A stretch of 53,090 nucleotides of DNA, taken from NCBI GenBank assembly GCA_026706845.1, contig JAPOXY010000141.1, positions 1-53,090 of the forward strand, given 5' to 3'. Below are positions 1-53,090 of this stretch, one piece after another (the stretch's first letter is position 1; every line of letters begins with the position of its first letter). A program made the position numbers and the translations under genes. Under the pieces are notes generated by a model. The model worked only from the letters and a program-made list of their open reading frames with translations, made no database searches and was not told where the DNA came from. Origin of the DNA: Gemmatimonadota bacterium. GTDB lineage: Bacteria; Latescibacterota; UBA2968.

Positions 1-749
1 CTGAATGTATGGTTTGTCGAGTAATAGACATCGCATGGATTTCTTGCGATATGAATGAACTTGGCATTGGGGAAAAGGCGCAGGAGGTGGGGAATTCGGC
101 CGGTGTTGGAGGGGCTTTTGAGTACCAACTGTTTTCCAGCGCCCGCAAGGGTGGCTTTTTTAATGATGTCCGTGATGACGGCATCCCAGCGCGCCTGTTG
201 CCGCTCAGTCAGTCCCCTCAGGAAGATATATTTTTCAAAGTATTCCGTCGCCCTGGATGGGAATGTAAGGAAGTGAACGCTGGATAGCTCAGAGGAATTG
301 GCAATCGCGAATTCCTCCTCATTCGGCAGGTCCATCGCCAGTTTGACATCATCCTGCGGACGTTTTGGCTTGAGCTGTTTGGCCATGAAACGCTTGATCC
401 AACCACGGCCGATCAGAAAGAATGTCGGGGCGATGGATTGGAACAACGAGACGATTGCGAACTGCGGATCGCGCGTCAGGAGATAGTGCAAGTGCGTCGT
501 GCCCGAGCGGGCATGGCCGATGATAAAGATCGGTGGATGCGCAATTTTCGTCCGAGCCACGGCGCGCCCGTAGCGCATCTTTTCGATCAAGCGTAGCGGC
601 ACCATCAGGGCCGAGCCAAGGAGAATTCGCCTCACTCGTCCCCGGTGCTGAGGTGCAACCCTCACCCCGTCCTGGCCCCAGAGGAGCCTCGCCCAAACGC
701 GCAGGGGTGCGGACGTGTTGGGGTGAGCTCGTGGCTTTTTAGTGGGCAT
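1..749 (-). CDS. Sulfotransferase family protein (3' end outside the window)
   Basis: The reading frame starts at an ATG at 749-747, preceded by GGAG, and stays open to the left edge, so at least 249 residues are present and the C-terminus is missing. After a basic N-terminal stretch of about 70 residues comes IFIIGHARSGTTHLHYLL, the PAPS 5'-phosphosulfate-binding loop of sulfotransferases. Near the truncated end KSPSNTGRIPHLLRLFPNAK and FIHIARNPCDVYYS match the 3'-phosphate-binding region (R..P.D). It would move sulfate from PAPS to a hydroxyl or amine on an acceptor that the sequence does not reveal. It begins 17 nt after the stop of the GPP34-P450 gene and is probably co-transcribed with it, so the pair may oxidise and then sulfate the same lipid or secondary metabolite; that link is inference. 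Confidence 0.9.
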   Translation of the reverse strand, partial: MPTKKPRAHPNTSAPLRVWARLLWGQDGVRVAPQHRGRVRRILLGSALMVPLRLIEKMRYGRAVARTKIAHPPIFIIGHARSGTTHLHYLLTRDPQFAIVSLFQSIAPTFFLIGRGWIKRFMAKQLKPKRPQDDVKLAMDLPNEEEFAIANSSELSSVHFLTFPSRATEYFEKYIFLRGLTERQQARWDAVITDIIKKATLAGAGKQLVLKSPSNTGRIPHLLRLFPNAKFIHIARNPCDVYYSTNHTF

Positions 750-766
750 TTTGACACTCCATTTCG

Positions 767-2734
767 CTATCGGTGCCGACGCACCAGGCGGAACTTGTAG
801 TTGGGTAGGAGGGCATAGCTCCGTTTGGTCTTCAATTCGCAATCGGGCGGATGGAGAACCAATTCGGCTTCGCGGAGGACGGTCGCCATGTTGAGCGCAA
901 TGAGCACCTCGGCGAGCCTGTTGCCTGGGCACCGATGCGCTCCTAAGCCGAAGGGGACATAGACCCCGTGCTGGCGGTGCTCAGCGCGTTCTGCGGTGTA
1001 GCGGTCTATATCGAAGCGCTCCGGATTGGGGAAATATTCCGGCATCCGGTGCGGTACTGTGAATCCAATAAGAAGGGTCTCGCCAGCGGGGACCTTATAG
1101 CCCTCAAATTCAAATGAGTTGGCTACTGTGCGCAATGACATTACTGGAGCAAGGGGATAGAGGCGTATTATTTCCATTGCCGTGCGGTGGATGACGTCGA
1201 GTTGACGCAGATCGTTCACGGTAGGCATACCCTGATCAAAGAGGGCGTCTGCTTCAGCAATTACCTGCTCGCGCAGCTCCGGTCGCTTCAATAATTCGTA
1301 GAACATGAAGGCACAGATATTTGCCACGGTATCGAGACCGGCCGAGAGAGGTCCCAACATGTCTAAATCGGTCTCGGGAAGAAATTGCGGATCCCTGTGG
1401 TGCAGTTCCAGCAAATGGTCAATGGCATCCGGTGGCTTGTTGCGGCGTTTTTCTGGTTCGTGATCTGCCAGAATGCGCTGAGCCAGTTCTTCCACTCGCT
1501 TGAAGGCACGCCGGACGCGTGGTCGATATAACATCAGCCTGGGTTGCTGTCGCATGACATAGGTTTTCATCTTGCTCTGAAAATAAATCATAATGTCGTC
1601 TAAGTAGTCGTGTACAGGCATGCTGAGGGCCAGCACACCGATCTGATCTAAGACGATGCGCTGCCAGGTGTATAAGCCCGGCAGCGGCTTGTCCTGTGGC
1701 CATCCGGCGATGTCTTGTTGAAGAACGCGGACAACGTCTGCCACGCGGCCTTCAATGAGGCGGTGGGTGTACACATCCGCCAGTTCTTTGCGCAGGCGAA
1801 TATGGTCGGGACCATCCATGCTGATTATGCTACGTCCGACTCCCCCAGCTTTGTTGTAATCCACCCAGTTTTCAAGCGTGCGCAGGTATTTACCCCCTCG
1901 CTTTACGAAGGTATTCGCCTCGGGACCTACGAGGACGACGAAGCGGCGATTGAATGCCTTGATGCGAAAAATCGGACCTAAGTTTCGGTATTGTTTGACG
2001 AGAAGCGAGCCCAAATCGCGCTTCATGCCGATGGTGTTGCCAATAAGCGGCAACCCCGGTGCCTGAGGTATCTCCTTGCGTGGAGTAGGGAGAGGGGTAG
2101 GAGGCTCATGCTCGCGGATCGCTTTGGTAACCGATTGGCCGATCAGGTCCATTTTTCGAATCAGTTCGATCCGTTCTTGTACCTCCGATAGTTCTGACTG
2201 GGATAAAATATTCTTGAAAACGCCGCAGGCATCCGCCAGACAGATAATGACGATGTCGCGTGGGTCCGGAATTTCATCGGTGTACAGTACGCGCATAATG
2301 CGTAACCGGACTTCTTCTAATGTTTTTCCATCAATGGTAGGATAGCGGCGGGAGCGCGACACCAGGCGCGAGAGGAGAAAGATATCTTCGGACTCGGGTT
2401 CTAATATGCCCCGGTTGACTAAACGCGTAAGTGCTTTATCGCGGATTTCGTCGCCTCGTTTGGTCGTTTTTGCGAGCCAATAGTTGGCGTCTCGTGTGTC
2501 CGTATCGCGCGCGATGTCGGCAAGGGTGGGATCGAGCAGGTCGTCCTCGAGAGGCGTGGCATCAGCCAAAAAGAGATGCTCGAGATCGGTATCGATGCGG
2601 TTTTCCAGGGCCAAATCCATCAATACGGCACCAGCGAGGACGATGTTCAAAGTGTCTGGTGCAAGACCGGGTGCGAAATCACCTCGGTCTTCGTTGTGGA
2701 GAAGTAGCAGTATTTCTTCAGCAAATCTCAGCAT
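767..2734 (-). CDS. GPP34 (GOLPH3/Vps74-like) domain - cytochrome P450 fusion
   Basis: A 655-residue protein with two parts. Residues 1 to about 210 follow the GPP34 pattern: FAEEILLLLHNEDRG at the start, IVLAGAVLMDLALENRI, a YWL segment, and DPRDIVIICLADACGVF. In eukaryotes this fold binds phosphoinositides and glycosyltransferase tails. A proline-rich linker (about 208-225) leads to a full P450 (about 225-655): PGLPLIGNTIG at the N-terminus, the I-helix AGLDT, the K-helix ExxR (EIIR) and the haem loop FGLGAHRCPGNR with the thiolate Cys near residue 602. The P450 part should be a haem monooxygenase needing external redox partners; none is encoded here. The GPP34 part may dock it to membrane lipid. 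The start has only a weak ribosome site. A sulfotransferase follows directly. The fusion is seen in the sequence; the substrate is unknown. Confidence 0.88.
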   Translation of the reverse strand: MLRFAEEILLLLHNEDRGDFAPGLAPDTLNIVLAGAVLMDLALENRIDTDLEHLFLADATPLEDDLLDPTLADIARDTDTRDANYWLAKTTKRGDEIRDKALTRLVNRGILEPESEDIFLLSRLVSRSRRYPTIDGKTLEEVRLRIMRVLYTDEIPDPRDIVIICLADACGVFKNILSQSELSEVQERIELIRKMDLIGQSVTKAIREHEPPTPLPTPRKEIPQAPGLPLIGNTIGMKRDLGSLLVKQYRNLGPIFRIKAFNRRFVVLVGPEANTFVKRGGKYLRTLENWVDYNKAGGVGRSIISMDGPDHIRLRKELADVYTHRLIEGRVADVVRVLQQDIAGWPQDKPLPGLYTWQRIVLDQIGVLALSMPVHDYLDDIMIYFQSKMKTYVMRQQPRLMLYRPRVRRAFKRVEELAQRILADHEPEKRRNKPPDAIDHLLELHHRDPQFLPETDLDMLGPLSAGLDTVANICAFMFYELLKRPELREQVIAEADALFDQGMPTVNDLRQLDVIHRTAMEIIRLYPLAPVMSLRTVANSFEFEGYKVPAGETLLIGFTVPHRMPEYFPNPERFDIDRYTAERAEHRQHGVYVPFGLGAHRCPGNRLAEVLIALNMATVLREAELVLHPPDCELKTKRSYALLPNYKFRLVRRHR

Positions 2735-2786
2735 GTATGTGTTTCTATATCTACTATGACGAAAAATCTTTTAAAACTTGCGGTGG

Positions 2787-2880
2787 TCCTATATAGATGA
2801 AGGGCGTGCATAAGCAGACTCCACAAAGGACGATATACAGACTTGAGACGATATATAGATTAAGCAATAAAGTCAAGTCT
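2787..2880. repeat. AT-rich leader with tandem and inverted short repeats upstream of the P450 gene
   Basis: Two near-identical blocks, GACGATATACAGA (from 2829) and GACGATATATAGA (from 2847), sit 18 bp apart; a looser relative (CCTATATAGATGA) lies near 2788. The arms AGACTTGA (2839-2846) and TCAAGTCT (2873-2880) form an 8-bp inverted repeat. Reading toward the P450 gene, TTGACT followed 17 bp later by TATCGT could be a weak sigma70 promoter. The arrangement suits an operator, but no regulator is encoded nearby. Confidence 0.35.
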
Positions 2881-2881
2881 G

Positions 2882-3034
2882 AAAAGTTTTGTAAATGTGA
2901 TAGGAATTAGCGGAAGCGCGGGGTGGGAATACGGGCATTTGGTGACGTCAGAGAGCCCGACGGCGTAGCCGATGGATGTGCGCGTTGCGGCGCATCTGGC
3001 AGCTATTGAGGTGATGGTGGAGGCGCAGGTTTAG
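2882..3034 (+). pseudogene. Decayed tail of a plus-strand gene
   Basis: One plus-strand frame reads about 50 codons with coding-like composition, including WEYGHLVTSESPTA, then a TAG at 2966-2968, then PMDVRVAAHLAAIEVMVEAQ and a final TAG at 3032-3034. No start codon with a ribosome site is visible, and a hairpin terminator follows 23 bp later in the same orientation. I read this as the remnant of a gene whose 5' part was deleted when the P450 region arrived or rearranged. The parent family was not identified. It could also be a chance open stretch. Confidence 0.35.
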
Positions 3035-3056
3035 AGAAGTTCAGATGGTGAAAATT

Positions 3057-3086
3057 AAAGCGTGGGATTATGTCCCGCGCTTTTTT
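3057..3086. terminator. Hairpin terminator, probably bidirectional
   Basis: AAAGCGTGGGA pairs with TCCCGCGCTTT (one G-T pair) around a five-base loop, followed on the plus strand by six T. It ends the decayed plus-strand gene and lies exactly at the stop of the minus-strand PhyH gene; the minus-strand U-tract is weaker. Confidence 0.7.
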
Positions 3087-3951
3087 AATATGGTCGAAAA
3101 CCGCGTACCATGAATCCATTTTCTTTTTTTTCTTCTATCGGACGCTTTGACGATTCTGCGCGGTTTTTTGTGGTGGTGCCGCGTATGACGACGTAATCGT
3201 CGGATCTGCGGTAGCGGTGTATGAAGACGGGGCGGGGTTTGTTCGAATGGTTCTGTTTGGAGCCGTGAACGGTTTTGACGTGGAAGAAGATGGCGTCACC
3301 GGGTTGACCGGGTATTGGGAGGGCACGCTCCCAGGGCCATTCGTCGTCTGCAAGTCCCAGGTGCGAGAAGGTGTCGATGTGGTCGAGTTGTCCCAGTTTG
3401 TGAGAGCCGGGTACGACGTGGAGGGCACCGTTTTTGAGGTCGGTGGGGACGACGTAGGTGAGGATGCCAACAGGTCCTTCGTACCGGTGTTCGAAATAGG
3501 CCGAGTCCTGGTGCAGGTGTTTGGGATGGCCTCCGACGGGTTCTTTGTACAGGCATTGCCCGTTGCCGTAGAGTTCGATGTTGGGACCGAGGATGGCTTC
3601 GACGATGTCGAGGGTGGGCGGGTGAAATGCCGAGCGAAAGAAGGTGGCGCTGGTGTTGTAGTTGATGCCCAGGACCATGATTTGTCGATCGCGTTCGTAA
3701 TTTTCAGGCGCAGGTATAAAGAGGGTGCTGTTGGGCGTGCGCCATCCTTCGGGTATTGTGCTGGCTTGATCGAGGAGGTCGAGGGATTGCCTGGCTGTGG
3801 CTTCGATGTCGCGGTGAAGTGCGTCGATGTATTCGCGGAGCAGTCCCCGCACGACTATCGCACCATGGGTTTTGAATGTCTCGGCAGCGCGTTGTAGGTC
3901 AATATTTTCCGACTGGAAGTCCAGGTCGCTTAGAGAAATGGTTTGGGGCAT
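3085..3951 (-). CDS. Phytanoyl-CoA dioxygenase (PhyH) family protein
   Basis: About 288 residues from the ATG at 3951-3949; the frame is open further upstream (GTG at 4020, ATG at 3993), but homology-like sequence starts at MPQTISLSDLDF. It has the Fe(II)/2-oxoglutarate dioxygenase facial triad: HLHQDSAYFEH gives the H-x-D pair, and VHGSKQNHSNKPRPVFIHRYR gives the distal His and the Arg that holds 2-oxoglutarate. FKTHGAIVVRGLL near the N-terminus is typical of PhyH proteins. The reaction is hydroxylation coupled to 2-oxoglutarate decarboxylation; the substrate is unknown. It lies about 100 nt after the TldE-like gene in the same direction, so co-transcription is possible but less certain than for the closely spaced neighbours. 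Confidence 0.85.
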   Translation of the reverse strand: MPQTISLSDLDFQSENIDLQRAAETFKTHGAIVVRGLLREYIDALHRDIEATARQSLDLLDQASTIPEGWRTPNSTLFIPAPENYERDRQIMVLGINYNTSATFFRSAFHPPTLDIVEAILGPNIELYGNGQCLYKEPVGGHPKHLHQDSAYFEHRYEGPVGILTYVVPTDLKNGALHVVPGSHKLGQLDHIDTFSHLGLADDEWPWERALPIPGQPGDAIFFHVKTVHGSKQNHSNKPRPVFIHRYRRSDDYVVIRGTTTKNRAESSKRPIEEKKENGFMVRGFRPY

Positions 3952-4054
3952 TGTTTTTTGCTGAAAGTTGTGGGAAAATACTTTGATCTTCATGATACGC
4001 GAAACAACGCAGACTGTCACGCATATTTTGTGCTTATTCTCAGCGGCACGACCC

Positions 4055-5815
4055 TCACTTGTCGAAGAAGGGATGTAGGGACACGGGTACTCTGGGAATC
4101 TCGCCGCTCGGCGGCTTGATCGTGATGTCCTCGAACAGGACCATGCGAGGAGTGACGATACTTACGAGAACTGACTCACCTCGTCCGAAGGGGGAGGAGT
4201 TGTCCTGCGAGCGAAAGGGAACGGTGTTGACCGCGTGCGTCTTAGACACCTTCACGATGTCTTTGAAGGTATAAAGGCCGATGCCCGCAAATTCCGCGTT
4301 GCGCACGAGTTCCTCGCGGCCGTCGAGATAGACTTTATAGACGAAGATCGCGTTTTGCAACTTGTTCTCGTCGTCAGAGGAACGAGAGGAATAGTAGATA
4401 ACCGGAGATTCAGAAACATTGTACGACGGGTTGGCGATGTGGGTGACGATGTAGCCGTACTGTTTTTTTTGCCTTTTGATTAGTTTGAAAAATTCCTCGC
4501 GGATCTGCTTTTCGCTCAGGCCCTTCTCCGCCTCGACCAGGATATTGCTGGGGGCGACGCCCGGACCTCGGCGACTGCCCGTGCTCTGGTCAATGCCGCG
4601 CACAGGTGTGCGCGTCGTCAGCAAGGTCTCTAATACGCCTTCCCGCACTAGGTGGACTGGACGCGCTGGAACGCCTTCGTCGTCAACCCTGTAGCCGCCG
4701 AACAAGGGTTGCTTTTTATAGGCGTCCATGAGCGGTTCAGCGCGCACGCTGAGGAATTCGGGTAGGACGCGTACACCAATTTTGTCCAGAAAAGGGTTTT
4801 CTTTTTTTTGGGGATAGAAGCGCTCGTAGTCCGGATTGTCGGACAGTGTCCGGCGCGTCGATAGCATGTAGGGCACAAATCCCTGATTGAACAGCTCTGT
4901 GGCTGCCTGGCTCGTGAATATCACGGGTCCGGTAAAGCGCTCGACCAGCGGTGCCTGGCGTAGCTGCTTCAGACGCTCGCCCATGGTATTGATCTTCGCG
5001 GCCAACTCGTCGTCACCGGGAAGATTTTCCGGTGAACGGGCGTACACGGCGACGAAGTCCTGTAGCGGCATTCCGTCGGGAGCCTGGGTGGCGGCGACCG
5101 CGGTGAGAGATAGTGAAGAACTCGTGCGAGAGAAGGAAGATCCTTCGCTGTTGAAGTAGTAGAACGAGGTGTTGGACCCGTTGAAACGTACCCTTGAAGT
5201 GTAGATGTCGGGCATCTCGCGGAACAGGCCCGAGAGCTGGCGCGCTCGCTGTTCCAGCGCGTCGAGATCCAGGACAATAGGTGCCATTTTGTGTACTTTG
5301 GTGGCGGACTTTTCCCTGCTGAAATCGGGAATTTCTTCGGTGCGGGTTTTGTTTTGCAAGGTCGCGCGTTTCCTGGCCAGATCTTCGAGCGCCTTCTTGT
5401 AGGCACCGTCGGTGGCCAGCCATATCTTGCGTCGCAACTCGTCGTAGTTGTCCTCAAGGGGCAATTGCACGCTGCCCCCGTACATGTACACTACGCCCGT
5501 ACGACCGAAAGAGAACGAGCGGAAGTTGGTGTTGTCGAGGGCGTAGTCTCCGACCCGCACTTCGACACTGAGTTCGCGCGAGTGCCTCTCACTGCTGTTG
5601 AGCAGACTGCCGAAGGTCGCTGAACTGCTTTTGGATTTCACTTCGCGCACGCGGTAGGAAATGAAGTAGGGTCGCTCCAGGTCTTCGAGCTGAAGTTGTT
5701 GCATTGAGCGCGCCAATTCGTCGCGCAGGGCGCGTTGCAGAATGTCGTCTTCGGCGTGGACCGCGGAAAACGCCAGGAAGATAGCTATAACGTGGATGAA
5801 GGTTCTTTTGTACAT
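4055..5815 (-). CDS. Exported TldD/PmbA-family protein without the metal site (TldE-like)
   Basis: A 586-residue protein with a signal peptide (MYKRTFIHVIAIFLAFSAV, cut after HA). It aligns along its length with the neighbouring TldD-like protein: VGDYALDNTNF, FTGPVIFTSQAATELF, SNILVEAEKGLS and VYLDGREELVRNAEF all have counterparts. Where the neighbour carries HEIFGH, this protein has FNQGFVP, so it lacks the zinc ligands. The Cys-containing segment near the C-terminus is also absent. In the known cytosolic TldD/TldE protease one subunit holds the metal and the other does not, so a heterodimer with the neighbour is the natural reading, here in the periplasm. It starts 27 nt after the neighbour's stop, consistent with co-translation of partners. 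Confidence 0.82.
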   Translation of the reverse strand: MYKRTFIHVIAIFLAFSAVHAEDDILQRALRDELARSMQQLQLEDLERPYFISYRVREVKSKSSSATFGSLLNSSERHSRELSVEVRVGDYALDNTNFRSFSFGRTGVVYMYGGSVQLPLEDNYDELRRKIWLATDGAYKKALEDLARKRATLQNKTRTEEIPDFSREKSATKVHKMAPIVLDLDALEQRARQLSGLFREMPDIYTSRVRFNGSNTSFYYFNSEGSSFSRTSSSLSLTAVAATQAPDGMPLQDFVAVYARSPENLPGDDELAAKINTMGERLKQLRQAPLVERFTGPVIFTSQAATELFNQGFVPYMLSTRRTLSDNPDYERFYPQKKENPFLDKIGVRVLPEFLSVRAEPLMDAYKKQPLFGGYRVDDEGVPARPVHLVREGVLETLLTTRTPVRGIDQSTGSRRGPGVAPSNILVEAEKGLSEKQIREEFFKLIKRQKKQYGYIVTHIANPSYNVSESPVIYYSSRSSDDENKLQNAIFVYKVYLDGREELVRNAEFAGIGLYTFKDIVKVSKTHAVNTVPFRSQDNSSPFGRGESVLVSIVTPRMVLFEDITIKPPSGEIPRVPVSLHPFFDK

Positions 5816-5842
5816 GGGATGGCTCCTGCTGGATGGAAAAGC

Positions 5843-7540
5843 TCAAGGGAGGTCCGATTCTTCAGCGGACTCGGAGAAAGGTGATTCGAGGATAGGCCGG
5901 CGCTCCTGGGATTTCTCTTTCTTCTGCACTTCAATCTGCGAGATGAATATGCCGGGAGAGACCGCGGCCACGGGTACGCCTCCCGACTCGGCGCCGCATA
6001 TGCCGTTGAATACGCCGGTCTGATCGTCAGCAGCGGCGATCTGGCTGAAGGCAGTGAGCGGCGTGCCGATCAGGTCAACTCCGCGCACGAGTTCCTCGCG
6101 TCCGTCGGTATAAATGCGGTACACCATGATGGGAAGCACGTTGAAGGCGTTGGGGAAGGTGCGGCCCGTGATGGTGAAGCCCCCCTGGATATCCTCGAAA
6201 TAGAGGCCGAATGCCTTGTCTTCCCTGCGACACTGTTCGATGAGCATTTCCTTGAGCTGGTCCCGGGTCAGCGGCTCCGAGGTCTCGACAATGAGGTTGG
6301 ACTGGCGCGCTACGGGGGCATAGCCCGGCTGCTTGCGTCCGTGGCCGTTGGAGTTGGGGAAGTTCTCGATCGGGGAACGCGACATGAGGAAGCGGCGGAA
6401 AATCCCGTTTTCGACGACGACGACCCGCCGCGCCTTGACGCCCTGATTGTCGTATGCGTAGGCTCCTACCAGATCCTTGCCAGCACTGCTCGTCTGAGTG
6501 GGATCGAAGTAAACTGAGAAGGTCTCGGGCAGGACTTTTTCTCCTATTTTCTTTTTGAAGGTCTGGCCCTCGTCCTCGCGTTTCTGGCGGTGGCCCTCGA
6601 TGCGGTGTCCGAAAATTTCGTGGAAGAGAACGCCGCTGGCGCGGCCCGAGAGAATCGCTGGACCGGTGTAGGGGGCTACTATAGGGGCGTCGCGCAGGGC
6701 GTGCAAGTCAGCAATTATGCGCTCTACCAGAGCGAGGACCTCATCGTCGCTGGGCAAACCCTCCGGGGTAAAGGCCGAGAAGGATTCGTAGCGCGGCAAT
6801 TCCATGCCGTCGTCGGCCTTGGTAAAGGCGTAGATGAACAGTCGGTAGAGTACTTGTGAGGTCTGGATCTTGCTGCCCTCGCTGTTGACGTATTGGCGGG
6901 TCGAGATATTAGCCGAGAGGCTGGCTTCGGCTTCGTAGATGTCTCCGTATTGGGCGAAGGGGGCCGTGTATTTCTTGAGCCTGGCTTCCCATTCGTCGCG
7001 GGGGATGTCGAAGGAGGCGATGTCTTCCACATAGTGCTCGACCGGCTCTTTGGAAAAATCGTCCGACTGGTCTTCCTCTTCTACCTTGACCCGGACATTG
7101 GTCTTGACCGTGGTTAGCTTTTCAATGGCGCGTTTGTACTTTTTGTCGGTGTGGTACCAGAGCACGCTGCGGATGGCGTCCGGATCATCCTCAATGGGAA
7201 TTTCGATTCTCGAATAGCGATCGGACCAATTGCGGGGGCCACCGCGGACCTGATGCGTATTGTCGAAGGCGTAGTCCCCCACGCGCAGATCGATATCGAG
7301 CCGCCGCCGCTGCGATTCGCGGCTGTAGGTGAGCACGCCGAAGGAGGCTTCGACGCTGATTCCCTGCGTCTCGGTGATTTCATAGCTGAGGTAGTAGGGT
7401 GGGACCGGCTGCTTCTGGAGCGAACTGAAGGAGCGGGTCAGTTCTTCCCGCATGGCCTGTAGTAATGAGGTCTCGGCCCGAACGCTGGTAGCAGTAAACA
7501 CGATGCAGACGAGGCATAAAAGCCTGGAAAATGATCTCAT
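5843..7540 (-). CDS. Exported TldD-family metalloprotease, metal site intact
   Basis: A 565-residue protein with a signal peptide (basic MRSFSRLL, hydrophobic core, cut near VRA). The metal motif HEIFGH is at residues 307-312, with a further His at 317 (RIEGH), as in TldD. Downstream AYDNQGVKARRVVVVENG and the glycine-rich, Cys-containing NGICGAESGG match the family's C-terminal half. Known TldD/TldE complexes are cytosolic zinc proteases acting on unfolded or ribosomally made peptides (microcin B17, CcdA). An exported version implies peptide processing in the periplasm. The start has GAAAGG about 7 nt upstream. It is first in a run with the metal-less paralogue and PhyH. Confidence 0.87.
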   Translation of the reverse strand: MRSFSRLLCLVCIVFTATSVRAETSLLQAMREELTRSFSSLQKQPVPPYYLSYEITETQGISVEASFGVLTYSRESQRRRLDIDLRVGDYAFDNTHQVRGGPRNWSDRYSRIEIPIEDDPDAIRSVLWYHTDKKYKRAIEKLTTVKTNVRVKVEEEDQSDDFSKEPVEHYVEDIASFDIPRDEWEARLKKYTAPFAQYGDIYEAEASLSANISTRQYVNSEGSKIQTSQVLYRLFIYAFTKADDGMELPRYESFSAFTPEGLPSDDEVLALVERIIADLHALRDAPIVAPYTGPAILSGRASGVLFHEIFGHRIEGHRQKREDEGQTFKKKIGEKVLPETFSVYFDPTQTSSAGKDLVGAYAYDNQGVKARRVVVVENGIFRRFLMSRSPIENFPNSNGHGRKQPGYAPVARQSNLIVETSEPLTRDQLKEMLIEQCRREDKAFGLYFEDIQGGFTITGRTFPNAFNVLPIMVYRIYTDGREELVRGVDLIGTPLTAFSQIAAADDQTGVFNGICGAESGGVPVAAVSPGIFISQIEVQKKEKSQERRPILESPFSESAEESDLP

Positions 7541-7636
7541 TGGCGTGCCTTTCTCTGGTTTAGTGTAGAAATTTTCTAATGACTTTTTCGTAGGATTAAA
7601 CGTCCTTGTGGGATGCAGGTTCCGAAGGTGTAGCGT

Positions 7637-8611
7637 TTAGATCAGTTCTGAGAGGATTATGCGGCGGTTTTCCTCAATTGATCGTTCGGCTGCGAGACCG
7701 ATCAGCGCGGCGTTGATGGCTGTGCGCGCGTCGGTTTGCCAGTTGCCATTGTGGATATCACTGAGGAATTGGGTTTGGATTGTGATGTCCAATGATTCGG
7801 CTGCGGGCAGGTCGTGTTCGCCTGATTTTGTCGAGAGGTGCCAGCCATCGCCTCTGTTGATGAGCGTCCCGTCTGTCATGACGATGTGGCGATATTCTTC
7901 GGCATCGGAAATTTCGATGCCACCGGTCCAGTTCCACTGACCAATACCGCCGTTTTCAAAACCGACTGCGACGGAATTTGCAAAGCTATCGTAGGTGCTG
8001 TCATCGCGCAGATTTTCATAGTGGGCAGCGGCTTCAACCCAGGTGGCGGGACCAAAACAATCGACGAGTGGATAGATGTTATAGACAAAAAAGAGGGCTG
8101 GTGGACCCGATATGGAGATATTAAAGAGGATTTCGGGACGTTGACCACGGCCCGGGGTGAGGCGGGTGAATAGTGCGGTTATGAGATTTCCCGTTTGGGC
8201 TGTTTGTCGTTTGAGTGTCCGGTGAGAGGGCGAGAGTACTTCGTTGTGGCCAACTCTGAGCACAAGGGACGACTGGTCGATTCTGGAAAGCAATTGTTGC
8301 GCTTCATCGATATTGCGCGCCGCGGGATATTCGGTAAAAACGTGTTTGTTTGCATCGAGTGCGGCAAGGGCGATTTCACTGTGGGTGTCGTTGTAGGTGC
8401 ATATTGCGATGGCGTCGATGTCGTCGCGTTTGAGTATTTCCCGATAGGTCGGTAAGTAATCTATACCGTGCTTGTTGGCGAGTGCTGGCCCGGTTTCTAT
8501 GTTTCGCGCAGCAATGGCAATGAGTTCAAAGCCATCTGTTCGGGAAAAGTGCTGGGCATGGCGACTCGCCATACCGCCTGAGCCGATGATGCCAATGCGA
8601 ATGTCGTTCAT
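7637..8611 (-). CDS. Gfo/Idh/MocA-type oxidoreductase with EYP in place of EKP
   Basis: About 324 residues from the ATG at 8611-8609, chosen because GGAGG lies five bases upstream and GIIGSGGMASRH (the NAD(P) Rossmann loop) follows at once; the frame runs ten codons further upstream without support. The usual catalytic motif EKP reads EYP (HVFTEYPAARN). Tyr at this place is also found in biliverdin reductase, a member of the same fold family, so the protein may not be a sugar dehydrogenase. The C-terminal domain has the expected beta-sheet pattern. It starts 13 nt after the methyltransferase stop and is probably co-transcribed with it. Its first codons and ribosome site are duplicated at the start of that methyltransferase. 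Confidence 0.85.
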   Translation of the reverse strand: MNDIRIGIIGSGGMASRHAQHFSRTDGFELIAIAARNIETGPALANKHGIDYLPTYREILKRDDIDAIAICTYNDTHSEIALAALDANKHVFTEYPAARNIDEAQQLLSRIDQSSLVLRVGHNEVLSPSHRTLKRQTAQTGNLITALFTRLTPGRGQRPEILFNISISGPPALFFVYNIYPLVDCFGPATWVEAAAHYENLRDDSTYDSFANSVAVGFENGGIGQWNWTGGIEISDAEEYRHIVMTDGTLINRGDGWHLSTKSGEHDLPAAESLDITIQTQFLSDIHNGNWQTDARTAINAALIGLAAERSIEENRRIILSELI

Positions 8612-8620
8612 TTTTCCTCC
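8563..8620. repeat. Copy A of a 50-bp duplication (oxidoreductase start)
   Basis: Covers the ribosome site and about 16 codons of the Gfo/Idh gene. It matches 9461-9509 almost base for base apart from a 9-nt in-frame insertion (three codons) and single substitutions. This copy fits the Rossmann loop its protein needs, so it is the likely donor. Confidence 0.85.
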
Positions 8621-8624
8621 AAAC

Positions 8625-9500
8625 TTAGATCTTGACGCCAATTACGCCGACCATTGATGGCGATGAAATATTGGCTTGTGGATCGCGGGCATTTGTTTGC
8701 CATTCTTCCCAATGCGCCGCGCAATCTTCTTCGCGCAATGCGCCGCGTGCCACGAGTTCGGGCAAATACATGCGCAAGAAATCTTCTATCCAGCACCAGA
8801 TGCGGTTGCCCGGGCGGGCAATGCCGCCGATGGGAATGACTTCCACGACCTCCAGGCCACAACGTTCCATGAGGTGCGGTAGCTTATCGCCGATTTTGAG
8901 TCCATCGCCGAAGCTCCTGTGTACCGCCTGTAGCACGCGTCGCAAGTGGGGGTATTGGATCTGGGCGACAAATGCCCCATAAGCGCAGTAATCCATAACG
9001 AGCAGGCGTCCGCCCCTTTTAAGCATGCGGGCTACCTGCTCAATCACCTTTTGTGGCTCTTTTATGAAGCAGAGTAGCCAACGAGCGAACACAGCGTCTA
9101 TAGAAGCGGCTGGCAGGTCAAGGGTGCGGACATCCGCTACGACGACCTCGATTTGCGTCATACTGGCTGATGCAGCGCGGTGTCGGAGAAAATTCGCGAA
9201 TTTTTTTGATCCATCCACGGCCAGAACGCGCCCACCTGCGCCCACGCGCTCGCCCAGTTCTAAACTCGTAAAGCCCGGGCCACAACCGAGGTCGAGAATC
9301 GTTTGTCCAGCGCGAAAGGCGGCGCGATCCCACAAGTCTGTGGTTTCGGCCTGCCATGCATTGTGTTGCGCTTGCAGGCGGTGCAGTTCCTCGTCATTTG
9401 TTCCCAACAGATAGTCGCGTTCGGCAGCGGTGCTCACGGCGTGTTTTCCTCTTTTATTATGACTCGCCATACCGCCCGAGCCGATGATGCCATCGTTCAT
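8625..9500 (-). CDS. Class I SAM-dependent methyltransferase with a captured N-terminus
   Basis: 291 residues. Motif I is ILDLGCGPGFTSLELG, motif II VLAVDGSKK, then VVADVRTLDLPAASIDAVFA and a post-II segment MLKRGGRLLVMDYC, all typical of class I methyltransferases. The acceptor is unknown. The first residues, MNDGIIGSGGMASH, are not methyltransferase sequence: they copy the start of the downstream Gfo/Idh protein, minus three residues, and the DNA including the GGAG ribosome site is duplicated too. Methyltransferase-like sequence begins around AAERDYLLGTNDEELHRL. A strong terminator ends only about 13 bp upstream, leaving no room for its own promoter, so expression may depend on read-through from the kor operon. 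Confidence 0.85.
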   Translation of the reverse strand: MNDGIIGSGGMASHNKRGKHAVSTAAERDYLLGTNDEELHRLQAQHNAWQAETTDLWDRAAFRAGQTILDLGCGPGFTSLELGERVGAGGRVLAVDGSKKFANFLRHRAASASMTQIEVVVADVRTLDLPAASIDAVFARWLLCFIKEPQKVIEQVARMLKRGGRLLVMDYCAYGAFVAQIQYPHLRRVLQAVHRSFGDGLKIGDKLPHLMERCGLEVVEVIPIGGIARPGNRIWCWIEDFLRMYLPELVARGALREEDCAAHWEEWQTNARDPQANISSPSMVGVIGVKI

Positions 9501-9509
9501 TTTTTCTCC
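9461..9509. repeat. Copy B of the 50-bp duplication (methyltransferase start)
   Basis: Matches 8563-8620, lacking the 9-nt segment that encodes three residues near the start. It supplies the start codon, ribosome site and first 14 or so codons of the methyltransferase gene. The two copies are 0.9 kb apart in direct orientation. Confidence 0.85.
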
Positions 9510-9512
9510 AAT

Positions 9513-9548
9513 AAAAAAGAGTCCGCGAGGTGCTTGCGGACTCTTTTT
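9513..9548 (-). terminator. Terminator of the kor operon
   Basis: AAAAAGAGTCCGC and GCGGACTCTTTTT form a perfect 13-bp stem around a short loop, with a T-run on the minus strand. It lies just after the korB stop and just before the methyltransferase start. Confidence 0.9.
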
Positions 9549-9569
9549 GCGCTGTGATGTTGACGCGCG

Positions 9570-11111
9570 TTAGTTGGGCGATATGTTGTCTGAGAAGAGA
9601 CCGCCGGTGAACTTGAGCATGACTTTAAAGGATGCCAGACCCACGGGACATCCATCGGGATCTACAATGGGTATGTGGCGAAAGCCGTGCAGAGACATCA
9701 GGTGCAGGAGGTGACCGATGGGATCAGATGTTTTCAATGCGGTGGGGTCTTTGGTCATCAGGCTATCGACCGTTATTTTTGTCAGGTCTATATCGCGCCC
9801 GGCAACTTTTTCAAAGAGATCGCCCTGTGCGAATATGCCGCGCAACAAGCCCTGTTTGTCAACGACCAGCAAACATCCCAGATTTTTACTGCGCATGGTC
9901 TCGACGGCATCGGCTACCGAGGTCTCAGCAGATACGCATTCGGGTGCTGGCAGGTCGAGGGATGAGATGGGGTCGTAGAGCAGTTGCTGAAGCGCGGTGC
10001 GCGGTGCCATGGGGTCTTCTTGTTCGATATCGGGAATGATATTCGATGTGGGCAATTCTTCGTGGACTTCTTGCACGGTTTCGGCGTCGGGACCTTCGGG
10101 AACAATCCAGGTGTCTGTCGCGTGATACAGGGCATTGAGATCGCCTGCGCCGCGCTCTTCAACTGCCTGGCGGCCCTGTGCGATGATTTGCTCTTCGTAA
10201 ATTGGACGTTCTACACAGCGAAATACGCCGAATGGCACCGGATATTCCGGATGTGTGAGACGGCTGAGCAAATACGCATGGGCTGGATTATCCAGGGTTT
10301 CGTCGTGTGTGAGCAAGTCGCTTTCCGATACGCCATTGCCCAGGGTTACGACTTCGGGTGCGAGTCCATTGACGCGGATGCCTTTGTCGCGGTCTTTGCC
10401 AAAAATGATGGGTTGGCCGTGTTCGAGGATCACGGTTTGATCGTCTTTGACATCTGCCTCGGTGGCAAAAAACCAGGCACCGTCGTTGTAGATGTTGCAG
10501 TTCTGGTAAATTTCGACAAAGGATGTGCCGCGGTGTTCGGTGGCGCGTTTGAGAATCTCGGCCATGTGCTTGGTGTTGCGGTCAACACTGCGGGCGACAA
10601 AGGTGGCTTCGGCTGCCAGGGCAACGGAGATGGCATTGAAGTCCTGTTCCACAGAGCCCATGGGCGACGAATAGGTGCGCGTGCCCGGCGGCGATGTAGG
10701 TGAGTATTGTCCTTTGGTGAGGCCGTAGATCGCATTGTTGAAGAGTATGATGTTGAGATCGACGTTGCGACGCAGCACATGCAACAGGTGATTGCCACCT
10801 ATGGATAGGCTGTCGCCATCGCCGGTGATTACCCACACATGCAGGTCGGGATTGGCCACTTTGAGGCCAGTCGCCACGGTTGCCGCACGACCGTGAATGG
10901 TGTGCAGACCGTACGTGTTCATGTAATAGGGGAAGCGGCTGGAGCAACCGATGCCCGATATAAAGACCATATCTTCCCGCGCAATGCCCATTTCGGGCAA
11001 CACGCGCTGCATCTGTGCGAGGATGGCGTAATCACCACAACCGGGGCACCAGCGCACTTCCTGGTCGGATACGAAGTCTTTTCGCGTCAGTGTTTCAATA
11101 GCGTCTGCCAT
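9570..11111 (-). CDS. korB: 2-oxoacid:ferredoxin oxidoreductase beta subunit with C-terminal CBS pair
   Basis: 513 residues. The first 340 or so form the thiamine-diphosphate subunit: WCPGCGDYAIL near the N-terminus, ISGIGCSSRFPYY, and the ThDP motif GDGDSLSIGGNH ending in NNAIYGLTKGQYSPTS. Iron-sulfur ligands would be the CPGC cysteines plus GIGC and QNC. Unlike usual KorB proteins of about 350 residues, it carries two CBS repeats after an acidic linker (about 385-510): VSAETSVADAVETMRSKNLG and LMTKDPTALKTSDPIGHLLH. CBS pairs bind adenine nucleotides, so activity may be tuned to AMP/ATP. It starts 12 nt after korA. The substrate is most likely 2-oxoglutarate, judged from the KorA/KorB layout, but pyruvate or another 2-oxoacid cannot be ruled out. 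Confidence 0.9.
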   Translation of the reverse strand: MADAIETLTRKDFVSDQEVRWCPGCGDYAILAQMQRVLPEMGIAREDMVFISGIGCSSRFPYYMNTYGLHTIHGRAATVATGLKVANPDLHVWVITGDGDSLSIGGNHLLHVLRRNVDLNIILFNNAIYGLTKGQYSPTSPPGTRTYSSPMGSVEQDFNAISVALAAEATFVARSVDRNTKHMAEILKRATEHRGTSFVEIYQNCNIYNDGAWFFATEADVKDDQTVILEHGQPIIFGKDRDKGIRVNGLAPEVVTLGNGVSESDLLTHDETLDNPAHAYLLSRLTHPEYPVPFGVFRCVERPIYEEQIIAQGRQAVEERGAGDLNALYHATDTWIVPEGPDAETVQEVHEELPTSNIIPDIEQEDPMAPRTALQQLLYDPISSLDLPAPECVSAETSVADAVETMRSKNLGCLLVVDKQGLLRGIFAQGDLFEKVAGRDIDLTKITVDSLMTKDPTALKTSDPIGHLLHLMSLHGFRHIPIVDPDGCPVGLASFKVMLKFTGGLFSDNISPN

Positions 11112-11123
11112 GTTTGGATTCCT

Positions 11124-13016
11124 CTATAACGATGCGCTCTTTGGAGCACCCAGTATTTCGGCAATTTTGCCGGAGATTTCTGTAATTTTGAAGGGCAATC
11201 CCTGAACTTTATTGAAGGGGACGATGACCTGTGTGGGATATCTGGCCTGGAGCAGCAAAGACAACTGTCCCATGTTGAGTTCGGGCACGAGTACGGTTTT
11301 GTAACTCGATAGTATTGCGCCCAGGTTTTTGGGGAATGGGTTGAGGTAGCGCAGATGCGCCGCGGCAACCGAATAGCCCTGCTGTCGCATTCGGCGCACT
11401 CCCGACCGGATCGCACCATAAGTACATCCCCAGCCCAGGACGAGCAGATCGCCCGATTTGGGCCCCATGACGTGCTGGAGGGGAATGCGGTCGGCAATGC
11501 GCGCCAGGCGTTCGGCGCGTATGTTCGCCATGTGCTGGTTGTCATCCGGGTCGTAGGATACATTGCCCGTGCCGTCTTCTTTGCCCAGTCCACCCAGTCT
11601 GTGTTCAAGGCCCGGCGTGCCCGGCAATACCCAGGGACGAGATAGAGTTTTTGGATCTCGTAGATAGGGCAAGAAGCCCTCGGGATCGGTTCTGTGCTCG
11701 GTCTGTATGGTCGGAATATCATCCGGATCGGGAATTTTCCACGGTTCAGCGCTGGTGTTGAGGTATCCATCGGAGAGGAAAATGACCGGGCTCATGGTTT
11801 CAACGGCGATGCGAAACGCTTCGATGACCATGTCAAAGCAGTCTGAGGGCGTGGCCGGTGAGACAATGGGGATGGGACTGTCGCCATTGCGACCAAACAT
11901 GCATTGGAGCAGGTCTGATTGCTCTGTTTTGGTGGGCATACCCGTGCTGGGGCCGCCGCGCTGAAAGTCGCAGATAACGAGGGGCAATTCCATCATCAGG
12001 GCGAGGTTCATGGCTTCGCTTTTCAGTGCGATGCCGGGGCCACTGGTGCCCGTGGCGGCAAACGCGCCTCCAAAAGCAGCGCCAATGACTGAGCCCAATG
12101 CGGAAATTTCATCTTCTGCCTGAAAGGTTCGCACGTCAAAATTTTTCAATGCGGCCAATTCTTCGAGCACCGCGCTGGCCGGCGTGATGGGATAGCTGCC
12201 GTAAAAGAGGGTTTTGCCGGCTTTGTGTGCCGCGGTGACCATGCCTATTGCCGTGGCTTGTGTACCCGTGACGGCGCGATAAGTGCCCGGTGAGACGACG
12301 GCTTTTTTGACCTGGTACTGAACCTGAAATTCTTCGACTGTTTCACCAAAGTTGTAGCCGGCTTTCAGGGTGCTCACATTGCCGTCGATGATTTCGTCTT
12401 TGCCCTGAAATTTCTTTTCGAGCATGCGAATGGTAGGCTCGATCGGGCGGTCAAATATCCAGTAGGACAGGCCCAGTGCGAAGAAGTTTTTCATCATGTC
12501 AATCTGGCGATTGCTCAGGCCCTCAACGTGTGCGACGGCTTCTTTGTGCAACGTGGTGAGGGGTACTTTAACCACGCGGTAATTGGAGAGGTCATTGCCT
12601 TCGAGGGGGTCGCCATCGTATCCAGCTTTGCGCAGGTTGTTGCGCGTGAAGTTGTCTGTGTTGGCAATGATGATGCCGCCGTCTGGAAGGTCGTTGACAT
12701 TGGCTTTGAGTGCTGCCGGGTTCATGGCAACGAGGACCTGGGGTTCATCGCCGGGGGTGTATATGTCTTCGCTGGATATGTGAATTTGAAACCCGCTAAC
12801 GCCGGGCAATGTGCCGGCAGGTGCGCGGATTTCAGCGGGAAAGTCCGGCAGGGTACTGATGTCATTGCCGACGATTGCCGAGGTGTTGGCAAATTCTTTG
12901 CCGATGAGCTGACTGCCATCGCCAGAATCACCTGCAAAGCGAATGGCAATTGATTCGATTTCGGACAGTTCGAAAAGCGCCGATTCGGCCGTTTCTTCAA
13001 TGTCTATTTCGGCCAT
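11124..13016 (-). CDS. korA: 2-oxoacid:ferredoxin oxidoreductase, fused gamma-alpha subunit
   Basis: 630 residues, the length of fused KorA proteins. The gamma domain comes first (IRFAGDSGDGSQLIGKEFA, then APAGTLPGVSGFQIH), followed by the alpha pyrimidine-binding domain (TGTQATAIGMVTAAHKAG, YGSYPITPASAVLEEL, ATGTSGPGIALKSEA, RGGPSTGMPTKTEQSDL). With KorB it would decarboxylate a 2-oxoacid to the acyl-CoA and reduce ferredoxin. No ferredoxin-type delta domain is present, as in other two-subunit enzymes. The gene sits between the small CBS protein (18 nt upstream) and korB (12 nt downstream), clearly one operon. Confidence 0.93.
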   Translation of the reverse strand: MAEIDIEETAESALFELSEIESIAIRFAGDSGDGSQLIGKEFANTSAIVGNDISTLPDFPAEIRAPAGTLPGVSGFQIHISSEDIYTPGDEPQVLVAMNPAALKANVNDLPDGGIIIANTDNFTRNNLRKAGYDGDPLEGNDLSNYRVVKVPLTTLHKEAVAHVEGLSNRQIDMMKNFFALGLSYWIFDRPIEPTIRMLEKKFQGKDEIIDGNVSTLKAGYNFGETVEEFQVQYQVKKAVVSPGTYRAVTGTQATAIGMVTAAHKAGKTLFYGSYPITPASAVLEELAALKNFDVRTFQAEDEISALGSVIGAAFGGAFAATGTSGPGIALKSEAMNLALMMELPLVICDFQRGGPSTGMPTKTEQSDLLQCMFGRNGDSPIPIVSPATPSDCFDMVIEAFRIAVETMSPVIFLSDGYLNTSAEPWKIPDPDDIPTIQTEHRTDPEGFLPYLRDPKTLSRPWVLPGTPGLEHRLGGLGKEDGTGNVSYDPDDNQHMANIRAERLARIADRIPLQHVMGPKSGDLLVLGWGCTYGAIRSGVRRMRQQGYSVAAAHLRYLNPFPKNLGAILSSYKTVLVPELNMGQLSLLLQARYPTQVIVPFNKVQGLPFKITEISGKIAEILGAPKSASL

Positions 13017-13034
13017 AAATCCTCCTGAAGTATT

Positions 13035-13502
13035 TTAGGCACCAGCCCGAGCGCTGGCAAAGTGGTCGGGGGTTGGCGGTAAGTTGTAGATTTCTTCTGG
13101 AAAGTGATCGCTCATGTATTTGATGATGGCATAGTGTGTCAGTGTGCCCAATACGCGCCCTTCTGCATCTACGACGGGCATATAGCGGTGGGGCTTGTCG
13201 CTCATAAATCGGATGGCTTCAATTAGTGTGATATCCGATTGCAAGGTGAGCGGATCGGGGGTCATGATCGTTTCTATAGGCTCGTTGAGTACTTCGGATT
13301 GATCGATCACGCGGCGGGCAATATCGTGCGCTGTAAAAATGCCGATCAGTTTGCCCTGGTCCATGACCAGCGCGCATTTGCGCTGACTATTCTGCATTTT
13401 GGTGATGACCTGATCAACGGAATTGTCTTTTTGCACTTCGACGTAAAAAGAGAGATCAACGTGTTTTACTGTGTCGTTGTGGAGGCTGTGATTCAGATTC
13501 AT
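13035..13502 (-). CDS. Stand-alone CBS-pair protein
   Basis: About 155 residues from the ATG at 13502-13500 (MNLNHSLHND). The frame is open to 13589 but a sigma70-like promoter lies at 13561-13589, so the longer form would start inside the promoter. Two CBS repeats: NSVDQVITKMQNSQRKCALV with GIFTAHDIARRVI, and MTPDPLTLQSDITLIEAIRF with MPVVDAEGRVLGTLTHYAI. It is first in the operon with korA and korB, whose KorB carries its own CBS pair; a role as an adenylate-sensing partner of the enzyme is inferred from this position. Confidence 0.85.
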   Translation of the reverse strand: MNLNHSLHNDTVKHVDLSFYVEVQKDNSVDQVITKMQNSQRKCALVMDQGKLIGIFTAHDIARRVIDQSEVLNEPIETIMTPDPLTLQSDITLIEAIRFMSDKPHRYMPVVDAEGRVLGTLTHYAIIKYMSDHFPEEIYNLPPTPDHFASARAGA

Positions 13503-13560
13503 TGGGTAGGCTCTTTGGGGAGTTTTATAGGGATTTAGAGCTGTAATTTTAGAGCAATTT

Positions 13561-13589
13561 AATATAAGGTATTTACATGTGTGTGGCAA
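13561..13589 (-). promoter_or_regulatory. Sigma70-like promoter of the CBS-korA-korB operon
   Basis: Reading on the minus strand, TTGCCA (13589-13584), a 17-bp spacer, and TATATT (13566-13561). Transcription would begin near 13554, giving a leader of about 50 nt before the ATG at 13502. Confidence 0.7.
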
Positions 13590-13661
13590 GTATTGTTATA
13601 GTAATATAGCATGGGAAGCAAATCCAATACATCTGCTCAAAAAGATCGGTTCGGAAATCGT

Positions 13662-13689
13662 TTGATCTGCGGTTTTTTGCCTCTATATT
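13662..13689 (+). promoter_or_regulatory. Possible promoter of the FIST gene
   Basis: TTGATC, a 16-bp spacer and TATATT, 45 bp before the FIST start. It is divergent from the kor promoter, with about 75 bp between the two. Confidence 0.45.
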
Positions 13690-13733
13690 GCCTGACGCTA
13701 TTTTTTTAAATTTGTTTTTGCCGTGGAGAAGAT

Positions 13734-14909
13734 ATGCTGCGATCCGGAGCTGGACATTCAAATGATGCCGATGGCATGTACGCTGTTGAGGCCGCTTTGT
13801 CTGAAGCGATGAAGGGTCTGGGCGATGCCGCGGTTGATGCTGCGTTTCTTTTTTTGACCTATCACCACATGGGCGATGCAGCTGCCATGGTCGATGTTGT
13901 TATTGATCGGGTGGAGACAGAGGCTGTATTTGGATGCAGTGGCATGGGTGTTTTGACAGATGCCCGAGAGAATGATCGCGAGCCAGGGGTGGCTGTGCTG
14001 GTGTTGGGGGGAGATCATCTTGAGGTGATACCTCTTGTGGCTGAGGGTGACGATGCAGGGGTCAGTATTGGCGAGCAGGTGGTAGCTCAGGGAACAGAGG
14101 ATGCGTTGCTGGTGCTTATGTGTGGGATTTACTCCAATCCGGCGGTCTGTCTTGAACAGATTGCCGAGGTGGCTGGCGATGTGCCCGTTGTGGGAGGTGT
14201 CGCATCGGGCAATCCGTGGCCCTGGGGTTCAACGTCGCCGCGGACATTGCAATGGTGTGGCCGGTGGATTGGTGAACACGGGGTGGTGGTGGCGCTGTTG
14301 TCCGGGGTCAAGGTGGCTACGGGGGTGGCACAAGGTTGCCAGCCGTTTGGGCAGGCTTATGCGATTACCAGAGCCGAAGGCAATGTGATTCAGCAGATTG
14401 CATTTGTTCCAGCTATTGATGCGCTGAAGGAGGCGCTCAATACGCTTTCGGCAGAGGAGAGGGCCGATTTGCGCAACAATATTTTTGTGGGGCTGGCGAT
14501 GGATGAATACGCAACCGAACGGGGGCGAGGCGATTTTTTAATTCGCAGTCTGACGCATATAGACGAGCATTCGGGCGCGATTGCGGTTAATGAACAGGTG
14601 TCTGTGGGGCAGACCATTCAATTTAATCGGCGCACGCCCCACGCGGGGCACGAAGATATGGTGAAGGTGATGCAGGAGTTGCGGCAGTCTGTCGGGCGTC
14701 CGTCCAATACATGTGGTTTGTATTTTAACTGTATGGGACGCGGATTTGGGCTTTACGGACAGCCCGATCACGATGTTCTGGTGATTCGAAAACACCTGGG
14801 CGCTTTTCCAATGGCTGGCTTTTTTGGCAATTCAGAGCTGGCACCTGTGGGCGGGCGCAATTTTGTGCATAGCTATACGGGCGCGCTGGCACTGATTTGG
14901 GAGGCGTAA
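13734..14909 (+). CDS. FIST-domain signal sensor (FIST_N + FIST_C)
   Basis: 391 residues, ATG preceded by GGAG. The N-terminal FIST half (about 20-200) includes DAAFLFLTYHHMG, EAVFGCSGMGVLTDARE and VPVVGGVASGNP; the C-terminal half (about 220-391) includes FVGLAMDE, NTCGLYFNCMGRGFGLYG, PMAGFFGNSELAPVGG and HSYTGALALI. FIST domains are proposed small-ligand sensors, often fused to signalling outputs; here no output domain, signal peptide or membrane segment is present, so it would act as a soluble protein. It is divergent from the kor operon and is closed by its own terminator. Confidence 0.88.
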   Translation: MLRSGAGHSNDADGMYAVEAALSEAMKGLGDAAVDAAFLFLTYHHMGDAAAMVDVVIDRVETEAVFGCSGMGVLTDARENDREPGVAVLVLGGDHLEVIPLVAEGDDAGVSIGEQVVAQGTEDALLVLMCGIYSNPAVCLEQIAEVAGDVPVVGGVASGNPWPWGSTSPRTLQWCGRWIGEHGVVVALLSGVKVATGVAQGCQPFGQAYAITRAEGNVIQQIAFVPAIDALKEALNTLSAEERADLRNNIFVGLAMDEYATERGRGDFLIRSLTHIDEHSGAIAVNEQVSVGQTIQFNRRTPHAGHEDMVKVMQELRQSVGRPSNTCGLYFNCMGRGFGLYGQPDHDVLVIRKHLGAFPMAGFFGNSELAPVGGRNFVHSYTGALALIWEA

Positions 14910-14980
14910 AGGGGCGCTTGCGCTCATCAAAAAGGGCAGACCCATCGGTCTGGCCTATCCATATCAGAGGTATTTAATAC

Positions 14981-15012
14981 AACCCATTTAATAATGGGTT
15001 TTTCTTTTTTCT
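14981..15012 (+). terminator. Terminator after the FIST gene
   Basis: AACCCATT and AATGGGTT around a TAAT loop, followed by a T-rich run. A smaller GC hairpin (CAGACC / GGTCTG) lies at about 14938-14953. Between this terminator and the RND gene (15013-15124) I see no gene. Confidence 0.8.
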
Positions 15013-15138
15013 CCTTATTGGAGCAGGATACATCCCGGAAGCTGATGTAAATGGCATGATTGCGAAACTTTTGGATGTATTACTTTGTCGGATGAATAGA
15101 CAGGTCAGAAGACCAGCCCTGGACTAAGGAGAAATGCC

Positions 15139-18100
15139 TTGAAAACCCATTCCTCTTTTCTGCCACGCATCTCGGTCACGCGTCCGGTGATGGTCACGGT
15201 GACGCTTGTGGCGTTGCTGGTGGTGGGTTTGGTGTCTTATGTTCGACTTCAGTCGCAGGCCTTCCCCAGTGGCTGGGAAAACCGATGGCTCTGGGTCGGG
15301 GTGGACTTTCCGGGCCTGGCGCCCCAGGAGATTGACCGGCAAATTCGAAGGCCCGTTGAGGAGCACATCCGCACGGTGAAGGGGGTCAGAGGCTTTGAAA
15401 GTTTCGCAAGTTCTCAGTGGGGCCTGTGGATGGGGGTCTGGCTGCGGGAAGATGCAAATATGCAATTGGCTTATAATCAACTGGTGGATCGCCTGGATCG
15501 TGCCAAGATCGACCTGCCCGAGGAGGTGCGGGATCACACCTTTGTGTGGAAGTGGAATCCAGATACCGACATGGAAGTGATGTGGGTGGGGGTGGCACTG
15601 CCCGATGGGATAGAAGATCCGTATTATTTTTCCGATCTCCACATCAAAAGGCCCCTGGAGCGACTGGAAGGGGTAGCTCAGGTGCAGTTGTGGGGGGTGA
15701 ATCGCAACGAGGTACTGGTGGAGATCGATGTGGAAAAGATGGTGACGCGAGGGGTGCAGCCCTTCCAACTGGTGATGGGGCTGCGATCAGACAATTTCTC
15801 GCTCACGGGAGGCTATGTCCAGGAAGGTGGCAAGAAATTTTTCGTCCGCTCTATGGCGAAATACCACAGCCTGTCAGAGATAGAAAATATCCTGATCCCG
15901 ACCCAGGACAGTGAGGTTCGCTTAAAAGATGTGGCCCAAGTGGCTTACGATGTGCCCGATCGGCAGTGGTATCAGCGCATCGACGGCAAGCCCGCCATCA
16001 ATCTTGGCGTGTTTCGGGAACCCGGCGAAAATTTGGTGGATGTGTGCAACCGGGTCCAGGCCGCTTTAGACCAGATCGAGAGCAGAACGGATATCGAATT
16101 TGACGCTTTTTTTAATCAGGGTAAGGTGGTCGGAGAGTCGATCCGCAATCTGCGGAACACCGGTCTCTGGGGCGGATTTTTCGCCGCCCTGGTGCTGCTG
16201 TTGTTCCTTCGGTCTATGCGCATGACCGCGTTGATCACGCTGGCTATTCCGCTTTGTTTGATGATCACGACGACAGCGTTGTATTTTGTGGGATGGACGC
16301 TCAATCTCTTCACGATGATGGGGCTGATGGTGGGGGTGGGGATGGTGGTCGATAATGCGATTGTGATTGTTGAAAATATCTACCGGAGGCGGGCAAAGGG
16401 TGACGCTCCCTACGAAGCGTCTATTGGTGGGGCCAGTGAGGTGGGGCTGGCCATTACAATGGCCACCTTAACCACCGTGGTCGTGTTTTTGCCCCTGATC
16501 TTAATGGGTGGAAGCAGGAACCTCACCTTCCAACTCGCCCGCATCGGAATGCCTGTGGTGGTGGCGCTTGTCGGGTCTTTGTTTGTCGCCTTGTTGTTTA
16601 TCCCACTTGCGGCCAAGCGATTTGGCGGGCGCGATATTAAGGCAGACCTGAGGGTGATTCGCTGGATGCGAGACACTTATCACCGCATGTTATCCTGGAC
16701 CGTGACACACCGGCGAGATACGACCTTGATTGTGGTGGGGATGATGGCCACCATGCTTTATCCGCTGGAAAAGGTGAAGACGGCCAACGCGGGCGGATTT
16801 AACCTCAACGAGGTCTATGTTCGGGCCTATCCGCCGCCTTTTTTCACCTTTGAGGATATCAGCAAGCTGGGGGCCGAATACGAGGCCTATTTTGAAGCCA
16901 GACGGGAACTCTATGGGGTTCGAACGATCCGGCTGAGTTACTGGAAAACGGGTCTGCGTATCCAGGCTTTTCTCCATCATCAGGACGCCGAGGAATGGTG
17001 GTACACGGTTTATCGAGATGCGAGGGCGAAAATTGGTTTTCCTCTGGACCAGCGCATGAGCAAAAAGGACGTGATCAAAGATATGAAGGAGAACTTCCCC
17101 AAGCATGTGGGCGTCCGAAGGTCTGTGAATACCAACAATTCACAGGCGGTGAACACCGATGCCAATATCAAGGTGTTTCTCTACGGTGAAGATCAGGAGG
17201 GGCTGATCCCCCTGGTGGAGGAGGCGGAACGTCGGCTACAGACCCTCCCTGAGATTGTAAACATCGAAAACGATCTGGAGCGGGCCGAACCGGAGGTGCA
17301 GGTCGTGATCAATCGGGATCGGGCTAAAAAATACGGGATTAATGCGCAGGAAGTGGGGCAGAGTATCGGATTTCAACTTCGGGGGACCTTTCTGCCGCGT
17401 TACAAGTCGGACGACCGGGAAGTGGAAGTTCGGCTTCGGTTGCGAGAGGTGGACCGGCAGCAGGTGGCGCAGTTGAAAAATTATATGTTTACTTCCAGGG
17501 ACGGGCAGAGTATTCCCCTGTCCGCCTTTGCTTCATTCAGGGTGACCGAAGGGCCAGGGACCATTCGGCGGATTGACGGAAAGATGCGAATTAGGCTGAA
17601 GTGTTTTACCATGGAGGATGATCTAAAGACGCTCTTCACAGATATTGATCGGGTGATGGACGGCATGTCGCTTCCCTATGGGTATTCTTGGGATCGGGGT
17701 ACGGAGGGACAGCGGTATCGAGAAGAAAATGACATGATGAATTTTGCAATCATTCTGGCCATCACCTTCGTATTTTTGCTCATGGGGGTGCTCTTCGAAT
17801 CCATTATCCTGCCCTTTTCAGTGTTACTGGCTGTCCCATTTTCTTTTCTGGGGGTCTATTGGACGCTCTACTTGTGGGATACAGCGATGAATCCGATGGC
17901 GCAGGTGGGACTTATTGTATTGGTTGGGGTAGTGGTGAACAATGCCATTGTGCTGGTGGATATGATTAATCGACTTCGCGCGGAGGGGATGGCACGTGAC
18001 GAGGCCATTCTGGAAGCCGGGTTTAATCGGTTCCGGCCGATTTTGATGACGACGTTTACCACGGTGTTTGGTTTGATGCCTATGGCACTGGGGAACAGTT

Positions 18101-18300
18101 CTATGCTGGGGACACCTTACGCGCCTCTGGGTCGCACTATGATGGGCGGGCTGCTCTGTTCTACGCTTCTCACTCTGTTTGTGGTACCGCTTTTCTACAC
18201 CTTTCTGGACGATCTGCGGGGGATATTGCGACAGGTCGCGGTGGTGGCTTTCCGCCGACCCCGACCCACTGAAGGAATGGACGCGCAGGCGGCCGACTAA
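15139..18300 (+). CDS. RND-family efflux transporter, inner-membrane pump
   Basis: 1053 residues, the full length of HAE-type RND pumps. TM1 is at about 16-36, followed by a periplasmic porter region (VWVDFPG-like, PVEEHIRTVKGVRGFES), six helices (about 340-500), a second porter region and six final helices (about 870-1035). The start is TTG: AAGGAG lies seven bases before it, and the only nearby ATG (15134) runs into a stop at once. Relay positions differ from AcrB: TM4 reads VVDNAIVIVEN (second Asp replaced by Asn) and TM10 VVNNAIVLVDM (Lys replaced by Asn), as in other RND subgroups. No membrane fusion protein or outer-membrane channel gene adjoins it, so partners must be elsewhere. Substrate unknown. 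Confidence 0.92.
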   Translation: MKTHSSFLPRISVTRPVMVTVTLVALLVVGLVSYVRLQSQAFPSGWENRWLWVGVDFPGLAPQEIDRQIRRPVEEHIRTVKGVRGFESFASSQWGLWMGVWLREDANMQLAYNQLVDRLDRAKIDLPEEVRDHTFVWKWNPDTDMEVMWVGVALPDGIEDPYYFSDLHIKRPLERLEGVAQVQLWGVNRNEVLVEIDVEKMVTRGVQPFQLVMGLRSDNFSLTGGYVQEGGKKFFVRSMAKYHSLSEIENILIPTQDSEVRLKDVAQVAYDVPDRQWYQRIDGKPAINLGVFREPGENLVDVCNRVQAALDQIESRTDIEFDAFFNQGKVVGESIRNLRNTGLWGGFFAALVLLLFLRSMRMTALITLAIPLCLMITTTALYFVGWTLNLFTMMGLMVGVGMVVDNAIVIVENIYRRRAKGDAPYEASIGGASEVGLAITMATLTTVVVFLPLILMGGSRNLTFQLARIGMPVVVALVGSLFVALLFIPLAAKRFGGRDIKADLRVIRWMRDTYHRMLSWTVTHRRDTTLIVVGMMATMLYPLEKVKTANAGGFNLNEVYVRAYPPPFFTFEDISKLGAEYEAYFEARRELYGVRTIRLSYWKTGLRIQAFLHHQDAEEWWYTVYRDARAKIGFPLDQRMSKKDVIKDMKENFPKHVGVRRSVNTNNSQAVNTDANIKVFLYGEDQEGLIPLVEEAERRLQTLPEIVNIENDLERAEPEVQVVINRDRAKKYGINAQEVGQSIGFQLRGTFLPRYKSDDREVEVRLRLREVDRQQVAQLKNYMFTSRDGQSIPLSAFASFRVTEGPGTIRRIDGKMRIRLKCFTMEDDLKTLFTDIDRVMDGMSLPYGYSWDRGTEGQRYREENDMMNFAIILAITFVFLLMGVLFESIILPFSVLLAVPFSFLGVYWTLYLWDTAMNPMAQVGLIVLVGVVVNNAIVLVDMINRLRAEGMARDEAILEAGFNRFRPILMTTFTTVFGLMPMALGNSSMLGTPYAPLGRTMMGGLLCSTLLTLFVVPLFYTFLDDLRGILRQVAVVAFRRPRPTEGMDAQAAD

Positions 18301-18319
18301 GGCGTTTTACGGTTGATAC

Positions 18320-18352
18320 AAAAAAGACACCATATATCGGTGTCTTTTTTTC
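18320..18352. terminator. Strong bidirectional terminator between RND and sulfatase genes
   Basis: AAAAAGACACC and CGGTGTCTTTTT flank a short AT-rich loop, with A-run and T-run on either side. It closes the plus-strand RND gene and the convergent minus-strand sulfatase operon. Confidence 0.88.
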
Positions 18353-18415
18353 TGGTGCTTTACCCTTTGGACCCTGGGTGCTGACCAGATCTCATTTAAC
18401 TGGGATGAGGTCCCG

Positions 18416-19762
18416 TTATCGGATTCGCCCCGCTTTGGAGCGTCCCCCGCGCCACAGGTCGTACTGGGGGTCTGCGTACTGGTTCAAGAAGTTCTGGATC
18501 CGGTTGCGACATTCGTTGATGACTGTTGCGTGGGAGCGGTTCGCCAGGTTGTTGCGTTCTCCTGGGTCGGCCTGCATATCGTACAGTTCATCCGGGCCAT
18601 CTGGGTGACGCCAGGTGTATTTCCAGCGGTCATTTCGCACCAGGCGCGTGTTTTCAAATTCGTGGAAGATCTCATTATTCCACGTTATTTCCTCTCCTGT
18701 GAGTGCTGGGGCATAACTTGTGCCGGGGAGATTGGGGTTGTCGGCGATCCGATTCCGCAATTCCAGATGGTCCAGTACGGATGGGAAGAAGTCGTAGTTG
18801 CATGTCCTCCCTTCAAATACCCTGCCCGACGGTATCCGTCCGGGCTGGCGGAATATCAGTGGGATGTGGATGGTTTCTTCAAATGTATGTAATGGTCGGG
18901 AGTGGTCTCCCATGCCCCACATTCCGTGATGTCCCCCGCACCAGCCCTGATCCGCTGTGAAAATTACCAGTGTGTCTTCTTCCAGGCCGTATTCTTTTAA
19001 GGCGTTTGTTATTTCGCCTACCCCATCATCTACTCCGCTTACCGCTGCGGCATATCCGCGAATGCTTACCGGGTTGTTGATCATGTCCCGGTTGCTGCGT
19101 AGCCAGGGATGAACTGGTTCTCTGGGGAAGCTCGGCAGTTCTTTGTCTGCGTAATATTCGGTATGCCGGTTGAGATGTGTTTCCAGCATGCTTGTTCCCA
19201 GGCCGTAGGGACCGTTGTACGCTACGTAGAGGAAGAATGGCTGGTGGTGGTTTTGTCGCAGGAAGTCCAGGGCGTGTTCTGTTATGGCTTCGGTTGTGTA
19301 TCGGGGTTCGGTATAGACCCGGTTTTGCCAGATCCATTCGTCGTCGTAAAATGTGGTGGTGTGTCCCTTTGGTCGGGTAAACCAGTATGAGAATCCCTCC
19401 TGGGGCCGCAGACTGTCTCCGAGGTGCCATTTTCCGCTCAGTCCGCATACATGTCCTGCATCTGCCATTACGCGGGGGAGGTTTGCAAATTCGCGAATGG
19501 TGCAGTACGCGTCTGGCCCCATCTGAGCGTCTGGTTTTTCTCCGCCGAGGTAGCAGTGTACGCCGTGTTGGGAGGGGATCAGTCCGGTCATGAATGTGGC
19601 GCGGCTGGGCGAGCAGACCGAGTTGACGCAATAGGCGTTTGAGAACCGAATTCCCTCATTTGCGAGTCTGTCGATGTTGGGGGTTTGTATGTCCGGGTTG
19701 CCATAACAGCCCAGGGTCCATGCCCCCTGGTTGTCGGTCATGATGAATACGACATTGGGCAT
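18416..19762 (-). CDS. Sulfatase (formylglycine-dependent, CSPSR motif)
   Basis: 448 residues. The N-terminal metal site is VVFIMTDNQGAWTLGCYGN, and CSPSRATFMTG carries the Cys that is converted to formylglycine. GKWHLGDS and FTADQGWCGGHHGMWGMGDHS complete the alkaline-phosphatase-like active site. No signal peptide is visible, so the protein is cytosolic or exported by another route. The substrate is a sulfate ester, possibly a sulfated sugar given the neighbourhood of sugar-handling genes; that is inference. It starts 12 nt after the stop of the second sulfatase, with AGAGGAA as ribosome site. No formylglycine-generating enzyme or anaerobic sulfatase-maturating enzyme is encoded in the window. 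Confidence 0.92.
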   Translation of the reverse strand: MPNVVFIMTDNQGAWTLGCYGNPDIQTPNIDRLANEGIRFSNAYCVNSVCSPSRATFMTGLIPSQHGVHCYLGGEKPDAQMGPDAYCTIREFANLPRVMADAGHVCGLSGKWHLGDSLRPQEGFSYWFTRPKGHTTTFYDDEWIWQNRVYTEPRYTTEAITEHALDFLRQNHHQPFFLYVAYNGPYGLGTSMLETHLNRHTEYYADKELPSFPREPVHPWLRSNRDMINNPVSIRGYAAAVSGVDDGVGEITNALKEYGLEEDTLVIFTADQGWCGGHHGMWGMGDHSRPLHTFEETIHIPLIFRQPGRIPSGRVFEGRTCNYDFFPSVLDHLELRNRIADNPNLPGTSYAPALTGEEITWNNEIFHEFENTRLVRNDRWKYTWRHPDGPDELYDMQADPGERNNLANRSHATVINECRNRIQNFLNQYADPQYDLWRGGRSKAGRIR

Positions 19763-19774
19763 TAAAGGTTCCTC

Positions 19775-21178
19775 TTACACGTCTTTCTCGTATCGCTCAT
19801 CCCCCACTTCGTCCTGCAAGCGGTGGAGTTCGTCTTTTAGTTCGGCGACTATTTCTGCGTATTCCGGGTTGTGATAGACACTGTTCAGTTCATACGGGTC
19901 TTTGTCCAGGTCAAATAATTCCCATTCTGGTTCTCGGGCGTCGTCCGAGGCGCCTTCTTGTCCACATCCGTCGGCGTAATAGTAGATGAGTTTGTGCCGA
20001 TGCGTTCTGACTCCGTAGTGTGCGTAGATATTGTGTCCGTTCAGGTGCATCCAGTATCGGTAATACATTGAGGCGCGCCAGTAGGCGGGTCGGTCGCCAT
20101 TTAACAGGGGGCGCATGCTGTGTCCCTGAAAATGGCTGGGGATGTTTATTCCGGCATAGTCCAGAAATGTGGATGCGAAATCTACGTTGAGGATCATGTC
20201 ATCGCATACACTGCCGGCTTTGATTTCTTTGGGGTACCGGATGAGGAATGGCATGCGGAGGGATTCTTCGTACATGAAGCGTTTGTCGTACCAACCGTGG
20301 TCGCCGAGGTAGAAGCCCTGGTCCGATGTATAGACGACGATGGTGTTGTCGGTCAGTCCTTCTTCGTCCAGGTAGTCCAGTACGCGGCCGACGTTGTCAT
20401 CGACGGATGCCACGCAGCGCAAGTAGTCTTTGATGTAGCGCTGGTATTTCCATTTCATGTCTTCTTCGGGGGTCAAGCCTTCGGGTACGGGTTGTTTCAG
20501 GTCGCGAGGGTTCAGGTCCCGGTTGACGCGCATTTCAGCCTGAGATGCGGCTGTGGCGCGGTTGCTGTAGTCGTCCCACAGGGTTTCGGGTTCGGGGATG
20601 TCGATGTCTTCATACATGTCCGCGTGTTTGTCGTCTGGCTCCCAGGGGCGATGGGGTGCTTTGTGGTGATACATGAGCATGAATGGTCTGTTTTTGTCGC
20701 GGTCTTTTAGCCAGTCCAGTGCGAGGTCGGTTATGATGTCTGTGGTGTATCCCTCGTAGTGGACTTCTTTGCCCATGTCGTACATCATGGGGTTGTGATA
20801 GGCGCCCTGGCCGGGTAGTACGTTCCAGTAGTCAAATCCAGTGGGGTCATTGTGCCCGCCGTGCCCGAGATGCCATTTGCCCACCATTGCGGTCTGGTAT
20901 CCCGCTGCTTGCAGGAGTTTGGGAAATGTGACCTGTCGCCCGTCCAGGTTTGTGCGCAATGTGGTTACGCCGTTGATGTGATTGTACGTGCCGGTCAAGA
21001 TTACCGCCCGGCTCGGCGCGCAGATCGAGTTGGTGCAAAAGCAGTTGTTAAAGCGCATGCCGCCTTCTGCGATGCGGTCCAGGTTGGGCGTTTCGTTAAT
21101 CCGACTGTTATAACAACTCATGGCATGCGATGCATGGTCGTCGGTCATGATAAATAGAATATTGGGTCTTTCGCTCAT
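19775..21178 (-). CDS. Sulfatase (formylglycine-dependent, CAPSR motif)
   Basis: About 467 residues from the ATG at 21178-21176, which has AAGGAG upstream; 33 extra in-frame codons upstream overlap the permease gene and lack support. [18 protein letters not shown] binds the metal, [11 protein letters not shown] holds the formylglycine Cys, and [21 protein letters not shown] and [18 protein letters not shown] give the rest of the site. The C-terminus ([12 protein letters not shown], then [16 protein letters not shown]) is the usual ending of S1-type sulfatases. No signal peptide. It follows the FtsX-type permease by about 80 nt in the same direction and is translationally close to the other sulfatase; whether the sigma54 promoter far upstream reaches it is open. 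Confidence 0.92.
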
Positions 21179-21257
21179 GTATACTCCTTTTGGTTGTGGG
21201 TTATTTGAAGACTGTATAATATAGTTATCGAGAGAATGAAAGACAGAGATTTGTGTA

Positions 21258-23756
21258 TCAGTCCTCGCGAAGGGCATTGATAGGACTTCGAGATGCGACG
21301 CGGAACGAATGTAAGAATCCCCCTGCGATGGGAAGGAGGACGCCTACGAGAATCGCGCTCAATACTGTGCCAACGCCCATTTCGATCCGATACGGAAAAT
21401 TTGACAACCACCAGTGTTCCATTAAGAAATAGGCCAGAGGTAAGGCTATAATCACAGACAGGAAGCCGGGAGCTGTCAGACTGAAGACAATGCCTTCCGC
21501 AATTTTGGAGGGGGATGCGCCCAGGATTTTTCTCAATGCGATCTCTTTTTCTCTGCGTGCAACAGATAACGAGACCATGCCGAGTGTGCCCATTGAGGCG
21601 ATGAGAATAGCACATAGAGACGCGCCAGCAACGAGGGCACTCCATCTCGTTTCATGGGTATATGCGTTTTTTAAGTTTTCTTTTACAAACGAAAACCGCA
21701 ATGGTTTTCCAGTCCCCAGGGCTTCCCAGGCAATGCGGAGGTGGTTCAGAACTTCCGCTGTTCTTTCCGCATCAATTCGGATCAACATTTCTCGAAATCT
21801 ATCCGTTCTCCTCTGTCCTGGTTCGGCTATGGTGATCAAAGTCGGTGAGACACTGTGGTGCAAGTCTCGAAAGTGGAAATCTTTTACAACGCCCACGATC
21901 TGACCACTGGAGGCGTTTCCAAATAACCGCGAGCGATTTTCCGTCGGGGATAGGGTCTGTCCAAGGGGGTTGGTTATTCCCATCCGTTTTTGCAATGACT
22001 CATTGATGATGACGTGACCCGTTTGCTCTCCTTCCTCAAATCCTCTTCCGTACAAGATCTCCAATCCCACTGTTTTCACAAAGTTATTATCCACCTGAAA
22101 GTAGTTTACTTCTTCGATGGTGTTGCCGCTATCGTCTCGCAATTTTGCGAAATTTGACCATCCAATGGACTGACGGGTTTTTGCAATAGAGATAACACCA
22201 GGGATAGTGGCAAGAGATTGCTGTAATACGCCTGCTTGATCTCCTGTTGAACGCAGGTCTTCGATATTCACGCTGATCAGGTTGTGGATATTGAAGCCGA
22301 GGTCATTTGTCGTTAAAAAATAAACTTGCCGAGCCATGACAAGCGCGGAAAATACAAGGCTTAATGTGATACCACACTGAATGCCCATGAGGACTTTCAA
22401 GAAGGGACCAGACCTGCCAAACTTAGCGTCTCTGCGAACAATGCTTAGGGGCGAAAGCGATGAGATGAGCGCAGCGGGATAGAGGGAGGTTGAGAAGCCA
22501 GTTATAGATGCGATTGTTATGAGGATGATAGCTGTTGTGAATGGATTGGCAAAGGACGTGAATTGCGTTTGTAGAACTCCCTCAAGCGTTGGTGCCATCA
22601 ATTCGGAGAAACTCAAGCCGACAATACAGGCGAGGAGACTGAAACTGAAGCATTCGAATAAAAGTTGATAGCCGAGGTGGTTGCGCGCTGCACCCAGAAT
22701 TTGTCTGAGACCAAATTCCTTCACGCGTGCGCTAAATCTTCCGGCGTAGAGCAGCGAATAATTCACACAGGCGACGGACAAGATGAGTACGCTAATGCCG
22801 AGGAGGATGTAGGCATAGAGGGGATTTACCCCGGGCAGAAATCCTGTGCCTCGGTAAGCACCACGAAATTCATCGTAGTGGAGTTCTGAGATGGGTTGTA
22901 GTCTTATGCGAAGAGAATTGGGATCATAGAGTGGATGAGGATGTTTTTTGATGATTTGTGTGAGTTTTTCTTCTATGGAAACTATATCGGCTCCCGGTTT
23001 CAGACGGATAAAATAAAGACTACCATTGCTCCACCAACTCCATCCTTCCCTTTTTTGTCCAAGCAGTTTTGTCCTCAGGTGAAAGGGCAAGAGGGCTTTG
23101 AACCGCAAGTTGGAGTTGCTCGGAGGCGATTCAATGATGCCAGTGACCACCACGGACTGCATTGACGCCTCGTCTTTGTATCGTTCAGATTGAATGGACA
23201 ATGTTTTGCCAATCAGGTCGTTTGCGTTATTCGATAGCATTGCGGTCAAATCTTCGCTTAATACAATGCTGTTTGATTTGGCTTGGAAACTACCGCTTAT
23301 GAAAGGAAAGGAAAACATTTCGTAGAAACTTTCATCCACCAGAATAATTTCATTGACGCGAATTTCAGCCATGCTGCGAAAATTTTCTCTTTCAGACACG
23401 ATATTCCAGTTGGGCCATTTTATAGATGCAAGCACAATTCGAGTTGTCGTTTCAACCTCTGGAATCTGAGAAATCACGACTTGCGCCAAAGCAGAAGGGA
23501 AACCCGCGGTGTGAGTATCCTTTCCTGCAGAAGGTCCCATCATCCTTTCGTCAGGCATATATTTCGCATGCATCGTGATTCGGTATATGCGGTCAGAGTC
23601 CTGGTGAAATCTATCAAAACTCCAATCATGCAGGATATACAGCACACAGAGATAACAGCAACCAATACCCAGTCCCAGGCCGAGCAGATTGATCAGGGCA
23701 TAGGGCTTCTGGTGGCGTAAATTTCTCAGAGTAGCAAGAATATAGTTGCGAAACAT
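21258..23756 (-). CDS. FtsX/MacB-type permease, duplicated-orphan form
   Basis: 832 residues. A first helix at about 20-42 ([20 protein letters not shown]) is followed by a MacB-like periplasmic core (about 45-280), a four-helix FtsX block (about 285-470), a second core and a final FtsX block (about 680-820, ending [21 protein letters not shown]). Two FtsX units in one chain are the mark of the ADOP-like orphan permeases of Acidobacteria and Bacteroidetes. Such proteins resemble MacB without its ATPase, and no ATPase gene is adjacent. It is closely related to the next gene upstream (shared [10 protein letters not shown] and [13 protein letters not shown] patterns) and starts 21 nt after it. 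Proposed roles include mechanotransmission or export of lipids or peptides; not shown here. Confidence 0.88.
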
Positions 23757-23777
23757 ATTGTATTCCCTTCTCGTTAA

Positions 23778-26273
23778 TCAGTCCTCTCGCAGGGCAGCAC
23801 TGGGACTCTCTGAGGCAACCTTCAGCGCGTGTAAGAAACCGCATATTAGTGGAAGCAGGATGCCCAATAGGATCGCCGTTAAAATCGTGCCAATGCCGAA
23901 TTGAAAGCGGTAGGCAAATATCGAGAGCCATTCGTCCATAAAGAAATAGGAGAGCGGGAGTGCGATGACGGCGGCTACAAATCCGGGTAGTGCGTAGTTC
24001 AGCACTATGCCACTGGCTATTTTGGATGGCACTGCGCCCATGACCCTTCGGATGGCTATTTCCTTTCTTCTACGCGCCACAGACAGGGAGATCATGCCCA
24101 GAGCACCCATTGACGCGATGAGGACTGCGCACAGGGCTGCGCCAGAGACGATTTTGCTCCAACTGATTTCTTTGGCGTAAAATTTTTGTCTTTCATCTTC
24201 TACGAAGGAGAATGTCAATAACCCGCCAATTTGCAGGTCTTTCCAGGTCTTCTCGATATAAGAGATAAACTCATCGGCACTGTCCTCCCGGATACGAATT
24301 AATATTTCTCCGGGGGAAGTTGATCGTCTGGGTGGCTCCTGAGCAATGGTGATCATGGCAGGAGAGACGGTGTGGCGCAAGTCCTGGAAGTGAAAGTCTT
24401 TGACCACACCGACGATGCGGCCACTTACACCTCCTCCGAACACTCGTGACTTTGACCGCTCATTCGCTGGCTCAATTAACTGCCCGATAGCCTCAGAAGA
24501 CGTTAAGTGCTTTTGGAAAGCTTCATTCACAATCACATCGCCCGGGATGGGATTGGGATACAATGGTTTTCCCTGTAAGAGTTGCAACCCAACGGTCTCG
24601 AGAAAGGGACCATCCACTTGATAATGGGTCACTCCATCAATGAGGTTGCCACTGCTGTCTTTCATCAGGATTCGGTTTGACCATCCGAGAGGTGGGTTCG
24701 TCCGCACGCAGGATATCACGAGCGAATGCTCAGATAAAGACGCTTGCAGACGGTCAATTTCATTTTCGTTTAGTTCGCCAATATCGAGCTTCAGCAGGTT
24801 GGTGGGTTCAAACCCTGGATCCGTCGTGATGACAAAAAAAGTCTGTTCAAAGATAATGATTGTGCAAAACACAAATACCAATGTCACGCCGGACTGGATG
24901 GCCATCAATACCTTCAAAAAGGGTCCAGACCTGACCGCTTTTGCTGTTTTGCTCAAAACGCTGACGGCAGACACAGACGACATAAAGGCTGCCGGATAAA
25001 GGGCTGTGACCAGACCAATAAAGCAGGCAACCGATAGGAGAATGATCGCGGTCTGAATGGGGTCCGTTGAGGACATGAGGGGTGTTTGCAAAATGCCTTC
25101 GAGGGGACTTGAGGCCAACTCTGCGACTGCCAGGCCTATGATGCAAGCCAACATGCTGTATCCAAAGCATTCGACTAATAGCTGGTGCCTAAGGTGTCGT
25201 CGGTTCGCGCCAAAGACTTGTCGTAAGCTCAATTCTTTGGCACGCGAGTTGAACCGTCCCACATAGAGGAGTATGTAATTTAGACAAGCGACAGACAGCA
25301 CGAGGACGCTCATACCGCCGAGGATATATCCATACAAGGGATTGGTACTTCGACGTACGCCATATACCCGTTGCTGCAATCCAGGCTCGTGATGCACATC
25401 TGTGAGGGATTGAAGTCTGGCCTGAAAACCCCCTAAGTCCCATAGCGAATTGAAGGAGGATTGTTTCCGGATAAGCTCCGTGAGCTTTTCCTCCATGTCC
25501 TCTATATTTACATTGTCTGTCAGACGTATGTAATGTGTGGACTGAAAGCGCCACTTCCATCCCCCTTCTTTCTTATTCAAAAAGGTTGCAGACATACTCA
25601 ATGGCAAAAGTATCTCAAAATCCAGGCTCGAATTGCGGGGAGGGGTTTCCATAATGCCCCCTATTTCAATAGGGGCTACTATGGGTTCCCGGTCTTTAAA
25701 GAGACTGTGAGAAAATCGCAGCCATAATACTTTGCCAATCAAACTGTCAATATCGTTGGAAAGCGTCTGAGCAAATCTACGTGTGATCACGACTTGCTCT
25801 GGACGCGAGAAGAACGTACCGCGAATAAGGGGAAATGAGAACATTTCCTCGAAACTTTTATCTACAAATAAGACCTTTTGCATTCCGATAGTGATTTCCA
25901 TGGGTCGCAGAAACTCTTTGTGAGTACCCACGGCCCAATCCACCAGGTCACTCGTTACACGGGTTGTAAGCTCAATCTCCGGAAACTCGGCAGATATCAT
26001 GGACGATAGTGCAACGGGAAAAGCTATCGTCTCAGTCCAGGTGCCCGCCTTAGGGTACCCTCTTATTGTTTCTCTAAATTTTATTTTTCCGGAAACGCGA
26101 TATATCCTATGATGGTCTTGATGGAATCTATCAAAGCTCCAGTCGTAAAGGAGATAAAGCACACAAAGGTAGCAGCACGCAATCCCTATCCCTAAACCCA
26201 ACAGGTTAATGGCTGCATGCGTTCTATACTTGATTACATTGCGAAACCATGTTCGGAAATAATTGGCAATCAT
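23778..26273 (-). CDS. FtsX/MacB-type permease, duplicated-orphan form (paralogue)
   Basis: 831 residues with the same plan as its neighbour: first helix in AAINLLGLGIGIACCYLCVL, periplasmic core, FtsX block with ELSLRQVFGANRRHLRHQLL, second core, and last FtsX block with RRKEIAIRRVMGAVPSKIA, ending in SPSAALRED. The cytoplasmic loops that in true MacB contact an ATPase are recognisable, but no ATPase is nearby. Tandem arrangement and similar length show a gene duplication. It starts 44 nt after the propeller lipoprotein gene and is part of the operon driven by the sigma54 promoter at 27466-27480. Confidence 0.88.
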   Translation of the reverse strand: MIANYFRTWFRNVIKYRTHAAINLLGLGIGIACCYLCVLYLLYDWSFDRFHQDHHRIYRVSGKIKFRETIRGYPKAGTWTETIAFPVALSSMISAEFPEIELTTRVTSDLVDWAVGTHKEFLRPMEITIGMQKVLFVDKSFEEMFSFPLIRGTFFSRPEQVVITRRFAQTLSNDIDSLIGKVLWLRFSHSLFKDREPIVAPIEIGGIMETPPRNSSLDFEILLPLSMSATFLNKKEGGWKWRFQSTHYIRLTDNVNIEDMEEKLTELIRKQSSFNSLWDLGGFQARLQSLTDVHHEPGLQQRVYGVRRSTNPLYGYILGGMSVLVLSVACLNYILLYVGRFNSRAKELSLRQVFGANRRHLRHQLLVECFGYSMLACIIGLAVAELASSPLEGILQTPLMSSTDPIQTAIILLSVACFIGLVTALYPAAFMSSVSAVSVLSKTAKAVRSGPFLKVLMAIQSGVTLVFVFCTIIIFEQTFFVITTDPGFEPTNLLKLDIGELNENEIDRLQASLSEHSLVISCVRTNPPLGWSNRILMKDSSGNLIDGVTHYQVDGPFLETVGLQLLQGKPLYPNPIPGDVIVNEAFQKHLTSSEAIGQLIEPANERSKSRVFGGGVSGRIVGVVKDFHFQDLRHTVSPAMITIAQEPPRRSTSPGEILIRIREDSADEFISYIEKTWKDLQIGGLLTFSFVEDERQKFYAKEISWSKIVSGAALCAVLIASMGALGMISLSVARRRKEIAIRRVMGAVPSKIASGIVLNYALPGFVAAVIALPLSYFFMDEWLSIFAYRFQFGIGTILTAILLGILLPLICGFLHALKVASESPSAALRED

Positions 26274-26317
26274 CGGTTATCCTTGCAATTAAGAGATACT
26301 TGCTGACTTTCACACCA

Positions 26318-27400
26318 TTAGCCGGTAGGGGCTTTCTGAGGGGCAATAAGACGATAGACGCGAATCCTGCCATTCGTATCTTCGCCATGAGTGGGAGGCG
26401 AATACATATAGACAGACTGCTCATGGCAAGTGAATACATAGTGTCCCAATTCATTTTTTACTTCCTGGATGGAAGGCTGCACGCTCAGGTTTGATAGAAG
26501 TATAAGCGCAGTACTGTTTGCTGGATCCGCAAACATGTACCTGAGTAAAATATCTCCCGAAGACAGGAGAGACAGGCCGTACAATTTGCTAAAATTACCA
26601 AAGTTTGGAGGTTTTGATGATTCGTTTTCAGTTTTGATCTCATCTAATTTGAGGTTGATGAATTTGGGATGATTTATGGTTATGGGCGTGAGAAATTCCT
26701 GTGTTGCCAGATCAATTCTCATCACTTTAGCTTCCCAGGGGAGAGCAACGTATATGATTTTTCGCTCCTCGTCATAAGCAAGACCCTGAAGACGCCGAAA
26801 AGTAGATAAAAGCCTCCCATATTGAGCCTCGCTGACTTTGAATTTGGCGAGGTCTTCGCCTGTGTCAAGGGAGGTGACACCAAGCATACCGTTTCTGTTT
26901 CTGTCAACATAAGTATGAATGAGATTGTGATCTTCAGAAACCAACATTTGATACATGGAGCGTCTTCGTTTTAATTGTCCTAAAAATTTACCTTTGATCG
27001 AGAAGCGAAGCGTCTGCCTCTTTCCCCCTTGATCGTGGATGAGTATTTGGTCAGTATTGGGGATAATCGCTGGTTCCCGAGGTGTCTTATACTGACCTTC
27101 TCCATCCCCGCGACTGCCAATAGACCCCTTATAGCTTCCCTCTCTGTCAAAAACTTCGACACTCCTTCTCGGGTGATCTAAAATAATGATATAGCCCTCC
27201 ATAATCGCAATAGAGTTTGCCATCCTGAGTGCGGGTCCTGCCTCTGGGCGTTCGAGTGTAATTTCATCAATCAATGAGAGATGGGGTTTAAGGGCGTCCT
27301 CATCTTGCTGATTTTCAACAGCATTTTTTTTACAACTCCCACATAAGAGAAAGAGGAGTGCCAGCCATCTCACGGAGACTAATAACTTTTTGCGGTTCAT
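26318..27400 (-). CDS. 6-bladed beta-propeller lipoprotein
   Basis: About 360 residues from the ATG at 27400-27398, which has AAAGGAG upstream; 27 upstream codons in frame would overlap the sigma54 promoter region. The N-terminus (MNRKKLLVSVRWLALLFLLC) ends in CGSC, a usable though not perfect lipobox, giving a lipid-anchored protein. Blade-like repeats follow: SIAIMEGYIIILDHPRRSV with FDREGSYKGSIGSRGDGEGQ, IPNTDQILIHDQ, LAYDEERKIIYVAL and LLSSGDILLRYM. This pattern fits the 6-bladed propellers (NHL or DUF5128-like) common in Bacteroidota. As first gene before two FtsX-type permeases it may be their periplasmic sensor or partner; the link is positional. Confidence 0.8.
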   Translation of the reverse strand: MNRKKLLVSVRWLALLFLLCGSCKKNAVENQQDEDALKPHLSLIDEITLERPEAGPALRMANSIAIMEGYIIILDHPRRSVEVFDREGSYKGSIGSRGDGEGQYKTPREPAIIPNTDQILIHDQGGKRQTLRFSIKGKFLGQLKRRRSMYQMLVSEDHNLIHTYVDRNRNGMLGVTSLDTGEDLAKFKVSEAQYGRLLSTFRRLQGLAYDEERKIIYVALPWEAKVMRIDLATQEFLTPITINHPKFINLKLDEIKTENESSKPPNFGNFSKLYGLSLLSSGDILLRYMFADPANSTALILLSNLSVQPSIQEVKNELGHYVFTCHEQSVYMYSPPTHGEDTNGRIRVYRLIAPQKAPTG

Positions 27401-27465
27401 CAGTGATACTCCTTTCCTGGCAAAAAATTGTCGGGAAAATGAGAGGATGTGTGGGAAATAGATAA

Positions 27466-27480
27466 GCAATTTCTGTGCCA
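27466..27480 (-). promoter_or_regulatory. Sigma54 (-24/-12) promoter
   Basis: On the minus strand the sequence is TGGCACAGAAATTGC: TGGCAC, five bases, TTGC, which fits the RpoN consensus (TGGCAC-N5-TTGC) with the conserved GG and GC at the right distance. Transcription would begin near 27454, leaving a leader of about 54 nt before the lipoprotein ATG at 27400. Confidence 0.85.
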
Positions 27481-27543
27481 AAGTCTCTTTTCTATGTTTT
27501 ACAAGTAGTTATGAAAATTCGCGCCATGAACGCCTTGTAATAA

Positions 27544-27582
27544 GTGTCCGATTTTGATACAGTGGTGTCCGAAAATGAACAC
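27544..27582. promoter_or_regulatory. Twin palindromic sites, likely enhancer-binding-protein sites
   Basis: Two copies of a GTGTCCGA half followed by a reverse partner: GTGTCCGATTTTGATAC (27544-27560) and GTGTCCGAAAATGAACAC (27565-27582). Read as GTGTYC-N6-GRACAC, each is an imperfect palindrome. They start about 21 bp apart (two helical turns) and lie 65-100 bp upstream of the sigma54 promoter, the normal place for activator sites. No sigma54 activator gene is in the window. Confidence 0.7.
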
Positions 27583-27589
27583 TTTATAA

Positions 27590-27628
27590 AATAAAAACAG
27601 GCACATTGTTTTGATATCAATGTGCCTG
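27590..27628 (-). terminator. Terminator after the lyase-like propeller gene
   Basis: CAGGCACATTG and CAATGTGCCTG form a perfect 11-bp stem; the minus strand continues with a T-rich run. It lies about 45 bp after the stop at 27672 and insulates the sigma54 operon. Confidence 0.85.
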
Positions 27629-27671
27629 TTGGATTTGTAAAATAAATGAGTGTAGTATTGCTCAGTAATTC

Positions 27672-28781
27672 CTAATTCAATTGAGCAATAAGCTCAGAAG
27701 GCACGGATGCGACGTGGATTTGAGGATGGCCCGAGCGGTCGGAGTTGAAGACGAGCCATTTGAGATCGGGCGAGAGATAGGGATGCCCGTGTGTGTTTTG
27801 CTCGGTGCTCATGGATGTATGGGCTTCGCATACGACCGCGGTTTTGCCGGTCTGGATATTGCCGACGATGAGTTTGCTGGTGCCCTGCCAGTCGTCGCAG
27901 AAGAAGTATTGCCCGCACGGGGAGGTGCCGACGTGGTTGAAGCGATAGCCCGGCGTGCCGACGCGCTCTGGGGGTTTGTTTGCCGATACTTTGACGAGGT
28001 TGCCCTTGTCGGGTGCGTACTCACCTTCTGCGCGGACGGATAGGAGGATTTCATTCGCGCCCGCGATCCAGGCTTCGTGTCCGGTGATGCTCGGCGTATG
28101 GGGTAGTCCGACCTGAAGGCGTGTGACTTTGCCGTCGGGTATATCGACGAGGTATTCGGTGGCGCCTTCGTCGCCGACGAGTTTGAGGCGGGTGCCATCG
28201 GGTTTGAATTCGCAGCCCCGGTTGTGCTGAACCATGATTTGTTTGCCTTCTGTGGGTTCAAATTGTGTGTGTGGGTTGCAGATGTCGGGGTCGGTGTTGA
28301 TGATTTCTCGCGTTCCCTTTTCGAGATCGACGAGTTCTATGCCAAACATTTTGGGGTGATAGCTGATGGTGACGCCATAAGCGTAATAGCGTTCATTGGG
28401 CGATAGGGTGCCCAGGCCGCGCGTTTGAAGGTCTTCGGGAAATTCATGGATGACGCGCTGTTTGCCCGTGCGCAGGTCAACGCGCACGAGTTCTTGGCAT
28501 TTGTTGGGAATGACGCGCTTATAGAAGAAGATACCGCTGTGGGTCATGCCAGGTCCGCCCAGACCGCGACCGATTATTTCGGTTTCCCATGTGCCAAATT
28601 CGCAGGCGACGTATTCGGTGGTGTTGGGCGCGGTGTCTGAATTTTTTTGTTCATAGACAAAGACGCGCGAGTCAGCAGAGCAGTAGGGCAGTTCACAGTA
28701 GATGTTGGATTTGTCGCGCGTGTCTGTGGTCACCTGTGTGAGTGCCACGCCATTGGACAATTTGCCGAGTTCGATAGACAT
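27672..28781 (-). CDS. Oligogalacturonate-lyase-like / TolB-like beta-propeller protein
   Basis: 369 residues without signal peptide. Propeller strands with S-P-D/N turns recur: TLSPNERYYAYGV, FKPDGTRLKLVG, TSPCGQYFFCDD, LSPDLKWLVFNSDRSG. The His-rich segments HTQFEP, QHNRGCEF and HGHPYLSP could hold the Mn ligands of oligogalacturonate lyase (pectate lyase 22), whose fold is a seven-bladed propeller. The fold seems sure; the lyase activity is a family-based guess. It is last in an operon with a Gfo/Idh oxidoreductase, a TIM-barrel isomerase and a tandem DUF5069-like protein, starting 15 nt after the last of these. That context suits cleavage of an acidic sugar oligomer and catabolism of its products. 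Confidence 0.72.
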   Translation of the reverse strand: MSIELGKLSNGVALTQVTTDTRDKSNIYCELPYCSADSRVFVYEQKNSDTAPNTTEYVACEFGTWETEIIGRGLGGPGMTHSGIFFYKRVIPNKCQELVRVDLRTGKQRVIHEFPEDLQTRGLGTLSPNERYYAYGVTISYHPKMFGIELVDLEKGTREIINTDPDICNPHTQFEPTEGKQIMVQHNRGCEFKPDGTRLKLVGDEGATEYLVDIPDGKVTRLQVGLPHTPSITGHEAWIAGANEILLSVRAEGEYAPDKGNLVKVSANKPPERVGTPGYRFNHVGTSPCGQYFFCDDWQGTSKLIVGNIQTGKTAVVCEAHTSMSTEQNTHGHPYLSPDLKWLVFNSDRSGHPQIHVASVPSELIAQLN

Positions 28782-28796
28782 AGTTTTTTCTCCTTT

Positions 28797-29687
28797 TCAC
28801 ACGGCACTTAAGAGCCACTGGTGTGCCAGATGCCAGTCTTCGGTGTGGTTGAGCACGACGGCTGAGGATATGTCGCCACATCCCACGGTTGCGCGGATTT
28901 CTGCGCGTTTGGCGTCGTTGTGGATGCGATTGCACAAGTAGTCATTCCATTCGTCAACGGCTTGCGAGGGAATTTGACCGCCGCACTGTTCGAACACCCA
29001 GCCTTCAAATTCGAGGTAGGTAGGCAGGTTTGTGCGGATGTGGTTTAATGTGGCGTCGATGTCCAGATTTAATGCGTGCAGTACGCGAGGGTCCAGGCCG
29101 CTCTCTGTCATGTCGGGATAGTCGGGGTGTAGCAGGCCTTTTGCGCGGAGGAGGATTTTGTACCAGGTGCGGGGCAATTGGCGTACGCCGAGGGGACCAA
29201 AATCAATTGTGGCGACGAGTGGCACAATGCTTCCGCGCAGTTCGGACAGGTCGCGCTTGTAAAATAACTGCAAATCCTGAAGGCAGTTGAGTACGGTTGC
29301 AGAATCAATACCCGCATCTCGCGGCAGGCCCGTGTCTGTGTACGTTTCTTCGATTTTTTCCCCGCGGTGTCGCCGTGCGCGGATAAACGCATTCCATCGG
29401 ACGATGGCGTCTTGCTGTTCAAAGCCCCAGAAGTCATCGCCTCTCTGTTCGAGTATCCAGGCTTCAAAATCGAGGTACGAGGGCATGTTTTCGCGCAAGT
29501 AGGCCAATGTGGTGTCGATATCCAGGTTTAATGCGCGCAGTACGCGGGGATCGAGGCCATTATCCGTCATGTCGGGGTATTCGTCGTCTAAAATACCGGC
29601 GTTGCGCGTGAGTACTTTCCACCATGTGCGGGGCAATTGACACGCGCCGAGCGGGCCATAGACGAGACTGCTGATGAGGGGGACCAT
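28797..29687 (-). CDS. Tandem DUF5069-like protein
   Basis: 296 residues made of two similar halves (about 8-150 and 155-296). Each has PLG..QLPRTW.K.L...G.L...YPDMT..GLDPRVL.ALNLDID.TL followed by a conserved Tyr-Leu-x-Phe-Glu segment. The pattern LPR..K......Y......G.D.R.L..L.LD fits DUF5069, a domain of unknown function usually present once. The halves are so alike that the internal duplication looks recent. No catalytic motif is recognised and there is no signal peptide. Spacing of 13-15 nt on both sides places it firmly in the isomerase/lyase operon. Confidence 0.65.
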   Translation of the reverse strand: MVPLISSLVYGPLGACQLPRTWWKVLTRNAGILDDEYPDMTDNGLDPRVLRALNLDIDTTLAYLRENMPSYLDFEAWILEQRGDDFWGFEQQDAIVRWNAFIRARRHRGEKIEETYTDTGLPRDAGIDSATVLNCLQDLQLFYKRDLSELRGSIVPLVATIDFGPLGVRQLPRTWYKILLRAKGLLHPDYPDMTESGLDPRVLHALNLDIDATLNHIRTNLPTYLEFEGWVFEQCGGQIPSQAVDEWNDYLCNRIHNDAKRAEIRATVGCGDISSAVVLNHTEDWHLAHQWLLSAV

Positions 29688-29700
29688 AGTGTGCTCCTTG

Positions 29701-30555
29701 TTAATTGATGAGGGATTTCAAATAGTTGCCCTGGGAACTGATTTTTTCTTCGTCATCGCCGGGACCAAATTCTTCAAGTGAGATATAACCCCGATATCCG
29801 ACGTCTTTGAGGTCCTGGATAATTTGGGGAATATCTGCCATGCCTTCTCGCAGGTCGCTAAAATTCCATTCCCATTGCATGCTTCCGGTCTCGTCGCGCT
29901 CGGTTTGCACGGGTGTGGCATTGCCGATGTGTACATGGGCGAGATACGGGCCGAGTAGTTCGAGGCCCATTTTGCTGTCTTCAAGTCCCACGCGGATCAT
30001 GTTGGGCACATCCCAGATGGCACCGATGTGATTGGGATCGAGGTTTTCTAAGAGGGCGATGGTGCGAGATGCGCTCACAGCGATGGTGCCAACGTGAATT
30101 TCATAGATGATTTTGACGCCGTAATCGCGCGCCATTTCGACCAGGTCGGCAAAACTCGCGCGCGCTTTGAGGAATTGGGGAATATAGGGCGCCTGGCGGT
30201 CGTGGCTCTGGGCACCAACGCGAATGAGGGGTGGGTTATCGGAGTCGATTGCACGCGCGCCTTTGAATATTTTTTCGATGATTTCGATCTTATCATAAGT
30301 GAAATTGGATGCGAGGGTGCAAACGCGCACGCCGGTTTGGTTTGAGAGGTCGCGTATCTGCGCTGCCTTGTCCAGGATATTGTCTGGGCTGACATCCGTG
30401 AGGTGGCGTCCCCAATAGAACAATTCGGCATTGGGGTCTTCGGGATTGTATCGGCAGCGGAGTTCAATGCCTTCGTAACCGTGTTTTTCCAATTTTTTGA
30501 ATGTGGTTTCCAAATCCCATCGGGGAAGCATGACAGAGGTGAGTGAAAGTTTCAT
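29701..30555 (-). CDS. Sugar phosphate isomerase/epimerase family protein (xylose-isomerase-like TIM barrel)
   Basis: 284 residues. The TIM-barrel start MKLSLTSVMLPRWDLETTF and YEGIELRCRY are family-typical. Metal ligands can be followed: Glu in IIYEIHVGT, Asp in AIWDVPN, His in HVHIGN and Glu in ISLEEFGPG. The enzyme would isomerise or epimerise a keto-sugar or similar polyol. It lies between a Gfo/Idh oxidoreductase and the DUF5069-like gene; oxidoreductase-isomerase pairs of this kind are usual in inositol and uncommon-sugar pathways. Confidence 0.88.
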   Translation of the reverse strand: MKLSLTSVMLPRWDLETTFKKLEKHGYEGIELRCRYNPEDPNAELFYWGRHLTDVSPDNILDKAAQIRDLSNQTGVRVCTLASNFTYDKIEIIEKIFKGARAIDSDNPPLIRVGAQSHDRQAPYIPQFLKARASFADLVEMARDYGVKIIYEIHVGTIAVSASRTIALLENLDPNHIGAIWDVPNMIRVGLEDSKMGLELLGPYLAHVHIGNATPVQTERDETGSMQWEWNFSDLREGMADIPQIIQDLKDVGYRGYISLEEFGPGDDEEKISSQGNYLKSLIN

Positions 30556-30637
30556 CGTGTCTCCTGATAGTTTGATTGTATCGTTGGTTCGATCTACGGA
30601 TTTTATCCTGTATATCCTTTAATCCGGCACATCCTGA

Positions 30638-31666
30638 TCAGAATTTGGCACTTTGGCGGCATAAGTCCATGACGCGCATGAGTTCGCGCGATTCTTCTAT
30701 GCGTATATAGGGCGTGGCGTTGTTGACAATTACGTCGTAGATGTTGGCGTAGAAGTCGCGCTGTTTGTCCCGGGTGATGGGGATATCTTCTTCACGCCAG
30801 GGCAATCGGTCCCAATTGTCGTAGCTGCGTTCGGGTGCTGCGCCTTCGATGACGTTTAGCGGGGGTGCTTCTGCTGGGTCGTAATATCTTACTTTGAATA
30901 CGTTGTCTTCGCGGATAGCTGTGCCGTATTTTCCACAGATATGCCAGAGGGGCATGATATGGGCAGTGGCTTGATTGATATGCACGTCTAAGAGTTGGCC
31001 AGATTCTTTTTTGAGCCAGGCTTTGACTACGTCGTCGGCGTCGCCCCGGGTGGCAATTGCCCAGCGTTTGCAATCGACTTCTGTGATCGCCGAGTCGTCC
31101 GAGAGATAGATGAGTTGGTCGAGGTAATGCGCACCGTAGTTGTTGAGCATGCCGCCGCTGTTTTTTCGCAAGCTCTGCCAGTCGTTTCGACGCACATAGC
31201 GATATACGCCCCTGTGTATGGCGTAGACGGGTCCCAGTATGCCGCTTTGAATAATTTCTCGCGCGGTTTGCGTTTCGGGTGTGAGGCGGTGGGGTTGATA
31301 GAGAAAGATGCGGCGGTTATTTTTTTCAGCCTGGGCGATCATGCGATCTGCCGAGGCGAGGGAGGTGGTCATGGGTTTTTCGAGGATGACGTGACAACCC
31401 TCGTTGAGGGCGCGAATGGTCATGTCTTCGTGCAATGAGGTCGGCGTGGCAATGGCGACTACATCGGGTAATGGGCCGGTCCAGAGAGATTCAAAATCGG
31501 TATGGGTTTCACAATCCGCTGCTGCACGTGCTTCGGATAAGCGTTCGGGCAGGGGATCGACGACAGCGGTGAGTTTAAATTGGTCGGATGAGAGGGCTTG
31601 CTGAAAGTGAAAACGCCAGCCGATGCGTCCCAGTCCGACGATGGCGATTTTTATGGTTTGGTTCAT
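30638..31666 (-). CDS. Gfo/Idh/MocA family oxidoreductase
   Basis: 342 residues. IAIVGLGRIGWRFHF is the NAD(P)-binding loop; VAIATPTSLHEDM and VILEKPMTTSLASADRMI contain the canonical EKP with its catalytic Lys; GGMLNNYGAHYLDQLIYL supplies the His of the substrate site. It probably oxidises a sugar or cyclitol hydroxyl. GGAG lies just upstream of the ATG. First gene of a four-gene minus-strand operon, divergent from polX across 109 bp. Confidence 0.9.
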   Translation of the reverse strand: MNQTIKIAIVGLGRIGWRFHFQQALSSDQFKLTAVVDPLPERLSEARAAADCETHTDFESLWTGPLPDVVAIATPTSLHEDMTIRALNEGCHVILEKPMTTSLASADRMIAQAEKNNRRIFLYQPHRLTPETQTAREIIQSGILGPVYAIHRGVYRYVRRNDWQSLRKNSGGMLNNYGAHYLDQLIYLSDDSAITEVDCKRWAIATRGDADDVVKAWLKKESGQLLDVHINQATAHIMPLWHICGKYGTAIREDNVFKVRYYDPAEAPPLNVIEGAAPERSYDNWDRLPWREEDIPITRDKQRDFYANIYDVIVNNATPYIRIEESRELMRVMDLCRQSAKF

Positions 31667-31775
31667 TGACGAATCTCCATTCTGTATCTATATTCTCCAA
31701 ACTTTGACCAGGCGATTGAAGTTAAAATAACCATGTAGATTGCCAAATGTCCACTATATTTCCCGGTGGTTTTGA

Positions 31776-33485
31776 ATGGATAATAAAGATATTGCCGCGG
31801 CATTGGAAGAGATGACCACGCTGATGGAATTGAATGGCGAGAATGCGTTTCGCATTCGGTCTTATGTCAATGCGGCACGGCAGATTGAGTTGTTGCAGGC
31901 GTCCGCTTCAGATTTGAGCGCGCGCGGTGAATTGGAATCTGTGCGCGGTATTGGCGCGAAGATGGCGGCAAATATTGCAATCCTTATTGATACGGGGCAG
32001 TTGCCGGGCCTGGGCGATTTGCGTTCCGCGCTGCCCGAGGGGTTGTTGGAGATGATTGAGGTGCCCGGTTTGGGGGCGAAACGGGTGCGGTCTATTTACG
32101 AGCAATTGGGTATTGCCGATGTGGATGCGCTGGCAAAAGCATGCGAGGCGGGTGAAGTCGAAAAGTTGCGTGGGTTCGGGAAGAAGACCGCTGAGAGTAT
32201 TTTGCGCGGGGTATCTTATTTGCAGCAACATCGCGGGCGTTTTTTGAGCCGCACGGCGCGAGATGAAGCAGAGGCGTTGCGCGCTTATCTGTCAGATCAA
32301 CCGGGGGCGATGCGTCTTTCAGTGGCGGGGAGTGTGCGGCGATGTATGGAGACGTGCAAGGATGTGGATATTGTTGCGAGCGCGAAAGACGGGAGCGCGC
32401 TTGCCGGGGCTTTTGTCGCGTATCCCGGTGTGGCAGAGGTTACGGGGTGGGGCGAGACAAAGGTGAGTGTTGTGCTGGATTCGGGTATGCGTGCAGATTT
32501 GAGGATTGTGCCGGATGCGGCGTTTCCCTATGCATTGCACCATTTTACGGGGAGTAAAGAACACAATACCGCGATGCGGCAGCGGGCAAAAGACCGGGGT
32601 ATGAAGCTCAATGAATACGGTTTGTTCAAGGGGGATGAAAACGCGGTTTGTGCCGATGAGAAAGCACTATTTGCCGCATTGGGTTTGCATTATATTCCGC
32701 CCGAGTTGCGCGAGGGACGAGATGAGATCGAGTGGGCGGCACAAGCGCCATTGCCGGAGTTGGTCGCGCAATCCGATTTGAAGGGTACGCTTCATGTGCA
32801 TACGACATATAGCGATGGGCGGAATAGTGTGGAGGATATGGCACGGGCGGCAAAGGCGCTGGGGTATGCGTATATCGGTATTTGCGATCACAGCAAGGCC
32901 GCGGCTTATGCCAATGGGCTGAATGAAGATCGCGTGCGGTTGCAGTGGGACGAGATTGATCGGGTCAACGATGCGGTGGAGGGTATTCGGGTGTTGAAGG
33001 GTATTGAGGTGGATATTTTGAGCGATGGAGGGTTGGATTTTGACGATGAATTTTTATCCGAGTTTGATCTGGTGGTTGCGTCTGTGCATTCGAAGTTTTC
33101 AATGACCGAAAAAGAGGCTACTGATCGGTTGATTCGCGCGGTTCAAAATCCCCATGTCGATATTTTGGGGCATCCATCAGGCCGCTTGTTATTGTCTCGC
33201 GAGGGCTATCCGCTCAATATGAAGGCGGTGATTGACGCTGCGGCCGAGGCGCGTACAGCAATTGAGATCAATGCCAATCCCGCGCGTTTGGAGTTGGATT
33301 GGCGGTTTTTGTCTTATGCGCGGGAGAAGGGTGTGCAAATCTCGATAAATACAGATGCCCACAGTACTGAGGGGTTAAAAGATATGTGCTTTGGGCTGGG
33401 GATTGCCAGAAAGGGTGGTCTGACGGCTGATGGTGTGCTCAATGCGCTTTCTGTAGAGAATTTTTTGGCTGCGCTTGGGGGATAG
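31776..33485 (+). CDS. polX: DNA polymerase X family with PHP domain
   Basis: 569 residues, typical of bacterial PolX. The N-terminal helix-hairpin-helix region (LESVRGIGAKMAANIAIL, EVPGLGAKRVRSIY, LRGFGKKTAESIL) binds DNA. The nucleotidyl transferase part has VAGSVRRCMETCKDVDIVAS, with the metal-binding D-x-D, and HFTGSKEHNTAMRQRAKDRGM. From about residue 335 the PHP domain begins with GTLHVHTTYSDGRNSVEDM and ends with SINTDAHSTEGL, with metal-binding His and Asp residues in place for 3'-5' exonuclease and AP-site activity. Role: gap filling in base-excision repair. It stands alone, followed by the dksA-like gene with its own promoter. Confidence 0.95.
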   Translation: MDNKDIAAALEEMTTLMELNGENAFRIRSYVNAARQIELLQASASDLSARGELESVRGIGAKMAANIAILIDTGQLPGLGDLRSALPEGLLEMIEVPGLGAKRVRSIYEQLGIADVDALAKACEAGEVEKLRGFGKKTAESILRGVSYLQQHRGRFLSRTARDEAEALRAYLSDQPGAMRLSVAGSVRRCMETCKDVDIVASAKDGSALAGAFVAYPGVAEVTGWGETKVSVVLDSGMRADLRIVPDAAFPYALHHFTGSKEHNTAMRQRAKDRGMKLNEYGLFKGDENAVCADEKALFAALGLHYIPPELREGRDEIEWAAQAPLPELVAQSDLKGTLHVHTTYSDGRNSVEDMARAAKALGYAYIGICDHSKAAAYANGLNEDRVRLQWDEIDRVNDAVEGIRVLKGIEVDILSDGGLDFDDEFLSEFDLVVASVHSKFSMTEKEATDRLIRAVQNPHVDILGHPSGRLLLSREGYPLNMKAVIDAAAEARTAIEINANPARLELDWRFLSYAREKGVQISINTDAHSTEGLKDMCFGLGIARKGGLTADGVLNALSVENFLAALGG

Positions 33486-33523
33486 AATACCTGGAATTGC
33501 GATTTACTTTTGTTTTGCAAGAC

Positions 33524-33552
33524 TTGACATTATTTTGCCGCTGACATATAAT
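33524..33552 (+). promoter_or_regulatory. Consensus sigma70 promoter of the DksA-like gene
   Basis: TTGACA, a 17-bp spacer, TATAAT: all twelve conserved bases match. Transcription should start near 33559, about 50 nt before the ATG at 33610. It is the strongest sigma70 promoter noticed in the window. Confidence 0.92.
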
Positions 33553-33609
33553 TGCGGACAAATTTATGGGGAGCAGATTTTTGGGAAATAAAAAAAGGAC
33601 CAATAGGTA

Positions 33610-34050
33610 ATGACAAAGCATGAACCTTTGAGTGATGAACAGCTCGCGTTTTATAAAAAAATTTTGACTGAGCGCAAGCGCGAGTTGCTCAAGCAAGTGC
33701 TCAGTCAAGATGAGGATCTCGATGAAATTAGAGGGGATGTCGCAGCCGATCCTCTCGATGCGGCAGGTAATGCGTCGTCGTTGGAGTTGATGACGACGCT
33801 GGGCAATCACGAGCGAAACGAATTGGTCGAGATTGACAATGCCTTGCAAAAAATTGAAAATCGAACGTATGGATTTTGCGAAGAGTCCGGTGAACCGATT
33901 CATCCGATGCGGCTCGAGGCTATGCCCACGGCGCGTTATACGGTACAGGTTCAGGAACGGATCGAACGCACACCTCAACAGCGTAGTCGGCCCCGCCGCC
34001 GCGTTTTGAAGCGCGAGGATTTGCCCATTTCTACAGATGACGATGAGTAA
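33610..34050 (+). CDS. DksA/TraR-family factor with an incomplete zinc finger
   Basis: 146 residues. A coiled-coil N-terminal half (about 10-75; YKKILTERKRELLKQVLSQ) ends in a DPLDAAGNASS turn, the place of the acidic tip of DksA. YGFCEESGEPIHPMRLEAMPTARYTV is the zinc-finger region, but only one of four Cys remains (C-x-x-S and T-x-x-Y in place of the pairs). Zinc-free DksA variants with fewer Cys are known, for example in Pseudomonas. The protein would bind the RNA polymerase secondary channel. The tail (about 120-146) is strongly basic then acidic. It has its own perfect promoter and a terminator. Confidence 0.87.
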   Translation: MTKHEPLSDEQLAFYKKILTERKRELLKQVLSQDEDLDEIRGDVAADPLDAAGNASSLELMTTLGNHERNELVEIDNALQKIENRTYGFCEESGEPIHPMRLEAMPTARYTVQVQERIERTPQQRSRPRRRVLKREDLPISTDDDE

Positions 34051-34079
34051 TTTTGGAATTTGCAGATGATTACCCTATG

Positions 34080-34111
34080 GCCGTCAGGTATATCCTGACG
34101 GCTTTCTGTTT
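34080..34111 (+). terminator. Terminator after the DksA-like gene
   Basis: GCCGTCAGG and CCTGACGGC, a perfect 9-bp stem with a TATAT loop, followed by TTTCTGTTT. The next gene starts 15 bp later, so glutamate dehydrogenase either depends on read-through or has a promoter inside the dksA-like gene. Confidence 0.85.
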
Positions 34112-34125
34112 GAGGAGGATGTACG

Positions 34126-35424
34126 ATGTCCGAATCATTGTTCAGCGATGCCAGCCAACGGCTCGACGAAGCTCTGGCGTATGCTTCTATTTCCGAGGAG
34201 GCTATTGAGCGGCTCAAATTGCCTAAATCGAGTTTGAAAGTTTCTATCCCGGTGCGGATGGATAACGGCGAGTTGCGTATTTTCCCGGGGTACCGGGTGC
34301 GCTACGACGATACGCGAGGTCCCACCAAAGGAGGCATTCGCTTTCATCCAGATGTGTCTATTGACGAGGTGCAGTCTCTGGCTTTTTGGATGACTTTCAA
34401 ATGCGCGGTGGCCAATTTGCCCTTTGGCGGGGGCAAAGGTGGCATAACGGTTGATCCCAAGTCGCTGTCTCCGTTTGAACTGGAGCGGCTCAGTCGAGGT
34501 TATATCGACGCGGTGGCCGATTTTATCGGTCCGGATGTCGATATTCCAGCGCCAGATGTTTATACCAATGAGATGATTATGGGCTGGATGGTGGATCAGT
34601 ATAGCATTATTAAGCGGCAGATTGCGCCTGCGGTGATTACTGGTAAGCCTTTGACTATGGGGGGGAGCCTGGGGAGGGATAAGGCGACTGCCCTGGGCGC
34701 TTTTTTTACTATGGAGGCGACTTTGCCCAGGCTCGGGTTGAGTGGCTCGCCCGCTACGACGACTGTGGCAGTGCAGGGTTTTGGCAATGCCGGGGCTATT
34801 ATTGCTGAGTTGCTTTTTAACGCCGGTTACAAGGTTGTGGCGGTGAGCGATTCTATGGGTGGGATATATCGGCGAGAGGGTCTCGATATTCCCAGTGTGC
34901 GTCAGTTCAAGGATTCGACCCGCGCGCTTAAGGCTGTTTATTGCGAGGGCAGTGTGTGCAATGCGGTCGATCACGAGACGATTACCAATGAGGAATTGCT
35001 CGCGCTCGATGTCGATATCCTGGCTCCTGCGGCGCTGGAGAATCAGATTACGGCGTCTAATGCCCGCGATATTAAGGCGAGGGCGGTGTACGAACTGGCA
35101 AATGGTCCGACGACTCCGGAGGCGGACGAGATTTTGCGCGGGCGGGATGTGGTGGTGTTTCCCGATATTCTGGTCAATGCTGGCGGCGTGACCGTGAGTT
35201 ATTTTGAGTGGGTGCAGAATCGTCAAGGTCTGTATTGGACGCTGGATGAGGTTAACCAGCGATTGAAACAGAAGATGGTCGAGGAGACGGAGCGCGTTTG
35301 GGATATTGCCCAGACACAGGGTATTTCCCAGCGTACGGCGGCTTATGTCCACGCTTTGAACCGAATCGGCGATGCGGTGCAAGCTAAGGGGACCAAGAGC
35401 TATTTCACGGGTGGGAGTGATTAG
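34126..35424 (+). CDS. gdhA: Glu/Leu/Phe/Val dehydrogenase (glutamate dehydrogenase)
   Basis: 432 residues. RVRYDDTRGPTKGGIRFHPD and PFGGGKGGITVDP carry the substrate-binding and catalytic Lys; DIPAPDVYTNEMIMGWM includes the catalytic Asp; VAVQGFGNAGAIIAELLF is the NAD(P) loop. The sequence type matches the NAD- or dual-specific hexameric enzymes. It interconverts glutamate and 2-oxoglutarate plus ammonia. GAGGAGG lies before the start. It sits only 75 nt after the DksA-like gene; a shared role in nitrogen or stringent control is possible but not shown. Confidence 0.93.
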   Translation: MSESLFSDASQRLDEALAYASISEEAIERLKLPKSSLKVSIPVRMDNGELRIFPGYRVRYDDTRGPTKGGIRFHPDVSIDEVQSLAFWMTFKCAVANLPFGGGKGGITVDPKSLSPFELERLSRGYIDAVADFIGPDVDIPAPDVYTNEMIMGWMVDQYSIIKRQIAPAVITGKPLTMGGSLGRDKATALGAFFTMEATLPRLGLSGSPATTTVAVQGFGNAGAIIAELLFNAGYKVVAVSDSMGGIYRREGLDIPSVRQFKDSTRALKAVYCEGSVCNAVDHETITNEELLALDVDILAPAALENQITASNARDIKARAVYELANGPTTPEADEILRGRDVVVFPDILVNAGGVTVSYFEWVQNRQGLYWTLDEVNQRLKQKMVEETERVWDIAQTQGISQRTAAYVHALNRIGDAVQAKGTKSYFTGGSD

Positions 35425-35442
35425 AATCGCTGGATATGGTGC

Positions 35443-35480
35443 AAAAAAAGGAGATACCAGGCGGTGTCTCCTTTTTCTTT
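35443..35480. terminator. Terminator between gdhA and the aldolase gene
   Basis: AAAAAGGAGATACC pairs with GGTGTCTCCTTTTT (one G-T pair) around AGGC, followed by a T-run on the plus strand and an A-run on the other side. Serves both convergent genes. Confidence 0.88.
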
Positions 35481-35495
35481 TCTTGCGATGGTGGG

Positions 35496-36257
35496 TCAGG
35501 TCCGGATTTCACGAAGGATGTGGCGGCAGCCGTAGAGGTAGATGCCGGTGTCAACGGAGAGCGAGATGTAGCCCACGCCCGCGTCAATCCAGCGGTTGGC
35601 GGCTTCGGGAGAGTCGGCAAATGTGCCGACAGTGAGTCCGGCGTCGTTGATTAAGTTTGCGGCTTCGCGCATTCGGTCAACTACGCGCGGGTCGTTGACC
35701 TCGCCGGGTATGCCGAGAGATTGCGACAGGTCATAAGGTCCCAGGAAGATGACGTCGAGACCCGGAACGGAGATGATTTCTTCGAGGTTTTCAAGGCCTT
35801 CCACGCCTTCGATATGGATGAGTATCATCGATGAGGCATTGAGGCGTTCAAAGATGGCACCACCATCTGCAAAATAACGGGCTGCTCGGGTATAGGGCGA
35901 GACACCCCGCATACCCAGCGGTGAGTATTTGGCTGCCCGCACAACGGCTTCGGCATCGGCTTTGTTGCAGATTTGCGGTACCTGTACGCCGCCAGCACCT
36001 ATGTCGAGGGCGCGCAGGATCTGTGCGGGGTCATTTTCTCGGACTCTGACTATGGGTGTGATATCGACGCCGTGTGCAACGCGGCAGAGGTCTTCGCAGG
36101 TGGGAATGTCGAGCGGCCCGTGTTCGGTGTCGAGGATGACAAAGTCAAATCCGCTGTATGCCGCGATTTCGATGAGTGCGCCAGAGCTGATGTTGACGAA
36201 AGGTCCGATGGCAACGCCGCCATTGGAGAGTTTGTTTTTGAGCAGGTTTTCGGCCAT
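35496..36257 (-). CDS. HpcH/HpaI family aldolase (2-keto-3-deoxy-sugar acid type)
   Basis: 253 residues. FDFVILDTEHGPLD, PIVRVREND, GAGGVQVPQICNKADAEAVV and the metal-binding Glu and Asp in IHIEGVEGLENLEEI and LDVIFLGPYDLSQSLG are all family signatures. It is a class II, metal-dependent aldolase that splits 2-keto-3-deoxy acids to pyruvate and an aldehyde. AGGAG precedes the start. The gene begins 39 nt after a sulfatase stop, suggesting one operon for removing sulfate from a sugar acid and cleaving it; the substrate is inferred from context only. Confidence 0.9.
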   Translation of the reverse strand: MAENLLKNKLSNGGVAIGPFVNISSGALIEIAAYSGFDFVILDTEHGPLDIPTCEDLCRVAHGVDITPIVRVRENDPAQILRALDIGAGGVQVPQICNKADAEAVVRAAKYSPLGMRGVSPYTRAARYFADGGAIFERLNASSMILIHIEGVEGLENLEEIISVPGLDVIFLGPYDLSQSLGIPGEVNDPRVVDRMREAANLINDAGLTVGTFADSPEAANRWIDAGVGYISLSVDTGIYLYGCRHILREIRT

Positions 36258-36296
36258 TTTGAAACTCCTGTTAAGGTAAAGATTTAAGCGGTAAAA

Positions 36297-37586
36297 CTAT
36301 ACACCTGTAAAAGACCTATCATTTGTTTTTTCGCACCAGTCGCGCAGGCGGCGGCGGTGGTCGTCGAGTTCATTTTTGAAACGCGAGTTGACGGCGAGAT
36401 TGACCATTTCGCCGGGGTCGTTCTGGAGGTCGATGAGTTGTTCGCGGTGGCGGCCCATGGGAAAGGCGCTGTATTTGTAGCGGTCGGTGAGTACGGCGCG
36501 CGAAGCACCGCTACCGCCTGGACCAGAGCCGAGGTCGATGATGGTTTCGACGACGAGGTCGTCACGCCACTCGCCGGATGTGTTGCCTTCTGCGAGAGGC
36601 CGCAGGCTCAATCCGTCGAGGTCCTCAGGAGCGCTTGCACCGCCGCTGTCGCATAAGGTGGGCAGCAGGTCGAGGCCGAGGGAGACGAGGTGCGTGTCGT
36701 TGACGCCGCCGGGTTGCGTGACGCCTTTGTGGCTGATGATGAATGGGATGTTGATGACTTCTTCGTAGAGGCTGGTTTTTTGATTCCAGTTGTGTGCGCC
36801 GTGTCCGTCGCCGTGGTCTGAGGTGAAAACGATATACGTATCTTCTTCGAGGCCCAGGTCGCGCAAGCCGTTGAGGAGGACGCCGATTTCGGCATCGACT
36901 TTTTCGCACAGGCGGTAATAGAGGAAGCGGAGGCGTCGCCAGTCGTCTTCGGTGTATTCGATGGTGGGATAGACGCGGCGGTTGGCCTGGCGCAGCATTT
37001 GGAGGATGTCGGGTGAATAGGGTGGGATGGCGAAGTTCGCGGGCAGGTTCGGGCATTCTTCTATGGTTGCGGGTTCTGGCACGGGACCTTGCGGAAGCGG
37101 CTGACTGCGGGCGACCTGGCAGATGTCGTGGGGATTGAGGAATGACGCGATGAGGAAGAAGGGGGTGTCGCGGTCGCGTTTCATAAATTCGATGGCGCGG
37201 AGGGGTACTTCGTCGTCGCGATTGCCACAGATGACTTCGAGGCCGCTTTCTTCAGGTGTGGTGCCCGGGACATGCCATTTGCCCGAGAGGGCGCAATCAT
37301 AGCCCGCGTTTTTGAGAAAGTTGCCGAGGGTTTTGCCTTTGTATTCGTCTTTGATCGGGGTGCCGTTGCTCGTGGCGCCGTTTTGATGTGGATAGAGGCC
37401 CGTCATATAGCTGGCGCGCTGGGGTCCGCACAGGGGATGCGTGCAATAGGCGCGGGTGAAGCGCACGCCGGTTTGGGCGAGGCTGTCCATATTTGGGGTG
37501 TGTACGTCGGGGTTGCCCGCACAGGACATGGCCCCGGCGTATTGCTGATCGGTGATGATGAAGAGGATATTGGGACGATCTGGCAT
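36297..37586 (-). CDS. Sulfatase (formylglycine-dependent, CGPQR motif)
   Basis: 429 residues. NILFIITDQQYAGAMSCAGN binds the metal, CGPQRASYMTG holds the formylglycine Cys (C-x-P-x-R kept, Ser at position four replaced by Gln), and GKWHVPG and FTSDHGDGHGAHNWNQKTS complete the site. No signal peptide. It precedes the HpcH/HpaI aldolase. Compared with the two tandem sulfatases at 18-21 kb it is a separate branch, judging by motif and length. The third sulfatase in 20 kb points to use of sulfated glycans. Confidence 0.9.
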   Translation of the reverse strand: MPDRPNILFIITDQQYAGAMSCAGNPDVHTPNMDSLAQTGVRFTRAYCTHPLCGPQRASYMTGLYPHQNGATSNGTPIKDEYKGKTLGNFLKNAGYDCALSGKWHVPGTTPEESGLEVICGNRDDEVPLRAIEFMKRDRDTPFFLIASFLNPHDICQVARSQPLPQGPVPEPATIEECPNLPANFAIPPYSPDILQMLRQANRRVYPTIEYTEDDWRRLRFLYYRLCEKVDAEIGVLLNGLRDLGLEEDTYIVFTSDHGDGHGAHNWNQKTSLYEEVINIPFIISHKGVTQPGGVNDTHLVSLGLDLLPTLCDSGGASAPEDLDGLSLRPLAEGNTSGEWRDDLVVETIIDLGSGPGGSGASRAVLTDRYKYSAFPMGRHREQLIDLQNDPGEMVNLAVNSRFKNELDDHRRRLRDWCEKTNDRSFTGV

Positions 37587-37645
37587 GTGACATCCTTTTT
37601 TGAAAGTGAGCGGTAGCTCGACGGTTAAAAAAAATCTGGTTTCAT

Positions 37646-38806
37646 CTATGAGTATGTGGTGCCAAAGACGCTAACAAAGATGAGAAAATCGGCAAAGTTG
37701 ATGACACCATCGTCGTTCAGGTCCATGCGGGCATCGTAATTGGCATCTGATGATGATAATCCAAAAACGCCGGTAAAGGCGAGAAAATCGGCAAAGTCAA
37801 CGTCGTGGTCGCCATCGAAATCGCCGGAAATGATAGCAACAGTGATCACGGCGTTGGACACATCCAATGAGTCCTGTTGGCCATTGAGATTGGCCATTAA
37901 AGCGGTTTTGACAATGAGCGTTGTTTCTGGTTCAAGGGTTTTGGTCACTTGTAGGTCAATTTGACCGAGATAACCATTGGCTGGCACAGCAGGGGTAGAG
38001 ATGAGTAGTGCGGATAGGATAGGACGGTCCGGTGTTTGGCGCAGGGGAGTACCTGTAAAGCTCGTGCCCGATATGCTGCCGATGTAGTTAGAAAATGTCT
38101 TGTCTGGCAGGTCGAGTTCTATTTCGTAACCATAAGTTTGTTTGTCTGCGGCCATTGGAACAAAGAGTTGGAATTGTATCGTGTCGTCTGCTGTTTGTTC
38201 GGGGATGATCAGTCTGTTGTTCTGTATAGCGGGTGTTTCAATTTGTGTGTCGAGGTGGAGTAGCATGCCTTCAAATTCACCGCTTGTAGGCTCGTTAAAC
38301 GATATGATATTTGTCGTTGTGATTTCGTCGATCAATGCCACGCTTTGAGCAAGTGTAACCATCTTAATGCCCAGGGTGAATGCCTTATCCGTTACATCCA
38401 CTGTGGTGGTAAACTCAGCGCGTGCTATAAAACCGGATTCCGGCAAGGTGACAGGGGTAGCAGATGCGAAATTTGTGCCGGTCGAGTCTGGTTCTGGAAC
38501 AACAAAGGCGAACGCACTGTTTTCGGCTTTGTCAAAAGTCAAAATAGCAGAATCAAAGTCGAATATGACTACTACGCCAGCGAGAGGTGTGGTCACACCT
38601 TTTGCGAAGACTTCAACGGCAATTTTTGTGCCCTGTCCAGAGATGGTGCCTGAGGTAACACCCTCATCTGTCTGATTGCCCGACCCACCATCGGGAATGA
38701 GATCGAGCGATAACATGGCATTTGCATTGGGACCAGCAGAGGCTTGTCCCACAAGGGCCAGCAATGCAAGGGTGGTAACAAATAGAAATGCTTTTTTGAG
38801 AAACAT
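37646..38806 (-). CDS. Secreted cohesin-like and dockerin protein
   Basis: 386 residues with a clear signal peptide (MFLKKAFLFVTTLALLALVG, cut after ASA). Two beta-rich modules follow (about 30-195 and 200-320); the first has GTKIAVEVFAKG and LAGVVVIFDFDSAILTF, the pattern of cohesin-like domains. The C-terminus (about 325-386) is a dockerin: GDFDGDHDVDFADFLAF and MDLNDDGVINFADFLIF are its two calcium-binding F-hand repeats. Cohesin and dockerin in one chain could allow self-assembly or attachment at the surface. The ribosome site AAGGAGGT is the best in the window. It starts 18 nt after the Pnkp stop, so it may be transcribed from the RNA-repair operon, without an obvious functional link. 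Confidence 0.8.
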   Translation of the reverse strand: MFLKKAFLFVTTLALLALVGQASAGPNANAMLSLDLIPDGGSGNQTDEGVTSGTISGQGTKIAVEVFAKGVTTPLAGVVVIFDFDSAILTFDKAENSAFAFVVPEPDSTGTNFASATPVTLPESGFIARAEFTTTVDVTDKAFTLGIKMVTLAQSVALIDEITTTNIISFNEPTSGEFEGMLLHLDTQIETPAIQNNRLIIPEQTADDTIQFQLFVPMAADKQTYGYEIELDLPDKTFSNYIGSISGTSFTGTPLRQTPDRPILSALLISTPAVPANGYLGQIDLQVTKTLEPETTLIVKTALMANLNGQQDSLDVSNAVITVAIISGDFDGDHDVDFADFLAFTGVFGLSSSDANYDARMDLNDDGVINFADFLIFVSVFGTTYS

Positions 38807-38824
38807 TTGCGACCTCCTTCCTGA

Positions 38825-41362
38825 CTACAGCCGCGGATCTACGGGCTCTGTTTCGAGCGCGAGGACGCCGAAGACGCATTCGTGGATGCGGCGCAGGGGC
38901 TCGTTTTGAACGAAGCGGCTGAGGGCTTCGAGGCCCAGGGCAAATTCGCGCAGGGCAAGGGATTGCTTGGTTTTGACATTGCGCCAGCGCAATTTTTCGA
39001 GATTTTCGGGAGTGGTGTATTCGGGACCGTAGATGATGCGGAGGTATTCGCGTCCTCTGCATTTGATGGCGGGCTGGATCAGCCGGTCTTTTTTATTTTG
39101 CGCAATGAAATTTATGGGTTTGACGACCATGCCCTCGCTACCCTGTGCTGTTTTTTCTTTCCACCATGCGGTGGTGTTGTCACAACTTTGTGTGTCGTTG
39201 AGATCGACGATGCGGTATGATGTGGCGTGGAGGATTTCGGGATCAGTCATGCACAGTTTTGAGAGGGTTTCCATGTGATAGGTGTGTGGCTGGTTGTGGT
39301 GAACGCTTCCTTCTGTGGCGAGGATGTGAAAGGGCGCGAGTTTGAGGTCTGTGAGATTGTGAACGGGCCAGCAGTAGGCGCGGTATGCGTGGATGTAGTG
39401 GTCGATGCGTTGTGAACTGGCTCTGTATTTGGCGAGCCAGTCGGCGACGTCGATATTGTTGGTCGCGGTGGCGTTGAGGGCTTCGATGGTGGCGTTGAGC
39501 GAGGTGCGGGCAGAGGCGCCGACAGCCGCGTATTGTTCTTGTAATAGTTGTTGTGCGCGCGCAGACCAGGGCATGAGTTCGCAGTCGAGGGCTATCCATG
39601 TGGTGTTGAGGTCATTCCAGAGGTTGGTTTTGGAGACGGCGTTTTGGAGGCGCGTGAGGAACGCGGTTTCGAGGGTTGTATCGTCAAAGAAGGAGCGGCC
39701 TGTTCGGGTATAACACGCGCCGGGTGCGGGTTCGGATAGGCCAAAACGCGAGCGGGCAACTTCGTCGTCTTTGCACAGGATGACAATGGCGCGGGATCCC
39801 ATGTGTTTTTCTTCAGCTATGACCTGAGCGATGTTGTTTTCCCGGTAGTAGGCATAAGCTTCATCGGGGTGTTCGAGGATGTTGGGGCGCGAACTGGGTT
39901 TTGATGGGGACATGGTCGGCGGCAGGTAGATCAGCCATTTGGGGTCGATGGCGTAGCGGCTCATTATTTCGAGTGCGGCAGTGGCGTGTTCTTCGCGGAT
40001 GGTGATGCGCGGGATGAGAAAGGTATCTACAGCGCGTTTGCCGCTGACGTCGTCGATGTCGAGCATGTCGTCGTGCGTTTGCTGTGCAGAGCGCGTGGTC
40101 TGAGAGGTAAGAGGACGCGAGGGTTTGCTATATGTTTTGAGCGCGGGTACGGAAACGCATTCTTTTTCGGGATAACGCAAGGCTGTGAGTGCGCCGCCAT
40201 AGACGCAGCCTGTGTCGATGTTGATGGTGTTGTTGAGCCATTCGGGATTGGATACGGGGGTGTGTCCATAGACGACGGTGGCTGTGCCGCGATATCGCGC
40301 CGCCCAGTTGAGGCGGATGGGCAGGCCAAGTTCGTCGGTTTCGCCCGTGGTTTCGCCATATAGCGCGAAGGCGCGCACGGTGCCCGAGGTGCGTCCGGCG
40401 AGTTCTTCTTTCATTCCGGCGTGTGCAACGATGAGGTTGCCGTCGTCGAGTATGTAGTGGCTGACGAGGCTGTCGAGGAATTTTGCATAGCGTTTGTGGA
40501 CTTCAATGGGATATGATTCGAGTTGTTCGAGGGTTTCGGAAAGGCCATAAGTGGGTCTGACCTTTTTGCCCTGTAGCGCGCGAACGAGGCGCGTGTCGTG
40601 ATTGCCGGGGATGCAGAGGGCGGCGCCGGAATCGACCATTTGCATGACGAGATCGAGTACCTGGGGTGTTTGGGGACCGCGATCTACGAGGTCGCCGAGG
40701 AAGATGGCTTTGCGTCCCGGCGGTGGTGTTATATGGTTGGACTGAATGTCGTAGCCGAGTTTGTCGAGTAGCGCGAGGAGTTCGTCGTAACAGCCGTGTA
40801 CATCGCCGATGATATCAAAGGGGCCGCGTTCGTCGCGGTGGTTGGGCCAAACTTTTTCGCGTGTGACGCACACGCGCTGGATTTCCTCTTCTGAGCGCAG
40901 GGTGTAGATGCGACGAAATCCTTCGCGTTTGAGGCGTTTGAACGAGCGGCGGAGTTGATGGCGTTGTTGTGCGATAACGCGATGCGCAAAGTTGCGGTCT
41001 GGGCGGTGTTTGTTGCGCTCGCGGCAGAGGTCTTCGGGCATATCGAGGACGATGGCGATGGGGAAGACGTGATGTTGTTTGGCCAGTGCGACGAGGGGTT
41101 TGCGGGCGCTTTCCTGTACGCTGGTGGCGTCGATAACGGTGAGTTTGTAATTGGCGAGGCGTTTGGCTGCCACGTAGTGGAGGGTTTCAAATGCCTCTTT
41201 TGTGATGGTCTGATCGGTTTCGTCGTCGCTGATGAGTCCGCGGAAGTAGTCGGAGGAGAGGACTTCGGTCGGTTTGAAGTGGGTTTTGGCAAATGTGGAT
41301 TTGCCAGAGCCAGATACGCCGATGAGGACGACGAGGGAGATTTCGGGGAGTGAGATGTTCAT
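38825..41362 (-). CDS. pnkp: Polynucleotide kinase-phosphatase-ligase (bacterial Pnkp)
   Basis: 845 residues with the three expected modules. Kinase (1-170): P-loop GVSGSGKST at 15-23. Phosphatase of the calcineurin type (about 180-400): GDVHGCYDE near 186, GDLVDRGPQ, GNHDTR near 253, and YGHTPVS. Adenylyltransferase (about 480-845): IAEEKHMGSRAIV, with the Lys expected to form lysyl-AMP at about 519. Bacterial Pnkp repairs RNA ends made by ribotoxins: it phosphorylates the 5'-OH, removes the 2',3'-cyclic phosphate and, with Hen1, seals the break. The gene starts 3 nt after the hen1 stop. Length and motif order match the studied Clostridium thermocellum enzyme. Confidence 0.95.
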   Translation of the reverse strand: MNISLPEISLVVLIGVSGSGKSTFAKTHFKPTEVLSSDYFRGLISDDETDQTITKEAFETLHYVAAKRLANYKLTVIDATSVQESARKPLVALAKQHHVFPIAIVLDMPEDLCRERNKHRPDRNFAHRVIAQQRHQLRRSFKRLKREGFRRIYTLRSEEEIQRVCVTREKVWPNHRDERGPFDIIGDVHGCYDELLALLDKLGYDIQSNHITPPPGRKAIFLGDLVDRGPQTPQVLDLVMQMVDSGAALCIPGNHDTRLVRALQGKKVRPTYGLSETLEQLESYPIEVHKRYAKFLDSLVSHYILDDGNLIVAHAGMKEELAGRTSGTVRAFALYGETTGETDELGLPIRLNWAARYRGTATVVYGHTPVSNPEWLNNTINIDTGCVYGGALTALRYPEKECVSVPALKTYSKPSRPLTSQTTRSAQQTHDDMLDIDDVSGKRAVDTFLIPRITIREEHATAALEIMSRYAIDPKWLIYLPPTMSPSKPSSRPNILEHPDEAYAYYRENNIAQVIAEEKHMGSRAIVILCKDDEVARSRFGLSEPAPGACYTRTGRSFFDDTTLETAFLTRLQNAVSKTNLWNDLNTTWIALDCELMPWSARAQQLLQEQYAAVGASARTSLNATIEALNATATNNIDVADWLAKYRASSQRIDHYIHAYRAYCWPVHNLTDLKLAPFHILATEGSVHHNQPHTYHMETLSKLCMTDPEILHATSYRIVDLNDTQSCDNTTAWWKEKTAQGSEGMVVKPINFIAQNKKDRLIQPAIKCRGREYLRIIYGPEYTTPENLEKLRWRNVKTKQSLALREFALGLEALSRFVQNEPLRRIHECVFGVLALETEPVDPRL

Positions 41363-41365
41363 GGT

Positions 41366-42727
41366 TTATTTTGTATTAAATACGGCCATTTGCGTTGGTG
41401 GGCCTGCTTTGGGATCTACGGGACCGATGGGTTTGATTGTTGTGTGGTAGTTGAATTTTTTTTCGATGCCTTGCGTCCAGTGTTGAAATTGTTTGCGCGA
41501 CCACTCGAACCGGTGATCGGGATGGCGAAATTGCCCGGCGGGAAGAGATTCCCAAAGCGTGTTGAAGTCGGCGTTTGGGGTGGTGATGATGACGGTGTTG
41601 GGATGGGCATATTCAAATACGACGCGTTCGAAGACGGGTAGTCGCGATGGGTCGAGGTGTTCGATGACTTCTAAGAGTACTGCGGCGTCATAGCTGTCGA
41701 GGCGCGTGTCGCGATAAAATAGCGATCCGTGAATGAGTTCAATGCGGTTGCGCTGTATGGGTTGCTCGAGGCGTTTTTTGGCGCGGCTCAAGGCATGGTG
41801 TGAAACTTCCATGCCGAGGATTTTGGTAAATTGGGGGCGTTCTGACAGGACTTGTGTGAAGTGACCTTCACCGCAGCCGAGATCGATTACGCGTTGTGCG
41901 CCGCTGATTTCGAGTTCTTTGAGTACGGCATTGTGTCGTTGCTGGTTCAGCCTGAGGTTGTTTTCGACGACGAGTTCGTTGTCTTTGATATTGCGCGATA
42001 GGGGTTGTTCATCCATAAGGCGATAGGCTTCCTGGGTGAGGATGCGCTGGTGTCTGAGATATCGGTCAATGATGAGGTCGCGTTTGGGGTGGTCTGATAA
42101 CCAGCCTTCGCCGCGGCGCATCAAGGTGTCGATTTCAGATTGGCTGACGAAGTAGTGTTTGTCGTCGTCGAGTACGGGGATGAGGACGTAGAGATGAGTG
42201 AGCAGGTTTTTTAGTGGGATGTTTGCTTCGAGTGCGACGGTGTAATACGGGCTGTACCCCCATTCTGAGAATTTTTCGTCGAGGTGGTGCGGTTTGGCTG
42301 TGACTTTATATCCCAATGGCTGAAACAGGTCGTTGAGCAGTTGGTCGCCACCGCGACACGGTAGAACGTGGATTTCTGCGCGCAAGGGAATGGCCCGGGT
42401 AACGAGGTCTGGTCGGTCGGCGCACTGGCCTTTGAGCGCGCTGCCAAATACGCGGGCGATGGCTACGCTGGTGAACGAGGAGGCGACATAGGGACGATCT
42501 GTGACGTAATCGCGAAGTGCAAAGGTGTTTTGGCGACGGCGTTTGAGGCCAATGGTGTCGAGGTCAAGCAATAGGGCAGCCGTGCATTTTTCATCGGTGG
42601 CTTCGGGATAAAATACATGTCCGTGACCAAAGGAGAGGTCAAAGGTCTGTGCACGTCCGGGATGTTTGTGTAGCAGATAGCCCAGGTCGGTTGCGGGGTT
42701 GTATGTGGTTGTGATGGTTAAGAGCAT
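41366..42727 (-). CDS. hen1: Hen1, 3'-terminal RNA ribose 2'-O-methyltransferase
   Basis: 453 residues from the ATG at 42727-42725 (MLLTITTTYNPATDLGYLLH); a frame extension of 12 codons upstream would enter the hairpin repeat and looks non-coding. The N-terminal half (about 1-240) is the bacterial Hen1 domain that activates the Pnkp ligase (HVFYPEATDEKCTAALLLDLD). The C-terminal half is the methyltransferase: VIDLGCGEGHFTQVL, then EVIEHLDPSR with the metal-binding E-x-x-E-H, and HPDHRFEW with the further His. It methylates the 2'-OH at the broken 3' end before ligation, which protects the repaired RNA from being cut again. First gene of the hen1-pnkp operon. Confidence 0.95.
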   Translation of the reverse strand: MLLTITTTYNPATDLGYLLHKHPGRAQTFDLSFGHGHVFYPEATDEKCTAALLLDLDTIGLKRRRQNTFALRDYVTDRPYVASSFTSVAIARVFGSALKGQCADRPDLVTRAIPLRAEIHVLPCRGGDQLLNDLFQPLGYKVTAKPHHLDEKFSEWGYSPYYTVALEANIPLKNLLTHLYVLIPVLDDDKHYFVSQSEIDTLMRRGEGWLSDHPKRDLIIDRYLRHQRILTQEAYRLMDEQPLSRNIKDNELVVENNLRLNQQRHNAVLKELEISGAQRVIDLGCGEGHFTQVLSERPQFTKILGMEVSHHALSRAKKRLEQPIQRNRIELIHGSLFYRDTRLDSYDAAVLLEVIEHLDPSRLPVFERVVFEYAHPNTVIITTPNADFNTLWESLPAGQFRHPDHRFEWSRKQFQHWTQGIEKKFNYHTTIKPIGPVDPKAGPPTQMAVFNTK

Positions 42728-42748
42728 GTGAAGTGTGGAACAGTTTAC

Positions 42749-42796
42749 AACTGGTCGCGTCATCCCGTGATGGTTCTACACGGGACCAGACCAGTT
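42749..42796. repeat. Nested hairpin in the hen1 leader, copy 1 of the CGTCAT/TCCAG repeat family
   Basis: Outer arms AACTGGTC (42749-42756) and GACCAGTT (42789-42796), inner arms CCCGTG (42764-42769) and CACGGG (42779-42784). The inner part, CGTCAT-CCCGTG-ATG...CACGGG-ACCAG, has the layout of the four other copies downstream with different stem bases. It ends 21 nt before the hen1 start codon and would be part of that mRNA leader. Confidence 0.75.
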
Positions 42797-42842
42797 CACT
42801 GTGAAAGCCTGCCCCATAAAGTGTTATACGGGTGATAGCCCT

Positions 42843-42876
42843 CGTCATCGCGGCATGGTGTTGAGCCGCGATCCAG
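42843..42876. repeat. CGTCAT/TCCAG palindromic repeat, copy 2
   Basis: CGTC followed by ATCGCGGC (42847-42854), a short loop with ATGGTGTTGA, then GCCGCGAT (42865-42872) and CCAG. Perfect 8-bp arms. Same orientation as copies 1, 4 and 5. Confidence 0.85.
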
Positions 42877-43070
42877 AGGTTTTGTTTGTTATTATTGACG
42901 TTGTGCATTGGAGTGCTGTTTCAAGATATATATAAAATTATATAAATGATAGTGTTACTTGTTCCAGTCCCTGTGTCAATCTTTTTATGTGGACTGAAAT
43001 TTGTCGATGGTGTATTTTTTGGTGGATGCGAAGAGGTTTGAAGGGATTTACATTTTTGAAGGGGCGAAAA

Positions 43071-43268
43071 ATGATACGCGAGATAGTGATGGCTGGCATA
43101 TCCGTTGGGGCGGTGATTGCCCTGGCGTGGTGGATGGATCATCCAAAAAAAGAGGTGGGAAGTCTGTTGGCTGTTGGTGTGTTTGTGGTGATCGTTGTGG
43201 TTGCTTTTATAAAAAATAAGAATCAGGTGACGCGCTATCAAAGGATGAAGCACAAGAGAGATGAGTGA
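43071..43268 (+). CDS. Small two-helix membrane protein
   Basis: 65 residues from an ATG with AAGGGG upstream; the longer frame from 42987 has no ribosome site and an unlikely Trp-rich start. Two hydrophobic segments (about 5-22, IVMAGISVGAVIALAWWM, and 31-47, LLAVGVFVVIVVVAFI) are joined by a short charged turn and followed by a basic tail. Family unknown. It lies 23 nt before the solute-binding protein gene and is likely co-transcribed with it. Confidence 0.6.
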   Translation: MIREIVMAGISVGAVIALAWWMDHPKKEVGSLLAVGVFVVIVVVAFIKNKNQVTRYQRMKHKRDE

Positions 43269-43291
43269 GTGTAGCCTGAGGACTATATAAT

Positions 43292-44680
43292 ATGAGGAGG
43301 ATTGTAGTGTTGAGAGGGTTTAGCGGTGTGGTTGTGCTGGTCCTTGTCGCAGGACTGATGTGGCACTGTGGCGGCGAGCGCGTGATGATGGAGGTAGATG
43401 AGCAGGTTGGACAGCCGCTGAGTAAGTTGGCTGTGCAAAATAATGCGTCGGGGGCTGTGGTGGTGGCTTCTGTGCAGCAGGATGATGGGCCCATAAGTGG
43501 TGCAATGGTCGAGTTTGCGCGTTCTGTCGCAGGACAGGCGGCAGAGTATGCGTGGTCGGGAATGACGGATGAAGATGGTCGGGCGCGGTTGGAGATTGCG
43601 GGCGATGCGACGGGTTATTATCAGGCGCGTGTATCGCAGGATGGGCGCGTGATCGGTTTATGGTCGAGTATTCCGATTAATGCCGGCGATGAGTTGGTGG
43701 TCAATTTGCCCGTTGGGAGGAGGGCGAGTGTGACGAGGATGTCTCCGTCGTCGGCTTGCGCGGATCGCGTTCTCAATTTTGGTTTTTTCGCTTTTTTTGC
43801 GCCGGTTAGTTCCAGTTCGGATCCCGATCCGAATTCTGCCGGGTTTAATACGCATGTGGGTTATGAGGCGGATTTGTTGACGGCTCTTGAAGCGATGGAT
43901 GGCGCGGGGCTGTCGTTTTCCCGGCGCAGTATTGCGGATTGGCCCAATATCTGGCTGCTGTCGGCTGGTCCGGAATACGATATTGTCGGCGGTGGTATTA
44001 CGATTCTCGATTCTCGAACCCGCGATGAGATGGGCAATCAGGTGGTGACTTTTACTTCGGGGCATATTGCGTTTCGTCAATCGCTTCTGGTGCGTGCCGA
44101 AGATGGGATGCGCTGGACAAGCCACGACGATTTGACCAGCGAGGTGCGCGTGGGTGTGCTGGCGAGTACGACGGGGGAGGCGCGTTTACTGGTGCTGACG
44201 GGTCTTGTCAATGCCGATGGTATTTTGGCTGCAGGTGTGCGTGTTGAAACGCAAATGGATACAGTGGTCGCCGATGGGAGTGCAGATTATTTTATTACTG
44301 CTGCCGGCGCGTCGTCCAATCTCGATGGCAGGCGGCATCTTTATCCGCCTGTAGATACGATGCCACAGGTGGTTTATCTGGGAGCCAGCGAAGAAGAATT
44401 GCTCGGTGCGCTTGCGTCTGGTAGGGTAGATGCGCTTGCCCGAGGGGAGGTCGGCAACCGCGATGCGGTTCATGCTTCGGGTGGTGCGTTTGTGGTGACG
44501 GCGCTGGATGCTGCGGTTGAGTATGGCGGTTTTTCCCTTGCGGTTGAGGATGCGGATTTGGCTGCCTGTATTGATGATAAGATCAATTATCTGACGGATG
44601 ACCGACGTATCGGCTATGGAGAGTGGCGACAAGATCCCTCAGTTTTCATAACCCGGGCCAGGATGTGGCAGGAGCAATGA
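43292..44680 (+). CDS. Exported protein with Ig-like domain and family-3 solute-binding domain
   Basis: 462 residues. An N-terminal hydrophobic segment ends in HCGGE; the Cys could be lipidated, but His before it is not a standard lipobox. Residues about 50-145 look like a carboxypeptidase-regulatory or Ig-like fold (DDGPISGAMVEFARS, TDEDGRARLEIAG). From about 155 a bacterial solute-binding fold follows: LNFGFFAFFAPVSSS, VGYEADLLTALEAM, YDIVGGGITILDSR, and RVGVLASTTGEARLL. It probably binds an amino acid or similar ligand, but no importer permease for it is adjacent. Possibly a sensory rather than a transport protein. Confidence 0.75.
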   Translation: MRRIVVLRGFSGVVVLVLVAGLMWHCGGERVMMEVDEQVGQPLSKLAVQNNASGAVVVASVQQDDGPISGAMVEFARSVAGQAAEYAWSGMTDEDGRARLEIAGDATGYYQARVSQDGRVIGLWSSIPINAGDELVVNLPVGRRASVTRMSPSSACADRVLNFGFFAFFAPVSSSSDPDPNSAGFNTHVGYEADLLTALEAMDGAGLSFSRRSIADWPNIWLLSAGPEYDIVGGGITILDSRTRDEMGNQVVTFTSGHIAFRQSLLVRAEDGMRWTSHDDLTSEVRVGVLASTTGEARLLVLTGLVNADGILAAGVRVETQMDTVVADGSADYFITAAGASSNLDGRRHLYPPVDTMPQVVYLGASEEELLGALASGRVDALARGEVGNRDAVHASGGAFVVTALDAAVEYGGFSLAVEDADLAACIDDKINYLTDDRRIGYGEWRQDPSVFITRARMWQEQ

Positions 44681-44690
44681 TATAATTTGG

Positions 44691-44725
44691 CTGTCATAGA
44701 GACATGGTTTCAGCCGCGATCTAGA
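44691..44725. repeat. CGTCAT/TCCAG palindromic repeat, copy 3 (degenerate)
   Basis: Left arm reads TGTCATAGAGACATGG where copy 2 has CGTCATCGCGGCATGG; the right arm GCCGCGAT (44713-44720) is intact. The hairpin would be weak, so this copy appears to be decaying. It lies just after the solute-binding protein gene. Confidence 0.7.
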
Positions 44726-44777
44726 TGTGAAGTAGGAGGGAAATCCTTTTTCCGACTCTCTCGGCATATATCGACGT

Positions 44778-44819
44778 AAATCCTCAAAGCCTTCGGGTTT
44801 TGAGGATTTTTTTATTTTT
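44778..44819 (+). terminator. Strong terminator after the solute-binding protein gene
   Basis: AAATCCTCAAA and TTTGAGGATTT flank an inner CC-TTCG-GG, a stable tetraloop, followed by a T-run. Confidence 0.92.
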
Positions 44820-44823
44820 CCGC

Positions 44824-44852
44824 TTGACAGTTGTGGCGTGCCAGTGTATTAT
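44824..44852 (+). promoter_or_regulatory. Sigma70 promoter of the S41 peptidase gene
   Basis: TTGACA, 17-bp spacer, TATTAT (one mismatch). Transcription would begin near 44859, about 45 nt before the ATG at 44904. Confidence 0.85.
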
Positions 44853-44903
44853 TTAGGTAGAACACTAAGACACCACTGGTTTTTCACTCGATTGGAGGGT
44901 CAA

Positions 44904-46283
44904 ATGATTGCTCGATATTTTAAGTCCTATCGCTCTGGTCTCGGGATTTTCGCAACAGCGCGTCGAACACTATTGGGCTTCTGTTTATTCATCGGATGCA
45001 TGACCGCAGGTGCCGAGGAACCTCCCCGTGTGGTACGGACTGTGCCGGAGAACGGCGCGCAGTCGGTAGATGCCGCTACGACGGAATTGCACGTTACTTT
45101 TGACCAGCCCATGAGGCGCGGCATGTCGTTTACGATTATAGGGAACAAATCTATGTTCCCAGAGGTTGCCGGAAAGCCCCGGTGGATTTCTGATACGACT
45201 ATTGTGCTTCCTGTTAAACTCAAGCCGGGCCGCGAATACAGCCTGGGCATTAATTCAGAGCGGTCTCAGAAGTTTCGGGGAATCAATGGGCTTTCCGCGG
45301 TTCCCTGTCCCATTTCTTTCGGGACTGCTCTTTCAGGCGATGTGAAACCCCTGGATCCAGAAAAGAATCGGAAATCGTTGAAGCAGTTGAGGTCGGCCAT
45401 TGAGGAGAAGTATTCCCATCGCGATCTGCGGAGCATAGATTGGGACGCCAGGTTTGCCGAGTTCGAATCGCGGTTGATTGATGCGAAGACGCCCGGCCAG
45501 TTTGCCATTCTTGCCGGACAACTTCTTGAGGTCGCCCGCGACGCGCATATTTGGCTCGATGCGGATGGTGATCGATTAGCTGGTTTTCGACGCAATGTTC
45601 GCCCCAACGCAGATCGAGAGTTGCTGAAACGAATAGTACCTCAGCTTCGATCCGTCAATCGCGTGGTGGCTACCGGGAGGTTTCCGGATGGACCGGCGTA
45701 TCTGGTGATTGGAAGTTGGGCACAAAAAGCGGCCCGAGATATCGAGGCCGCCGCGAAATGGATCGATGGGCTGTCGCCGGATGATACCTTGATTCTGGAT
45801 ATTCGATTTAACAGTGGGGGAGACGAGCGGTTGGCGAGAAAGATCGCCGGTCGATTTGTCGAGCGATCTGTGGTATATGCCGGTCATCTCAATCGCGACA
45901 CTTCCAGTCCTTCTGGTTTTTCCAGGATCAAGAAGCGAACGCTGAAGCCAATTCGGCCCGGGTTTCGAGGACGCACGGTCGTTTTGATGGGGCCGGTCAA
46001 TATGAGCAGTTGCGAGGCGTTTTTGTTGATGATGAAGCAGGCACCGCAATGCACACTGATGGGCGAGAAGTCCTACGGTAGTTCGGGCAATCCAAAGCCC
46101 ATTTTCCTGGCGAATGGGGTAACCGTGTTTCTTCCGTCGTGGGTGGCTTTGACGCCCGATGGAGAGCCGTTCGAGGGTAAGGGTATATCACCGGATGTTC
46201 ACGTCGAATTTCTCGACGAGCTTGGGGATCAGGATCCGTTGATCAACGCTGCTCTTGAATTGTTGAAAGAAGGTCAGGGATAA
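44904..46283 (+). CDS. S41-family peptidase with N-terminal Ig-like domain
   Basis: About 459 residues from the ATG at 44904, which has GGAGG upstream; the upstream in-frame ATG at 44838 lies within the promoter. Signal peptide to about residue 38 (TLLGFCLFIGCMTAGAE). A short Ig-like module (about 40-140: PPRVVRTVPENGAQSVDAAT, a bacterial Big_5-type start) precedes the S41 core: LVIGSWAQKAARDIEAA, LILDIRFNSGGDERLARKIA, VVLMGPVNMSSCEAFLLMM with the likely catalytic Ser, and GEKSYGSSGNPKPIFLANG. No PDZ domain is visible, unlike CtpA proteins. It would be a periplasmic peptidase of unknown target. Confidence 0.85.
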   Translation: MIARYFKSYRSGLGIFATARRTLLGFCLFIGCMTAGAEEPPRVVRTVPENGAQSVDAATTELHVTFDQPMRRGMSFTIIGNKSMFPEVAGKPRWISDTTIVLPVKLKPGREYSLGINSERSQKFRGINGLSAVPCPISFGTALSGDVKPLDPEKNRKSLKQLRSAIEEKYSHRDLRSIDWDARFAEFESRLIDAKTPGQFAILAGQLLEVARDAHIWLDADGDRLAGFRRNVRPNADRELLKRIVPQLRSVNRVVATGRFPDGPAYLVIGSWAQKAARDIEAAAKWIDGLSPDDTLILDIRFNSGGDERLARKIAGRFVERSVVYAGHLNRDTSSPSGFSRIKKRTLKPIRPGFRGRTVVLMGPVNMSSCEAFLLMMKQAPQCTLMGEKSYGSSGNPKPIFLANGVTVFLPSWVALTPDGEPFEGKGISPDVHVEFLDELGDQDPLINAALELLKEGQG

Positions 46284-46307
46284 AACGTAAAACGTGAGAA
46301 GAGAGTA

Positions 46308-46365
46308 TCATCGCGGCATGTCCCCTGCCTAAAGCATGCAGAGGCAAACTTGAGCCGCGATCCAG
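46308..46365. repeat. CGTCAT/TCCAG palindromic repeat, copy 4 (with insert)
   Basis: ATCGCGGC (near 46311) and GCCGCGAT (46354-46361) are separated by a longer loop that contains CCCCTGCCTAAAGCATGCAG, also found in related form beside copy 5. It lies just upstream of the first ABC-2 permease gene and its ribosome site. Confidence 0.8.
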
Positions 46366-46392
46366 TCTACCGCGATTTCAAAGGAGTATGAC

Positions 46393-47169
46393 ATGAAACA
46401 ATTTTTTGCCCTATATGTGAAGGAACTCAAAGCGAATAGAGCACTTTTTCTGTTTTTGCTCCTTTTGATTGTGGGGATGAATGTCTATGGGCTTATCCTG
46501 GTAGAAAATTTTACGTTTTTAGAAATAAAAAAAGAGACAGGGGGACATATTCAAATTCTCAATATTCCCTGGTCAGGGCTGGCTGCTCTTATCTTCGTTT
46601 TTAGTCTGCCCTTTTTGCTGGCGCATGCCTTCAATACCGAATGGAAATCAGAAACGCATTATCAGATGTTTGCACTAACGGTACCTCAGTACACGGTCAT
46701 TCTGTCAAAAGTCGCTGCGGTTGCGAGCAAGGGCATTGTAGGCGGCGTAATTGTGACTATCGGTCTGTCTTTATGGGCAGCGCGTAAGGCCGCTTTGCCG
46801 AACGTAAAGATATTGTCAGTAGGAGGAACAGAAGTTACGGCATTTTTTGATTTTGCTCTTGTGGTTGGTTTGGTACTTATGACGTATATGATTTTTATTT
46901 TCGGTGTTGTGACCGGGATGGAGGGAGTGAAGTTCACAGTTAAGCGGTATCGGGGATTGGTTGCGGTTGCTTTTTTTGTTTTATCCACATTTTTATACGG
47001 TCAGCTTTTCCAACAAGGTGAGAGGGCATTCAAATTTTTCGGACAGATTTCAATGTCTCCTCCTGCTGAATTTGCAATTGATGTGGGACCTTTTATCTAT
47101 ACGATTCTGATGGGCGTCATCTTTATGATTATTGGGCTTGTTGTGTATGAAAAACGCGCGGAAATATGA
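46393..47169 (+). CDS. ABC-2-type permease subunit, paralogue 1 of 3
   Basis: 258 residues with about six hydrophobic helices (near 17-36, 58-80, 107-130, 150-175, 190-210, 235-253). It starts FFALYVKELKANRALFLFLL, the same as the two permeases downstream, and shares SLPFLLAHAFNTEWKSETHY, VTGMEGVKF.VKRYRG and a last helix ending MIIGLVVYEKRAEI. This is the ABC-2 or YtrC-like topology. AAAGGAG precedes the ATG. It stands before the GntR-ATPase pair, so it is probably one membrane subunit of that transporter. Confidence 0.82.
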   Translation: MKQFFALYVKELKANRALFLFLLLLIVGMNVYGLILVENFTFLEIKKETGGHIQILNIPWSGLAALIFVFSLPFLLAHAFNTEWKSETHYQMFALTVPQYTVILSKVAAVASKGIVGGVIVTIGLSLWAARKAALPNVKILSVGGTEVTAFFDFALVVGLVLMTYMIFIFGVVTGMEGVKFTVKRYRGLVAVAFFVLSTFLYGQLFQQGERAFKFFGQISMSPPAEFAIDVGPFIYTILMGVIFMIIGLVVYEKRAEI

Positions 47170-47210
47170 GGTTCGATCTATGACTGTAAAAAAAGTCAGG
47201 AGGCATTTGT

Positions 47211-47582
47211 ATGCCACCTTATGAGTTTGATCCAAATGCGCCTATTTATTTGCAAATTATCGGCGAGATCAAAAAGCGTTCGGTGCGCGGGGTTTATTCG
47301 CCGGGGTCAAAGTTGCCTTCGGTGCGGGATATGGCGAAGGAAATGGGCGTGAATCCCAATACAATGGCGCGGGCTTATGCAGAGCTTGAGCGAGAGGGGT
47401 TTGTTTTTACGCGGCGTGGGCAGGGTTCGTTTGTGACAGAGGATGGGAAGAAGATTGAGGCTGAGAAGCGGGCGTTGGCAAAGAGTGCTGTTGCGCGGTT
47501 TGTTGCCGAGGTTGGAGAATTGGATCTTTCCAGCGAGCAAATTGCCGATTTGTTGCGCGATATAGAGGAGGATTTGACATGA
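47211..47582 (+). CDS. GntR-family regulator, YtrA type
   Basis: 123 residues. A winged-helix domain (about 8-75: PIYLQIIGEIKKRSVRGVYS, PSVRDMAKEMGVNPNTMARAYAELE, GQGSFV) is followed by only a short helical tail (about 80-123), which marks the YtrA subfamily that controls neighbouring ABC transporter genes. AGGAGG precedes the start. The stop overlaps the ATPase start by four bases (ATGA), so the two are translationally coupled. It probably represses this cluster. Confidence 0.92.
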   Translation: MPPYEFDPNAPIYLQIIGEIKKRSVRGVYSPGSKLPSVRDMAKEMGVNPNTMARAYAELEREGFVFTRRGQGSFVTEDGKKIEAEKRALAKSAVARFVAEVGELDLSSEQIADLLRDIEEDLT

Positions 47583-48271
47583 TGATCGATGTTCGAGATG
47601 TTTGGAAGCGATATCCGGGCGCGTGGGCGCTACGCGGTGTTTCTTTTCAGGTTGAGCGCGGGCGTGTGCAAGGTGTGTTGGGCGAGAACGGGAGTGGGAA
47701 GAGTACTTTGTTCCGCATTCTAGCTGGTTTGACCCGTCCGTCGCGGGGATCCGCCGAGGTGATGGGGCAAGCGGTGAGTGTGAAGACCCGGCAGCATGTG
47801 GCTTATTTGGCGGAGATCAATCCGTTTTACGATTGGATGAAGGTGATGGAGCAGGTGGAGTTTCTGGCGCGTTTTTATCCAGGGTGGGATATGGATAAGT
47901 CGCGCGAGTTGCTGAGTTTTATGGGGCTGGATGAGGATAAGAAGGTGGGCGCGCTTTCGCGGGGTCAACAGGGACGGCTCAAGGTGGTGTGCGCGTTTTC
48001 CTGGCCGAGTGATCTGGTTTTGATGGATGAGCCGCTATCCGGTATTGATCCCCCGTCGCGCAAGCGCATTGTCGAGGCTTTGTTTAGCGAGTTTCGATTT
48101 GGGGAGCAGACGATTTTGATTTCGACGCATCTGGTCCATGAAGTGGGCGAGTTTATCGAAGATGTGATGTTTATGAAAGAGGGCGAGATCGCACTTTCCG
48201 GCAATGCAGATGCGCTACGTGAGGAACGGGGAGAGTCGCTTTCCGAGATGTTTGAGATGGTGGCGATGTGA
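47579..48271 (+). CDS. ABC transporter ATPase (ABC-2 / YtrB-like)
   Basis: 230 residues. Walker A is GENGSGKST, the Q-loop region YLAEINPFYDWMKV, the signature ALSRGQQGRLK (a variant of LSGGQ), Walker B DLVLMDEPLSGIDP, and the switch His is in ISTHLVHEVGE. It would power the ABC-2 permeases on both sides. Its start overlaps the GntR stop; a second ATG directly follows the first and either could be used. Confidence 0.93.
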   Translation: MMIDVRDVWKRYPGAWALRGVSFQVERGRVQGVLGENGSGKSTLFRILAGLTRPSRGSAEVMGQAVSVKTRQHVAYLAEINPFYDWMKVMEQVEFLARFYPGWDMDKSRELLSFMGLDEDKKVGALSRGQQGRLKVVCAFSWPSDLVLMDEPLSGIDPPSRKRIVEALFSEFRFGEQTILISTHLVHEVGEFIEDVMFMKEGEIALSGNADALREERGESLSEMFEMVAM

Positions 48272-48401
48272 GAGGGCGGTGTCTCTATGTCCGTCCATCA
48301 GCGTAGGGGCGGTGCCCCCGTGCCCGCCCGGTAATGTAGGGTTTGGTACTATTCTGTTGTAGGGGACGGTCCCCTACTTAGAACATGCAGGATCAGGCTC
48401 C
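48272..48401. repeat. GC-rich palindromes after the ATPase gene
   Basis: GGGGC-GGT-GCCCC (48306-48318) lies 35 bp after the ATPase stop, then GTAGGGGAC-G-GTCCCCTAC (48359-48377), a perfect 9-bp inverted repeat. Next to it, CCCCTACTTAGAACATGCAG resembles the loop of repeat copy 4. No T-run follows, so they are extragenic repeats rather than terminators. Confidence 0.65.
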
Positions 48402-48434
48402 CGTCATCGCGGCAGGTTTTTAGCCGCGATCCAG
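48402..48434. repeat. CGTCAT/TCCAG palindromic repeat, copy 5
   Basis: CGTC, ATCGCGGC (48406-48413), short T-rich loop, GCCGCGAT (48423-48430), CCAG. It stands immediately before the ribosome site of the second ABC-2 permease, just as copy 4 does for the first. Confidence 0.85.
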
Positions 48435-48453
48435 TGCTTTCAAGGAGTATGCC

Positions 48454-49200
48454 ATGAAACCATTTTTTGCATTATACGTGAAGGAACTCAAAGCGAATAA
48501 AACCCTTTTTCTATTTTTGTTGCTTTTGATCGCGGGGTTGAATGCGTATGGGCTTATCCGAATAGAAGATGGTTTGGATTTCGAAGAGGCATTCAAACAG
48601 ATATTTATTTGGACGACGATAGCAATTTTTCTCGTTCTTCTCAGTCTGCCCTTTTTGTTGGCGCATGCCTTCAATTCTGAGTGGAAATCGGAAACGCATT
48701 ATCAGATGTTTGCGTTGCCAGTATCACAATACACGGTGATTCTGGCAAAGGTCGCTGTGGTTGCGAGTATTGGTTTTGTGGGTGGTGGGATTGTTATAGG
48801 AAGCCTGTATTTACTGATTTTGGCCAATCTGCCAGGTCAAATTCTATCATTTGATGGGATGGAGGTTACCTTATTTTGGGATTTTGTTTTTATGTGTGGT
48901 TTAGGGCTTGTAACATATATGGTTTTCATCCTCGGCCTTGTGACCGGGATGGAAGGCATAAAGTTTTCGGTCAAGCGGTATCGGGGATTGACTGCGGTCG
49001 CTTTTTTTGCACTTGCCGTGTTTTTATACATCCGATTTTTTCAGCAAGGAAAGATGGCGTTAGATTTTTTAGGGCAAATCTCAATCCTTCCTACGCCTTC
49101 TGGACAAATAGCGTGGGCGCCGTTTGTCTATACCATTCTTACGGGTATCATCTTTATGATCATTGGGCTTGTGATGTATGAAAGACGCGCGGAAATATAA
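48454..49200 (+). CDS. ABC-2-type permease subunit, paralogue 2 of 3
   Basis: 248 residues, six predicted helices. MKPFFALYVKELKANKTLFL starts it, followed by SLPFLLAHAFNSEWKSETHY, YTVILAKVAVVASIGFVGGG and VTGMEGIKFSVKRYRGLTAV; it ends MIIGLVMYERRAEI. AAGGAG precedes the ATG. The repeat and ribosome site in front resemble those before paralogue 1, so the duplication included upstream DNA. Confidence 0.82.
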   Translation: MKPFFALYVKELKANKTLFLFLLLLIAGLNAYGLIRIEDGLDFEEAFKQIFIWTTIAIFLVLLSLPFLLAHAFNSEWKSETHYQMFALPVSQYTVILAKVAVVASIGFVGGGIVIGSLYLLILANLPGQILSFDGMEVTLFWDFVFMCGLGLVTYMVFILGLVTGMEGIKFSVKRYRGLTAVAFFALAVFLYIRFFQQGKMALDFLGQISILPTPSGQIAWAPFVYTILTGIIFMIIGLVMYERRAEI

Positions 49201-49250
49201 ATTCCGAATTGTGTAATGGTGGTCGAATACTCTTTACTTGGGATCGTGAT

Positions 49251-50018
49251 ATGAAACCATTTTTTGCATTATACGTGAAGGAACTCAAAGCGCATAAAAT
49301 CCTTTTTTTATTTGTGCTGCTTTTAATTGCGGGGATGAATGCTTATGGGATTATGCAGGTAGAATATGTTTGGCATTTTAAGGATGTGATCGAGTCCGGC
49401 GATAATCTTCCTTTTATTCTTTGGCCCAGTTTCAGCTATTTCTGGCCAATGCTGGCTGTTTTTACTCTTGTTCTGAGTTTGCCCTTTTTGCTGGCGCATG
49501 CCTTCAATTCCGAGTGGCGATCCGAAACGCATTATCAGATGTTTGCGATACGAGATTCACAATATATCGTGAATTTGACAAAGGTCGCTGCGGTCGCGAG
49601 TGTAGGCTTTGTGGGCGGTGGAATGGTAGTTTGCAGTCTGTATTTCTGGATGGTGCGTAAGGCCGAGTTTGTAGATGGCGTAATAGAGTTGATGTCATTT
49701 CCCCATTTTACTCTGGTGACGGGCTTGATTCTTGTGACGTATATGGTTTTCATCCTCGGTCTTGTGACCGGGATGGAGGGAGTGAAGTTTTCGGTTAAAC
49801 GGTATCGGGGATTGACTGCGATTGCTTTTTGTCTGGTATCCGTATTTTTATATGGCTGGCTTTTCCTGCAAGGGGAGAGGGCGTTTGAATTCTTAGGACA
49901 AATTGCGATGCCTCCTTTTGGAGTTGTGAATGTGGCTCCTTGTGTCTATACCATTTTTACGGGTATCATCTTCATGATCATTGGGCTTGTGATGTATGAA
50001 AAACGTGCGGAAATATAG
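49251..50018 (+). CDS. ABC-2-type permease subunit, paralogue 3 of 3
   Basis: 255 residues from the ATG at 49251; a frame extension to 49209 exists, but MKPFFALYVKELKAHKILFL aligns with the starts of the other two. Six predicted helices, shared SLPFLLAHAFNSEWRSETHY and VTGMEGVKFSVKRYRGLTAI, end MIIGLVMYEKRAEI. It is closer to paralogue 2 than to 1 and follows it by 50 bp without the hairpin repeat. The ribosome site is weak (TTGGGATCG). Confidence 0.82.
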   Translation: MKPFFALYVKELKAHKILFLFVLLLIAGMNAYGIMQVEYVWHFKDVIESGDNLPFILWPSFSYFWPMLAVFTLVLSLPFLLAHAFNSEWRSETHYQMFAIRDSQYIVNLTKVAAVASVGFVGGGMVVCSLYFWMVRKAEFVDGVIELMSFPHFTLVTGLILVTYMVFILGLVTGMEGVKFSVKRYRGLTAIAFCLVSVFLYGWLFLQGERAFEFLGQIAMPPFGVVNVAPCVYTIFTGIIFMIIGLVMYEKRAEI

Positions 50019-50061
50019 ATTCCAAGTTGTGCAACTTCCCGTCTTAATGATCGGTGTTACA

Positions 50062-50685
50062 TCATTTCTCAGGGAGACGCCGGTTAAGGTCAACTGGGAC
50101 CGCATAGCGTGGAGCGGCGATGGGTTCGCCTGGAGCAGCTCGTTCCAGAAAGGTTAAGCTGTCGTAGAAATCATCCAATGCAATAAATTTACCGTTCTCC
50201 TCCGCCCATTCCCGCATCCGGCGATTGCAGCTATGCCGCCACGACAAAACTTCAATACGCCAACCTCGGCGTCGCATGCGCTCCAGGTCAGCGTGAAAGC
50301 CGACGCCATCATCAAAGCCGGCTCCGTCTCCTGTGAGCATGACCACAATACCTGGGTTGCCGTTATAATCGAATCCATCGCGCAGCATCTCGGTTTGCAA
50401 AACCTGGTCCACGCCCTGTTCTCGCCCCTGTATTGCACCGCGTTCCAATAGCTTGATGGTAACGCCTTCGTTCTCCAAACGATTCCAGACGTGCCGTAGT
50501 TCTGGTGGGATAGAGCCAACGGCGACAGCGTGCTCAATTTTTCGTCCGGCACACGCCAGTTCCAGCAGATTCCGAAAGTGAATACGCACGCGAGAACGCA
50601 CAGATTCGCCTTCCCGGTCAATGGCAACTTGTTGAGCACTGATGAAAATGTTGGAATCGTCCCAATAGATAAAAACTTTGTCCAT
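50062..50685 (-). CDS. NYN-domain (PIN-like) protein
   Basis: 207 residues. VFIYWDDSNIFISAQQVA at the N-terminus and VVMLTGDGAGFDDGVGFHAD in the middle carry the acidic residues of NYN/PIN-fold nucleases; GWRIEVLSWRHSCNRRMREWA is the third conserved block. Such proteins are mostly RNA-acting nucleases. GGAGAG precedes the ATG. It converges on the permease cluster and is not part of it. Target unknown. Confidence 0.85.
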   Translation of the reverse strand: MDKVFIYWDDSNIFISAQQVAIDREGESVRSRVRIHFRNLLELACAGRKIEHAVAVGSIPPELRHVWNRLENEGVTIKLLERGAIQGREQGVDQVLQTEMLRDGFDYNGNPGIVVMLTGDGAGFDDGVGFHADLERMRRRGWRIEVLSWRHSCNRRMREWAEENGKFIALDDFYDSLTFLERAAPGEPIAAPRYAVPVDLNRRLPEK

Positions 50686-50990
50686 TTTGTCTCTCCGGTT
50701 TTGCTCGTCCCGGTTACAATCAATTTTTTAACCCATATCTAAAAATAGCCTATTTGCCATGACCAGTCAACATGAAGGCTGGAGGTTGGGCGACTGGTGT
50801 TTCTGGCGACTTATGTGCCTCAGAGAGAGAGACGTAGGAATTCAGCGACACAATATGGGGCGTTTTGCCCGTGGATAGACGACGGGCGGCCGTTTTGGCT
50901 ATATATGAATTGACTAACCTTCCAAAATTTGGTAAAAGTAGTAAAAACACAAGCCTTTTCATGATGGATAGGCTACTTTCGGGCCAAGAT
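50686..50990. other. Intergenic region before the DUF5686 gene
   Basis: About 300 bp. A 70-codon minus-strand frame (50962-50750, starting MKRLVFLLLLPNFGRLV) is open but has no clear ribosome site and no recognisable family; I do not call it. No clear promoter or hairpin terminator is seen. Confidence 0.4.
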
Positions 50991-53090
50991 ATGCCAAAGA
51001 TGAGGGATGCTATTAGACAGGTACAGAAATGCGTCTTGACAACGCGCTGGATATGGCTATTTGCCGTTCTTTTGCTGGCTGCTCAGGTGCAGGCAAAGGT
51101 GATTCAGGGCACTGTGACCGATGCGTCAACAGGAGAGCCGCTTCCCGCTGCGACGGTGCATGTTCTGGGGGCTTATGATGGCACGATTTCGAATACCGAG
51201 GGCAAGTATGTGCTGTCTTTGCGCTCTCTTCCCGCGGTGGTGGAGGTGCGTTATATAGGCTATCGATCGCAGCAGCACCAGGTGACGGAGGACGCAGCCG
51301 ATGTGCGCGATTTTGCTCTGGAGCCAGTGCCGATTGAGTTGGAGACGCTCGTGGTGAGAGCTGAGGATATGGGTCCCAATATTATGCGTAAGGTTATCGC
51401 GCAGAAGCAAACGTGGTGGGATAGTCTGGAGACGTTTCGCGTTGAGGCTTATTCGCGGTTTGTTTTATACAAGGATACTGAGATTGTCGCGATTGTCGAG
51501 AGCTTATCCGATGGTTTTTGGGATCAAAAAAAAGGGTGGCGAGAGGTCGTTAAGGACAAACGCGAGACAGAGAATTTGGATTTGGGGATTGCACTGCCCG
51601 CGGCTGCGGGTGTGAATTTGTACGATGATGAGACGAAAATCTTCGGTCATAATTTGATTGGCGTTACGCATCCCGATGCATTGGAGCACTATGATTTTGT
51701 GCTCGTAGGCCGTCGCAAAATGGATGATCGCATTATTTACGATATTGATGTGAAACCCAAACACAGCCTCAAGACGGCTTTTAATGGTCGCGTGGCTGTG
51801 CTTGATAGTGTGTACGCGCTCGTGGAGGTGGAACTGACGCCAAATCGGGCGTTTTTGTTTCCACCGCCTATTCGCGAATTGAATATTACTATGCGCCAAC
51901 AGTTTAGCAATTTCGGTGGTGATTACTATTTGCCGGTGGGCTATCAGTCGGATATAAATATTAAAGTTGGAATGGTTGGTTTAAAATTTCCGCCTTTTGA
52001 GAGACAGCGCATTTCTCGTTTGACGGGGTATGAGGTGAATGTCGCGTTGCCCGATTCGCTTTATGATCAGGATCGCATCGTAGTGGTTGATTCTATGCGT
52101 GTCGAGCAGGATAGTTTACTCGTTCAAACAGGACTCGCCGTGCCGTTGGATGATATTGAGCAAGAGGCTTATGCGCGCATTGACAGCACGATGACGCTGG
52201 ATAAAGCGTATGAGCCAAAGGGGTTTTTGGCGCGTTTTGTGAAGGAGGATGAGGAAAAGAAGAATGAGGAGGATGGTAAGAAGGGACGCAAATTGCCGTT
52301 TCGATTCAAATCCGAGGTGTGGTTCAATCGCGTGGATGGCGGGCATCTGGGTTCAAAAATTTCTTCGAGGTCGAGTCGAAGCCGAGCGGCTTTTGCAGGT
52401 GGAGGTGCGTATAATTTCGGCTTGAAACGGTGGTCTTTGAATGGCAAGGCAACGGTGCGCTGGGGAGCGGACAAAAAGGGATTTGTTTCGCTTGAGGGAT
52501 TTCGCGGGACAGATACGCGCTATCGGTCGAGATTATATAGCCGGTTTAAGGCCAGTTTTCAGCAAATTGATGGTTTAGAGGATTATTTTGATTTTTTCTG
52601 GCGCGAGGGTGTAAGAGGAACGGCGGGCTATCGGTTTGGTCGTCCGCGAAGGGCGGGTGTGCGGTTGAGCGGTGGGATTCATGTTGCGCAACACAGTTCG
52701 GTGGAGAAGACGACGGATTGGCATTTGAGTGGGGATATTGATGTGCAACGGCCAAATCCAGGCATTGATCCGGGCAATTTGCGTTCTGTATTTTTGCACG
52801 CGGATATCGAGGGTAGAAATTCGGGGCTTGCACTTATTTTTGGACAAAGAAAAATTACGCTGGAGGTTGAACACAGTCGGCCGGAATTCGGTAGTGATTT
52901 TGATTTTACACAGGTTCGGATGCTGTTGGATTGGCGTATCGAGACGCTGTTTAAGCGGCGTTTGTTGCCCAATGTGCTCGATGTGCGCGTTGTCGGTAGC
53001 GCGTTTACGGGGACACTGCCCAGGCAGCGTTTTGAGGTGTTGGATTTAGGGGTGCTATTGAGCAGGGTTTCGATATTCGGGGGATTTCGA
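50991..53090 (+). CDS. Carboxypeptidase-regulatory-like / DUF5686 family outer-membrane protein (3' end outside the window)
   Basis: At least 700 residues; the frame is open to the right edge. The ATG at 50991 is used, though ATGs at 51000 and 50961 are in frame and none has a good ribosome site. Signal peptide: a hydrophobic segment (WIWLFAVLLLAAQVQA) ends near residue 36. Then comes a CarboxypepD_reg-like domain (about 37-115: IQGTVTDASTGEPLPAATVH, ISNTEGKYVLSL, VEVRYIGYRSQ) as in TonB-linked proteins, and a long DUF5686-like region (IMRKVIAQKQTWWDSLETFR, VEAYSRFVLYK). The last part has alternating aromatic strands suggesting a beta-barrel. A charged stretch KEDEEKKNEEDGKKGRK lies near residue 420. 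Probably an outer-membrane protein of unknown function. Confidence 0.85.
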   Translation, partial: MPKMRDAIRQVQKCVLTTRWIWLFAVLLLAAQVQAKVIQGTVTDASTGEPLPAATVHVLGAYDGTISNTEGKYVLSLRSLPAVVEVRYIGYRSQQHQVTEDAADVRDFALEPVPIELETLVVRAEDMGPNIMRKVIAQKQTWWDSLETFRVEAYSRFVLYKDTEIVAIVESLSDGFWDQKKGWREVVKDKRETENLDLGIALPAAAGVNLYDDETKIFGHNLIGVTHPDALEHYDFVLVGRRKMDDRIIYDIDVKPKHSLKTAFNGRVAVLDSVYALVEVELTPNRAFLFPPPIRELNITMRQQFSNFGGDYYLPVGYQSDINIKVGMVGLKFPPFERQRISRLTGYEVNVALPDSLYDQDRIVVVDSMRVEQDSLLVQTGLAVPLDDIEQEAYARIDSTMTLDKAYEPKGFLARFVKEDEEKKNEEDGKKGRKLPFRFKSEVWFNRVDGGHLGSKISSRSSRSRAAFAGGGAYNFGLKRWSLNGKATVRWGADKKGFVSLEGFRGTDTRYRSRLYSRFKASFQQIDGLEDYFDFFWREGVRGTAGYRFGRPRRAGVRLSGGIHVAQHSSVEKTTDWHLSGDIDVQRPNPGIDPGNLRSVFLHADIEGRNSGLALIFGQRKITLEVEHSRPEFGSDFDFTQVRMLLDWRIETLFKRRLLPNVLDVRVVGSAFTGTLPRQRFEVLDLGVLLSRVSIFGGFR

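Follow-up and report, generated by a model that had tools for sequence, protein, structure and literature searches.

A GOLPH3-like GPP34 domain fused to cytochrome P450s in a multi-phylum bacterial family with a sister branch tied to sterol gene clusters

The window analyzed here, a stretch of 53,090 nucleotides (contig JAPOXY010000141.1), encodes a protein in which a GPP34 domain, the domain of GOLPH3 and Vps74, stands in front of a cytochrome P450. Eukaryotic GPP34 proteins are peripheral membrane adaptors; to our knowledge no role has been established for the bacterial ones, none has demonstrated membrane binding, and no cofactor is known for the domain. What, then, does GPP34 do at the N-terminus of a P450? 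A search of the open-access literature for GPP34 together with P450 yielded no relevant paper, although the architecture may have been listed before.

A sequence-only reading of this DNA had proposed that residues 1 to about 210 form a GPP34 domain and continue in the same frame into a complete P450 with AGLDT, EIIR and haem-cysteine motifs, and had called for profile searches. These bear the proposal out: the frame is uninterrupted, all three motifs are intact, and both domains score well above the Pfam cut-offs (GPP34, 126.4 bits against 29.1, with profile positions 2–200 of 201 matched; p450, 184.8 bits against 22.8). The P450 is a full-length domain with ExxR and haem-cysteine motifs, as the class demands, and its I-helix motif is of the canonical (A/G)Gx(D/E)T type. 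Our GPP34 profile matches yeast Vps74 (E=3e-20) as well as human GOLPH3, and the homology extends over the whole domain; this likeness is one of sequence profiles, as AlphaFold2 models built from 6–7 close sequences reached pLDDT values of 34 and 41. The protein has no transmembrane helix, in that no 19-residue stretch exceeds a mean hydropathy of 1.6. The annotated start is credible, because the N-terminal MLRFAEE also opens standalone GPP34 proteins in the same genomes. Feature coordinates are listed in Table 1.

Table 1. The GPP34-P450 fusion gene of the window, its parts and its immediate neighbors.
Feature	Position	Strand	Evidence
GPP34-P450 fusion ORF (group A)	767..2734	-	655 aa + stop, frame unbroken
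GPP34 (GOLPH3-like) domain, residues 5-208	2111..2722	-	Pfam PF05719 E=2e-36; family profile vs GOLPH3 3kn1 E=5.4e-30
Beta-hairpin region FLLSRLVSRSRRYP, residues 119-132	2339..2380	-	Alignment; site of 4-residue insertion vs all standalone bacterial GPP34 compared
Proline-rich linker into P450 start, EPPTPLPTPRKEIPQAPGLPLIGN, residues 210-233	2036..2107	-	Sequence + alignment
Cytochrome P450 domain, residues 224-646	797..2065	-	Pfam PF00067 E=3.4e-54
I-helix oxygen-activation motif AGLDT, residues 465-469	1328..1342	-	Sequence + alignment
K-helix ExxR motif EIIR, residues 521-524	1163..1174	-	Sequence + alignment
Haem-cysteine loop FGLGAHRCPG, residues 595-604	923..952	-	Sequence + alignment
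Sulfotransferase (Sulfotransfer_3)	1..749, runs off window	-	Pfam E=7.1e-23; ATG at 749, 17 nt past fusion stop codon
PhyH-type dioxygenase, upstream of fusion	3085..4020 (ORF as listed; true start probably internal)	-	Pfam E=2.4e-28

A scan of 84,980 species genomes recovered relatives 89–97% identical to the window fusion in MAGs that bear the label Latescibacterota or Gemmatimonadota. If every genome in which a single frame, intact or broken, includes both domains is counted, the same domain order occurs in about 43: 17 are spread over several genera within the window's phylum, and the others come from a single genus in each of the phyla of G312 (12 of 16 genomes), G134 (9 of 58) and G338 (5 of 18). 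GPP34 is present in 25 of the 64 genomes of the window's phylum, where its proteins are of two kinds, standalone (∼220 aa) and long (∼550–720 aa), and all readable long ones run on into a P450. Up to five paralogues occur per genome, with five fusions in the single contig of G049. Three fusion loci are present in the window's own genome. One is the window copy; a second, of the same subfamily (group A, below), is truncated where contig C119 ends; of the third, a group B copy, the C-terminal part lies at one end of C143. Neither a search of IMG/VR for the fusion protein nor a plasmid tblastn with the GPP34 half alone gave a match. An apparent C-terminal GPP34 fusion in L081, L221 and L223 (frames of 412–661 aa) proved to be an artefact; the upstream arginine-rich frame contains no domain, and GPP34 begins at an internal MRFAEE. 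Isolate names of the fusion-bearing MAGs presumably point to a sponge origin, and from these names and the literature on sponge Latescibacterota the window lineage is probably sponge-associated. Latescibacterota are documented in sponges (PMC12993501).

The fusions fall into two subfamilies about 35% identical to each other. Group A, which includes the window protein, is 42–97% identical to it and keeps an I-helix motif of the AGxDT type, with the variants AGLHT in L041 and AAVDT in L052. Group B, which includes L054–L067 and L082–L086, is 31–36% identical to the window protein; it retains ExxR and the haem cysteine, and because SVYLGD or AMYMGD stands in place of AGxDT its P450s may not be ordinary monooxygenases. 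Comparison of the window gene with four relatives gave dN/dS values of 0.15–0.24 for the GPP34 half and 0.20–0.29 for the P450 half, and purifying selection thus acts on both alike. This selection, the near relatives in named MAGs and the number of genomes with the architecture together show that the fusion is not an assembly chimera.

In phylogenetic trees the fused GPP34 domains form one clan apart from the standalone ones (support 84/89), and all fused P450s lie in one group (93/94) in which an unfused P450, L191 of G158, is nested; a Planktothrix P450 is sister to the fused clade and L052 lies at the base of group B. The 4-residue hairpin insertion is also common to all fused GPP34 domains. 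The same genomes encode standalone GPP34 proteins that, albeit 54–57% identical to the GPP34 half of the window protein, have no P450 and a shorter hairpin, and fall outside the clan. The simplest account, with moderate support, is one ancestral fusion followed by one loss. Two independent fusions are disfavored, at the same moderate support, by the GPP34 clan, the common insertion and the nested position of L191. Two further observations concern the history of individual copies. Between the window gene (767-2734) and L043:7361-9328, dS is 0.59 in the GPP34 half and 0.10 in the P450 half, though the genomes belong to different families, and this difference suggests that the P450 half was recently transferred or recombined. 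For L062–L065 of group B, the trees of the N- and C-terminal parts conflict.

At the membrane GOLPH3 uses residues W81, R90, R171 and R174 together with a hairpin at 190–201 (PMC13408441). A profile alignment places these four residues at A25, A34, D95 and R98 of the window protein, the placement of W81, beside a gap, being the least certain. Only R174 is therefore kept in the window protein and none of the four in group B; the R90 position is alanine in all group A members, and the GPP34 half of the window protein is net acidic (−14). With three of the four PI4P residues lost in group A and all four in group B, PI4P recognition of the GOLPH3 type is unlikely. We reject the fusion as a GOLPH3-type PI4P effector on these pocket residues, which leaves its membership of GPP34 (PF05719) unaffected. 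The hairpin region keeps its hydrophobic residues, as in GOLPH3 and Vps74, and in group A has a basic end, SRSRRYP, so that membrane contact is possible. The earlier suggestion that the domain anchors a soluble P450 at a membrane lipid accordingly survives in part: the GOLPH3-type pocket is not conserved, but anchoring as such agrees with the absence of a transmembrane helix, with the peripheral nature of the eukaryotic adaptors and with the sterol-lipid context of group B.

For both subfamilies the best PDB sequence match of the P450 half is the bacterial sterol enzyme CYP51, which is weak evidence because P450s resemble one another. The similarity falls short of CYP51 level; the window protein gives E=1.3e-34 and group B E=7e-20, compared with E=2.7e-102 for the CYP51 of L228 against the Methylococcus capsulatus enzyme. 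The nearest P450 outside the fused clade, at 34% identity, is NMG72_RS21615 on a plasmid of Planktothrix agardhii. Unlike the fusion it has no GPP34, and its gene cluster, of the triterpenoid type, also encodes a squalene-hopene-type cyclase, a member of the squalene synthase family, a Rieske protein and other P450s.

Many of the group B fusions stand in sterol gene clusters. A common order is OEP, HlyD, RND and fusion, followed by a sterol C24-methyltransferase (SMT; Sterol_MT_C), a flavin amine-oxidase-like protein, a Rieske oxygenase (KshA_C) and an Fe-ADH; the SMT lies within about 3 kb of the fusion in 16 loci. L085 and L086 additionally have an ERG4/ERG24 reductase and an MMPL protein, and the MMPL homologue in L082 matches a sterol-sensing domain. 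In L228/L233 a single cluster contains a squalene epoxidase-oxidosqualene cyclase fusion, CYP51, ERG4/24 (E=7e-72), a Rieske protein, a 3b-HSD-like protein, the GPP34-P450 fusion and an SMT, and in L227 the GPP34-P450 fusion directly adjoins another epoxidase-cyclase. Group B thus has neighbors of known sterol function (SMT, ERG4/24, epoxidase-cyclase and CYP51), a genomic company similar to that of bacterial CYP51 such as the M. capsulatus enzyme. The latter carries a ferredoxin rather than GPP34. Because CYP51 is a separate gene in L228/L233, where the fusion is the second P450, the fused group B P450 probably catalyzes a different step. We note that the epoxidase-cyclases at L227:9633-12965 (-) and L233:4037-7603 (-), single frames of 1111 and 1189 aa that are 67% identical and come from two genomes of the phylum of G338, are possible two-step sterol entry enzymes. 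Sterol transport in the bacterium M. capsulatus involves an RND protein (PMC10942540), and working SMTs are known from sponge symbionts (PMC10070321).

Group A has different company. A sulfotransferase lies near the fusion in most of the loci whose downstream side is covered, a PhyH gene is upstream in four (the window, L046, L047 and L049), and other neighbors include an acyltransferase, DUF6785 and a glycosyl hydrolase; L042 has an acyltransferase and matches EXPERA/EBP weakly, short of the cut-off (E=0.0013). No sterol genes were found near group A fusions, that of the window included, within the stretches examined, so the substrate class of the window protein has to be argued from the sister subfamily and the tree. 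No squalene or oxidosqualene cyclase was found in the window's own genome (G000) or in seven other fusion genomes tested, all incomplete assemblies, and on this ground we set aside the idea that G000 encodes de novo sterol synthesis. G000 does have an SMT and a Rieske gene beside its group B copy. The sole strong cyclase match in the window's phylum is in G026, a genome without GPP34 whose P450s are unfused; there the cyclase is part of a triterpenoid-type cluster with three unfused P450s and an ABC exporter (L155, G026:C410). Since no cyclase turned up in the window's own genome or in most of the fusion genomes from its phylum, the substrate would need uptake there, and sterols, if they are the substrate, would probably come from the host or diet.

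The reading we favor, albeit tentatively, is that GPP34 is an inner-face membrane anchor for a P450 that acts on a polycyclic lipid of the sterol or triterpenoid kind. GPP34 would hold an active monooxygenase at the inner face of the cytoplasmic membrane, where the P450 would meet its lipid. Eukaryotic sterol P450s have an N-terminal membrane helix, and GPP34 would take its place, with the usual proline-rich P450 start following. It is this position, the proline-rich start and the kin in sterol clusters that favor an anchor; as the closest relatives stand in sterol-making or sterol-modifying clusters, parking at the membrane by GPP34 is probable. Other P450s with an extra domain in one chain are known, among them CYP102/BM3, CYP116B and the CYP51-ferredoxin fusions, and in these the partner domain delivers electrons; GPP34, in contrast, sits N-terminally, at the place of a membrane anchor. 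In group A the P450 would hydroxylate the lipid, and the new hydroxyl may then be sulfated by the sulfotransferase encoded 17 nt downstream; the group A substrate is the weakest step of the proposal. In group B the fused P450 would work with the C24-methyltransferase, an ERG4/24-type reductase, the Rieske oxygenase and an RND or MMPL transporter.

The main rival, which we consider rather unlikely, is that GPP34 chiefly docks a protein partner (the sulfotransferase, the methyltransferase, the RND pump or a redox partner) and touches the membrane only secondarily. GOLPH3 does bind glycosyltransferase tails (PMC13408441), the domain remains under purifying selection with its PI4P pocket lost, and possible partners are encoded next to the fusion, the sulfotransferase in group A and, in many group B loci, an RND exporter directly upstream. 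GPP34 is common to both groups, however, while their neighbors differ, so no single partner explains it; the sulfotransferase, whose recruitment by GPP34 had been suggested earlier, fits a shared pathway equally well. It is similarly doubtful that the anchored group A P450 acts on some other hydrophobic molecule, such as a fatty acid, a carotenoid, another terpenoid or a xenobiotic. The group A neighborhoods, in which sulfotransferase, PhyH, acyltransferase, DUF6785 and glycosyl hydrolase genes take the place of sterol genes, and the low identity between the groups speak for such a substrate, but both the sister group and the closest outside relative stand in sterol or triterpenoid clusters. 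Fortuitous read-through or a decaying protein with an idle GPP34 half is highly improbable: frameshifts or truncations affect some copies (G175, L053) and the nested unfused L191 indicates that the domain can be lost, but the architecture persists across its many genomes, the GPP34 half has a low dN/dS, and one single-contig genome keeps five copies.

Several other features of the window deserve mention. Tandem genes at 4055-5815 and 5843-7540 (-) encode TldD/PmbA-like proteins with N-terminal signal-like sequences and, with HEIFGH only in the second, look like an active/inactive exported pair. At 8552-8641 and 9411-9500 (-) there is a short duplicated gene start, in that the methyltransferase ORF 8625-9500 nearly repeats, at its own start, the beginning of the downstream Gfo/Idh gene (GGCATCATCGGCTCgGGCGGTATGGCGAGTC). 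By eye, a 2-oxoacid:ferredoxin oxidoreductase beta-like protein (9570-11111, -) has an apparent C-terminal CBS pair, and another CBS-like protein is encoded at 13035-13589. One ABC-type ATPase gene stands amid three paralogous membrane proteins (MKxFFALYVKELKA...) at 46393-50018 (+).

The GPP34-P450 fusion is a multi-phylum family with a sister branch tied to sterol gene clusters, which goes beyond what the sequence-only reading could see. A broader proposal, possible and held with less confidence than the anchor itself, is that a GOLPH3-type adaptor was built once into sterol-tailoring P450s and spread over genera of four phyla, giving two kinds of enzyme: a membrane-docked hydroxylase with a sulfated product in group A, and in group B an AGxDT-less P450 that would serve an as yet unassigned step, either in the synthesis of bacterial sterols or in the remodelling of host sterols. 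To judge by those records that are named, this spread may be sponge-linked. If true, the proposal would give bacterial GPP34 its first assigned function; the covalent fusion names a client enzyme class for the domain, so that its role becomes directly testable. An enzyme carried to the membrane by GPP34 without PI4P would, if confirmed, point to an adaptor role that predates the Golgi. Whether bacterial sterol clusters of this kind gave rise to sponge-type sterane biomarkers is under debate (PMC10070321); the fusion adds an uncharacterized P450 to such clusters, and the hydroxylase-sulfotransferase pair of group A could be a source of sulfated symbiont lipids.

Follow-up and report, generated by a model that had tools for sequence, protein, structure and literature searches.

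The repeated gene start and its setting

The window, as we call the whole 53,090-nucleotide stretch of DNA analysed here, comes from a genome of 5.46 Mb (G000). It contains a 2-oxoacid oxidoreductase β-subunit-like gene (POR), a terminator-like hairpin, a methyltransferase gene (MT) and a gene for a Gfo/Idh/MocA oxidoreductase (Gfo), the last of which was found in all 11 genomes of the genus (Table 1). MT stands alone between two copies of the Gfo start; no transposase or integrase gene lies beside it in the window, and neither mobile-element genes nor element ends framed by short duplications were found, as a transposon insertion with target-site duplication would have them.

Table 1. Parts of the locus, in window coordinates
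Feature	Position	Strand	Characteristics
POR with CBS domains	9570..11111	-	Pfam TPP_enzyme_C and CBS; conserved left neighbour of the site; adjoins Gfo in MT-less relatives
Terminator-like hairpin after POR	9514..9548	.	Inverted repeat, 94% complementary; same hairpin across the genus
Relic Gfo/Idh head	9461..9511	-	Shine-Dalgarno GGAG 9506-9509, ATG 9498-9500, codons to GAGTC, 9-nt deletion; in frame with MT
Junction segment with MT's own Shine-Dalgarno GAGG (9448-9451)	9438..9460	-	Comparison with G007, G002 and f4-family homologues
Methyltransferase proper from native GTG, 270 aa	8625..9437	-	Distant-homologue homology begins at the GTG
MT reading frame as called, including head	8625-9500	-	Pfam Methyltransf_11
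Nine Gfo bases absent from the relic copy	8595..8603	-	Same deletion in G006, G010 and G001
Intact Gfo/Idh/MocA oxidoreductase, 324 aa	7637..8611	-	Pfam GFO_IDH_MocA; Shine-Dalgarno 8616-8620

An earlier note on this DNA had described the ribosome site and first codons of Gfo as recurring, minus nine bases, at the start of MT, and this is borne out by the alignment: 49 of 51 aligned bases are identical, with a single 9-nt gap where 8595-8603 have no counterpart in the MT copy. Expressed as direct repeats, the match comprises 8563-8594 with 9461-9492 (31/32) and 8604-8622 with 9493-9511 (18/19), and the relic spans about 13 residues in the window genome (MNDGIIGSGGMAS). When the region of the MT start was searched by BLAST against the whole genome, the Gfo start was the sole convincing second site (E = 6e-11), a third row being the terminator hairpin matching its own opposite strand. 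Likewise, a pattern search allowing up to three mismatches returned exactly two sites, the MT start and the Gfo start, while the reversed control pattern returned none at the same tolerance. A dispersed repeat or an attachment site was rejected as an explanation, as the terminator and head are without other convincing copies by genome BLAST and window search.

A native start behind a decaying head

MT is a predicted enzyme sharing the Methyltransf_11 domain with class I SAM-dependent methyltransferases (residues 69-168, E 6e-21, 75.3 bits against a gathering threshold of 21.2). Its best solved relatives by sequence are plant phosphoethanolamine N-methyltransferases (E 2e-18), and no model attained its cut-off in an NCBIfam scan. 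In contrast to this family, the N-terminal residues of the annotated reading frame are foreign, their source being the NAD-binding glycine-rich loop with which the Gfo/Idh/MocA oxidoreductases begin at the N-terminus; unlike in these enzymes, only the first 13-14 residues are kept in the MT head, and the remaining fold is absent. Homology to MT is confined to the region from about 9437 onward, where the native GTG lies, in G007 and G002 (92-93% identity), in five genomes of another family (78-80%) and in three distant ones (38-51%). As these homologues share homology only from there, the leader MNDGIIGSGGMASHNKRGKHA is foreign to the MT family, and at 38-80% identity the first homologous residue falls at or past the native start, with the head absent. 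The expectation that methyltransferase homologues should lack the copied N-terminus thus holds for the distant ones; the same N-terminus, which would have spoken against a copied start, occurs only in close sister species that inherited the junction. The native start is itself well marked: a GAGG ribosome site stands 10 nt ahead of the GTG at 9437 and recurs in G007 and G002, the f4-family genomes have GGAGTAAGCACCC-GTG at the equivalent place, and the start codon is conserved in distant homologues. In a structure model of mean pLDDT 87 over the whole protein, residues 1-27 score below 50 and the rest is confident, so that the head is modelled as disordered.

In an N-terminal capture, the acquired start should be in use and kept open, and the original start should be lost. 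Neither is seen across the six carriers of MT in the genus. The head is interrupted by a TAG at codon 8 in G010, frameshifted in G001, where a TGA that overlaps the GTG closes its reading frame, and deleted in G007 and G002; being broken or missing in four of six carriers, it is dispensable there. The native Shine-Dalgarno sequence and GTG are retained, save that TTG replaces GTG in G006. The proposal that a gene is seen here gaining a new start therefore finds no support. Only in G000 and G006 is the head open and in frame (predicted N-terminal peptide MNDGIIGSGGMASHNK), with a Shine-Dalgarno pairing energy (-6.4 kcal/mol) close to that of the native site (-5.8 kcal/mol); because of this frame an ORF caller merges relic and MT into one apparent fusion protein. 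Judged by its sequence, MT is most likely translated from the native GTG; use of the relic as an MT start in these two genomes is possible, and at most the relic would serve as a short leader or dispensable N-terminal extension. More speculatively, MT in G000 and G006 may have gained, through use of the relic start, a 21-residue, mostly oxidoreductase leader while its own start decays, as from GTG to TTG in G006. We consider such a start-swap intermediate conceivable, if doubtful; were it real, a start swap would have been caught midway, with sister species holding unused and broken versions.

Empty sites, a tail relic and the source of the methyltransferase

Which of the two Gfo starts is the original? 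POR, terminator and Gfo stand directly in line in G003, G004, G005, G009 and the more distant G008, which are devoid of MT, and equally in G014 and G012, which belong to other genera of the same family; all seven thus present the empty site by which an insertion or replacement scar is recognized. In the MT-less relatives the Gfo ribosome site comes straight after the POR terminator. The stretch of the relic from the terminator through the Shine-Dalgarno sequence to the ATG (GACTCTTTTTTATTGGAGAAAAAATGAA) matches the native Gfo start in G009 at every base, and the intact Gfo behind MT lacks a terminator ahead of its ribosome site. As the relic adjoins the terminator just as in the empty site, the head is the start of the ancestral Gfo, still at its original position. 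Comparison of these sites indicates that MT came to Gfo and that the Gfo start did not move to MT. The earlier note was hence right in tracing the 5' end of the MT reading frame to Gfo/Idh, but not in having the start copied onto MT, since the head is an in-situ Gfo start joined to its terminator: the feature it described is real, its history having been read in the wrong direction.

A different remnant is found in G007 and G002. There the head is absent, and the sequence that follows MT matches the final 16 nt of a Gfo gene, stop codon included, without a mismatch (CTCAGAACTTCTGTAA). Because a gapped local alignment of this Gfo tail was only borderline, its score being about equal to the best of 2000 shuffles, a test of the longest exact run was added; in 1000 shuffles the longest shared run was 12-13 nt, as against the 16 nt seen here. 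Beyond the tail lie a kinase-like gene, 5'-truncated in G002, and a promoter-like segment, in the order in which they follow Gfo in G004. At a distance of about 6.5 kb, some 22 codons of PhyH form a fragment joined to a second terminator, after which come an intact Gfo and PhyH. Remnants of Gfo are thus a head in G000, G006, G010 and G001 and a 16-nt tail in G007 and G002, never both together.

The origin of MT itself seems to lie outside the genus. MT is 78-80% identical to its f4/g13 homologues, where it resides in another neighbourhood, whereas POR identity across the same genomes is only 57-68%, and G014 of the same family holds merely a 38% homologue; this points to lateral acquisition. 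Simple vertical descent was rejected, as the rpoB, POR, Gfo and MT trees disagree. The presence of MT does not track the rpoB tree, so losses by recombination between duplicated terminators, or locus exchange, would be needed, and the MT tree groups G007 with G002, whereas rpoB and POR place G007 with the MT-less G009. The position of G010 also differs between rpoB and POR: its rpoB (L105) falls with G004 and G005, while its POR-MT-Gfo locus (L057) resembles those of G000, G001 and G006, a conflict due either to locus exchange or to a mixed bin.

A probable scar of gene replacement and its alternatives

Our comparison of these loci suggests a scenario in which the head is probably the scar of a replacement, Gfo having been tandemly duplicated and MT having replaced the body of the first copy, with head and tail relics surviving in different lineages. 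The ancestral order would have been POR, terminator, Gfo/Idh, (kinase), promoter and PhyH. A tandem duplication of the unit from the terminator through Gfo, kinase and promoter to PhyH codons 1-22 would have provided a spare Gfo copy, and a laterally acquired MT with its own ribosome site and GTG would then have replaced the body of the first, so that the Shine-Dalgarno sequence and about 14-20 Gfo codons remained on the left and the final 16 nt on the right. Everything between the MT stop and the ribosome site of the second Gfo may then have been lost in the window lineage, which would place MT between the relic start and an intact Gfo; G007 and G002 would instead have lost the head and kept the tail. 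It counts against this scenario that the tail is only 16 nt long, that head and tail never occur in one genome, and that extra losses or recombination are required, as does the open, in-frame head of G000 and G006 with its Shine-Dalgarno sequence as strong as the native one and the TTG of G006.

The same layout could have arisen if only one Gfo had existed and MT had been inserted ahead of it, after the terminator, duplicating some 60-70 nt of the Gfo start on the way, be it by a repair- or target-site-like duplication or by a single crossover of a circle carrying the Gfo start. Such a course, which we regard as unlikely, needs fewer steps for G000, G006, G010 and G001, where the repeats flank MT directly, but it demands a long duplication at insertion, finds no transposase or integrase beside MT in the window, and by itself does not account for what follows MT in G007 and G002 (Gfo tail, kinase and promoter) together with their second terminator-Gfo unit; the layout of these two genomes would have to stem from a later Gfo deletion and regain. 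It is because G007 and G002 keep the tail, kinase and promoter after MT that replacement of a duplicate Gfo copy is preferred over simple local duplication. That the Gfo start was locally duplicated onto an MT already upstream, giving it a new functional start, is highly improbable: it would fit the open, in-frame head with a good Shine-Dalgarno sequence in G000 and G006 and the native TTG of G006, yet the left copy lies against the terminator just where the empty sites have it, which is its original location; the native start is retained, and of the other four carriers none has an intact head. As for an assembly or binning artefact, the assemblies of the genus are metagenome-derived and an N-gap lies near the G010 locus; however, the identical junction recurs in the separate assemblies of G006, G010 and G001, each with its own point mutations, so that four assemblies agree and this explanation can practically be dismissed.

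Replacement of a duplicate Gfo copy would place the locus among the known insertion or replacement scars, its decay series in sister genomes being unusually complete. Like such scars at variable bacterial loci, it has an apparently foreign gene at a conserved site and empty sites in relatives, with a fragment of the displaced gene on one flank or, in other genomes, on the other; unlike them, it has in two genomes a 5' relic that shares the reading frame of the incoming gene. For the general process, no matching bacterial case appeared among the titles and abstracts listed in literature searches. The locus would offer a clean, polarised example of an apparent fusion protein, in which a lateral gene replaces a spare copy and a chance in-frame relic start is absorbed into the predicted reading frame. 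With open, nonsense-mutated, frameshifted and deleted heads, the six related genomes form a small natural series that shows what becomes of accidental N-terminal extensions; they also urge caution in start-codon annotation.

Several further rearrangements were observed in the region. A distinct insert, about 2 kb long and with a 394-aa proline-rich repeat ORF, lies between the POR stop and the terminator in G006 (L055 6445-8391), making the POR-Gfo gap a repeated insertion site. In G007, the TPR/ATPase island that separates MT from Gfo harbours an IS1380 family transposase (L053 6568-7926); in G002 the island consists of a single long ORF. At 4055-7540 of the window, between Gfo and PhyH, are two paralogous genes, 32% identical, which may encode TldD/PmbA-type proteins and were not found at that place in the nine relatives with the region examined, and at 46350-50034 there are three direct repeats of about 800 bp with 71-72% identity. 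Finally, G001 (L056) and G003 (L058) share a second insertion point in the Gfo-PhyH interval: just past the promoter-like segment upstream of PhyH, each has an insert of about 0.7 kb.
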